Assembly (NCBI GenBank): GCA_030066685.1
Contig: JASJBF010000049.1
Location: 1-37,070, forward strand
Origin: Kiloniellales bacterium
Lineage (GTDB): Bacteria > Pseudomonadota > Alphaproteobacteria > Kiloniellales > JAKSBE01
DNA: 37,070 nt
Reading direction: 5' to 3'
Positions 1 to 37,070 of this stretch are shown one piece after another. Every line of letters starts with the position of its first letter. Within the stretch, counting starts at the first letter, position 1. Under the pieces are notes generated by a model. That model was not told where the DNA came from and did not search any database. It worked only from the letters and a program-made list of their open reading frames with translations. The position numbers were made by a program, and so were the translations under genes.

Positions 1-45
1 CACGCGCTTCCCAAGATCCACACCGATGATGCTAACCTTCTTCAT
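1..45 (-). CDS. IS110-family transposase, N-terminal fragment (runs off left edge)
   Basis: Read on the minus strand from an ATG at 45-43, the 15 visible codons give MKKVSIIGVDLGKRV. The I-G-V-D-L-x-K pattern is typical of the first strand of the RuvC-like DEDD domain of IS110/IS1111 transposases, and the Asp would be the first catalytic acid. A GGGAGG ribosome binding site lies 8 nt upstream of the ATG on the minus strand. The rest of the gene is outside the window, so completeness, the Tnp20 domain and the IS110 versus IS1111 subgroup cannot be judged. The motif match is good but short; another RNase H-fold protein is a remote alternative. Confidence 0.7.
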   Translation of the reverse strand, partial: MKKVSIIGVDLGKRV

Positions 46-114
46 GGATGGCCTCCCTTCGTTGGTCTTTGCGATAACCAACCTTGGCACATCGATGCCG
101 TAAGGGGGCCATCC
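46..114 (-). other. Structured leader upstream of the IS110-type transposase; possible bridge-RNA region
   Basis: The non-coding DNA just upstream of the transposase start folds well. GGATGGCC at 46-53 pairs with GGCCATCC at 107-114. Inside that stem, GTTGGT at 61-66 pairs with ACCAAC at 77-82 around a 10-nt loop. In the IS110 group the non-coding end upstream of the recombinase gene is known to encode a bridge RNA that specifies target and donor DNA. The position and fold here are compatible with that, but the guide loops and the element end are not identified. The outer boundary of the element, somewhere before about 185, is not visible. Confidence 0.4.
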
Positions 115-207
115 ACCCCATCAAGTCCGGGCATGACATCCAGATTGGAAGGGCATCCGGGGTTTGTGTGAGCGCCCGAGGCCGTCAAGTCGACCCCCCA
201 CCTTTTT

Positions 208-1635
208 TCAGGGCCGCACGACGCGGACCTTGTAGGTCAGGACCGTCTGGCCGCCGGCCGGGACCTCCAGGGTCCAGGCGACCCGGGTCGCGGTCTCGGT
301 CTCGTGGCTCGCGCTCTGGTCCAGGATCTTCCAGCCCGGCGGCAGGTCGCCGGTGACCTTGACCGTTACCGGCCGCGCCTTGGCGTTGCGCAGGGTGACC
401 TCCTGGGCCGCCTCGAAGCTGCCGGCCGCGAGCTGCTCGAAGGCGGTCTGCCGTGCCTCGCCGGTCACGTCGAAGGCCTGACCCAGGGCGACCTCGACCT
501 GCTCGCCCTCGGCGGTGTGGCGGATCCGATCCTCGCCCAGGAACAGCGGCGGCGCTTCGCCGCCCAGGCCGTAGGCGCGCAGGATGCCGGCCGGCAGCGG
601 CTTGCCCAGGCCGGCCCCAACTTCGTTCTTGAAGCGCAGCAGGGTCTGCGCCTTGACCGGCTCTATCTCGCCGCCACGGCCGAGCAGGCTTGCCAGCCCC
701 TGCAGGCGGAACTCCTGCTCGAAGGGCACCTCGCCGGCGCTCAAGAGCGCGATCTGCTTGGTCTCGCGCGGCCGCAGCGAGACCGTGCGGCCCGGGTCGT
801 AGACGTAGAGCTCGCCCTCGCCCCTGGGGGCCATCTCCGGGGCGTCGGCCATCGCCATGGCCCCGGCCACCCGAGCCCGTGCCCGCGGCTGGATCGGGCC
901 GCCCACCCGGTTCACCGTACCGGCGACCAGGCGCAGGCGGGCGTCGGCGTAGCCGGTCATGCTCCCGTTGGTCAGGGTCGCCAGGCCGCTGATCGCCAGG
1001 GAGCCCGTCGCCTCGTCCAGGCGCGCGATGTAGTCGGCCTGCCAGGACAGGCCGCCGGTGAGATAGGACAACGCCACCGTGTCGCCGCCCTGGGACTCGA
1101 CCAGGGCGCCGAGGGTCGGCGTTTCGGTCAGGCCCGCCGGAATCTCGCCGAAGATGATCCGACCGGGCAGATCCTTGCCGGTCTCGATCCGATCGCCGAT
1201 CTTGAGGACCACGCCGTCCTGGACGCTGAGGACCCTGGCGTCCTCGATGGTCTCGGCGCCGGTCGCCGGATTGATCTGCGCCACTTTGACGCTCCGGCCG
1301 AGCGAAGCCTCGAGCAGGCGGTAGGGCGTCAGCAGGTCGAAGTGGCTGCTGAACTCGAGCACCCGCAGGTCCGGCCCCGAGAGGCTGACCGAACCGGGCT
1401 GCAGCAGCGGGCTGACGTCGGTAAGCCGCAGGCGCGCGGCGCCGGCCGGCAATTCGGCCCGGCGCGTCTCGACCACCAGGGCCAGGTCTTGGTTGTAGAC
1501 GGTCAGCGACAGCGCCGCGCGCGCCTCGGCGCCGAGGCTGATCTCCGGCGTCTGGGCTGGGGCCGGGGCGGCGAAGGCGGTGGCGAGGAGGACGGCGAAG
1601 GCGGAAGTGACGGCGGGCTTGGGCAGGACGGACAT
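208..1635 (-). CDS. DUF4139 domain-containing secreted protein
   Basis: This is a 475-residue protein with an N-terminal signal peptide (hydrophobic stretch about residues 10-27, Ala-rich cleavage region ending APAPAQ). The mature part begins with a beta-rich region (LTVYNQDLALVVETRRAEL) and continues into the DUF4139 fold, with the landmark phrases LSYLTGGLSWQADYIARL near residues 190-207 and TLTNGSMTGYADARLRLVAG after it. The C-terminal strand pattern ends in LTYKVRVV, a usual ending of the family. It lacks the coiled-coil DUF4140 front half present in the second DUF4139 gene at 13137-14802. Function is unknown; the family includes the mucoidy inhibitor A-like proteins and is thought to act in the periplasm or at the surface. 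The gene stands alone, between the IS110 fragment and a long intergenic region. Confidence 0.85.
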   Translation of the reverse strand: MSVLPKPAVTSAFAVLLATAFAAPAPAQTPEISLGAEARAALSLTVYNQDLALVVETRRAELPAGAARLRLTDVSPLLQPGSVSLSGPDLRVLEFSSHFDLLTPYRLLEASLGRSVKVAQINPATGAETIEDARVLSVQDGVVLKIGDRIETGKDLPGRIIFGEIPAGLTETPTLGALVESQGGDTVALSYLTGGLSWQADYIARLDEATGSLAISGLATLTNGSMTGYADARLRLVAGTVNRVGGPIQPRARARVAGAMAMADAPEMAPRGEGELYVYDPGRTVSLRPRETKQIALLSAGEVPFEQEFRLQGLASLLGRGGEIEPVKAQTLLRFKNEVGAGLGKPLPAGILRAYGLGGEAPPLFLGEDRIRHTAEGEQVEVALGQAFDVTGEARQTAFEQLAAGSFEAAQEVTLRNAKARPVTVKVTGDLPPGWKILDQSASHETETATRVAWTLEVPAGGQTVLTYKVRVVRP

Positions 1636-2117
1636 CGAGGCTCACTCCGGTTGTGCGGCTAACATGGTGCTACGCCTGCCGATTCGCCAGTATCCCTTGA
1701 TCGGGTATCTCGAAGTAGGGCAGCCGCGCGTGCCATGCCGTCGTGACCGAATCCCGGCTTGGCTCGAAGCCCGTCTCGGGCCGCGCTCGACGCAAGATCT
1801 GCGGAGAGGCCGATACCTTGGCAACCGTCACATCGTTACCTCGCCAGGTTGCCACCTGTGCCCGATCATCCAGCAAACGCTGCCGCTATCTGTGCCCTAT
1901 CGAGAAGATGCCCGTTAACCATAAATATTAACCAAGTTATTGGCCGTTGCTGGCAACAACAAGTTCGTGCAATATTTGTGATAACCATGACCTAATTTTT
2001 AGGTAGATGGGGATTGGCAGACAACGGCGGGGCGGCGGCAGCCGTCGAGCCGAGTCGTGACCTGAAAGCGGCCGGGGCGAACCCGGCCCAACAGGGTGTT
2101 CTTGGGAGGATTCCTGC
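1636..2117. promoter_or_regulatory. Long divergent intergenic region with an AT-rich promoter zone
   Basis: This 482-bp gap separates the divergent DUF4139 and beta-helix lipoprotein genes. No convincing gene is visible; the short open frames have no family resemblance. Bases 1915-2005 are strikingly AT-rich against the GC-rich surroundings, for example the run ATAAATATTAACC at 1921-1933, and are the likely promoter zone for the lipoprotein. A GGGAGGA ribosome binding site at 2104-2110 sits 7 nt before the ATG at 2118. I could not fix a convincing -35/-10 pair. Confidence 0.4.
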
Positions 2118-3884
2118 ATGCTGCGCCGCCAGACGTCATTCGCAACCCTCGCCCTGCTGGCCCTCGCGGCCTGCGCGGAGACCGGGGGCAGCCCCGATCC
2201 CCTCGCGGAGAGCGCCCTGCGAGTCGAGGTCAAGAAGGCGACGGCCGCCTTTCGGCGCAACACCGCCTCGATCTACGACCTCAGGGTCGCCCTGGACATC
2301 GGCGAGACGCCCGCCACCATTCACAGCGTCGAGGCCGAGGTCGCGGGACAGGCCGGCCGGGTCCCGCTCAACGACGAGGGCGCCGGGGTCTACGCCGGAG
2401 CGATCCCCATGCCGCGCTGCAACGACACCGCCAGTCTGCGCTTCGTGGTCAGCACCGAATACCGTGAAGGCCGGCGCCGAATCATCGAGGAGATGGACGC
2501 GCCCGCCGAGGGATCGATCGAGATCCCGCTGAGCGGCCGGCCGCCGATCGACTGCGCCGGCTTCCAGCGCTTCTTCCTGCGCCACTTCACGGTCGACAAC
2601 ACCGAGGACGCGGTCGACGCCGAGCCCGGCGACGGCATCTGCGCCACCGAGGCCGACGCCCCCGAGGGGGCGGCGGTCTGCTCGCTGCGCGCCGCGGTCA
2701 TGGAAGCCAACGCCCTGCCGGGCCCCGACCTGATCCTGATGCGCCGCGGCACCTACGAGCTGACACTCGAGGATACCGACAAGCTGGAGGCCGAGGGCGC
2801 GGCGCACGCCGAGGTCGGCGACCTCGACATCACCGATTCCCTGACCATCCTCGGCATCGGCGATCCCCGCAGCGGCATCGTCAAGGTCCCGAGCGTCGAG
2901 GCCGGCCAGCGCTTCCGTGTCTTCGAGGTCCACGCCTATCCGGAGGAGGGCGGCGACCTGGGACCGCGGGTCGAGTTCCGCAGCTTCCGGATCGCGCGCG
3001 GCCTGGCGGACGACGGCCCCGGCGGCGCGGTCCTCAACCGCGGCTCCCTGCGGATGGACCTGGTGCGCCTGAGTGAGAACCAGGTGGTCTTCGACGAGGA
3101 CGGCGCGGCGGCGCAGCCCGGGGCCGGCGGCGCGATCGCCAATTTCGGCCGCCTGGTCATGTCCCGTTCGATCGTCCAGCGCAACCTGGTCGCCTCGGCC
3201 AGCGCCAAGACGCCGGACGCCGAGGGCGCGGAGCCTCGCCGCGGCCGCGCCGGCGGCATCTACAACGCCGCAGGCGCCTACCTGGAGGTCGAGGAGAGCC
3301 TGATCGGTGGCAACACGGCGCCCCTAGGCGGCGGCCTCTTCAACGAGGCCGGCGCGCAGCTCCGCCTGACCAACTCCACCGTCGGCGAGAACGAGTCCTT
3401 GGTCGCCGGCGGCGGCCTGGCCAACGCGGGCGAGGCGGTCTTCAACAGCGCCACCATCGCCTTCAACAAGTCCCTGAACGCGGCGGGCGGGATCGAGGCC
3501 CGGGGCCGGGTCGAGATCACCAACAGCATCGTTGCCGAGAACCGCTCGGAGGAAGGATCGGACTGTGTCGGCGAGATCGCCAGCAGCGGCGGCGGCAACG
3601 CCTTCGGCCAGGGCAACGACTGCAAGATCGTCTCCAGCTTCGGCAAGGACCTGCTGTCGGGCCGCTACGGCATCGAGGACGTCCTGCAGCTCAACGACGG
3701 CAACGTGCCCAGCTACGCCCTGAAGGAGATCGTCGGCAGCAGCCGCGTCTCGCTGATCGACCAGGGCGCCGCCGAGGGCGCCTGCACCGCGAAGGACCAG
3801 CGGGCCGCCGCCCGGCCCGCCGACGGCGACGGCGACGGCGAAAGCCGCTGCGACCCCGGCGCGGTGGAGTTCGACCGGCCCTAG
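2118..3884 (+). CDS. Beta-helix lipoprotein with CSLREA-type and choice-of-anchor Q domains
   Basis: This is a 588-residue protein with a clear lipoprotein signal: LALLALAAC, lipid-modified Cys at residue 19. After a beta-rich region (about 30-145), residues 156-195 match the CSLREA N-terminal domain: FTVDNTEDAVDAEPGDG, then a cysteine and CSLRAAVMEANA. The middle (about 230-500) has repeated G-G-x-x-N/F-N-x-G/A units such as GGGLFNEAGAQLRLTNSTV, the pattern of a right-handed parallel beta-helix. The C-terminus has RCDPGAVEF, the signature of the choice-of-anchor Q domain. Such proteins are surface-exposed and of unknown role; adhesion or polysaccharide contact is only a guess. The start is supported by the GGGAGGA site at 2104-2110. 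An isolated gene followed by a strong hairpin. Confidence 0.85.
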   Translation: MLRRQTSFATLALLALAACAETGGSPDPLAESALRVEVKKATAAFRRNTASIYDLRVALDIGETPATIHSVEAEVAGQAGRVPLNDEGAGVYAGAIPMPRCNDTASLRFVVSTEYREGRRRIIEEMDAPAEGSIEIPLSGRPPIDCAGFQRFFLRHFTVDNTEDAVDAEPGDGICATEADAPEGAAVCSLRAAVMEANALPGPDLILMRRGTYELTLEDTDKLEAEGAAHAEVGDLDITDSLTILGIGDPRSGIVKVPSVEAGQRFRVFEVHAYPEEGGDLGPRVEFRSFRIARGLADDGPGGAVLNRGSLRMDLVRLSENQVVFDEDGAAAQPGAGGAIANFGRLVMSRSIVQRNLVASASAKTPDAEGAEPRRGRAGGIYNAAGAYLEVEESLIGGNTAPLGGGLFNEAGAQLRLTNSTVGENESLVAGGGLANAGEAVFNSATIAFNKSLNAAGGIEARGRVEITNSIVAENRSEEGSDCVGEIASSGGGNAFGQGNDCKIVSSFGKDLLSGRYGIEDVLQLNDGNVPSYALKEIVGSSRVSLIDQGAAEGACTAKDQRAAARPADGDGDGESRCDPGAVEFDRP

Positions 3885-3910
3885 CGGAGAAGGACGGCAG
3901 TACCTGCTCA

Positions 3911-3943
3911 GCCGCCGCCGGCAAGAGTCGAACCGGCGGCGGC
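3911..3943 (+). terminator. Strong hairpin after the beta-helix lipoprotein gene
   Basis: GCCGCCGCCGG at 3911-3921 pairs perfectly with CCGGCGGCGGC at 3933-3943 around an 11-nt loop, 27 nt after the lipoprotein stop codon. There is no T-run after the stem, so it is either a transcript-end-protecting structure or a weak terminator. Only this hairpin is notable in 3885-4086. Confidence 0.5.
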
Positions 3944-4086
3944 CGAGTGGGCAAGACGATTCCCCATCCACCGGCACCGCGGGTTTCTTGCCCGCAGTCT
4001 GTCAGCGGCCTTCTCTTCCCAGACCCCGTCCCGCGTGGCTATCGTCTGAGTCTAGACGGAGTCCCGACGGGTCAGAGGAGAGAGCC

Positions 4087-4881
4087 ATGGCCGAGGTCCA
4101 GAGCGTCCATCGCCGCTATCGCGCCTATGCGGGCTTCGTCACCACCCCGCAGTACTTCGACGACAGCCCGCAGCAGTTCCTGCAGATCGCGCCCAAGGGC
4201 ACCGGGGTCCTGCAGCGGGTCAACCACATCCCCGACTACGCCTACGAGCTGGGGCAGCGCGCGCAGCACTTCGGCGTCCTGGAGGAATCCGCGATCTGCC
4301 TCGGTCGGTCCTTCTGCCAGGCGATCGGCCAGGTCGGCTCCAACTGGGTGCATTGCAACGGCACCTCGCCCGACGACATCCGGCGCATTTGCGATGAGAT
4401 CTCCGACAAGGCCGGTGCCCGCTTCTTCATGGCGGGGCACTGCCTCGTCGAGGCCCTGCAGGAGATCGGCGCGAAGCGGATCACGGTGGCGAACGGCTAC
4501 TACCGCGAGGACTGGTCCCGGGGAATCAACGGCTATCTCGAAGCCGCCGGCTTCGAGATCCTCTGGGCGGGCGACCTGATCGACCAGGGCATCCTCGCCA
4601 GCCACGAGGAGAAGCTTCGGATCGAGGCGGCGACCCTCTGGGACTATCCCGACCACATCATGACCGCCGCCGCCCTCGACGCACACGCCCGCGCGCCGCT
4701 GGCCGACGCGATCGTGCAGACCGGGGCCGGCTTCCGGATGCTGCAGGTGGTCGACGGGATCGAAGGCCAGAGCGGCAAGCCCGTGGTCGCCTCCGACTTC
4801 GCCCTCTACTGGGCGATGCTGAAGCACCTCGGGCTGACTGCGGCGCCCGGCTACGGCCACCTGCTCTCCACGCTTGGCTGA
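4087..4881 (+). CDS. Maleate isomerase / Asp-Glu racemase superfamily protein
   Basis: This is a 264-residue cytosolic protein. The ATG at 4087 is chosen because GAGGAG lies just upstream at about 4076-4081 and the extension before it is not conserved in character. The layout matches the maleate cis-trans isomerase / arylmalonate decarboxylase branch: a first catalytic-loop Cys in VHCNGTSP (residue 90), a second half with VEALQEIGAKRITVANGYY (about 121-139), and SGKPVVASDFALYWAMLKHL near the C-terminus (229-248). In maleate isomerase two cysteines act together; here the second site reads QTGAGFRM (211-218), so the second Cys is replaced. The substrate is therefore not predictable. It lies 11 bp upstream of the sulfotransferase gene and probably shares its transcript. 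Confidence 0.75.
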   Translation: MAEVQSVHRRYRAYAGFVTTPQYFDDSPQQFLQIAPKGTGVLQRVNHIPDYAYELGQRAQHFGVLEESAICLGRSFCQAIGQVGSNWVHCNGTSPDDIRRICDEISDKAGARFFMAGHCLVEALQEIGAKRITVANGYYREDWSRGINGYLEAAGFEILWAGDLIDQGILASHEEKLRIEAATLWDYPDHIMTAAALDAHARAPLADAIVQTGAGFRMLQVVDGIEGQSGKPVVASDFALYWAMLKHLGLTAAPGYGHLLSTLG

Positions 4882-4892
4882 GGGCGGGACCG

Positions 4893-5645
4893 ATGCACAA
4901 GATCCTGGTGCTTTGGGCCACGCCGCGTTCCACCTCCACGGCCTTCGAGTGGATGATGCGCATGCGCGGCGACCTGACCTGCTTTCACGAGCCCTTCGGC
5001 GAGCCCTGGTACCAGGGCGAGGACCCGCTCTGGCCGCGCCTCAAGCCCGACAGCCCGCGCACGCCGGGGCTGACCTTCGAGAGCGTCTGGGAGACCCTCA
5101 AGGCCGCGGCGCGCCACGGCCCGGTCTTCTCGAAGGACTTCCCGCACTACGTGGATCACCTCTGGACCGACGATTTCCTCTCTCATTTCACGCACAGCTT
5201 CCTAATCCGCGACCCGGCCAAGGTGGCGACCTCGATGTACAAGCACTGGCCCGACTTCGTCCTGAAGGAGATCGGCTTCGTGGAGCAGCGGCAGCTCTTC
5301 GACCGCCTCTGCGATCAGCAGGGCGAAGCGCCGCCGGTGATCGACAGCGACGACTTGCTGGAAGACCCCGAGGGGATCGTCGAGGCCTACTGCCGGGCCG
5401 TCGGCCTGCCCTTCATGCCGGAGGCGCTGACCTGGGAGCCGGGGGCCCGCCAGGAAGTCAGCTGGTACGACGGCGGGTCCTGGCACGGCAACCTGCGCGA
5501 CTCCGACGGGCTGAAGCCCCAGCCGCGGGACTACATCGACATCACCGAGGCGCCGGACCGGGTCAAGGAGATCTACGAGATTGTCCTGCCGCACTATCAG
5601 CGGCTCCACGCGCAGCGGCTGACCGCCACCGGCTCGGCCACTTAG
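4893..5645 (+). CDS. Sulfotransferase family protein (PAPS-type)
   Basis: This 250-residue protein has the two cofactor motifs of PAPS-dependent sulfotransferases. The P-loop-like 5'-phosphosulfate motif is ATPRSTSTAFEW (about residues 9-20). The 3'-phosphate motif is LIRDPAKVATSMY in the middle of the protein (about 108-120). There is no signal peptide or membrane segment, so it is cytosolic, and the length suits the small bacterial type. The acceptor is unknown. It follows the maleate-isomerase-like gene after 11 bp (GGGCGGGACCG before the ATG), which suggests co-transcription, but no chemical link between the two is evident. The gene is convergent with the iron-sulfur flavoprotein gene, with 17 bp between the stop codons. 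Confidence 0.8.
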   Translation: MHKILVLWATPRSTSTAFEWMMRMRGDLTCFHEPFGEPWYQGEDPLWPRLKPDSPRTPGLTFESVWETLKAAARHGPVFSKDFPHYVDHLWTDDFLSHFTHSFLIRDPAKVATSMYKHWPDFVLKEIGFVEQRQLFDRLCDQQGEAPPVIDSDDLLEDPEGIVEAYCRAVGLPFMPEALTWEPGARQEVSWYDGGSWHGNLRDSDGLKPQPRDYIDITEAPDRVKEIYEIVLPHYQRLHAQRLTATGSAT

Positions 5646-5662
5646 AAGGCCGCAAGGCCGGC

Positions 5663-6922
5663 TCACGACGTGGTGCCGAAGTCGTCGCGGTGCTTGCCGA
5701 TCGCGATGCGCGCCCGGGTTCCCTCCAGTTGCTGCCGGTCGGTCTCTGGGTCCATGCGCGCGCGCAGTTTTTCCGTTCGGAGGCCGATCGTCTCGATGCC
5801 GAGCTGGCCGGCCCGGCGCAGGCCGTCGAAGCGCGCCCCCGAGGCGATCTTCTTGCGTACCTGATGCGGCTGCCAGTGGTCCAGGTCGCGCGGCGTCGCG
5901 TCGCCTTCGAGGACCAGGTAGCCGGCGTCGACGGCGCCGCGGAGCAGTTCGGCGCCGGCGGGCGTGCGGACCAGGACGGCGTTGGTGCCCGGATCGTCGT
6001 CCAGCGTCTCCGCCGCGGGCGAGCCGCCCGGCCAGGTGTCGGCCGCGGCGATGTCCGCCGCCTCGCCGGTCCCGTCGGGACAGATCTTGCAGCGCCAGGG
6101 CAGGTGCCACTGCGAGGACTCCGTGCCCCAGAACTCGAGATAGGTCTTCTCGATCACCGCGCCGCTCTTCAGCACGAAGCGCGTGGGGCCCGGGCAGCCG
6201 TCGCCGCGGTAGCTGACCGCGGCCACGTCGTCGGGGTCGATCCCGTGCCGCGCGAGGAAGGCCTTCATGGCGAACGGCGGCATGATCCCGCCGCAGACCG
6301 GCGTCAGGAAATGGGTGATCAGATCGCCGACCCGCGGGTCGCGGCGCCCGAGCAGGCGGACGGCGGAAATGTCGCAGGGCTTGGCGACCAGGGCGAAGGG
6401 CGCACCGCGGTCCAGCATCGCGCCGAGGGCAGTCAACGGCGCCGCGGGACCGTAGCGCGACCCGGCGCCCGCGAGCAGCGCCTCGCGGCTCTCGCTGACC
6501 CAGGCCTGCCCGAAGGCGGGCCGCGCGCCGCCCGGCGCCACGTGGAGGACGGCGGCCACGGTGCCGCTGGCGAGCAGATAGTCGCAAAGCGCGGTCAGGG
6601 CGCCGCCGGTGGCGGCCTTGTGCCGGGTTTCCGGATCGGCGGCATGCGCCCTGTCGATCCTGACGTAGGGTCCCCAGACCTCGTCCAGCTGCGGCGCCGC
6701 TTCGGCCAGCGGCCCCGGCAGACCGGTCACGACCACGCCGGGACAGACGGCATAGATCGCCTCGGTTTCGTCTTCTAAGAGCGCTCTCCGCACGACCGGC
6801 CGCAGATAGCCGCCCGGGGCCACGGCCATCTCGAGCTTGTCCGGGAACATCGCGGCGCAGAGGCCGCAGCCGATGCACTTGCCCTCGTCCAGGATCCGCT
6901 GAAGGCCGTCGCTCGCCGTCAC
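5663..6922 (-). CDS. Coenzyme F420 hydrogenase/dehydrogenase beta-subunit (FrhB) family protein
   Basis: This 419-residue iron-sulfur flavoprotein starts at a GTG. Residues 16-22 give the ferredoxin half-motif CIGCGLC, but where a fourth Cys (C-P) is expected the protein has FPDKLEM (Phe26). The FrhB N- and C-domains follow, with THKAATGG-like phrasing at ETRHKAATGGALTAL, KPCDISAVR, the YRGDGCPGPTRF stretch and CKICPDGTGEAADIAAADTW. The family includes F420-reducing hydrogenase beta subunits, plant 7-hydroxymethyl chlorophyll a reductase and bacterial relatives of unknown substrate; FAD and Fe-S binding are expected. It lies 78 bp downstream of the SMI1/KNR4 gene on the same strand and could be the last gene of a carboxylesterase-SMI1-FrhB transcript. 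Confidence 0.8.
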   Translation of the reverse strand: MTASDGLQRILDEGKCIGCGLCAAMFPDKLEMAVAPGGYLRPVVRRALLEDETEAIYAVCPGVVVTGLPGPLAEAAPQLDEVWGPYVRIDRAHAADPETRHKAATGGALTALCDYLLASGTVAAVLHVAPGGARPAFGQAWVSESREALLAGAGSRYGPAAPLTALGAMLDRGAPFALVAKPCDISAVRLLGRRDPRVGDLITHFLTPVCGGIMPPFAMKAFLARHGIDPDDVAAVSYRGDGCPGPTRFVLKSGAVIEKTYLEFWGTESSQWHLPWRCKICPDGTGEAADIAAADTWPGGSPAAETLDDDPGTNAVLVRTPAGAELLRGAVDAGYLVLEGDATPRDLDHWQPHQVRKKIASGARFDGLRRAGQLGIETIGLRTEKLRARMDPETDRQQLEGTRARIAIGKHRDDFGTTS

Positions 6923-7000
6923 CGCGCGTCAGTTCCGTTCCGCCTCGGGCCTCCTGCACGCCCCGCGCACCGCGGGCCGTCGGTGGCCTGCTCAGACCGC

Positions 7001-7582
7001 TCAATCGAGGACTTCATCAAATTCGCCCTCAGCCCAATCGGACCAGAAGGGAACCCGGGTTTTCACGGGCCAGGGCTCCACGTCGTGGCGTCGGAAGAAC
7101 TCGTTCTCCAGGTAGTTTCTCAGGTTGGCGCCATAGTAGATGATGTCTGATTGATAGACCGAGAAGACCGGGTTGCCTGCAGCCAAGGGCTCCGCAGGCA
7201 GATAGCGGTGCGAGAAGATCGGGATCAGCTTCGGCGCGGCTTCGTAGAAGGGCCTGAACGCCTCGATGCGCTCCGCGAGCGTTGCTGGCTTCGGTCCCCA
7301 GGCGGGCAGCCAAAGGTCGCTGTGCTCGATATCGAAGCAGAAACCCTCGAAGGGCCACGCCAAGCGCTTGGCGATCACCTCGGCTGGAGTCTTGGTCCAG
7401 TACGTGAAGCCGTCTGCCTCACTGCTCATGGTCTCGAGTAGGAAGCGAAGATCCGGTGGAAATCCGAAGCCCCACTTTCGCTCTGCGGCATCGATGTCCG
7501 CGGCGCTGAGCCCGGGTCCCCATTGGATTCGACCGGCGGTCTCGACGCGCAGCCTGTCGAGGAACGCCCGGTCCAGGGTCAT
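7001..7582 (-). CDS. SMI1/KNR4 family protein
   Basis: This 193-residue protein has the SMI1/KNR4 (SUKH) start pattern: residues 25-50 read LSAADIDAAERKWGF then FPPDLRFLLETM, the hallmark helix followed by the P-x-D-L-R-x-L-L turn. A later strand carries VYQSDIIYYGANLRNYL. SUKH proteins are often immunity proteins of polymorphic toxins, but many occur in housekeeping contexts, and no toxin gene is visible nearby. Its ATG overlaps the carboxylesterase stop codon (ATGA at 7582-7579), which implies translational coupling to that enzyme. Function is uncertain. Confidence 0.75.
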   Translation of the reverse strand: MTLDRAFLDRLRVETAGRIQWGPGLSAADIDAAERKWGFGFPPDLRFLLETMSSEADGFTYWTKTPAEVIAKRLAWPFEGFCFDIEHSDLWLPAWGPKPATLAERIEAFRPFYEAAPKLIPIFSHRYLPAEPLAAGNPVFSVYQSDIIYYGANLRNYLENEFFRRHDVEPWPVKTRVPFWSDWAEGEFDEVLD

Positions 7583-8253
7583 TCGGTGGGCACGCCCGCA
7601 AAGGCCTCCGCCAGGAAGCCCATGGCGAGCTGCAGGCCGCGCTCGTCGATGGAGTGGCCGAGGCCGGGGCGGAGCTCATGGGTGACCGGCACCCGGTTCG
7701 CTTCCAGGGCCGCGACCGCGGCGGGCAGGGCCTGGGCCGGGACGACCTCGTCGGCCGCGCCGTGGGCCAGCAGCACCGGCGGCCGGTTCTTGATCTCCCC
7801 GGGCAGCAGCTCGGGCGCCAGCAGCGCGCCGGAGAAGCCGACGATGGCGGTGAGGCCGGCCGCGCGCCTGAGCCCGACGTGGAGCGCCATCATGGTGCCC
7901 TGGGAGAAGCCGACCAGGGCCAGGCGCTCCGCCGTCAGCCCCGCCGTCTCCAGCTCGACATCGAGGAAGCCGTCGAGGATCGGTGCCGCCAGGCGCACAC
8001 CGCCCAGCATGGTCTCGGCCGTGCGCTCCTGGAGTGAGAACCACTGCCGGCCAAAGGGCGCCATGTCGCAGGGAAAGGGCGCGTGTGGCGAGACGAAGGC
8101 GGCCTCCGGCAGGACCTGGGCGAAGTAGGGCGCCAGCGAGATCAGGTCATTGCCGTCGGCGCCCAGGCCGTGCAGCAGGACGACCAGCTGCTTCGGCGCC
8201 TGGCCCGAGGCCGGCCCGTAGCGCGGCCCGTCGAGGTCGAAGGCTGTGGTCAT
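7579..8253 (-). CDS. Phospholipase/carboxylesterase family alpha/beta hydrolase
   Basis: This is a 224-residue serine esterase. The ATG at 8253 follows a near-perfect AGGAGGAG ribosome binding site; a longer in-frame extension exists but has no such support. The oxyanion-hole region is VVLLHGLGADGNDL (24-37). The nucleophile elbow is GFSQG with Ser117; the catalytic acid is Asp168 in HGAADEVVP; the catalytic His is His200 in RPGLGHSID. This triad and the length match the family that includes acyl-protein thioesterase-like enzymes and YpfH. It acts in the cytosol on short-chain or acyl esters, with the true substrate unknown. It is the first gene of a coupled pair with the SMI1/KNR4 gene and is divergent from the WGR-like gene. 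Confidence 0.9.
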   Translation of the reverse strand: MTTAFDLDGPRYGPASGQAPKQLVVLLHGLGADGNDLISLAPYFAQVLPEAAFVSPHAPFPCDMAPFGRQWFSLQERTAETMLGGVRLAAPILDGFLDVELETAGLTAERLALVGFSQGTMMALHVGLRRAAGLTAIVGFSGALLAPELLPGEIKNRPPVLLAHGAADEVVPAQALPAAVAALEANRVPVTHELRPGLGHSIDERGLQLAMGFLAEAFAGVPTE

Positions 8254-8374
8254 GGGGGCTCCTCCTGCCGTTGCCGTGGTGATACGGCGGCGGCCCGGCC
8301 AAGGCAACGCTTCAGTCGCGGCGCGCTTCCGGGTACAAGGAGCGAGTCCTGCCACCGGTTGCGAAGGTCCGGCG

Positions 8375-8911
8375 ATGCGGAAGCTCTACAAGAAGGACGG
8401 CGAGGACCTGCTTTACTGGGAGACCTGGGACGACGACGGCAAGCACATCATGCACTGGGGCACCGTCGGCGACGAGGGCGAGACCCAGGCGGTGCGCTCG
8501 GGCCTGTTCCGCGACGCCGAGAAGACCGTCGCCGAGGAAATGGCCCGGCGCGAGCAGGACGGCTACGCCGAGATCGACGAGGAGGATCTGCAAACCGTCA
8601 TCGTCGAGTACCGGATCGGGACCTGGGAGCGCGAAGAGGAGGTGGAGGCGCACCTGGAACGGCGCTACGAGATCCAGGACTTGATGGACAACGCGCTCGG
8701 CTGGACCGGCCTCGGCCACTGCGACGGCGGTTCGATCGGCAGCGGCACCATGGAGGTCTGCTGCCTGGTGGTCGACGCCAAGATCGCCGCGCCGGTCATG
8801 GTGCAAGCCCTGAAGAAGGCCGGACAGCTCGAAGGCGCGGTGATCGCCCGGGAGCGCGACGACGGCTTCGAGGCCCTCTATCCGAGCGAGAACGGCCCGA
8901 CCTCTGCCTAG
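8375..8911 (+). CDS. WGR-like domain protein of unknown function
   Basis: This 178-residue acidic protein starts at the ATG at 8375, with GAAGG 10 nt upstream. Residues 3-45 resemble a WGR domain: a Y-x-x-x-x-G-K core followed by HWGTVGDEGETQ, so the signature is W-G-T rather than W-G-R. Residues about 85-165 form a second domain, with GWTGLGHCDGGSIGSGTMEV and CCLVVDAKIAAPVMVQALK, which I do not recognise. WGR domains in PARPs and in bacterial MolR-type proteins bind nucleic acid or partner proteins. It is divergent from the carboxylesterase and is followed by two large palindromes. Confidence 0.65.
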   Translation: MRKLYKKDGEDLLYWETWDDDGKHIMHWGTVGDEGETQAVRSGLFRDAEKTVAEEMARREQDGYAEIDEEDLQTVIVEYRIGTWEREEEVEAHLERRYEIQDLMDNALGWTGLGHCDGGSIGSGTMEVCCLVVDAKIAAPVMVQALKKAGQLEGAVIARERDDGFEALYPSENGPTSA

Positions 8912-8942
8912 ATCTCACCAGCAAAAATCGGCGAGCCAGTAC

Positions 8943-8994
8943 TAGCGCACTTCCCGATCAGACGCGTTCGCGTCTGGCCGGGAGTAGTGCGCTA
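8943..8994. repeat. Palindromic repeat 1 (GC-rich hairpin)
   Basis: This 52-bp imperfect palindrome has outer arms TAGCGCACT (8943-8951) and AGTGCGCTA (8986-8994), then TCCCG/CGGGA, and an apical stem CAGACG (8959-8964) with CGTCTG (8971-8976). It lies 31 bp after the stop of the WGR-like gene. It could act as a bidirectional terminator, but its architecture resembles the next palindrome and suggests a dispersed REP-like family. Confidence 0.7.
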
Positions 8995-9008
8995 ATACCT
9001 TGAAGTTC

Positions 9009-9066
9009 GGGCATTACATCCGACCAGATGGATCGCAGAGCGATTCCATCTGGTCGGATAATGCCC
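9009..9066. repeat. Palindromic repeat 2, abutting the IS5-family element
   Basis: This 58-bp palindrome pairs GGGCATTA (9009-9016) with TAATGCCC (9059-9066) and TCCGACCAGATGGA (9019-9032) with TCCATCTGGTCGGA (9045-9058). A further short ATCGC-type pairing lies at the apex and two bases (9017-9018) are unpaired. Its last base is the first base of the CTAG target of the IS5-family element, so the insertion happened at the foot of this hairpin. Confidence 0.75.
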
Positions 9067-9069
9067 TAG

Positions 9070-9916
9070 GTCCTGTGGACTCTAGGGATTCCCCTTAGGA
9101 TCGATTTGTGATTCAAGACTGCTTTTTGGGGAGGCAGTCTTGGGTGTGATGGATCGTTTGGTGCTGAGCGACGCGGCGTGGGATCGGATGGCGCCGCTGA
9201 TCATCGGCCGGCCCGACCAGAAGGGTTCGACGGGTCGGGACAATCGGATGTTTGTCGAAGGGGTGCTATGGATCGTGCGCACCGGCGCGCCCTGGCGTGA
9301 CCTGCCGGCGGAGTTCGGTGAGTGGAACAGCGTCTTCCGACGCTTCAGCCGCTGGAGCCAGAAGGGCATCTGGTGGCGCATCTTCGAGGCGATGGCCGAT
9401 GATCCGGACTTCGAGTATCTGATCGTCGACTCGACCATCGTCCGAGCCCACCAGCACGCGGCGGGGGCGAAAAAGGGGGGTCTGAAGATCAGGCCATTGG
9501 CCGCTCCCGCGGCGGGCTGAGCACCAAGATCCATATGGCCGTCCGCGGCCTGGGATGCCCCGTGCGCTTCACGCTGAGCGCCGGCCAAAGAGGCGATGCG
9601 CCGCAGGCCGGCACCCTGATGGAGGGCCTTCCCGCCGAGGCGGTGATGGCCGACACCGCCTATGACGCCGACCACATCCGCAAGGCGATCGCCGACAAAG
9701 GCGCCGTCGCGGTCATTCCCAACAACCCGTCCCGCACCAAGAAGCATCCCCTGGACAAGCATCTCTACGCCCAGCGCCACCTCGTCGAGTGCTGCTTCAG
9801 CAAGCTCAAGCAGTTCCGACGCGTCGCCACACGCTTCGAGAAAACGGCCCGGAACTACCTCGCAATCGTCACCCTCGCTGCAACCCTACTGTGGCTCAGG
9901 TAAATGTCCACAGAAC
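9070..9916 (+). mobile_element. Complete IS5-family insertion sequence (IS427-like), 847 bp
   Basis: The terminal inverted repeats are GTCCTGTGGAC at 9070-9080 and GTCCACAGAAC at 9906-9916, with one mismatch over 11 bp. Both ends are flanked by CTAG (9066-9069 and 9917-9920), a target duplication seen for parts of the IS5 family. One transposase is encoded in two overlapping phases. Length, ends and the frameshifted transposase suit the IS427-type subgroup. Ends and catalytic residues are intact, so the copy may be recent and active. Confidence 0.85.
9140..9903 (+). CDS. IS5-family DDE transposase, produced by a -1 frameshift
   Basis: The first phase (TTG 9140 or ATG 9149, to 9520) carries the helix-turn-helix-like N-terminus with LSDAAWDRMAPLI and RTGAPWRDLPAEFG, and the first catalytic Asp in LIVDSTIVRAH. 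The second phase (to 9903) carries the second Asp in AVMADTAYDADHI and the catalytic Glu in HLVECCFSKLKQFRRVATRF. The slippery heptamer A_AAG_GGG at 9472-9478 lies in the correct phase for a -1 slip, inside a run of five A and six G. This joins the two parts into about 250 residues. The TTG start has a GGGGAGG site 5 nt upstream. Programmed frameshifting is known in this IS group, so I treat it as functional rather than broken; a plain indel is the alternative. Confidence 0.8.
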
Positions 9917-10579
9917 CTAGGCCGCCCCTTCCTTGAAATCCGCCGGCACCACGTCGAGCTTGCGGACATGCCAGAGCAGGCGGGCGGCGACCCCGCGCCA
10001 GGGGCGCCAGGGCGCAGCCAGCCGGCGCATGCGCTTGGCGTCGGGGCGTCTCTTCAGGCCCTTGATCTTCTCCATCCCAATCATCAATCCGACGTCGTCG
10101 GCCGGCCAGACGTCGGGGCGGCCGTAGGAGAACAGCAGGAAGCATTCGGCGCTCCAGCGGCCGATGCCCTTGAGCTTGACCAGCTCCGCGATGGCCGCCT
10201 CGTCGTCCAGCGCCTCGACCGTGCCGAGGGCGACCCGTCCGGTGACCAGGTCCTCGGCGATGGCTCGGCCGTAGGCCGTCTTCTGACGGCTGAAGCCGAG
10301 CGTCCTCAGGTCCTCGTCGCCGAGGGTCAGGAAGGCCGCCGGTGTCACCTCCGCCTCGACCGCCTCCAGGCGCGCCTGCAGGCGCCCCCAGATCGCGTTG
10401 GCCGAGGCGACAGAGACCTGCTGGGCCACGATGATGCGCAGCAGGGTGTCGTAGGTCGGCGGCCGGTAGCGCAGGGGCGGCAGGCCGTGGGCCCGGTAGG
10501 CCCGGCCGAGGTCGGGATCGGCCGCGGCCAGGGCCTCGCAGCCCTCGGACAGGCTGGTCTCGCAGACGACGGGTCTCAT
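9917..10579 (-). CDS. DNA-3-methyladenine glycosylase II (AlkA-type HhH-GPD protein)
   Basis: This 220-residue base-excision repair enzyme contains IIVAQQVSVASANAIWGRL near residues 49-67, the helix-hairpin-helix LKGIGRWSAECFLLF (about 137-151), and the catalytic Asp in VWPADDVGLM. These are the normal features of AlkA-like glycosylases that remove alkylated purines. The ATG at 10579 is preferred; an in-frame extension back to 10780 would translate a dispersed repeat and is unlikely. The stop codon TAG lies in the CTAG target duplication of the neighbouring IS5 element, so the gene keeps its exact end although the element sits directly against it. Confidence 0.85.
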   Translation of the reverse strand: MRPVVCETSLSEGCEALAAADPDLGRAYRAHGLPPLRYRPPTYDTLLRIIVAQQVSVASANAIWGRLQARLEAVEAEVTPAAFLTLGDEDLRTLGFSRQKTAYGRAIAEDLVTGRVALGTVEALDDEAAIAELVKLKGIGRWSAECFLLFSYGRPDVWPADDVGLMIGMEKIKGLKRRPDAKRMRRLAAPWRPWRGVAARLLWHVRKLDVVPADFKEGAA

Positions 10580-10696
10580 GGCCGCGAGACTGGCCCGCCG
10601 GCCGGTCCCTGGCAAGCACACGCCGCCCCGCAGGCGACAGTCTGGTGACACTTGGCCGCCGGACGCCCTGCGCGACGAAGTCGCCGGCTCGGCGAT

Positions 10697-10763
10697 CTCA
10701 TGCTTCGACAGGCTCAGCATGAGGGTATTTTTCACCTCGTCCTGAGCCTGTCGAAGGGCGAGG
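10697..10763. repeat. Dispersed palindromic repeat pair (CTTCGACAGGCTCA family)
   Basis: Two hairpin units face each other. Unit 1 pairs CTCATGC (10697-10703) with GCATGAG (10717-10723) around TTCGACAGGCTCA. Unit 2 pairs CCTCGTCCT (10735-10743) with AGGGCGAGG (10755-10763) around the complementary core, with one G-T wobble. The same core occurs at 25416-25536. The remainder of the 270-bp gap 10580-10849 shows nothing else recognisable. Confidence 0.75.
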
Positions 10764-10849
10764 TCGGCACTGTGTTGCAAGCCCTGCTCTTATGGGTCTC
10801 GGCCCCGCCCTTGCGGAGTCCGGGTCTGTTGTGAGCAAATGATTGCGGC

Positions 10850-11695
10850 ATGGCCGACGTCGTCACCCGCTTCGCGCCTTCGCCCACGGGCCAGCTGCAC
10901 CTGGGCCACGCGCATTCGGCGCTCTTCGCCTGGCACAAGGCGAAGGAGGCCGGGGGCCGCTTCCTGCTGCGCATCGAAGACATCGACCTGGGCCGCTGCC
11001 GCCCGGAGTTCGAGGCCGCGATCTTCGAGGACCTGGCCTGGCTGGGCCTGACCTGGGAGGAGCCGGTGCGCCGCCAGTCCGAGCAACTGGCCGACTACGA
11101 GGCCGTGCTGGAGCGCCTGACCGACGAGGGCCTGCTCTACCCCTGCTTCTGCACCCGCAAGGAGATCGAGGCCGAGGTTGCCGCCTCGGCCGCCGCGCCC
11201 CAGGGCCCCGAGGGCCCGCTCTACCCCGGGATCTGCCGCGGCCGCAGCCACCAGGAGCAGGTCCGGCGCATAGAAGGCGGCGCGGCCTACGCCTTGCGCC
11301 TGGATGTCACCGCTGCGACTCGCCTGGCCGGGCCCCTGACCTGGGAGGAGAAGGACCAGGCGACGGTCGCGGCCGAGCCCTCGAGCCACGGCGACGTGGT
11401 CCTGGGCCGCAAGGACGTGCGGACCAGCTATCACCTGGCGGTGACCCTGGACGACGCCAGCCAGGGCGTCACCCTGGTCACCCGGGGCGAGGACCTGCGG
11501 CCGGCGACCGACGTCCACCGCCTGCTGCAGGCCCTGCTCGACCTGCCGGTGCCGGTCTGGCAGCACCACGGCCTGGTCCTCGACAAGGCCGGCCGCCGCC
11601 TCGCCAAGCGCCACGACGCCCTCTCGATCCGCACCCTCCGAGAGACCGGCAAGTCCCCCGCCGAGGTCCGCGCCATGGCGGGGTTTCCGGATTGA
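10850..11695 (+). CDS. gluQRS: Glutamyl-Q tRNA(Asp) synthetase
   Basis: This 281-residue enzyme is a truncated relative of glutamyl-tRNA synthetase that lacks the anticodon-binding domain. It attaches glutamate to the queuosine base of tRNA(Asp). The class I HIGH motif appears as FAPSPTGQLHLGHAHSA (about residues 7-23), followed by LRIEDIDLGRCRPEF. The zinc site is CFCTRKE with a later Y and C (LYPGICRG). The KMSKS equivalent is RRLAKRHDALS near residue 248. The length is normal for GluQRS and clearly too short for GltX. No strong ribosome binding site is visible; the upstream sequence is AAATGATTGCGGC. A dispersed repeat follows. Confidence 0.95.
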   Translation: MADVVTRFAPSPTGQLHLGHAHSALFAWHKAKEAGGRFLLRIEDIDLGRCRPEFEAAIFEDLAWLGLTWEEPVRRQSEQLADYEAVLERLTDEGLLYPCFCTRKEIEAEVAASAAAPQGPEGPLYPGICRGRSHQEQVRRIEGGAAYALRLDVTAATRLAGPLTWEEKDQATVAAEPSSHGDVVLGRKDVRTSYHLAVTLDDASQGVTLVTRGEDLRPATDVHRLLQALLDLPVPVWQHHGLVLDKAGRRLAKRHDALSIRTLRETGKSPAEVRAMAGFPD

Positions 11696-11716
11696 GACTC
11701 GCAGAGTCCACGTACT

Positions 11717-11824
11717 CCCCTCACCCAGCTCCGGCTAAGGCTCGGCTGACGCCTCGCCAAGCCTGCACAACCCTCTCCCCGGGGGAGAGGGTGGGCGCGG
11801 CGCGAGCCGCGAGCGGGTGAGGGG
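11717..11824. repeat. Nested palindromic intergenic repeat (CCCTCACCC type)
   Basis: Outer arms CCCCTCACCC (11717-11726) and GGGTGAGGGG (11815-11824) enclose an inner hairpin CCCTCTCCCC / GGGGAGAGGG (11771-11791). This is a dispersed proteobacterial intergenic repeat type. It separates the convergent gluQRS and serine hydrolase genes and may serve as a bidirectional terminator. Confidence 0.7.
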
Positions 11825-11845
11825 TCGGCCCGCAGGGAAAGTTAT

Positions 11846-12970
11846 TCAGTCTCGCTCCCGGCGCAGCGCCGGAAAGACGTAGTCCACCAGCACCGAGACC
11901 GGGAGCTGCCAGGCTTCGGCCTGGTTGTAGCGGCCCGCCATCACGACGACCGCGAGGTCGAGGCTGGGGAAAATCGCCAGGCGCTGGCCGCCGTTGCCGA
12001 AGCCGGCCATCCAACGCGCGCCGTCCTGCGACAGCCGGCCGAGCCACCATTGATAGCCGTACTCCAGCCCGCCCTCGATCTCGGCCCGGGCCTCGAAGGA
12101 CTCTTCGAGCCAGGCCACCGGCACCAGCTGGCGGTCGCCCCAGCGGCCTCCGTCGAGCACCAGCCGGCCGAGCTTCGCCAGGTCGCGCGGCCGCAGCCGC
12201 AGGCCCGAGGCCGCCGCGGCCTCGCCGTCGCGCCCTTTCACCCACTCGGCGTCGGTGATCCCGAGCGGCGCGAAGAGCGTCTCCTCCGCGTAGTCGAAGA
12301 GCGGCTGGCCGCTGCCCTGGGCGATCAGCCGGGCGAGCAGCGCCGTCGCGCCGCCGTTGTAGACCCAGCGCGCGCCCGGCGCCGAGACGATCGGCCGCTC
12401 GAGCACGTAGCGGTAGCGGTCCGGCGCCCGCTCCATGGCGATCTCGCTGTTGCGCGGATCGCTATAGGGCAGGTCCTCGCTCCAGTCGAGCCCCATGGTC
12501 ATGGTCAGCGCGTGGGCCACGGTGATGCGCCGGCGCACCGGATCCGCGGCGAGCTCGGGGTAGGCCGGAAAGTGGTCGACCAGGGGCCGGTCCAGCGCCG
12601 GCACCTGGCCCTTGCCCAGCGCGATGCCGTAGAGCAGGCCGACCACGCTCTTGGAGACCGAGCGCAGGTCATGCAGGACCTCCGGCCCGAAGTCGACCCG
12701 GCCGAGCGGATCGCCCCAGCGCTCGTCCTCGCCCGCGTAGTAGCGCTCCAGGGCCAGCTTGCCGCGGCGGACGACCAGGATCGCGTGGAGGCCCTCGAGC
12801 TTACCCGCGGCGACCGCGGCATCGAGCGCTTCGCCCAGGTCCTCGGCGAAGCCGGCCTCGGCCAAGGGGATCGTCTGCCAGGCCTCGGCCGCGCGCGCCG
12901 GCACGGCATCTTGGGACAGCGACACGAAAGCGGCTCCCAGGGTTGCGAGGAGACGGAAGGCCTTCTGCAT
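11846..12970 (-). CDS. Secreted serine hydrolase, beta-lactamase class C-like
   Basis: This 374-residue protein has a signal peptide ending in an A-x-A type site (VPARAAEA, about residues 23-30). The ATG at 12970 follows GGAGG. The SxxK nucleophile motif is in LRSVSKSVVGLLYG. The YxN element is in WVYNGGATALLARL, and a late GFGNGGQRLAIFPSLDL replaces the KTG strand. These are the three active-site elements of the penicillin-binding/esterase EstB-like beta-lactamase superfamily. Such proteins can be esterases, D-amino acid peptidases or carboxypeptidases; true beta-lactamase activity is unlikely to be inferable. Periplasmic or exported. Divergent from the frameshifted DUF4139 gene. Confidence 0.85.
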   Translation of the reverse strand: MQKAFRLLATLGAAFVSLSQDAVPARAAEAWQTIPLAEAGFAEDLGEALDAAVAAGKLEGLHAILVVRRGKLALERYYAGEDERWGDPLGRVDFGPEVLHDLRSVSKSVVGLLYGIALGKGQVPALDRPLVDHFPAYPELAADPVRRRITVAHALTMTMGLDWSEDLPYSDPRNSEIAMERAPDRYRYVLERPIVSAPGARWVYNGGATALLARLIAQGSGQPLFDYAEETLFAPLGITDAEWVKGRDGEAAAASGLRLRPRDLAKLGRLVLDGGRWGDRQLVPVAWLEESFEARAEIEGGLEYGYQWWLGRLSQDGARWMAGFGNGGQRLAIFPSLDLAVVVMAGRYNQAEAWQLPVSVLVDYVFPALRRERD

Positions 12971-13136
12971 CACGCCTCCGGAGATGCGGGTCCGGAACCT
13001 TGCCACTCTAGGCCAAGCCGAAGCCGGCCGGAAGCCCGCGGCGCCGCCGCCCTGGCCGGGCTTAACCACGCTTCGCCACCTTTCCGCCCCAGAGGCGCCT
13101 TGGGCCAGCCCAAGTGGCGGCGCTTCCTGGGCCATT

Positions 13137-14802
13137 ATGTCGAGCCGGAAACCCTCTCCGGGCAGGCCCGCCAGCGTCGCTCTTGCGGTCGGCCTGCTCT
13201 TCTTCGTCGCTTCGCCCCTGCAGGCCGCCGAGCTCGCGGCCGAGTCGAGGATCGCCGCAGTCACCGTCTTTCCCGACCGCGCCCAGGTCACACGCCTGAT
13301 CGAGGTGCCGCTGCCCCAGGGCGACACGACGCTGATCGTTCTGGGCCTGCCGGCCAACCTGCTGGGCGACTCCCTCAGGGTCGAGGGCGCGGGCAGCAGC
13401 CGCCTGCTGCTGGGCGCGGTCGAGGCCCGGACCCGCCACGGCCGCGCCGCGACCCGGGAGGCGGAGCACCGCCTCAAGGCCGAGATCGAGGCCCTGTCCG
13501 ACCGCAAGCGCCTGATCACGGAGCGCATCGCCGCCCTGCGGTTCAAGCAGGGCGTGATCGAGGCGGTCGGGGTCGAGTTCCCGAAGACCAAGGACCAGGA
13601 CGGCGACAGCCGGCTGCCCGATCCCAAGACCTGGGCCGCGGCCTGGGACGCCCTGGGCGAGGGCAGCGCCCAGGTCCGCGCCGAGATTGTGGGTGAAGAG
13701 GTCGCGGCCCGCGCGCTCGAGCGCGAGATCGAGGAGAAGCAGGCCCGCCTCGCCCAGATCGCCACCGGCCAGACCGCCAGCGTCGAGGCCCGGGTCGCCG
13801 TCGAGGCGGCCGCTGCCGGGACCGCGACACTGCGCCTGAGCTATCAGGTGCCCGGCGCCTCCTGGCGGCCGATCTACGACGCGAGGCTGGACGCCGAGAC
13901 TCGAAAGGTCAGCCTGACCCAGCTCGGCGAGGTCCGCCAGCGCACCGGTGAGGACTGGACCGGGGTCGCGCTGACTCTCTCCACCGCCCGCCCGGCCACC
14001 GGCGCCAAAGCTCGGGGCCTGGTTCGTCGACATCTTCGAGCCGCGGCAAGCGGCACGCCGTGAGGACGACCTTCTGAGCCTGTTCAAGGACACGCCGTCG
14101 ACCGAGACCACCGCCTCGTCGGGTCCGGCGCTCGAAGACCGGGCGGCCGAGACCAAGACCGCCCTGGTCAGCGCCGGCGAGTTCGCGGCCGAGTACCGCA
14201 TCCCCGGCCGAATCGACCTGCCCGCCGACGACTCGACCCACAAGGTCCGGATCCAGGCGCGCGAGACCGAAGCCGCGCTCAGCGTCGTCGCCGTGCCCAA
14301 GCTCTCGCCCCAGGCCTACCTCCTGGCCGAGGTCACCTACGGCGGCGCGGACGCCCTGCTGCCCGGGCCCATGGCGGTGTTCCGCGACGGTGCCTTCATC
14401 GGCAACGGGCGGCTCGACCTGCTGCGCGGCGGCGAGACCTTCAAGCTCTCCTTCGGGGTCGACGACCGGGTCCGGGTCAAGTACCGCCTGGCCGGCGGCC
14501 AGCGCTCCAGCGAGGGCATCCTCGCCAAGGACCGGCGGATCGAGCGGCGCTACGAGATCGAGGTCGCCAACCTGCACAAGCGGGCGATGACGATCGAGGT
14601 CCGGGACCAGCTGCCGGTCGCGCGCGACGAACGCATCGAGGTCGAGCTGCTCGAGGCCACCACCGAGCCGACCGCCGAGGACGCGGAGGACGTCACAGGC
14701 GTCCTCGCCTGGACCTACGACTACCGGCCCGGCGAGACCCGCGAGATCACCTTCGCCTACGCCGTGGCCTTCCCGGAAAAGGCCAGCGTCTACGGCTTCT
14801 AG
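13137..14802 (+). pseudogene. DUF4140/DUF4139 mucoidy inhibitor A-like protein, frameshifted
   Basis: The N-terminal phase (ATG 13137, stop at 14063) has a signal peptide (VALAVGLLFFVASPLQAAE) and a DUF4140 region starting AVTVFPDRAQVTRLIEVPL. A charged coiled-coil segment (about residues 100-220) follows, then the start of DUF4139 with YQVPGASWRPIYDARLD and EDWTGVALTLSTARP. At 14006-14010 (CAAAG) the frame changes: the expected continuation KLGAWFVDIFEPRQA is in the next phase, which then stays open to 14802 with the rest of DUF4139 and ends YAVAFPEKASVYGF. One extra A in the triple-A explains it. Without it the protein would be about 555 residues, a normal length. This may be a real mutation or an assembly error. 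No good ribosome binding site is visible. Confidence 0.75.
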
Positions 14803-14825
14803 AGTCTTGTCGGGTTAAGTCAGGT

Positions 14826-14925
14826 CACCCCCACCCCAGCCCTCCCCCATCAAGGGGGACGGGCAACGGCTGAGCCGACCGAGATTTCCCTCCCCCCTTG
14901 AGGGGGAGGGTTAGGGTGGAGGGTG
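14826..14925. repeat. Palindromic intergenic repeat (CCCCACCCC/AGGGTGGAGGG type)
   Basis: The arm CACCCCCACCCCAGC..CCCCC from 14826 pairs with GGGGGAGGGTTAGGGTGGAG.. up to 14925. An inner hairpin joins CCCTCCCCC to GGGGGAGGG (14888-14910), and a small CCCCC-ATCAA-GGGGG hairpin lies in the left arm. It occupies the gap between the frameshifted DUF4139 gene and the convergent DUF1963 gene. Nothing else is recognisable in 14926-15024. Confidence 0.65.
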
Positions 14926-15024
14926 TTCCCGGCACTGGTGCTGGCCTGTACGAGCGCCTTCGAGACGACATCGCCGACCCTCAAGAGCGCGTGACCGTCT
15001 CGAAAGGCCCGAAAGCCTTTGTGG

Positions 15025-17316
15025 TCAGCCGCCCGCCGTGTTTGCCCAGGCGCGCTCGAAGCGCCGCGCCGCCAGGTCCTCCTCCAAGATCCAGAACTCG
15101 ACGACACCGACGTCGCAGAACATGAAATCGAGACCCGGGTCGCTGCTCAGCAGGAGCAGGCGCAGACCTCGGTCGCCCGTCGGGTTTGTCTTGAACTGGG
15201 TCGGACCCAGCATCAGATGCTCCGCGCCGCGCGGATCGGGAGTGAGCCGCTCGGCATTCACTCGATGCGCTTCGGCAGGAAGGCGTTCGGCGATTTCCGG
15301 ATCCGTCACGGCACGCTGAGACGCCGCCATCACCGCGCGCTGAAGAGCGCCGACGAAGACGCCCGCCCGCGCCGGATGGCGCCGCTCCGCCATCTCCGCG
15401 ATCCAGGCGAGCAGCTTCTCCCGCAGCTCCGACGACGCGGGCTCGACCGGATCGAGCGGGCCGAGTGCGGCGGCGAAGGCGGCGAGGTCCGCGACGAGAC
15501 TCTCATAGCGCGCGACCTCGGCTCTGTGGCCGTCCTCCGCCTGCGCGCCGCGCCGCTCCAGCTCCTCCCGGGCACGCGCCAGCCCTTGCTGCGCCTCGCG
15601 CTCAAGCCTCGAGAGGAACTCGGAGACCACGAGGCCGCACCAGGGAAAGGCCGGCCCCAGCGGCGCGGCTCTGAACACCTGACGCTGGGCGCCTGCGGGG
15701 CCCGCTTCAGAGTCTGGCTCCCACTCCAGGAGCGTGACGCGATCCTCCGGCGCCGGCGGTGCCGGCAGAAGCGCGCGGATCGCGCCGTAGTGGCGCTCGA
15801 TCGCTTCCCGACGGAAGTCGGGATTGGAACGCCGGTCGCTCCAGGGCATGCCCTCGATGTCGTAGGTCTCGATCGGATGCGCCGAGACCGGCCACTTGGC
15901 GAAGCCCTTGCGGCCCTTGTCCGCGTAGGGTCCGGTCAGCCGGCCGAAGGGATGGTCGACGTCTGGCGTATCCTCCGGCGGGTCGCGCTCCTCCGACGTC
16001 GCCTCGCTCTTGGGAACGTAGATCACCCGGGTCGCTTCCCGGCAGCGATCCTCTCCGTCTACGGACCAAAGCCGCTCCTCATCGAGGTCGGCGAAGAACA
16101 GCAAGCGGCCGTCGCGCGGCAAGGGCGACGCGCCGTCGAGCGCAGGCAGGTCCTCGCAATCGATCTGGGCGAGGAAATGCAGGGCGGTGCCCTGCTTCGG
16201 ATCGCGCGGCCAGGGCAGCTGCGCGGGCAGGCAGGGACGTCCGCCGAGCCAGCTCTTGCCGCCCCAGGCCGCGCCAATGGGCCAGCAGCGGCGCAGGAAG
16301 ATGGCCGGCTGGGCTTGCGTCTCGATCATGTCTGCGATCTCCGTCTCGGTCAGGTCGCCGGCCTCGTGGAAGGTCGGGCGCGCGGCCGCCTCGGCTGCGC
16401 GGCGATCCGCCTCGGCTCGGGCCCGCGCCGCCCCGACCTTGAGGGGGCGCAGGCGGCTCAAGAGGCCGATCAGCGAGGGATTGAGAGCCAGGGTCAGCGC
16501 ATAGCGAAGGCTGCCGTCTTCCAAGGCGCTGCGGATCGCCACAAGCCTGCGCTGGTCCCCGAGCGGCAGCTTTGCAAGGCTGCCGAGATCGTCTCGCTCG
16601 AAGCCGCCGAGCTCGAGCGCCATGGAGACGTAGCCTGCCATGACCTGCCGCGGACGGCCCTGGTGGGGGAAGCTGGCAAAGGGCCGCTGAGACACCGTGC
16701 CCCGCGTGCGAAGGTTCAAGGCGTCGAAGAGGCCGCCCGCGCTGGCCACCGAGACCAGCGCCAGGGACCTGCGGAAAACGAGGCGGCTCAGCGCAGCCCG
16801 GATGGCTGCCACCAGGGCGGCGACACCCGTGAGCGGCGCCGGTGGCGGAGCCGCCCGTCCCAGCAGCGAGAGGTAGGCCGGCGACGGCTCCCGCAGCGCC
16901 GTGATCCGCAGGATCGCGCGCAGCACGTCTTCAGCCCGCATCGGTCTGCGCAGCCAGCTTCGCGCCTTGCGGTTCATCGCACGAAGATCGACGATCAGCC
17001 GGGCGAGTCGTTCCTCTTCCTGCGGGTCTGCCGGATCGAAGCTCAGCCCATAGTCCGCCGCGACCCGACTTGCGGCGCGGCGCAGCCGCCACCGGAGCAA
17101 GGCGTTGTCCCAGAGCCCGAGCCCGAAGCGCAGCCGCAGCAGGCCGCGCAACGGCCGGCTGCCGAAGACCCAGTACCAGGCCTCGCGCAGGGTCTGGATG
17201 AGCAGGACGAAGAGCGCGAGGTAGAGGAGTCCCAGGCCGACCGGGCCGAAGAAGCCCAGGCCCCAATAGGAGCCCGCGGCCACGAAGAGGGCAACGGCCA
17301 GAATGGGATCGATCAC
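15025..17316 (-). CDS. DUF1963 (YwqG-like) protein with an N-terminal membrane anchor
   Basis: The protein has 763 residues from a GTG start at 17316. This start is chosen because the next residues form a membrane hairpin (LAVALFVAAGSYWGLGFFG, then VGLGLLYLALFVLLIQTL, about 6-45) and upstream codons look unstructured; a longer frame to 17529 would cross into the phosphatase gene start. After a helical, Arg-rich middle (about 50-330), the DUF1963 domain begins with SWLGGRPCLPAQLPWPRD and LHFLAQIDCEDLPAL. It continues with DGRLLFFADLD and ends in LLLLSSDPGLDFMFCDVGVVEFWILEEDL in separate strands. DUF1963 is uncharacterised (SUKH-5/YwqG-like). The usual family members are about 250-350 residues, so the long membrane-anchored front half is unusual. 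Confidence 0.75.
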   Translation of the reverse strand: MIDPILAVALFVAAGSYWGLGFFGPVGLGLLYLALFVLLIQTLREAWYWVFGSRPLRGLLRLRFGLGLWDNALLRWRLRRAASRVAADYGLSFDPADPQEEERLARLIVDLRAMNRKARSWLRRPMRAEDVLRAILRITALREPSPAYLSLLGRAAPPPAPLTGVAALVAAIRAALSRLVFRRSLALVSVASAGGLFDALNLRTRGTVSQRPFASFPHQGRPRQVMAGYVSMALELGGFERDDLGSLAKLPLGDQRRLVAIRSALEDGSLRYALTLALNPSLIGLLSRLRPLKVGAARARAEADRRAAEAAARPTFHEAGDLTETEIADMIETQAQPAIFLRRCWPIGAAWGGKSWLGGRPCLPAQLPWPRDPKQGTALHFLAQIDCEDLPALDGASPLPRDGRLLFFADLDEERLWSVDGEDRCREATRVIYVPKSEATSEERDPPEDTPDVDHPFGRLTGPYADKGRKGFAKWPVSAHPIETYDIEGMPWSDRRSNPDFRREAIERHYGAIRALLPAPPAPEDRVTLLEWEPDSEAGPAGAQRQVFRAAPLGPAFPWCGLVVSEFLSRLEREAQQGLARAREELERRGAQAEDGHRAEVARYESLVADLAAFAAALGPLDPVEPASSELREKLLAWIAEMAERRHPARAGVFVGALQRAVMAASQRAVTDPEIAERLPAEAHRVNAERLTPDPRGAEHLMLGPTQFKTNPTGDRGLRLLLLSSDPGLDFMFCDVGVVEFWILEEDLAARRFERAWANTAGG

Positions 17317-17527
17317 GCACGGTCCCCGGGACGCCGAGCAATACCAAGGATCGCAAGACCCTAGTTGAAATCCCTTAACCGAGCATTGCCGGACCCGACC
17401 CGGACGCCCGCCGATCCGCTCGCCGGGAACCGGCGCCACGCCACTTCGTGAAGCGACTTTTCGCACAGCTTTCGGCAAGCTCCTCCGGTTCAATGACCGT
17501 GCAACCCGCACGACAGGGGGAAAGCTC

Positions 17528-19180
17528 ATGTCCAGCTTACGGGCGGCCGGCGTCGGCCCGATCGTCGGTCACACCACCGCGACCAGCGCGCGCATCTGGA
17601 TCCGCGCCGATCCCGACACCGACTCCAGCCGCGCGCTGGACTCCGACACGCGGACCATCGGTGTCATCGCGATCCTGTCGATCGGCGGGTCCCGGCCGCG
17701 CAAGAAGCCCTGCTACTATTTCAGGCTGCGCCGCGAGTTCGACCGCAGCGGCACGATCAACCTGGGCGTCGACCCGGAGACCATCGCCCTCGAACCGGAC
17801 ACCGATTACGTCCTGCGGGTCGGCACCCTTTTGCTGGACGATCCGATCGACGACCAGGAGGGCGCGGACTGGGCGCGCCTGCGAGGCCGCCTGCCGCCCG
17901 CCGATGCCTGGCTCGCCGACCTGGAAGCCCTGCCCGACGACAAGTCCGAGGCCGAGTTCCGGACCTTCCCGGCGGAAGACGACGGCCAGGACCGTCTGGA
18001 CTTCCTGCTCGGCTCCTGCCGATATCCGGGCCTGCTTTGGAAGATCCGCCACGCCGACCGGATCTTCGCGCCGATGGCGCGCATGACCGACAGGGACGAC
18101 GATCCCTCGCCGCCGCGCTTCACCCTGATGACCGGCGACCAGATCTACGCCGACATGTTCAACCGGCTGATCCCGATCGGCCGCGCGGACAGCTACGAGG
18201 AGTTCCGCGAGCGCTACCTGACGGCCTTCGGCTCGCGCAACATCCGCCGCCTGATGCGGCGCCTGCCGACCTACATGATCCTCGACGACCACGAGATCGA
18301 GGACAACTGGACCCAGGACCGCATCCGGCGCGACGCCAAGCACCTTCTCTTCACGATCGCGATCGACGCCTACCTCAGCTACCAGTGGAGCCACGGGCCG
18401 CGGAGCTTCGGCAAGCGGCTCTACTACCGCTTCGACTGCGGGCGCTATCCCTTCTTCGTCCTGGACACGCGGACCCAGCGCTACCTGGAGGGCGAGGACG
18501 GCGACTTGAGCGACAACCACATGCTCGGCCGCCCCACCCTGCCGGGCAGCCCGCCGGGGCAGCTCCTGCGCCTGCTCGACTGGCTCAGGGCGCAGCAGGA
18601 GGCCCGCGGCAACGTGCCGAAGTTCATCGTGACCTCAAGCGTCTTCGTGCCGAGCCCCATGTCGGGCCGCGCCGAGCGGGGCGACCTCGCCCAGGAAAGG
18701 AGCGACTCCTGGCCCGGCTTCCCGAACACGCGGGCGGCCATCCTGCGCTGCCTCGTCGACCACGGGGTGCAGAACGTCGTCTTCCTCGCCGGCGACATCC
18801 ACTGCTCGAACGTCGCGCGAATGAGCTTCACGGGCAGCCCCGCGGCCGAGGACATCGTCGCCTATTCGGTCACCTCCTCGGCCTTCTACTGGCCCTTCCC
18901 CTTCGCCGACGGCGAGCCCTCGGACTACGTCCACGATTCCACCGCCGAGGGCCAGAAGGACAGCTTCACCTTCGAGGACGGCGGCCGCCGGGAGATCACG
19001 ATGGACTACAAGGCCTGGAACTTCACCCAGGAGGACAACTTCTGTCGCCTGTCGCTGGACCGGGACCGGCACAGCCTGCGGGTGCGCGCCTTCGACAAGG
19101 ACGGCGACGTGATCAGGGAGGAAGACGACAAGGGCGATCGCAAGCCCTTGGACGAGACCCTTGACCTCAAGCCCTGGTAG
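17528..19180 (+). CDS. PhoD-like metallophosphatase
   Basis: This 550-residue protein has the calcineurin-like PhoD metal-site motifs: LLGSCRYPG (160-168), MTGDQIYADMFNRL (201-214), ILDDHEIEDNW (251-261) and LAGDIHCSNVARM (about 420-432). Residues 1-150 form a beta-rich Fn3-like front domain (GPIVGHTTATSARIWIRAD), as in other PhoD-like proteins. No signal peptide or Tat motif is present, so unlike classical PhoD it is probably cytosolic. Phosphodiesterase or phosphatase activity is expected, with the substrate unknown. Start ATG with an upstream CAGGGGGAAAG. Divergent from the DUF1963 gene over a 211-bp gap and convergent with the 2OG oxygenase. Confidence 0.85.
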   Translation: MSSLRAAGVGPIVGHTTATSARIWIRADPDTDSSRALDSDTRTIGVIAILSIGGSRPRKKPCYYFRLRREFDRSGTINLGVDPETIALEPDTDYVLRVGTLLLDDPIDDQEGADWARLRGRLPPADAWLADLEALPDDKSEAEFRTFPAEDDGQDRLDFLLGSCRYPGLLWKIRHADRIFAPMARMTDRDDDPSPPRFTLMTGDQIYADMFNRLIPIGRADSYEEFRERYLTAFGSRNIRRLMRRLPTYMILDDHEIEDNWTQDRIRRDAKHLLFTIAIDAYLSYQWSHGPRSFGKRLYYRFDCGRYPFFVLDTRTQRYLEGEDGDLSDNHMLGRPTLPGSPPGQLLRLLDWLRAQQEARGNVPKFIVTSSVFVPSPMSGRAERGDLAQERSDSWPGFPNTRAAILRCLVDHGVQNVVFLAGDIHCSNVARMSFTGSPAAEDIVAYSVTSSAFYWPFPFADGEPSDYVHDSTAEGQKDSFTFEDGGRREITMDYKAWNFTQEDNFCRLSLDRDRHSLRVRAFDKDGDVIREEDDKGDRKPLDETLDLKPW

Positions 19181-19219
19181 GGCCGGCCCCCGGTCGAAAA
19201 GCGGCCGTCGCCGCGCCGG

Positions 19220-19858
19220 CTATTCGTTGCCGGGCGGCTCCCACTTCGGCCGGCTGATCTCCTCGGCGAAGTTGTCGAACATGATGTTGAAGCTGACGCT
19301 GATCCGGTCGCCCTCGCCGCGGGGCGCGGGAACGGAATGCGCGAGCCAGGCCGGGAACATGATCAGCATGCCCTCCTGGATCAGCAGGGTGCCGTTGCGC
19401 GAATTGTACTCGTTGGGCGCGGAGACCCGGGGCGAGATGATGTTGGTCTGGGGCTTGGGGTCGTGGAACATGATGCTGTCGCCGCCCGCCGGCACCTGAA
19501 CGTAGTAGACGCCGCTGAGGTAGTTGTTCGGGTGAGTATGGCGACGATGGTGTGGCGAGCCCGTCGACAGGACGTTGGCCCAGCAGCCGGTGATCACGAA
19601 GGATCCGTACTCGACCTGCAGATGCTGGAGGATGCCGCTCGCCGCCGTCTTGATGACGCCGTTCAGCTCCTCGAACTCCGGCCGGGTCTGCAGGTCGTTG
19701 GGGGTCTGCCACTGCACGGGACGCTCGGTCATCTCCGCCCGGAAGCCTTCGACCACCTCGAGGGCCGACCGATTGATGCGCTCGGCCTGCTCCGGCGCGA
19801 GCTGATGAATCCAGATGGGAATCGGGAAGAGATTAACGATCCTGGTCTCTTTGAACAT
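19220..19858 (-). CDS. Putative 2OG-Fe(II) oxygenase (TIGR02466-type)
   Basis: This 212-residue protein starts MFKETRIVNLFPIPIW, typical of the TIGR02466 family of putative 2-oxoglutarate/iron oxygenases. Likely metal ligands are the histidines in HRRHTHPNNYLSG (104-116, followed by VYYVQVP) and His174 in PAWLAHSVPAP. Arg185 in GDRISVSFNIMF would bind the 2-oxoglutarate carboxylate. The usual HxD pair is not obvious, so the exact ligand set is uncertain. Family members are often linked to cofactor biosynthesis or phage contexts, but the substrate is unknown. Convergent with the PhoD-like gene and divergent from the TRAP operon. Confidence 0.8.
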   Translation of the reverse strand: MFKETRIVNLFPIPIWIHQLAPEQAERINRSALEVVEGFRAEMTERPVQWQTPNDLQTRPEFEELNGVIKTAASGILQHLQVEYGSFVITGCWANVLSTGSPHHRRHTHPNNYLSGVYYVQVPAGGDSIMFHDPKPQTNIISPRVSAPNEYNSRNGTLLIQEGMLIMFPAWLAHSVPAPRGEGDRISVSFNIMFDNFAEEISRPKWEPPGNE

Positions 19859-20159
19859 CCGGGACGGCCTTCGGAATCGCTGAAGTCGGCGCGAGTGTAG
19901 GCGGGATCCCGGACCGCGGCAATCGACCTCGGTCATGGCCGCACGCGCAGCCCCCGAGCGACTCGTAAACTCGTGGAATCGACTTTCCACAAAGCAGGCG
20001 ACGTCTCCGACCTCCTTGCCGGGAGCCCTTCTCGTGATCTGCCGGGCGGCGGGCCCTTGGGTCCGAGTTGCGGATCCAAGACAAGCCAGCGTAGAGTCGA
20101 ACCAAAGGGATCCGCGCAAGGATCCCAGGAGAAAACAAAACCGAACGGGAGGCACTTCG
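19859..20159 (+). promoter_or_regulatory. Upstream region of the TRAP operon with a GGGATCC palindrome
   Basis: This 301-bp gap between the 2OG oxygenase and dctP holds no gene. The palindrome GGGATCC-N6-GGATCCC at 20107-20126 lies 33 bp before the dctP start and may be an operator or a leader hairpin. ACGGGAGG at about 20144-20151 is the ribosome binding site. No regulator gene for the operon is visible nearby. Confidence 0.45.
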
Positions 20160-21164
20160 ATGTTGAAAGGTTTCAAGACCACGGCCGGCCGGCTGTCACT
20201 TGCCGGCCTTTTGGCGATCGGCCTGATCTCGCCGTCGACCTGGGCGGCGGATATCACCCTGCACGGCGCGACGCAGTTCGACGACAACCACGCCTTCAAC
20301 CGCACCCTTCTCAAGTTCGAGGAGCTGGTGAAGCAGTACTACGGCAAGCCGATCGACTTCGTGCTGCATCGCAATCGCGAGCTGGGCCTGGAGAAGGACT
20401 ACTTCGCCTACATGAGCCAGGGCATCTCGGTCGACTACGCGATCGTGGCTCCGTCTCACATGTCGACCTTCTCCAAGAAGGCGCCCTTGATGGACATGCC
20501 GTTCCTGTTCCGGGACCTGGACCACTGGAACAAGGTGCTCGACGGCGACGCGCTGAAGCCGATTGCCGACGACGTGGCAGAGGCGGCGGACGTGATGCTG
20601 ATCGGCTACGCCGGCGGCGGCACCCGCAACCTGATCGTCAACAAGCCGGTAACCACAATGGAGGATCTGAAAGGCCTGCCGATCCGGGTGATGGGCGCGC
20701 CGATCCAGACCCGCATCTTCGACGCCATCACCGCGGCGCCGACGGTGATCGCCTACAGCGAGGTCTACACCGCCATCCAGACCGGCGTGATCGACGCCGC
20801 GGAGAACGAGGCGGCGGGCATCGAGCAGATGAAGTTCTACGAGGTCGGGCCGGAGATCTCCCTGACCCAACATGCGATCACCGTCCGGCCAATCGCCTTC
20901 AGCGGCAAGACCTTCCGGCGCCTGCCGGAGGATCTGCAGGCGGCGATCTTGAAGGCCGGCAAGGAGGCCGGCGCCCACGGCCGCAAGATCGAGTCCAGCG
21001 AGGACGAGGCGAAGCTGCAGAAGATGGAATCCGAAGGCAAGCTCAAGACCCATCAGTTCAGCGATCGGGCGAAGCTGCTCGAGCTGGCCGAACCGGTGAA
21101 GCTCGAGTACGCGAAGGAGCTCGGTGCGGAGAGCGTCCTCGATACGGTGAACGCCGTTAAGTAG
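20160..21164 (+). CDS. dctP: TRAP transporter substrate-binding protein (DctP family)
   Basis: This 334-residue periplasmic binding protein has a signal peptide (KTTAGRLSLAGLLAIGLIS, cleavage after STWAA). The mature part has the DctP layout: early ITLHGATQFDDNHAF, then MDMPFLFRDLDHWNKVLDG. The ligand-clamping region follows as MEDLKGLPIRVMGAPIQTRI, where the Arg normally binds the carboxylate of the solute, and then SEVYTAIQTGVIDAAENE. The gene name is used in the family sense; the solute is not known, though an organic acid is most likely. The neighbouring dioxygenase may hint at the substrate. Start supported by GGGAGG. First gene of the dctP-dctQ-dctM operon, in the usual order for many TRAP systems. 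Confidence 0.93.
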   Translation: MLKGFKTTAGRLSLAGLLAIGLISPSTWAADITLHGATQFDDNHAFNRTLLKFEELVKQYYGKPIDFVLHRNRELGLEKDYFAYMSQGISVDYAIVAPSHMSTFSKKAPLMDMPFLFRDLDHWNKVLDGDALKPIADDVAEAADVMLIGYAGGGTRNLIVNKPVTTMEDLKGLPIRVMGAPIQTRIFDAITAAPTVIAYSEVYTAIQTGVIDAAENEAAGIEQMKFYEVGPEISLTQHAITVRPIAFSGKTFRRLPEDLQAAILKAGKEAGAHGRKIESSEDEAKLQKMESEGKLKTHQFSDRAKLLELAEPVKLEYAKELGAESVLDTVNAVK

Positions 21165-21197
21165 CGCCATCCGCTTTTCCTTCGGACAGGTGACATC

Positions 21198-21223
21198 GGC
21201 TCCGGGCGCGTCGCCCCGGAGCC
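21198..21223 (+). promoter_or_regulatory. Intercistronic hairpin between dctP and dctQ
   Basis: GGCTCCGGG (from 21198) pairs with CCCGGAGCC (to 21223) around a short GC loop, 34 bp after the dctP stop. No T-run follows. Such hairpins commonly stabilise the abundant binding-protein transcript relative to the membrane genes; that role is inferred. Confidence 0.5.
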
Positions 21224-21266
21224 GAGGCCTGCCGCCCGACCCCTTGCCAGCGGCACGTCCTCGGCG

Positions 21267-21752
21267 ATGAAGAAGATCCTCAACGGCTACTACCGGGTCC
21301 TTCAGGTGGCCATGACGCTGCTGATGGCCCTGCTGATCGTGCCCGTGGCGCTGCAGATCTTCTCGCGCTACACCGGGCTGATCCCCCGCTACATCTGGAC
21401 CGAGGAGATCGCGCGCTTCTGCTTCATGTGGATCGTGATGATCGGCGCCATGATCGCGGTCCGCGACGGCACCCACTTCGACGTCGACGTCCTGCCGGCC
21501 TTCCGCTCGCGGCGGCTCGCGGCCGGACACAGGATCTTCGTGCACCTGGCGATGCTGCTGGTCGCCCTGATCTTCGTGACCTACGGCTACGACTTCGCCA
21601 GGTTCGGGGCGCAGCAGACCTCGGAGCTCGCCGGCCTGCCGCTGCTGACGATCTATATCGCCTGGCCCCTGGCCGGGCTCACCTGGTTCGCCTTTCTGGG
21701 CGAGAAGTTGATAGAGGATTTCAGGATCTTGTACCGGGGTGATCGGCCGTGA
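21267..21752 (+). CDS. dctQ: TRAP transporter small membrane subunit (DctQ family)
   Basis: This 161-residue membrane protein has four hydrophobic segments: about residues 10-30, 48-68 (ARFCFMWIVMIGAMIAV), 88-110 and 125-150. The pattern Y-I-W-T-E-E-I-A-R-F (residues about 41-50) is a DctQ hallmark. It partners DctM in the inner membrane. Its stop codon overlaps the dctM GTG start (GTGA at 21749-21752), so the two subunits are translationally coupled. Confidence 0.92.
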   Translation: MKKILNGYYRVLQVAMTLLMALLIVPVALQIFSRYTGLIPRYIWTEEIARFCFMWIVMIGAMIAVRDGTHFDVDVLPAFRSRRLAAGHRIFVHLAMLLVALIFVTYGYDFARFGAQQTSELAGLPLLTIYIAWPLAGLTWFAFLGEKLIEDFRILYRGDRP

Positions 21753-23053
21753 CCCCGGGCGAGGTGGCCGCGATCCTGTTCACGACCTTCGGGGTCCTGA
21801 TCTTTCTGCGCATTCCGGTCTCCTTCGCGCTGGGTCTGGCGTGCATTCCGGTCTTCTTCATCGATGACCGTCTGACCCCGATCCTGCTGCTGAACGAGAT
21901 GTTCAAGTCCTACAACGCCTTCGTTCTGCTCGCGGTCCCCTTCTTCCTGCTCGCGGCGAACCTGATGAACACGGCCGGCATAACCGAGCGGCTGGTCACG
22001 CTGTCGCGGGCCATGGTCGGCCATCTGCCCGGCGGCCTCGGCCATATCAACGTGACGGTCAGCATGCTCTTTGCGGGAATCTCCGGCTCCTCGACGGCGG
22101 ATGCCGCCGGCATCGGCTCGCTGCTGATTCCGCAGATGAAGAAGCAGGGCTACGACACCAGCTTTTCGGTCGCCATCACCGCCTGCTCCTCGGTCATGGG
22201 CGTCATCATCCCGCCCAGCATCCTGATGGTGGTCTGGGGCGGGCTGATGACGGTCTCGATCGGCGGCCTGTTCCTGGCCGGCGTGGTGCCCGGGGTGCTG
22301 ATCGCGCTCTCGCTCATGGCGACCGTCTACATCTACGCCAAGATCAACGGCTATCCGGTCTTCGGGCGCGCATCGCTGCGCGAGTTCGGCGGCGCCTTCG
22401 CCCAAGCCGTCCTTGCGCTGATGACCCCGGCGATCATCGTCGGCGGAATCGTCGGCGGCTTCTTCACGCCGACCGAAGCCTCGGTGATCGCGGTGATCTA
22501 CTCGGTGGTCCTGGGCCTGATGATCTACCGTTCGATCACCTTTGCCGAGCTGCCCAAGGTCCTCTACGACTCGGCGCGCTTCGCGGCGATTTCCCTGTTC
22601 TGCATCGGCACCGCCTCGGCCTTCGGCTGGGCGCTGGCCTACTTCCAGGTGCCGAGGGCCATGGTCGGCGAGATGGCGGCCTGGGGCCTCGGGCCGGTCG
22701 GCACCGGCTTCATGGTCGCCCTCGCCTTCCTGGTGATCGGCATGTTCATCGACGCCATCCCGGCGATCATCATCCTGGGCACCGTCCTCTGGCCGGTCGC
22801 CGAGGCCGCCGGCATCCACCCGATTCACTTCGCGATGATCGGCATCATCTCGCTGGCCTTTGGACTGGTGACCCCGCCCTATGGACTCTGTCTCCTGATC
22901 GCCTGCTCGATCGGCCAGATCAAGGTCGTCGCCGCCCTGCGCGACGTGGCGATCATCCTGATTCCGATGGTTCTGGTGCTGACCTTCGTGATCCTCTTGC
23001 CCGAGGTGATCCTGGCCCTGCCGCGCTGGATCCTGCCCAGGTTCGTCAGCTAA
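21749..23053 (+). CDS. dctM: TRAP transporter large permease (DctM family)
   Basis: This 434-residue, roughly 12-segment inner-membrane permease carries the solute with sodium. Family landmarks include LLAVPFFLLAANLMNTAGI (about 55-73), MLFAGISGSSTADAAGIGSL (107-126) and GVIIPPSILMVVWG (about 151-164), the re-entrant-loop regions of the elevator fold. The C-terminal half has FFTPTEASVIAVIYS and FGLVTPPYGLCLLIACSIG. Starts with GTG overlapping the dctQ stop. Its stop codon overlaps the stop of the convergent TauD/TfdA gene by 4 bp. Confidence 0.95.
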   Translation: MTPGEVAAILFTTFGVLIFLRIPVSFALGLACIPVFFIDDRLTPILLLNEMFKSYNAFVLLAVPFFLLAANLMNTAGITERLVTLSRAMVGHLPGGLGHINVTVSMLFAGISGSSTADAAGIGSLLIPQMKKQGYDTSFSVAITACSSVMGVIIPPSILMVVWGGLMTVSIGGLFLAGVVPGVLIALSLMATVYIYAKINGYPVFGRASLREFGGAFAQAVLALMTPAIIVGGIVGGFFTPTEASVIAVIYSVVLGLMIYRSITFAELPKVLYDSARFAAISLFCIGTASAFGWALAYFQVPRAMVGEMAAWGLGPVGTGFMVALAFLVIGMFIDAIPAIIILGTVLWPVAEAAGIHPIHFAMIGIISLAFGLVTPPYGLCLLIACSIGQIKVVAALRDVAIILIPMVLVLTFVILLPEVILALPRWILPRFVS

Positions 23054-23931
23054 TCGGGCTGGATCCGCGGCCGGATGACCGGCTCGCCCTTCACGCTGAT
23101 GCGATGGAGCAGCCGGGTGTCGCGGGGGCCGGTCGCCGGCGGGATCAGCGTCGCGGCGTGGAGTGTCGAGAAGTTGTCCCAGGCCACGACGTCGCCGACC
23201 GCGTAGCGGTGCCGGTAGACCAAGTCCGGCTGGGTCGCGTGCGCCTTCAGTTCATCCAGCAAAGCGATCGCCTCGTCGTCCGGCATGCCGACGATGCCGA
23301 AGGAGCTCCCCGAGACCCCGTAGAGTGCCTTGCGCCCGGTCACGGGATGGCGGTTGACGAGCGGGTGGTAGACGTTCTTCACCTGCTTCTTCTGATCCTT
23401 GCTCAAAGGCGACGCCGAGGTCCGCGAAGACTCCTCGAGATCCGCGCGGTTGCCGTAGTGATGCAGGACGGTGAGGTCGTCGATCCTGCTCTTGGTCTTC
23501 TCCGGCAGCGTCTCGTAGGCCCGGTACATGTTCGCGAAACAGGTCTCGCCGCCCTGCTCCGGCGCCTGGATCGAATAGACCAGGGTGACGCTTCCCGGCT
23601 CTTCCTCATAGGACATGTCCGTGTGCCAGTAGGCCGCGCCGTCGTAGACGCCGATCGGCTCGCCGTCCTTGAAGACGTTGGACAGCGGAAGGATCTCGGG
23701 ATGCTCGGGATGGCGCAGTTGGCGGAGGATGTGGGGTTGCGGCCGACCGAAGATCCGGGCGAAGCGGGCGAAGTCCCCGGGCGTCAGCGTCTGCTTCGGA
23801 ACCACCATGACCTGATGGGCGAAGAAGGCGGCGAGCAAGGCCTCGATCGCCTTATCGCCCTTCAGCGCCGCGAGATCGAGCTCGCGGATTTCGCCGCCGA
23901 GTGCCTCCGAAAGTCTGTGCACAGCGAACAT
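23050..23931 (-). CDS. TauD/TfdA family 2-oxoglutarate dioxygenase
   Basis: This 293-residue Fe(II)/2-oxoglutarate oxygenase uses the ATG at 23931, preceded by GGTGGGGGAC. An ATG nine codons upstream (23958) is possible. The iron ligands are His103 and Asp105 in YWHTDMSYEEEPGS, and the distal His in NFSTLHAATLIPP. The 2-oxoglutarate Arg is in TRLLHRISVKG near residue 275. The family cleaves or hydroxylates taurine, 2,4-D, sulfonates, sulfates, carnitine precursors and others; nothing here fixes the substrate. Its tail-to-tail arrangement with the TRAP permease suggests, but does not prove, that it metabolises the imported solute. Confidence 0.88.
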   Translation of the reverse strand: MFAVHRLSEALGGEIRELDLAALKGDKAIEALLAAFFAHQVMVVPKQTLTPGDFARFARIFGRPQPHILRQLRHPEHPEILPLSNVFKDGEPIGVYDGAAYWHTDMSYEEEPGSVTLVYSIQAPEQGGETCFANMYRAYETLPEKTKSRIDDLTVLHHYGNRADLEESSRTSASPLSKDQKKQVKNVYHPLVNRHPVTGRKALYGVSGSSFGIVGMPDDEAIALLDELKAHATQPDLVYRHRYAVGDVVAWDNFSTLHAATLIPPATGPRDTRLLHRISVKGEPVIRPRIQPD

Positions 23932-24006
23932 GTCCCCCACCGTGCAGATTCTTTGCAACAGCGCCGCGCTAGTTTAGCACAAGCATGTCTCACCGCAGCC
24001 TTCGGC

Positions 24007-24046
24007 CTGCGCCAGGCACCGCGAATCTGCGCCAGGCACCGCGAAA
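24007..24046. repeat. Two-copy 20-bp tandem repeat
   Basis: CTGCGCCAGGCACCGCGAAT (24007-24026) is followed directly by a second copy differing only in its last base (24027-24046). It lies between the Nudix stop and the TauD/TfdA start, in the upstream region of the latter's promoter. No role can be assigned. Confidence 0.7.
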
Positions 24047-24052
24047 GGGACG

Positions 24053-24904
24053 TCAGCCCGGCAGCCGCAGCCCGTGGACCAGGGCCGGGTAGTCCGGCCG
24101 TTCGGGGCCGATCGCGCCGTGGCGGATCAGGAAATCGATGTTGACCAGGGCGACGTTGAACTTGAAGTCGTCGCCGGCCTCCAGGACCTCGAGCACCCGG
24201 GCGAGCGGCCAGAGGAAGAACTCTTCCACCTCGCCGTCGCTGCAGACCGGTTCGAAGTCGGCCGGCAGCTCCAGGTCGTAGCAGTAGAGCAGGTCGTGGC
24301 GCAGGCCTTCGGCCATCTCGGTGATGTAGGAGACGGCACCGACCGGCCGTGCCCTGGCCGCGAGCTCGGCCGGGATCGAGGCCTCCTCGGCCGACTCCTT
24401 GATCAGGTTCTCCTGCAGGGAGAATCCATAGGGCTGGCCGCCGGCGACGATGTGGTCCAGCTTGCCCGGCGCGGTTGCCTTGTCCAGGGCGCGCCGCCCG
24501 ACCCAGAGGTGCAGGCCGTCGCCCCGGCGGACGAAGCCGTTGACGTGGATGCCGAGGCCGCAGGTGCCGAAGAGCGGCACCGCGCCGCGCTCCAGGCGCA
24601 GCAGCGGCGGCTCGGACCAGTCGGCGTGGACCGCGTAGTCCTCGTCGCGCAGGCGCAGCTTGGCCCCGGCCGCGGCCAGCGCCAGGACCACCTCCTTCAG
24701 CGCCGCCGAACGCGATTCGAAGTCGGCGTAGCGCGGCTTGAGCGCGACCGCTGCCTCGTCGAGGTCGAAGACCTCGTCGAAGGGCAGAAGCCGCGGCGCG
24801 AAGTCCCGGCGGATCCGGCCGACCCGGCGACCGTCCACCAGGAAGGGCAGATAGTCCTCCGGGGTCCAGCGGCGACAGGCCTCGATCCGGTCGCGCAGGC
24901 TCAC
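24053..24904 (-). CDS. Nudix hydrolase with DUF4743-like N-terminal domain
   Basis: This 283-residue protein starts at a GTG that overlaps the stop of the upstream ACT-domain gene (GTGA). Residues 1-115 match the DUF4743 front part of the Tnr3-like Nudix branch: WTPEDYLPFLVDGRRVGRIR and FGTCGLGIHVNGFVRR. The Nudix box region reads KLDHIVAGGQPYGFSLQEN followed by LIKESAEEASIP (about 150-180), with Lys for the usual Arg but with the metal-binding E-x-A-E-E kept. Relatives in yeast are fused to thiamine pyrophosphokinase and hydrolyse damaged thiamine diphosphate forms. That activity is plausible but not shown here. Confidence 0.85.
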   Translation of the reverse strand: MSLRDRIEACRRWTPEDYLPFLVDGRRVGRIRRDFAPRLLPFDEVFDLDEAAVALKPRYADFESRSAALKEVVLALAAAGAKLRLRDEDYAVHADWSEPPLLRLERGAVPLFGTCGLGIHVNGFVRRGDGLHLWVGRRALDKATAPGKLDHIVAGGQPYGFSLQENLIKESAEEASIPAELAARARPVGAVSYITEMAEGLRHDLLYCYDLELPADFEPVCSDGEVEEFFLWPLARVLEVLEAGDDFKFNVALVNIDFLIRHGAIGPERPDYPALVHGLRLPG

Positions 24905-25230
24905 GACAGGCGCTTCTCCGAGATCAGCACGCTGTCCACGTAGTGCAACTGGCGCAGGCAGCGGGCGACGTAGTGGGCGGTCTCGGCGCTCAGGCCGCGG
25001 ACCTGGAGGTCGATCGAGAGCTCCCGTCCGGCCGGGCCGACCACGTCGCTGACCCAGCGCGAGGGCACCAGGTTGCGCTTGGCGAAGAGCTCGAGCACCC
25101 GCGACATCACGCTTGGCTCGGCCTCGGCCTGGATGGAAAAGCAGAACACGCCCGCGGCGGCGGGCGACGGCGATCGTCGGGTTTCGAAGAAAGGTGACGG
25201 GGCCTCAAGGGCCGGTGCAGAGGGCGACAT
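24901..25230 (-). CDS. Small ACT-domain protein
   Basis: This 109-residue protein reads from the ATG at 25230 (an in-frame TTG lies three codons further up). After a Pro/Ser-rich, probably disordered front of about 27 residues, residues 28-105 have the beta-alpha-beta-beta-alpha-beta pattern of an ACT domain: FCFSIQAEAEPSVMSRVLE, then LFAKRNLVPSRWVSDVVG, then ELSIDLQVRGL and the last strand VDSVLISEK. It resembles acetolactate synthase small-subunit ACT domains, but no large subunit is nearby. It is coupled by a 4-bp overlap to the Nudix hydrolase, so a ligand-sensing or partner role for that enzyme is possible. Confidence 0.7.
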   Translation of the reverse strand: MSPSAPALEAPSPFFETRRSPSPAAAGVFCFSIQAEAEPSVMSRVLELFAKRNLVPSRWVSDVVGPAGRELSIDLQVRGLSAETAHYVARCLRQLHYVDSVLISEKRLS

Positions 25231-25415
25231 GCTTCGCAAGCTCCACTTCGGTGATGACGAGGAAACGGCGAGTTCCCGGCTGCCCGCTGGGCGCCGGGCC
25301 GCTAATTCGCTCGTCGCGGCCGAAATGGGGTTGCGCTGTCATGGCTCGACCTTAGTCCCGGCCCGGAGGCGAATCAAGATTAACGACCCTGGCGGTCCGG
25401 GAGACCTTGCCGCAG

Positions 25416-25536
25416 GTCATCCTTCGACAGGCTCAGGATGAGGAGAAATGGTTGGAGACGGCTTCCTCTCAACGACAAGGATGAGGATGACCCGTAGCAG
25501 AAATCGCACCTCATCCTGAGCCTGTCGAAGGATGAC
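25416..25536. repeat. Inverted pair of the CTTCGACAGGCTCA palindromic repeat
   Basis: GTCATCCTTCGACAGGCTCA plus GGATGAGG (25416-25443) and its exact reverse complement (25509-25536) form 28-bp arms around 65 bp. Each arm is itself a small hairpin (CTCATCC/GGATGAG type). The right arm contains the stop codon of the adjacent PLP decarboxylase gene. The rest of 25231-25510 shows no gene. Confidence 0.85.
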
Positions 25537-26953
25537 CGTGGTCAAGAGCCCCCACCCCCTCATCAAGCACCTCGAAGATCTTGCGGACCTCTGCCGCTCC
25601 CGTATGGGGGTTCAGCAGCACCAGGCGTAGCCAGCGCCGGCCCTCGTAGAGCGGCAGGGAGAGAAAGATCCCGGCGTCCAGCAGACGCTGCTGCAGCGCC
25701 TCGACCACGGCGTCCTCGGCCCCGGCCGGGCGGAAGCAGAGCAGGTTGCTGTCGGCCGGCGCCGCCAGCTCCAGCCCGGACCGCCGTGCCAGCTCTGCGG
25801 CGACCTCGGCGGTCAGCGCCATGCCGGCGTCGATCAGCCGCGCCAGGCCCGAGCGGCCGAAATGCTGCAGGGTCAGCCAGAGCTTGAGCACCTCGGCCGG
25901 GCGCGTGCCCTGGAGGCCCAGCTCGCCCAGATTCACCGGGCCGCCGGTCTCGGCCATGTAGGGCGCCGCGACCCGGAAGTGCTCGGCCGGCAGCGCGGCG
26001 TCGCGGAACAGGCAGCAGGCGCAGGTCTTGGTTACGTAGAGCCATTTCTGCGGGTTGAAGGTGACAGAATCCGCACGTTCGATCCCGGCCAGGCAGTCCC
26101 GGTAGCGCGGGCTGAAGGCCAGGGCCCCGCCGTAGGCCGCGTCGACGTGGAGCCAGAGCCCTTCGCCCGCCGCGACCTCGGCGATGGCCGCCAGAGGATC
26201 GATCGCGCCGGTCACCGTCGTCCCGGCGGTCGCGACCACGGCGAAGGGCGCCTGTCCCGCCGCCCGGGCGGTCACGACGGCCGCTACCAGGGCCCGCGGC
26301 TCCATGCGCCCCTCCCGGCAGGGCACCGCGATCGCCGCCGCCCGGCCCAGCCCCAGGACCATGGCGGCCTTGGCCAAGGAGGTGTGGGCGGCGCTGGACG
26401 CGAAGAACACGGGCGGCCGCGCCAGGCCGCCAAGTCCTCGCTCCGCAACCTCCGGAAAGGCCCGGTTGCGGGCCACGGCGAGGGCCAGAGTGTTGGCCAG
26501 GCTGCCACCGCTCGCCATGACCCCGCCGGCCCCGCCCGGCAGCTCGAAGAGCCCGGCAAGCTCGGCCATCAGCGCGACCTCCAGGCGCGACAGGGCCGGC
26601 GCCATCTCGTAGCTCAGGAGGTTGTTGTTGATCGCCGCCGCCGCCAGGGCGCCGAGGATCGAGGCGGTCGCCGGCGGCGGGTCCATGTGCCCGGTCCAGC
26701 CCGGCGAGAAGGGATTCATCGAGGCTTCGAGCAGGCCCTCTAGCCGCGCCAGCACCTCGGCCTCCGCCACCGGCTCGGCCGGCAGCAGCTCCGGCAGCGG
26801 CCGGTCCTCGCGCGGCAGAGGCGGGCGCGCCGCCGCCCCGGCCAGCTGCGCGATCACCCGTCCCAGCCCCCTCTGCAAGAGCGCCTCGACCGCGTCGCGG
26901 TTCCCGCCCCGGGGCGAGACGAAGGCCGTCTCCGGCAGGCCGTCGAGATCCAT
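25511..26953 (-). CDS. Group II PLP-dependent amino acid decarboxylase
   Basis: This 480-residue enzyme belongs to the aromatic-amino-acid / glutamate / diaminobutyrate decarboxylase family. Landmarks are SPGWTGHMDPPPATASILGA (about 84-103), ASGGSLANTLALAVARNRAF, the cofactor aspartate in LWLHVDAAYGGALAFS, and the Schiff-base lysine in VTFNPQKWLYVTKTC (Lys303). The fold is complete, with the late RWLRLVLLNPHTG. The last residues, HPSTGSG, are encoded by a dispersed repeat whose reverse strand gives the TGA stop, so the native C-terminus has been replaced or extended. The substrate cannot be fixed from sequence. Divergent from the AAA ATPase gene. Confidence 0.9.
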   Translation of the reverse strand: MDLDGLPETAFVSPRGGNRDAVEALLQRGLGRVIAQLAGAAARPPLPREDRPLPELLPAEPVAEAEVLARLEGLLEASMNPFSPGWTGHMDPPPATASILGALAAAAINNNLLSYEMAPALSRLEVALMAELAGLFELPGGAGGVMASGGSLANTLALAVARNRAFPEVAERGLGGLARPPVFFASSAAHTSLAKAAMVLGLGRAAAIAVPCREGRMEPRALVAAVVTARAAGQAPFAVVATAGTTVTGAIDPLAAIAEVAAGEGLWLHVDAAYGGALAFSPRYRDCLAGIERADSVTFNPQKWLYVTKTCACCLFRDAALPAEHFRVAAPYMAETGGPVNLGELGLQGTRPAEVLKLWLTLQHFGRSGLARLIDAGMALTAEVAAELARRSGLELAAPADSNLLCFRPAGAEDAVVEALQQRLLDAGIFLSLPLYEGRRWLRLVLLNPHTGAAEVRKIFEVLDEGVGALDHGHPSTGSG

Positions 26954-27105
26954 GATCGATCCCTCTTGTCCCCGCTTCCCAGCGCCAAAGGCTAACCCGC
27001 CGCCGCGGTAGGGGAAAATCGCATTATTGTCGCGGCGACAAAGCTGTGCCCTTTGACCTGCGGGCGCGTCGCCTTAGGCTGACGACCGTCCCGACAACTC
27101 AGACG

Positions 27106-28185
27106 ATGCCCATGGCCCTCGACGCGCTCCGCATCTCCGGCTACCGCTCCCTCAAGGAGCTGCGCGTCCCGCTGTCCGGCCTCAACGTCTTCACCGGGCC
27201 CAACGGCTGCGGCAAGAGCAACCTCTACCGCGCTCTTCTCCTGATCGCGGCGGCGGCACGCGGCGAGCTGGCCAAGGCCCTGGGCGAGGAAGGCGGCATG
27301 CCCTCGGCGCTCTGGGCCGGGGAGCGCGGCAAGGGCAGCGTGCGGATGCGGCTCGGCTTCGCCAGCGAGAACTGGGACTACGAGATCGGCTGCGGCCTGC
27401 CGAACATCGGCAGGACCTACAGCGCCTTCATCCTCGACCCCTTGGTCAAGGCGGAGGAGGTCCGCTACATCGGCGGCAGCCGGCCGGTCGCATTGCTTGA
27501 ACGCAAGAACGCCAGCGTCTGGCTGCGCGGCGAGGACGGCCGCCGGGTCTCCTATCCGCTCTCCGTGATCCCCTCGGAGTCGGCCCTGTCGCAGATCGTC
27601 GATCCGCAGCTCTATCCGGAGTTGGCGGCCCTGCGCCAGGACATCGGCGATTGGCGCTTCTACCACCACTTCCGCACCGATGCCGACACGCCCCTGCGCC
27701 GGCCCCAGACCGGCGTCCTGACGCCCGTGCTCGCGAACGATGGGGTCGACCTCGCCGCGGCGCTGCAGACCGTCCTGGAGCGCGGTGACCGTAGCGGCCT
27801 TGAGGAGGCAATCGACGACGCCTTTCCGGGTTCGGAGCTGGTCATCTTCCAGGAGCGCGGTCGCTTCGAGGTCGGCTTGACCATGCCCGGCATCCAGCGC
27901 CCCTTCGAGGCGCGCGAGCTCTCCGACGGCACCCTGCGCTACCTCTGCCTGCTGGCGGCGCTGATGAGCCCCTGGCCGCCGGGCCTGCTCGCCCTCAACG
28001 AGCCGGAGACCAGCATCCACGCCGACCTGCTGGCGCCCCTGGCGCAAATCGTCCTGCGCGCCGCCGAGACCACACAGATCCTGCTGGTTACCCACTCGGG
28101 AAGCCTGGCCGACCACCTCGAAGCCGGCGGCGCCGCGGTCTTCCGCCTGGAGAAAGTCGAGGGGGAGACCGTGCTGGCGGGCTAG
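27106..28185 (+). CDS. AAA family ATPase (RecF/OLD/SMC-like)
   Basis: This 359-residue ABC-type ATPase reads from the ATG at 27106 (a second ATG two codons later is equally possible). Residues about 5-45 give LRISGYRSLKELRVPL and the Walker A motif FTGPNGCGKSNLYRALLL. The signature loop is EARELSDGTLRYLCLLA. Walker B is GLLALNEPETSIHADLLAPL, followed by the switch His in LLVTHSGSLADHLE. The length equals a single-chain RecF/SMC head with a short insertion. No TOPRIM nuclease domain and no partner gene are present, so the type I OLD architecture is excluded. A DNA-related or regulatory ATPase role is likely, with details unknown. The stop codon lies 7 bp from the end of the convergent yceI gene. 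Confidence 0.85.
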   Translation: MPMALDALRISGYRSLKELRVPLSGLNVFTGPNGCGKSNLYRALLLIAAAARGELAKALGEEGGMPSALWAGERGKGSVRMRLGFASENWDYEIGCGLPNIGRTYSAFILDPLVKAEEVRYIGGSRPVALLERKNASVWLRGEDGRRVSYPLSVIPSESALSQIVDPQLYPELAALRQDIGDWRFYHHFRTDADTPLRRPQTGVLTPVLANDGVDLAAALQTVLERGDRSGLEEAIDDAFPGSELVIFQERGRFEVGLTMPGIQRPFEARELSDGTLRYLCLLAALMSPWPPGLLALNEPETSIHADLLAPLAQIVLRAAETTQILLVTHSGSLADHLEAGGAAVFRLEKVEGETVLAG

Positions 28186-28192
28186 GCCGCCC

Positions 28193-28783
28193 TCAGTTAG
28201 CCCCCGGCCGGGTCGCCTGGATGTCGATGAAGATCACCACCTCGTTGCCGACCACCGAGGTGTCCTCCCAAAGGCCCTGGCCGACGCCGTAGTCGAGGCG
28301 CTGCACCTTGAGCTCGCCCTTTGCAACGGCACGCAGCTGGCCGGGCTGATCTGGATCGGGCGCGACCTCCAGGGTGAAGGGCAGGACCACGTCCCTGGTC
28401 ACGTCGCGCATTGTCAGGCGGCCGCTCGCCTCGTAGCCGCCGTCGCCGTTCTGCGCAAAGCCCTCGGCCTCGAAGCGGGCGCTGGGCCAGGTCGCGACGT
28501 CGAAGAGCGAGGCCGAGCGGATGGTGTCGTCGCGGTCCTTGCTCTCGCTGTTGACGCTGGCGATGTCGATAGTCACCGCCACACGACTCCGGTCCAGCGC
28601 CTCGGGATCGAAGCGGATCTGCGCCTCGAAGGTCTCGAAGACGCCCTCGACCGGGGCGCCGCCCTGGGTCGCGATGAAGCCGACCCGGCTGCCGTCCTCT
28701 ACGCGCCAGTCCGGGGCCTCGGCCCAGGCCGGAGCCCCCGCAACACACAGGGCCGCGATCGCGGCCAAAGCCCGCAGCTTCAC
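28193..28783 (-). CDS. YceI family periplasmic protein (second copy)
   Basis: This 196-residue protein starts at a GTG preceded by AGGAGGAGACGGCGAG. The signal peptide is LRALAAIAALCVAGAPAWAE. The lipocalin-like YceI beta-barrel follows: GSRVGFIATQGGAPVEGVFE, then IRFDPEALDRSRVAVTIDIA, SASLFDVATWPSARFEA, GRLTMRDVTRDVVLPFTLEV and a C-terminal DTSVVGNEVVIFIDIQA. YceI proteins bind long isoprenoid-type lipids in the periplasm. It is 20 bp downstream of the cytochrome b561 gene and closes the three-gene cluster. Confidence 0.9.
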   Translation of the reverse strand: MKLRALAAIAALCVAGAPAWAEAPDWRVEDGSRVGFIATQGGAPVEGVFETFEAQIRFDPEALDRSRVAVTIDIASVNSESKDRDDTIRSASLFDVATWPSARFEAEGFAQNGDGGYEASGRLTMRDVTRDVVLPFTLEVAPDPDQPGQLRAVAKGELKVQRLDYGVGQGLWEDTSVVGNEVVIFIDIQATRPGAN

Positions 28784-28803
28784 CTCGCCGTCTCCTCCTC
28801 CGT

Positions 28804-29349
28804 CTATGCCCCAGGCAACATGCGCCGCAGGACGTCGTCCTTGAGCTGTAGATGGTGGCGTAGCGCCGCCCCCGCATGGATCAGGAACAGGCCGCAGAGC
28901 GCCCAGCCCATCAGGTGATGGGTCTCCTCCAGGATCTCCTTCAGCCCCGGGTTTGGCCCGGTCAGGTTCGGCAGGGTCAGCGTGCCGAAGATCACCACCG
29001 GGAAGTTGGCCGCCCAGGAATGGACGATCCCGGTGACCGGCTGGGCGAAAAGCAGCAGGTAGAGCAGCAGGTGGCTGGTCTTGGCCGCCAGGCGCTCCCA
29101 GCCCGCCATCCCCGTCGGCAGCGGCGGCGGCGGCGAGATCCAGCGCCAGACCAGGCGCAGGAGGGTCAGGGCCAGGACCGTCACGCCCAGCGACTTGTGC
29201 AGGTTGTAGACCTTGAGCTTCTCCGGCCCCAGGGGCAGGTCGGTCATGTAGGCCGCGATCACGATCAGCGCGACCACGAGGGCGACCGTGACCCAGTGGA
29301 AGAGCTGGGCCAGGGCCCCGTAGCGGCCTTCGCCGTTGCGCAGTCTCAT
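28804..29349 (-). CDS. Cytochrome b561
   Basis: This 181-residue, four-helix inner-membrane diheme cytochrome shows candidate heme ligands His18 in ALAQLFHWVTVAL, His in VYNLHKSLGVTVL (about 51), His in KTSHLLLYLLLFAQPVTG (about 92) and the His pair in EETHHLMGWALCGLFLIHAG (about 145-160). It matches the YceJ/CybB-type family that moves electrons from quinol to periplasmic or small-molecule acceptors. It lies between two yceI genes on the same strand. In Escherichia coli yceJ (a cytochrome b561) is paired with yceI, and this cluster preserves that pairing. Confidence 0.92.
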   Translation of the reverse strand: MRLRNGEGRYGALAQLFHWVTVALVVALIVIAAYMTDLPLGPEKLKVYNLHKSLGVTVLALTLLRLVWRWISPPPPLPTGMAGWERLAAKTSHLLLYLLLFAQPVTGIVHSWAANFPVVIFGTLTLPNLTGPNPGLKEILEETHHLMGWALCGLFLIHAGAALRHHLQLKDDVLRRMLPGA

Positions 29350-29410
29350 CTCGGCGGCCCCTCGGAGGTTGCGGCGCGGCGCGATCCTGCCACGTCCGCG
29401 CCCGCCCGGT

Positions 29411-30034
29411 CTACTCGACCCTGCGCAGCTCGGTCTCGATCATGATGTCGACCGTGTCCGAGGTCAGCGGCGCGTAGAGCCCGAGATTGAACTCGCTGCG
29501 CAGGACCCGGGTCCGGGCCGAGAAGGCCACGTACTGGGCGCCCTTGTAGGTCTCGCTGTAGGCGCTCAGTGGGTGCTCGCCCTGGAAATTGAAGGTGACG
29601 TCCAGGGTCACCGGCTTGGTCACGCCGTTGACGGTCAGGTCGCCCTCGACCTGGCCAGACTTGGAGCCGGTCTTGCGCACCGCGGTGCTGACGAAGGTGA
29701 TCTCCGGGTGCTTCTCGGCGTTGAAGAAGTCGGCGCTCTTGAGGTGGTCGTCGAACGCTGGGACGTCGCTATCGATGCTGTCGGTCTTGATGGTGACCTC
29801 AATTTTGCTGGTCTCGGGCTTCTCGGAATCGAAGACCAGGGTGCCGTCGACGTCGTCGAAGCGAGCCGACTGGTTCGACAGGCCGAGGTGGTTCCAGAAG
29901 AACAGGATCTTGGTGTGACCCTTGTCGAAGGTGTAGGTGTTCGCGGCCTGTGCTGCCGTGCCCAGCGCCAGCGCCGCCGCCATGCCGCCCGAAACGGCGA
30001 GGGCTCGCCAAAGCGTCATCTTCGTCTTGCGCAT
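29411..30034 (-). CDS. YceI family periplasmic protein (first copy)
   Basis: This 207-residue protein begins at the ATG at 30034, after an AGGAGGAG site; a longer in-frame extension lacks support. The signal peptide is LWRALAVSGGMAAALALGT with cleavage after AAQAA. The YceI barrel reads TYTFDKGHTKILFFWNHLGL, then SARFDDVDGTLVFDS, SADFFNAEKHPEITFVSTAV, VEGDLTVNGVTKPVTLDVTF and a C-terminal TSDTVDIMIETELRRVE. This is the canonical YceI form, closer to the family pattern than the second copy. It is the first gene of a cluster (62 bp to the cytochrome gene) and is divergent from the LysR regulator. Confidence 0.93.
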   Translation of the reverse strand: MRKTKMTLWRALAVSGGMAAALALGTAAQAANTYTFDKGHTKILFFWNHLGLSNQSARFDDVDGTLVFDSEKPETSKIEVTIKTDSIDSDVPAFDDHLKSADFFNAEKHPEITFVSTAVRKTGSKSGQVEGDLTVNGVTKPVTLDVTFNFQGEHPLSAYSETYKGAQYVAFSARTRVLRSEFNLGLYAPLTSDTVDIMIETELRRVE

Positions 30035-30243
30035 CCCTGCTCCTCCTCTTTGCTTCGTCACTGCGCCGCCTCGCAGCAAATCGGCGCGGCCGGCACAAAC
30101 CTCATCTCCGTCTCCCGGCGTCTCCCGAGCCATTCGGTCCGGCACCTTCCTGCAAGACCCCTACGCGCGACCCGCGGGACCGGATCTAAGGGCAAGGTAG
30201 TGGGTGTGGGGATTCTCCGGAATGACTCGTTTCTGCGGAATTT

Positions 30244-30261
30244 CTGTGCGTTCATGCACAG
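30244..30261. promoter_or_regulatory. Palindromic candidate operator in the yceI / LysR divergent region
   Basis: CTGTGC-GTTCAT-GCACAG is a perfect 6-bp inverted repeat 24 bp before the LysR start. LysR-type regulators commonly bind inverted repeats in the divergent promoter they share with their target. It may serve autoregulation and yceI control. Nothing else is assigned in 30035-30285. Confidence 0.45.
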
Positions 30262-30285
30262 CTGATACTGGAGAAAGGCAGGCCC

Positions 30286-31170
30286 ATGCCCCTGACCTCG
30301 AACGACCTCGGGACCGTGTTGGCGGTGGCCCGCGGCGGCTCGCTCTCGGCCGCGGCCCGCGCCCTGGGGGTCAACCACTCGACGGTCTCGCGACGTCTCG
30401 CCGCGCTCGAGGCCGCGACCGGCCAGACCCTGTTCCGGCGGCTGAGCCGCGGTTACGCCCCGACCCCGGCGGGCGAGACCCTGATCGAGGCGGCCGAGCG
30501 CCTGGAGGCCGAGCTTCAGGGCCTGGAGCGCCTGCTGAGTGGCCGCGACATCCGGCTGCGCGGCACCTTGCGCCTGACCGCCCCGGACGACGTCGCCAAC
30601 CACCTCCTGCTGCCGCTTCTGGCGAGTTTCCGCCGGGCCTTTCCCGGCATCCTACTCGAGCTTGTGATCGACAACCGGACCCTGAACCTGGGCCGGCGCG
30701 AGGCCGACGTGGCCCTGCGCGCGACCAACAGGCCCCAGGCGAGCCTGGTCGGCCGCCGCGTCGCCGGCCTGGCCGCCACCGTCTACGCCGCGCAGCGCCT
30801 GGTGGACAAGGCGGGGCAGCCAGAGGACCTGCCCTGGGTCGCCTGGGAGGACGACGGACAGAGCAACAACCTCAAGTCCTGGATCGAGGCCAAGGCGCCG
30901 CCCGAGCGGATCGCCTACCGGGCGAACAGCGTCGCCAACCAGTTTGCCGCCCTGCGGGCCGGCATGGGCCAGGGAGTCCTGCCCTGCTACCTCGGCGATC
31001 CGGCGCCGGACCTGGTCCGGATCCTGGCGCCCCAGCCCGAGCTGGAAGCCGGCCTCTGGATCCTGACCCATCCCGACCTGCGCCAGGCGGCCCGGGTCGC
31101 GGCCCTGACCGAGTTCCTCTTCACCGAGCTGAAGCGCCGGGAGCCCCTGCTCAACGGCCGCGCACCTTAG
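30286..31170 (+). CDS. LysR-family transcriptional regulator
   Basis: This 294-residue protein has an N-terminal winged helix-turn-helix, VARGGSLSAAARALGVNHST then VSRRLAALEAATGQTLFRRL (about 14-53). A linker helix and a LysR substrate domain follow (about 90-290), with LRLTAPDDVANHLLLPLL and the effector-domain stretch NSVANQFAALRAGMGQGVLP. The length is normal. Divergent from the yceI-cytochrome b561-yceI cluster, whose expression it most likely controls along with its own; the signal is unknown. Its stop overlaps the stop of the convergent membrane protein gene by 4 bp. Confidence 0.92.
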   Translation: MPLTSNDLGTVLAVARGGSLSAAARALGVNHSTVSRRLAALEAATGQTLFRRLSRGYAPTPAGETLIEAAERLEAELQGLERLLSGRDIRLRGTLRLTAPDDVANHLLLPLLASFRRAFPGILLELVIDNRTLNLGRREADVALRATNRPQASLVGRRVAGLAATVYAAQRLVDKAGQPEDLPWVAWEDDGQSNNLKSWIEAKAPPERIAYRANSVANQFAALRAGMGQGVLPCYLGDPAPDLVRILAPQPELEAGLWILTHPDLRQAARVAALTEFLFTELKRREPLLNGRAP

Positions 31171-32192
31171 GAAGCGACGGCGAGGAAGGCGATGCCGACC
31201 GCGGCCGCCGCGACGCTGCCACCCAGGACCACGACCAGGACCGCGGTGATCAGGCCGCTGGCCGTGGTGTCGAAGAGCAGCAGTCGCTTGAAGGGCATGA
31301 GGACGAAGGGCAGCAGGACCAGGACCAGCAGGGCCCAGAGGCTGATCCGCGGCACCTGGACGATCATCAGGTAGACGAAGACCAGGAGGGCGCCGCCGCC
31401 GCTGAACACCGGCAGCGGCCCGAAGCTGCCCGGCGAGCCCATCAGCATCAGCGCCGCCAGGCGCCAGAGGGCGTAGCCCAGCGCCGAGGCGGCCACCGCA
31501 GCGGCGAAGAGGCCGAGGCCCACCGCGTCGGCGACCAGGGCGGTGCCCGCCGCCCCGCCGCCGGCCAGGCAGAGCACCAGGGCGCCGGGCAGGGCCCCGG
31601 CCTGCGCGGCCATGGTCCTGAAACGGAAAAGCCAGACCGTCCCGCCGATCCAGGCCGCCAGCAGGACCATGACCCCGCTGAAGCCCGGCCCGACCATCAG
31701 CTTGGGCCAGGCAAGCCAGACCAGGGCGACCAGGGGAAAGCCGAGCAGCGCCGGCTCCTCGCCTGGCTTGGACAGGTCGGAGACCTCGAAGACCATGCCG
31801 AGCAGCGCCGCCGCAACGACCAGATAGAAGACCTTGCCCAGGCCGGTCTGCGGCGGAAAGGGCTCCGCGGTCCCGGTCAGCAGGAAGGCCAGGATCACGC
31901 CGGCCACGATCGACAGGCTCATCATCGCCGGGCCGCGCTTCGGACCGCCGCTGACCCGCAGCAGGCCGGCCAGGACAAGGCTCACTGCGAAGGGCGCGAT
32001 CACGGTCTCGAAGACGGGATCGTTCAGGATCGTCGGGTTGATGGCGAAGCTCCCGGGATCGAGCGGAGCGCAAGGCCCCGGCGGCGCGGTCCGGCGGATA
32101 GAGAAGGGGCCGGTGGCGGGTGCTGCTGCAGCCCCGCTTCCGGCCCCGCGGCGGTTCGGGGCGAAGATAGGCAGCCCGCTCGCCCGGGGCAA
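31167..32192 (-). CDS. Integral membrane protein of unknown function
   Basis: The frame is 341 residues from an ATG at 32192, but the first 45 or so residues are Pro/Arg/Gly-rich and look untranslated or disordered. The clearly conserved-looking part starts near FAINPTILNDPVFETVIAP (about residue 52), and a GTG at 32003 would give 278 residues. Eight to nine hydrophobic segments follow, such as LVLAGLLRVSG, LSIVAGVILAFLLTG, GKVFYLVVAAALLGMVFEV and the last GGSVAAAAVGIAFLAVA. No transporter or enzyme motif is recognised. Convergent with the LysR gene. Confidence 0.6.
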   Translation of the reverse strand: MPRASGLPIFAPNRRGAGSGAAAAPATGPFSIRRTAPPGPCAPLDPGSFAINPTILNDPVFETVIAPFAVSLVLAGLLRVSGGPKRGPAMMSLSIVAGVILAFLLTGTAEPFPPQTGLGKVFYLVVAAALLGMVFEVSDLSKPGEEPALLGFPLVALVWLAWPKLMVGPGFSGVMVLLAAWIGGTVWLFRFRTMAAQAGALPGALVLCLAGGGAAGTALVADAVGLGLFAAAVAASALGYALWRLAALMLMGSPGSFGPLPVFSGGGALLVFVYLMIVQVPRISLWALLVLVLLPFVLMPFKRLLLFDTTASGLITAVLVVVLGGSVAAAAVGIAFLAVAS

Positions 32193-32345
32193 TGCCCCAG
32201 CCGCGCTTTCCTGGCGGAGGCGCGGCGCGGGGCCCTCGCGCAGCCTGACGCGAGGCCGAACCGAGCTCGTATTCGGGTCGCGCCAATCCGATGAAGGAAA
32301 GCGGCACGCAGGTTCGAAGCCGATGCGGCTTCAGAGGATCCCGCT

Positions 32346-33530
32346 TCAGGGCCTGGGCACCTCGGCCAGGAGCCGCCGGAACCTCGGCTCCGCGCGTAGC
32401 GGATCGATGTCCCGGTCGTGGTCGGCCCAGGCGGCATGGGAGAATCCGGCCTCGACGACGCTCTCGAGGCAGTCCAGGGCCGGACCGATCTCGCCCGCTC
32501 GGGCGAGCCCGCAGACCAGGTAGAAATGGTGAGAGTCCGAGTCCTCGAGGAGGCCGAGGGCGGTCTCGATCCCCCTTTCGGCTTCGCCAATCTCGATCGA
32601 GATGCAGACCCGGTCGCAGAGCGCCCGGCGGTCTTCGGGACTCGCCTCCAGCCGCAGGTCGACCCGTCGCCGGGCCATGACCAGATCGGCGCGGCTGCGC
32701 GCCTCCTCCCCCAAGGCCCGCCGCGCCTTCGACGCCAGCGCGAGGGAATGGAAGTCGTCCGAGCGCAGCGTTGCCGCCCGCTCCAGGGCGGTCGCGGCGA
32801 TCCGGTAGTCGCCCCGGGCGAAGCAGGCCCGGCCCAGCAGGTAGTGGGTCTCCGGCAAATGCCGGTTGAGCCTCACCGCGCGGGCGAAGCTTTCGAGCCC
32901 CAGGTCGTCCTGGCCGGAGGCGGTCAGGGCGAGGCCGAGCGCGGCGTGGGCCTCGGGCGCGCCGGAGTCGTAGGCCACCGCCTGCCGGCCGCAGAGCAGC
33001 ATGCGCCCGCGGTCGCCTCCGGCGCGCCCGAAGTAGCGGTCCATGAAGAACAGGCACTTCGCCAGGCCCGCGCTGGCCAGCGCGTAGGTCGGATCGGCGT
33101 CGAGGATCCCGGCGAAGGCGGCCGCCGCCCGGGTCACGTTGCGCTCGCCGCCGCGAAAGAACAGCTCGCAGCCCTCGAGATAGGCGACGTAGTGGTCGAG
33201 GTCCTCGAAGCCGGCCGAGGACTCCGGCGCCAGAGGCTCGACCAGAAGCCGGTAGCCCGTCTTGTAGAGGGTCTCGATGTAGCGCGGCCGGCGCCTGTCG
33301 TCGCCCAGGGCCCTGCGCAGCTCGGCGACGGCGTGGGTCAGCACCTCCTCGCCGACGGTGACCTCGGGCCAGACCTCGTCCAGGAGCTCGCCGCGCGCCA
33401 GCACCCGGCCCCGGGCCTCGCAGAGCGCCACCAGCACCCGCATCGCCTTGGGCGTGAGCCGCACGACCTCGGAGCCGCGGCTGACCCGCCGCGTTTCCGG
33501 ATCGACCAGGCATTCTCCCAGGACATACAT
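32346..33530 (-). CDS. Winged-helix (OmpR/CadC-type) regulator with TPR-like C-terminal half
   Basis: This 394-residue protein starts at the ATG at 33530, with GGGGGA just upstream. Residues 1-98 form a Trans_reg_C winged helix: LVDPETRRVSRGSEVVRLTP, then ELLDEVWPEVTVGEEVLTHA, then VAELRRALGDDRRRPRYIET and LYKTGYRLL. Residues about 110-390 are helical repeats resembling TPRs, such as AHAALGLALTASGQDDLGLE and THYLLGRACFARGDYRIAAT. There is no transmembrane segment, unlike CadC, so it is a soluble regulator, perhaps acting through TPR-bound partners. Its targets are unknown; it is divergent from the marC segment. Confidence 0.85.
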   Translation of the reverse strand: MYVLGECLVDPETRRVSRGSEVVRLTPKAMRVLVALCEARGRVLARGELLDEVWPEVTVGEEVLTHAVAELRRALGDDRRRPRYIETLYKTGYRLLVEPLAPESSAGFEDLDHYVAYLEGCELFFRGGERNVTRAAAAFAGILDADPTYALASAGLAKCLFFMDRYFGRAGGDRGRMLLCGRQAVAYDSGAPEAHAALGLALTASGQDDLGLESFARAVRLNRHLPETHYLLGRACFARGDYRIAATALERAATLRSDDFHSLALASKARRALGEEARSRADLVMARRRVDLRLEASPEDRRALCDRVCISIEIGEAERGIETALGLLEDSDSHHFYLVCGLARAGEIGPALDCLESVVEAGFSHAAWADHDRDIDPLRAEPRFRRLLAEVPRP

Positions 33531-33642
33531 CGCTGTTCCCCCGAAGGCGCAGTCTAGCCGCATCCGGGCCCCGGCCAAGCCCAATTCGGGGGACTTCCAA
33601 GCGCTGCCGTGGCTTCCGATGGCGTGTCCCGGCGGGTGCCGG

Positions 33643-33687
33643 GCCGCTTCCTTGTGGCCGCGGTCGGCGATGTCGGCCATGATCGCG
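33643..33687 (-). pseudogene. 45-bp remnant of the ethylmalonyl-CoA mutase 3' end
   Basis: On the minus strand this stretch reads AIMADIADRGHKEAA, against AIMADIVDIVDRSHKEAA at the true C-terminus of the mutase at 35472. At the DNA level 43 of 45 bases match 35476-35529, with one 9-bp gap where the mutase gene has a tandem ACGATGTCG. Both copies have the same orientation, 1.8 kb apart. The copy has no stop codon of its own and no coding context. It lies in the gap between the TPR regulator and marC; nothing else is recognisable in 33531-33796. Confidence 0.75.
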
Positions 33688-33796
33688 CAGGGGCCTTGGT
33701 TCACGGAGCATGGATCGCCGCGAGTCCGGCCTCCGGCGACGGCGCGGCGCCCGACCGGCTCCGAGGCCCGCAGCACGGCAGGGGGGGAGCGATTCC

Positions 33797-34420
33797 ATGC
33801 CCATCGAGAACTACGTGAGGGACTTCGTCACGGTCTGGGTGGTGGTCGATCCGATCGGCACGGTTCCGGTCTTCATCGCCGTGACCGCCGCCCTCTCCGA
33901 CGGTCAAAGGCGCCGCGTGGCCCTCCGCGCGGCCCTGATCTCGGGCGCGGTTCTCCTCGCCTTCATCCTGGTCGGCCAGATCCTGCTCGAGGCCCTGGAC
34001 ATCTCCCTGGTCTCCTTTCAGATCGCCGGCGGGATTGTGCTCTTCCTTTTCGCCCTGCAGATGATCTTCGGACCGGGCAAGCCCGATACCGAGGTCGCCC
34101 AGGCGGAAGGCGAGGCGCATCCCCAAGACGTCGCCGTCTTCCCCCTGGCCGTCCCCTCCCTGGCCTCCCCGGGCGCCATGCTGGCGGTGGTCGTGCTGAC
34201 CGACAACAACCGCTACAGCATCCCGGAGCAGGCGGTGACGACGGGCCTGATGTTCCTGGTCATCCTGGCCGCGCTGCTGCTGATGCTGGGCGCCGGCTTC
34301 ATCAACCGCCTGATCGGCATTTCCGGCGCCAGCATCCTGAGCCGGGTGATGGGGCTGATCCTCGCCGCCGTCGCCGTCGACAACGTCCGCGACGCCCTCC
34401 TGCCCGCCCTCGCGACCTGA
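33797..34420 (+). CDS. MarC family membrane protein
   Basis: This 207-residue inner-membrane protein has six hydrophobic segments. The start ATG at 33797 follows GGGGGGGAG. The MarC signature lies near the N-terminus, VTVWVVVDPIGTVPVFIAV (11-29), and FQIAGGIVLFLFALQMIFG (about 74-92) is typical. A central cytoplasmic or loop stretch has VFPLAVPSLASPGAMLAVVV, another conserved feature. Despite the name, MarC is not established as a multidrug-resistance determinant, and its function is unknown. It lies between two copies of a mutase gene end, in a possibly inserted segment. Confidence 0.9.
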   Translation: MPIENYVRDFVTVWVVVDPIGTVPVFIAVTAALSDGQRRRVALRAALISGAVLLAFILVGQILLEALDISLVSFQIAGGIVLFLFALQMIFGPGKPDTEVAQAEGEAHPQDVAVFPLAVPSLASPGAMLAVVVLTDNNRYSIPEQAVTTGLMFLVILAALLLMLGAGFINRLIGISGASILSRVMGLILAAVAVDNVRDALLPALAT

Positions 34421-34735
34421 GCGGGGCGGCGGCAGCCGTCGAAGCGAAAGAGATTGTGCTACACGAAATGAGCGAGTCGTGTAGACTGAATTTCTAACCG
34501 TCGCCCCGGATCTGCGAGCCTGATCTCGGCGTCAGGCAGACACCGACCTCTTCCTCGATCCGGGACGCATTCTACTGAATCTGATGTGACAGGCAGTCGG
34601 CTCCGGCTCGGAGAGGCCGTGTGCGATGCCGATGCAATCGAGTCGTCGGCTGGAAAGGTATGAGAGAGGGCCCTGCCGGCCCATGCGTCCGGCTGGCTGA
34701 GCCCGCGAGCGCGCCTGCCAGAAAGGGAAGGAACG
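34421..34735. promoter_or_regulatory. Intergenic region with an 8-bp palindrome
   Basis: This 315-bp gap after marC contains CTACACGA-N10-TCGTGTAG at 34459-34484, followed by the AT-rich ACTGAATTTC. It may be a terminator-like structure for marC or an operator for the next gene. The first 22 bases, GCGGGGCGGCGGCAGCCGTC plus GA, also occur at 2027-2048. A GGGAAGGAACG site precedes the next ATG. No gene is visible inside. Confidence 0.4.
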
Positions 34736-35401
34736 ATGAAAATCAATCGTTTCCTTGGGTCGGCGCTCGTAATGCTGCTTCTCGCCGCGCCGGCGCTTCC
34801 GTCCCGCACGCTCGCCGCCGCCGACGAAGCCGCGTCCGTGAGCTTTGCGGGCGTGAAGGAATTCGACGCCGCCGGCGGTGGCGTCGTGGACGGCGCCACG
34901 ATCCTGCACCGCGGCGCGGAGGGTGTGGCCTATACCTTCAGCACCCGGGACCTGCAGCGGGCCGCGCCCTACACCAACTGGTGGGTGACCTTCAACAACC
35001 CCGAGGCCTGTACCACGCCCTGCGCCTGCAGCGACGTGGACTTCGAGAACGCCGCCGTCGACATCGGCGTGTTCTTGGCGACGGGCCGCGTTTCCAACGG
35101 CTTCGGGCAGGCGGAGTTCGCGGCCGAGATCGACTACGGCGAGCTGCCCGACGGCAGGGACCAGGTCCCCTTCGCCCCCGCCTTCGCCAGCCCGATCGAG
35201 CCCGGCGCCGAGATCCATCTCATCGTCCGGGCGCACGGCCCGAGGCTGTTCGGCGCCGCCCTCGAGGCGCAGCTGACACAGTTCAACGGCGGCTGCCCGC
35301 CCCATCCGGTGGATAGCCTCGACGGCTGCATCGACGTTCAGTTCAGCGTCCACCGCAGCCCGCAGTGCAAGGCCGGGGACGACGACGATGACGACGACTG
35401 A
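34736..35401 (+). CDS. Secreted protein of unknown function with poly-Asp C-terminus
   Basis: This 221-residue protein has a signal peptide (LGSALVMLLLAAPALPS, cleavage near TLAAA). Six or more cysteines lie in the mature part: EACTTPCACSDVDFE in the middle and GGCPPHPVDSLDGC near the end, plus a late Cys, so disulfides and periplasmic or extracellular location are likely. The phrases NWWVTFNNPEAC, then AEFAAEIDYGELPDG, then AEIHLIVRAHGPRLFG remind me of an unnamed family of exported bacterial proteins, but I cannot name a domain. The tail GDDDDDDD is strongly acidic and could bind calcium or other cations. Convergent with the mutase gene. Confidence 0.7.
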   Translation: MKINRFLGSALVMLLLAAPALPSRTLAAADEAASVSFAGVKEFDAAGGGVVDGATILHRGAEGVAYTFSTRDLQRAAPYTNWWVTFNNPEACTTPCACSDVDFENAAVDIGVFLATGRVSNGFGQAEFAAEIDYGELPDGRDQVPFAPAFASPIEPGAEIHLIVRAHGPRLFGAALEAQLTQFNGGCPPHPVDSLDGCIDVQFSVHRSPQCKAGDDDDDDD

Positions 35402-35471
35402 TCCGGATCCGCTCGACGGCGCCGCGACGAAGGGCGGCGGCGCTTAGCCCTCCCGCGCGCGACCAAGGGAT

Positions 35472-37070
35472 TCAGGCCGCTTCCTTGTGGCTGCGGTCGA
35501 CGATGTCGACGATGTCGGCCATGATCGCGGTCAGGTCGTAGTCCTTGGGGGTATAGACCGCGGCGATGCCGGCCTCGGCCAGCAGGGCGGCGTCCTCCGG
35601 CGGGATGATGCCGCCGGCGACCACCGGCAGCTCGCCCAGGCCCTGGGCGCGCAGGTGGCGGATGACCTCCTGCGCCAGGGGCACGTGGGAGCCGGAGAGG
35701 ATCGACAGGCCGACCACGTGGACGCCCTCCTCCAGGGCGGCGCCGGCGATCTGCGCCGGGGTCAGGCGGATGCCCTCGTAGACCACCTCGAAGCCGGCGT
35801 CGCGGGCGCGCACCGCGATCTGCTCGGCGCCGTTGGAATGGCCGTCCAGGCCCGGCTTGCCGACCAGCATCTTGAGCCGCCGGCCGAGCCGCTGGGAGAC
35901 CTCCTCGACCCGCCGGCGCACCGCGGCCAGGCCGGCGCCGTCGGCCCCCAGCCCGACCGCCCGGCCGACCCCGGTCGGCGCCCGGTACTCGCCCCAGATC
36001 CGGCGCAGCGCCTCGGTCCACTCGCCGGTGGTGACCCCGGCGTGGGCGCAGGCGATCGAGGGCTCCATGATGTTGCGGTCCTCCTTGGCGGCCGCGCCCA
36101 GGGCCTCCAGCGTCCGGCCGACCTCGGCCGTGTCGCGGGCCTCGCGCCAGGCCTGCAGCGCCGCGACCTGCTCGACCTCGACCGCCGGGTCGATGGTGAG
36201 AAAGTCGGCTTCCCCGGTGGTCAGCGGCGAAGGGGCGGTCTCGGTGTAGGCGTTGACCCCGACCACGACCTGCTCGCCGGCCTCGATGGCGGCCAGGCGC
36301 CGGGCGTTGCTCTCGACCAGGCGCTCCTTCATGTAGGAGGCTTCGACCGCCGCCACAGCGCCGCCCAGCTCCTCGATCCGGGCTAGCTCGGCCTCGGCCT
36401 CTTCGATCAGTTCGCCGACCTTGGTCTCGATCTCGGCCGAGCCCGCGAAGATGTCGCCGTACTCCAGCAAGTCGGTCTCCTCGGCGACGATTTGCTGCAG
36501 GCGCAGGGACCACTGCTGGTCCCAGGGCCGGGGCAGGCCCAGGGCCTCGTTCCAGGCCGGCAACTGCACCGCCCGGGCGCGGGCGTCCTTGGACAGGACC
36601 ACCGCCAGCATCTCCAGCAGGATGCGGTAGACGTTGTTCTCCGGCTGCTGCTCGGTCAGGCCGAGCGAGTTGACCTGGACGCCGTAGCGGAAGCGCCGGA
36701 ACTTGGGGTCCTCGACCCCGTAGCGGCCGGCGCAGATCTCGTCCCACATCCGGGTGAAGGCGCGCATCTTGCAGAGCTCGGTGATGAAGCGGACCCCGGC
36801 GTTGACGAAGAAGGAGATCCGCCCGACCACCTTGGGGAAGTCCTCGGGCGGAACCTGGCCGGCGGCGCGCACCGCGTCCAGAATCGCCTGGGCGTTGGCC
36901 AGAGCGAAGGCCAGCTCCTGGACCGGCGTCGCCCCGGCCTCCTGCAGGTGATAGGAGCAGACGTTGACCGGGTTCCACTTGGGGATCTCGCGGTAGGTGA
37001 AAGCGATCACGTCGGTGGTCAGCTTCATCGAGGGCTGCGGCGGGAAGACGTAGGTGCCGCGCGAGAGGTA
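35472..37070 (-). CDS. ecm: Ethylmalonyl-CoA mutase (MeaA-like), N-terminus outside the window
   Basis: 532 codons of a B12-dependent acyl-CoA mutase are visible; the frame is open at the right edge, so the start and roughly the first fifth are missing. The catalytic-domain remnants include YLSRGTYVFPPQPSMKLTTD, NPVNVCSYHLQEAGATPVQE and FFVNAGVRFITELCKMRAF. The C-terminal cobalamin domain begins after a linker and carries the lower-ligand motif KPGLDGHSNGAEQIA with the Asp-x-His-x-x-Gly pattern, then LSGSH and GGIIPPEDAALLAEAGI. This wording is nearer ethylmalonyl-CoA mutase (once called MeaA) than methylmalonyl-CoA mutase. The enzyme is a step of the ethylmalonyl-CoA pathway for acetyl-CoA assimilation in isocitrate-lyase-negative Alphaproteobacteria. 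Confidence 0.88.
   Translation of the reverse strand, partial: YLSRGTYVFPPQPSMKLTTDVIAFTYREIPKWNPVNVCSYHLQEAGATPVQELAFALANAQAILDAVRAAGQVPPEDFPKVVGRISFFVNAGVRFITELCKMRAFTRMWDEICAGRYGVEDPKFRRFRYGVQVNSLGLTEQQPENNVYRILLEMLAVVLSKDARARAVQLPAWNEALGLPRPWDQQWSLRLQQIVAEETDLLEYGDIFAGSAEIETKVGELIEEAEAELARIEELGGAVAAVEASYMKERLVESNARRLAAIEAGEQVVVGVNAYTETAPSPLTTGEADFLTIDPAVEVEQVAALQAWREARDTAEVGRTLEALGAAAKEDRNIMEPSIACAHAGVTTGEWTEALRRIWGEYRAPTGVGRAVGLGADGAGLAAVRRRVEEVSQRLGRRLKMLVGKPGLDGHSNGAEQIAVRARDAGFEVVYEGIRLTPAQIAGAALEEGVHVVGLSILSGSHVPLAQEVIRHLRAQGLGELPVVAGGIIPPEDAALLAEAGIAAVYTPKDYDLTAIMADIVDIVDRSHKEAA

What the first reader, a model, noticed from the sequence alone, without database searches (positions are those of the whole stretch)
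1..185. IS110-type element at the left edge with a folded leader that may encode a bridge RNA
The minus-strand N-terminus MKKVSIIGVDLGKRV is IS110-like, and its leader contains two nested stems (46-53/107-114 and 61-66/77-82). IS110 elements are known to use a bridge RNA from the non-coding end upstream of the recombinase gene. If this is such a leader, its guide loops would name the target site in flanking DNA.
Basis: partly seen in the sequence, partly recalled or inferred. Interest (0 to 1): 0.5.

Follow-up and report, generated by a model that had tools for sequence, protein, structure and literature searches.

The report
Transposase leader that hides its start
The window edge cuts through an RNA-guided jumping gene of the IS1111 group; the folded piece upstream of its enzyme gene is not the guide RNA but a conserved RNA structure that appears to hide the enzyme's ribosome-binding site, while the real guide RNA lies at the other end of the element.

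Summary
Window 1-123 (minus) is the left end of a 1,352-bp IS1111-type element, complete on contig C44: 339-aa DEDD recombinase, 13-bp subterminal inverted repeats, short left end, 238-nt non-coding right end. It sits in a REP-like palindrome. Guide segments matching the insertion site lie in the right end: own site in the top 5% for 56 of 71 elements, against 3 of 71 (chance) for the leader. Yet the leader is a real, conserved RNA: three covarying helices, found by a covariance model in 69 of 72 held-out sources, ISEc11-group elements included, where the closing helix is separate from the inverted repeat. That helix buries the Shine-Dalgarno sequence, so its likeliest role is to throttle transposase translation, as shown experimentally for ISPpu9, a relative. 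A near-invariant wobble base just inside the gene (T in 86 of 88, 18 expected) makes an antisense -10-like box, which suggests, without proving, an Asr9-like antisense RNA over the leader. New variant of a known kind; function predicted, not shown.

The parts
1..45 (-). First 15 codons of the IS1111-type transposase (recombinase) gene; the rest is outside the window (full copy on contig C44)
   Evidence: Pfam
46..123 (-). Left-end leader of the element; 123 is the first base of the element if the TGAT core is counted to it
   Evidence: covariance model hit 123-37
102..116 (-). P1, 5' arm (contains most of the left subterminal inverted repeat GTGGATGGCCCCC); pairs with 44-59, A54 bulged
   Evidence: fold; covariation; repeats
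44..59 (-). P1, 3' arm: Shine-Dalgarno GGGAGG (57-52), spacer, and the A and U of the start codon
86..99 (-). P2 hairpin GGCAU-CGAU-GUGCC, near-invariant in relatives
61..82 (-).
33..38 (+). Antisense -10-like box TAACCT inside codons 3-5 (class TAnnnT)
8..13 (+). Possible antisense -35-like box TTCCCA, spacing 19; weak
   Evidence: read off the sequence; class statistics
124..138 (.). Left half of the REP-like target palindrome (minus strand TGTCATGCCCGGACT); flank proper begins at 139
   Evidence: target sites

Best explanation
Window 1-123 is the left end of an IS1111-type, RNA-guided insertion sequence inserted in a REP-like palindrome. Shown by sequence: its target guides lie in the right-end non-coding region downstream of the transposase gene, 5' CCCGGGTCAAG (pairs with the top strand, one G.U) and then CGGACTTGATC (identical to the top strand), on either side of a small hairpin. 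Shown by comparison: the leader is a conserved three-helix RNA (P1 closing; P2 and P3 inside). Inferred: P1 pairs the start of the leader with the Shine-Dalgarno sequence and spacer, so translation of the transposase is held low in any transcript that carries the whole leader, including those from the promoter formed when the ends join in the circle, whose predicted start lies at about the first bases of P1. Opening then needs something in trans or a change of fold; the best candidate is an antisense RNA started inside the first codons, as Asr9 in ISPpu9.
For: Element: complete copy on C44, three further left ends (window C49, C4, C1) and two further right ends (C41, C14), all joined to the same palindrome at the same place; left repeat = reverse complement of right repeat. 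Target: 73 REP-like sites in the genome with at most 1 mismatch, 0 for the reversed control; left plus right flank give exactly this palindrome. Guides. Leader: 19 of 20 pairs with changes on both sides, covariation 0.275 vs 0.105 shuffled (0 of 500) and at most 0.058 when slid (alignment fitted to the model). On tree-independent pairs, P1 partners change together in 21.0 of 32 (slid 2.2-5.5), P2 5 of 8 (0-0.6), P3 20.7 of 46 (1.4-8.2). P1 is not just a third copy of the terminal repeat: 11 ISEc11-group elements have a P1 of at least 8 pairs with its own sequence, and in 9 of these a separate 13-14-bp terminal repeat was located. Shine-Dalgarno unpaired probability 0.23 with the leader, 0.51 without the P1 5' arm, 0.42 with upstream shuffled; below shuffled in 88 of 94. 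Junction promoter: -10/-35-like boxes with 4.41 and 4.38 of 6 matches vs 3.05 and 2.38 in shuffles. Antisense box. Siddiquee et al. (PMC11187229, passages): a mini-IS with 50 bp of left end moves when transposase and RNA are supplied, so the rest of the leader is not needed as DNA.
Against: No RNA or protein was measured. P1 is imperfect in many members, often by C.A mismatches (pair 21-158 unpaired in 31 of 96, pair 15-162 in 16 of 99); the outer P3 pairs are kept poorly (85-143 unpaired in 35 of 93, 94-137 in 42 of 93). On the 28-sequence seed two of five measures do not beat the shuffles (pairs with double changes 7 vs 5.8, 119 of 500; pair types 13 vs 13.7, 413 of 500). The left repeat matches the right repeat better than it matches the P1 3' arm, so part of P1's covariation in the main clade may be imposed by the DNA repeat. 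3 of 72 held-out sources (L046, L069, L070) and 7 of 27 outer elements have no model hit. Why the leader should stay closed in every transcript is unexplained without a trans factor, and none is shown. The antisense -35 is weak (4.24 vs 3.94 expected) and its spacing of 18-19 long.
Confidence: 0.8

Rival explanations
1. The leader encodes the bridge RNA, its loops naming the target and donor sites.
For: It is folded and conserved; in the IS110 group the bridge RNA is upstream of the gene (PMC11208160, passages).
Against: No complementarity to own insertion site beyond chance (leader 3 of 71 in top 5%; right end 56 of 71). The leader is about 75-90 nt; IS1111 elements mostly carry their RNA downstream (PMC11187229, PMC11208160). 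The leader model has no hit in a right end, apart from the leader of a second element that begins behind the one in L135.
Confidence: 0.02
2. P1 is only a third DNA copy of the subterminal repeat (a transposase or regulator binding site), and P2 is a palindromic operator; the RNA fold is a by-product.
For: The P1 3' arm resembles the right repeat; left and right repeats are nearly always perfect; P2 is almost palindromic DNA and near-invariant.
Against: In the ISEc11 group P1 differs from the repeat and still pairs, with several sequences (TGGATCCTC/GAGGATCCA, CGGAGCCTC/GAGGCTCCG, AGGGCCTCC/GGAGGCCCT). P3 covaries and has nothing to do with the repeats. Loop lengths vary. 50 bp of left end suffice for movement of ISEc11 (PMC11187229, passage).
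Confidence: 0.1
3. Read-through insulator of the IS10/IS50 kind: the hairpin forms only in transcripts entering from outside, while the element's own promoter starts inside it.
For: The hairpin includes the left end itself, so outside transcripts carry it.
Against: The junction promoter places the start at about the first bases of P1, so the element's own transcripts carry P1 too; in the ISEc11 group P1 lies far downstream of the left repeat. IS10/IS50 behaviour is recalled, not looked up here.
Confidence: 0.15
4. The invariant wobble T near the gene start is not a promoter but serves translation initiation or an RNA contact.
For: It is within the first five codons, where low structure is usually favoured (recalled); the -35 signal is weak.
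Against: 86 of 88 T and no C, mostly in Ile, Val, Leu and Pro codons, against 18 T and 47 C expected; the pattern kept is TAnnnT on the other strand, 79 of 88 vs 23.2; present in 14 of 15 outer elements with a leader hit of at least 16.7 bits and at that place in 0 of 8 with a weaker hit or none, though L181, leader decayed, keeps it.
Confidence: 0.4

Closest known systems
IS1111-family insertion sequences with seekRNA (ISEc11, ISKpn4, ISPa11; Siddiquee et al. 2024, PMC11187229)
   Same: DEDD transposase of 339 aa, 13-bp subterminal inverted repeats, long downstream non-coding region, top-strand match 5' of bottom-strand match, no bases gained or lost against the palindrome, junction promoter
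   Different: The abstract, sections 6, 9, 13 and passages that I read describe no structured leader or translation control; this element targets a REP-like palindrome of its alphaproteobacterial host
ISPpu9 of Pseudomonas putida (IS110/IS492 type; PMC8450116)
   Same: Inserted in REP sequences; 5'-UTR folds over the ribosome-binding site and mutations that weaken it raise translation; antisense RNA promoter at the gene start
   Different: ISPpu9 belongs to a type without clear inverted repeats and has a 244-nt 5'-UTR; the leader here is about 75-90 nt, has a P1-P2-P3 form and shares its closing strand with the terminal repeat; no antisense RNA has been shown here
IS621 and the IS110 group with bridge RNA (PMC11208160)
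   Same: Recombinase family and guide principle
   Different: Bridge RNA in the left end there, in the right end here

Membership tests
IS1111 group | DEDD/RuvC domain plus Transposase_20 domain, 330-350 aa | tested here: met
   339 aa; PF01548 63.8 bits and PF02371 73.3 bits, both over cut-off; GL-P----S(T)G reads GLVPRQSGTG
IS1111 group | Subterminal inverted repeats of 7-17 bp | tested here: met
   GTGGATGGCCCCC / GGGGGCCATCCAC, 13 bp (first 12 compared)
IS1111 group | Longer non-coding region downstream of the gene | tested here: met
   78 nt upstream of the gene versus 238 nt to the right repeat
IS1111 group | Target-matching segments in the downstream region, top-strand match first | tested here: met
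   CCCGGGTCAAG at 86, CGGACTTGATC at 113 of the region; own-site test over 71 elements
IS1111 group | RNA co-purifies with and is needed by the transposase | not testable with these tools
   needs an experiment
IS110 group (bridge RNA upstream) | Guide RNA encoded in the left end | tested here: not met
   leader shows no own-site complementarity, 3 of 71 in top 5%
IS110 group (bridge RNA upstream) | No or only 2-3-bp subterminal repeats | tested here: not met
   13-bp repeats
Transposase leader with occluded ribosome-binding site (ISPpu9-like control) | Conserved structure containing the ribosome-binding site | tested here: met
   (prediction and comparison)
Transposase leader with occluded ribosome-binding site (ISPpu9-like control) | Weakening the structure raises translation | not testable with these tools
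   needs reporter fusions
Transposase leader with occluded ribosome-binding site (ISPpu9-like control) | Antisense RNA promoter at the gene start | tested here: inconclusive
   TAnnnT 79 of 88 vs 23.2 expected; -35 weak

The most novel reading that the evidence does not exclude
A large part of the IS1111 family, ISEc11 included, carries a conserved riboregulatory module: a three-helix leader that keeps the transposase start closed, plus a convergent promoter hidden in synonymous positions of the first codons whose antisense RNA, started at the start codon, opens (or further shuts) the leader. In the main clade the terminal repeat is at once a DNA end, the junction promoter's initial transcribed sequence and the closing strand of the switch.
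Probability: 0.4. Interest if true: 0.68.

Novelty: new variant of a known kind. Interest (0 to 1): 0.5.

Why it matters
IS1111/IS110 elements are programmable RNA-guided DNA movers, and how they keep their transposase in check is little known. If the leader works as predicted, one conserved structure sets transposase level across much of the family, including the experimentally used ISEc11, and it can be tested with a simple reporter.

Tried and rejected
Bridge RNA in the leader: tested and rejected (a first, looser version of the test gave right end 16.2 vs 13.6 and 39% of own sites above the 95th percentile, leader 11.6 vs 11.8 and 3%). Leader as relic or copy of the guide RNA: no model hit in a right end apart from the second element's leader in L135. 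Leader pairing with the right-end RNA in trans: own 8.11 vs others 7.86 over 36 of the 71 elements, no clear signal. A sense promoter inside leader plus 60 nt of gene: 7.17 vs 7.41 shuffled, none; the antisense strand gave 8.17, which led. Rfam on three loci (L007, L079, L095): one irrelevant match, E 0.66. RNAalifold on the plain alignment of 94 leaders recovered P1 and P2 but not P3, hence the model-based alignment. Pair 21-158 scores badly because the commonest letters of its two sides do not belong together. Empty site: in G027 the intergenic region next to the window's gene holds two uninterrupted REP-like palindromes, one exact, but the stretch shared with the C14 flank there is repeat sequence only (74 nt), so I do not claim which of them is the orthologous empty site. 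Comparison of whole copies in the genome was not possible: all copies but the one on C44 are broken at contig ends or, on C2, decayed. Rows dropped: of 110 loci with enough upstream sequence, 4 with a weak left repeat (L046, L047, L069, L070) and 12 duplicates, leaving 94; of those with both ends and flanks, 79, 71 after removing identical right ends; 88 of 94 genes for the codon test; 94 of 97 proteins in the tree. Literature: ten full-text searches of the PMC library listed no paper on a conserved leader of IS1111 transposases; ISPpu9 (PMC8450116) is the nearest. The 2006 paper on the ISEc11 junction promoter, seen only in a reference list, was not read.

Full report
What the window holds. 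The window is contig C49 of a 73-contig genome. Its first base is a contig end. The minus strand from window 45 to 1 encodes the first 15 residues of a transposase; the same sequence on contig C44 continues to a complete gene (339 aa) that passes PF01548 and PF02371. The left end occurs on C49, C44, C4 and C1, and degenerate on C2; the right end on C44, C41 and C14, and in part on C2. On C44 the element runs from TGATGGGG to ...CCACACA, 1,352 bp, counting the TGAT core to the left end as Siddiquee et al. count the 4 bp of ISEc11 (PMC11187229, passage). The repeats are GTGGATGGCCCCC and GGGGGCCATCCAC, 13 bp.

Target. The four intact left ends follow TGTCATGCCCGGACT and the three right ends of C44, C41 and C14 precede TGATCCGGGCATCC. 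Put together these are the REP-like palindrome CCCGGACTTGATCCGGG, of whose pattern the genome has 39 forward and 34 reverse sites with at most one mismatch, 0 for the reversed pattern. Two same-genus genomes keep the gene beside the window's element (86-87% identity). In G026 that gene and the flank of C14 (92% over 1.1 kb) lie on one contig, so the window's copy most likely continues into C14. In G027 the same intergenic region holds two uninterrupted REP-like palindromes, one of them exact; which of them corresponds to the insertion site is not settled.

Guide RNA. The region between gene and right repeat on C44 contains CCCGGGTCAAG, which pairs with the top strand CTTGATCCGGG with one G.U, and, 16 nt behind it, CGGACTTGATC, identical to the top strand, with a GGGG...CCCC hairpin between. 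Further down, CCCATCA and ACACATGA match the left and right ends of the element, as donor guides would; this was read by eye and not tested. Over 71 elements with both flanks, the right-end region (last 70 nt left out) fits its own insertion site better than dissimilar sites of other elements: own site in the top 5% for 56 of 71, mean rank 0.927, 0 of 2000 permutations reach the mean. The leader: 3 of 71, mean rank 0.486, 1560 of 2000. Four right ends ranked their own site below the middle (L071, L112, L135, L137).

Leader. Relatives came from 61 genomes of the order, 385 of the class and the best 80 loci of a scan of named genomes. 94 distinct leaders were aligned. A covariance model from 28 of them hit 97 of 100 sources at E up to 0.1, 69 of the 72 not used for building; five of the 72 are outer elements. 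The two extra hits are the leader of what looks like a second element behind the first in L135 (one search shows a second gene start there) and one opposite-strand hit over the leader of L072. Among 27 outer loci (L159-L185), 16 had hits below 0.01, 4 weaker ones up to 0.21, and 7 none (L161, L162, L164, L167, L169, L175, L181). On the 99-row alignment 19 of 20 pairs show changes on both sides, score 0.275 vs 0.105 +/- 0.005 shuffled and 0.030-0.058 slid. That alignment was fitted to the model, and on the 28-row seed the score also beats the shuffles (0.150 vs 0.068, 0 of 500) while the counts of doubly changed pairs and of pair types do not. A tree-based count on pairs of rows on separate, supported branches was therefore added: partners change together in 21.0 of 32 (P1), 5 of 8 (P2) and 20.7 of 46 (P3), against at most 5.5, 0.6 and 8.2 when slid.

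Is P1 RNA or DNA? In the main clade the 5' arm of P1 is the left terminal repeat, which is kept complementary to the right repeat, so covariation of P1 alone would not settle it. In the ISEc11 group the terminal repeat lies about 110-190 nt upstream of the start and P1 has its own sequence: TGGATCCTC/GAGGATCCA, TGGATCCTC/GAGGATCCG, CGGAGCCTC/GAGGCTCCG, TGTGGAGCCTC/GAGACTCCACA, AGGGCCTCC/GGAGGCCCT. Of 16 elements looked at there, 13 had a P2 by a strict pattern (not L174, L175, L181); of these L185 has P1 on the repeat like the main clade, L171 a P1 of only 5 pairs, and 11 a P1 of at least 8 pairs of its own, 9 of them with a separate terminal repeat of 13-14 bp; in L176 and L180 no convincing terminal repeat was located. 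Several of the 11 are close relatives (E. coli plasmids). This is the best evidence that P1 is kept for RNA pairing.

What P1 does. Its 3' arm is the Shine-Dalgarno sequence and the spacer up to the start codon. The predicted unpaired probability of the Shine-Dalgarno hexamer is 0.23 over 94 leaders, 0.51 without the P1 5' arm, 0.42 with the upstream part shuffled; lower than shuffled in 88 of 94; for the window element 0.17, 0.59 and 0.33. The junction of right and left ends makes a -10-like box across it (CATGAT, TACAAT or TATAAT at the same place in 52 of 71) with a -35-like box 16-18 nt upstream (mean matches 4.41 and 4.38 vs 3.05 and 2.38 shuffled), so the transcript should start at about the first bases of P1. 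Hence P1 can form in the element's own transcript and the simple read-through model does not suffice. In ISPpu9 a 5'-UTR structure over the ribosome-binding site lowers translation and the antisense RNA Asr9 raises it (PMC8450116: abstract, section 16 and passages).

Antisense box. At one codon near the start (third or fourth) the wobble base is T in 86 of 88 genes, where codon use further inside the same genes predicts 18 T and 47 C. On the opposite strand this makes TAnnnT in 79 of 88, 23.2 expected under synonymous redraw; the best -35 scores 4.24 vs 3.94 +/- 0.055. The predicted antisense start is at about the start codon. Of 24 outer elements looked at (L169, L172, L173 not among them), 15 have a leader hit of at least 16.7 bits and 14 of these have the box at the same place (not L166; for nine of them the start I had given was 6 nt late, which I allowed for); of 8 with a weaker hit or none, 0 have it there; L181, whose leader is decayed, has it. 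These elements are related, so this is an association, not a test. That the box is conserved is shown; that it is a promoter is a guess.

Verdict. The element and its right-end guide RNA are a new member of a known family. The leader is a conserved, probably regulatory RNA that my ten searches did not show as described for this group; its likely mode of action has a precedent in ISPpu9. It is ordinary in kind, well supported in structure, untested in function.

Noticed in passing
G000:C32:178500-180771 (L058): A second, different element of the IS110 superfamily (319-aa frame, N-terminus MTQTTIGIDISKDRLDAH) with a long stretch upstream of the gene that may be non-coding; a fairer place to look for an upstream bridge RNA.
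   Followed up: no
G000:C20:122363-123498 (L057): A second IS1111-type element, 54% identical in protein, cut at a contig end, with a right-end region related to that of the first (72% over 113 nt).
   Followed up: partly
G000:C2:75670-76305 (L008): A decayed copy with an internal deletion that still keeps the leader (model hit 43.1 bits).
   Followed up: partly
Right repeat of IS1111 elements: In the circle the right terminal repeat lies in the spacer between the -35-like and -10-like boxes of the junction promoter, and in the main clade the left repeat is the first transcribed sequence.
   Followed up: partly
window 2118-3884 (+): Large frame with a lipoprotein-like start and a CSLRAAVMEAN motif, resembling CSLREA-type parallel beta-helix surface proteins (recalled, not searched).
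   Followed up: no
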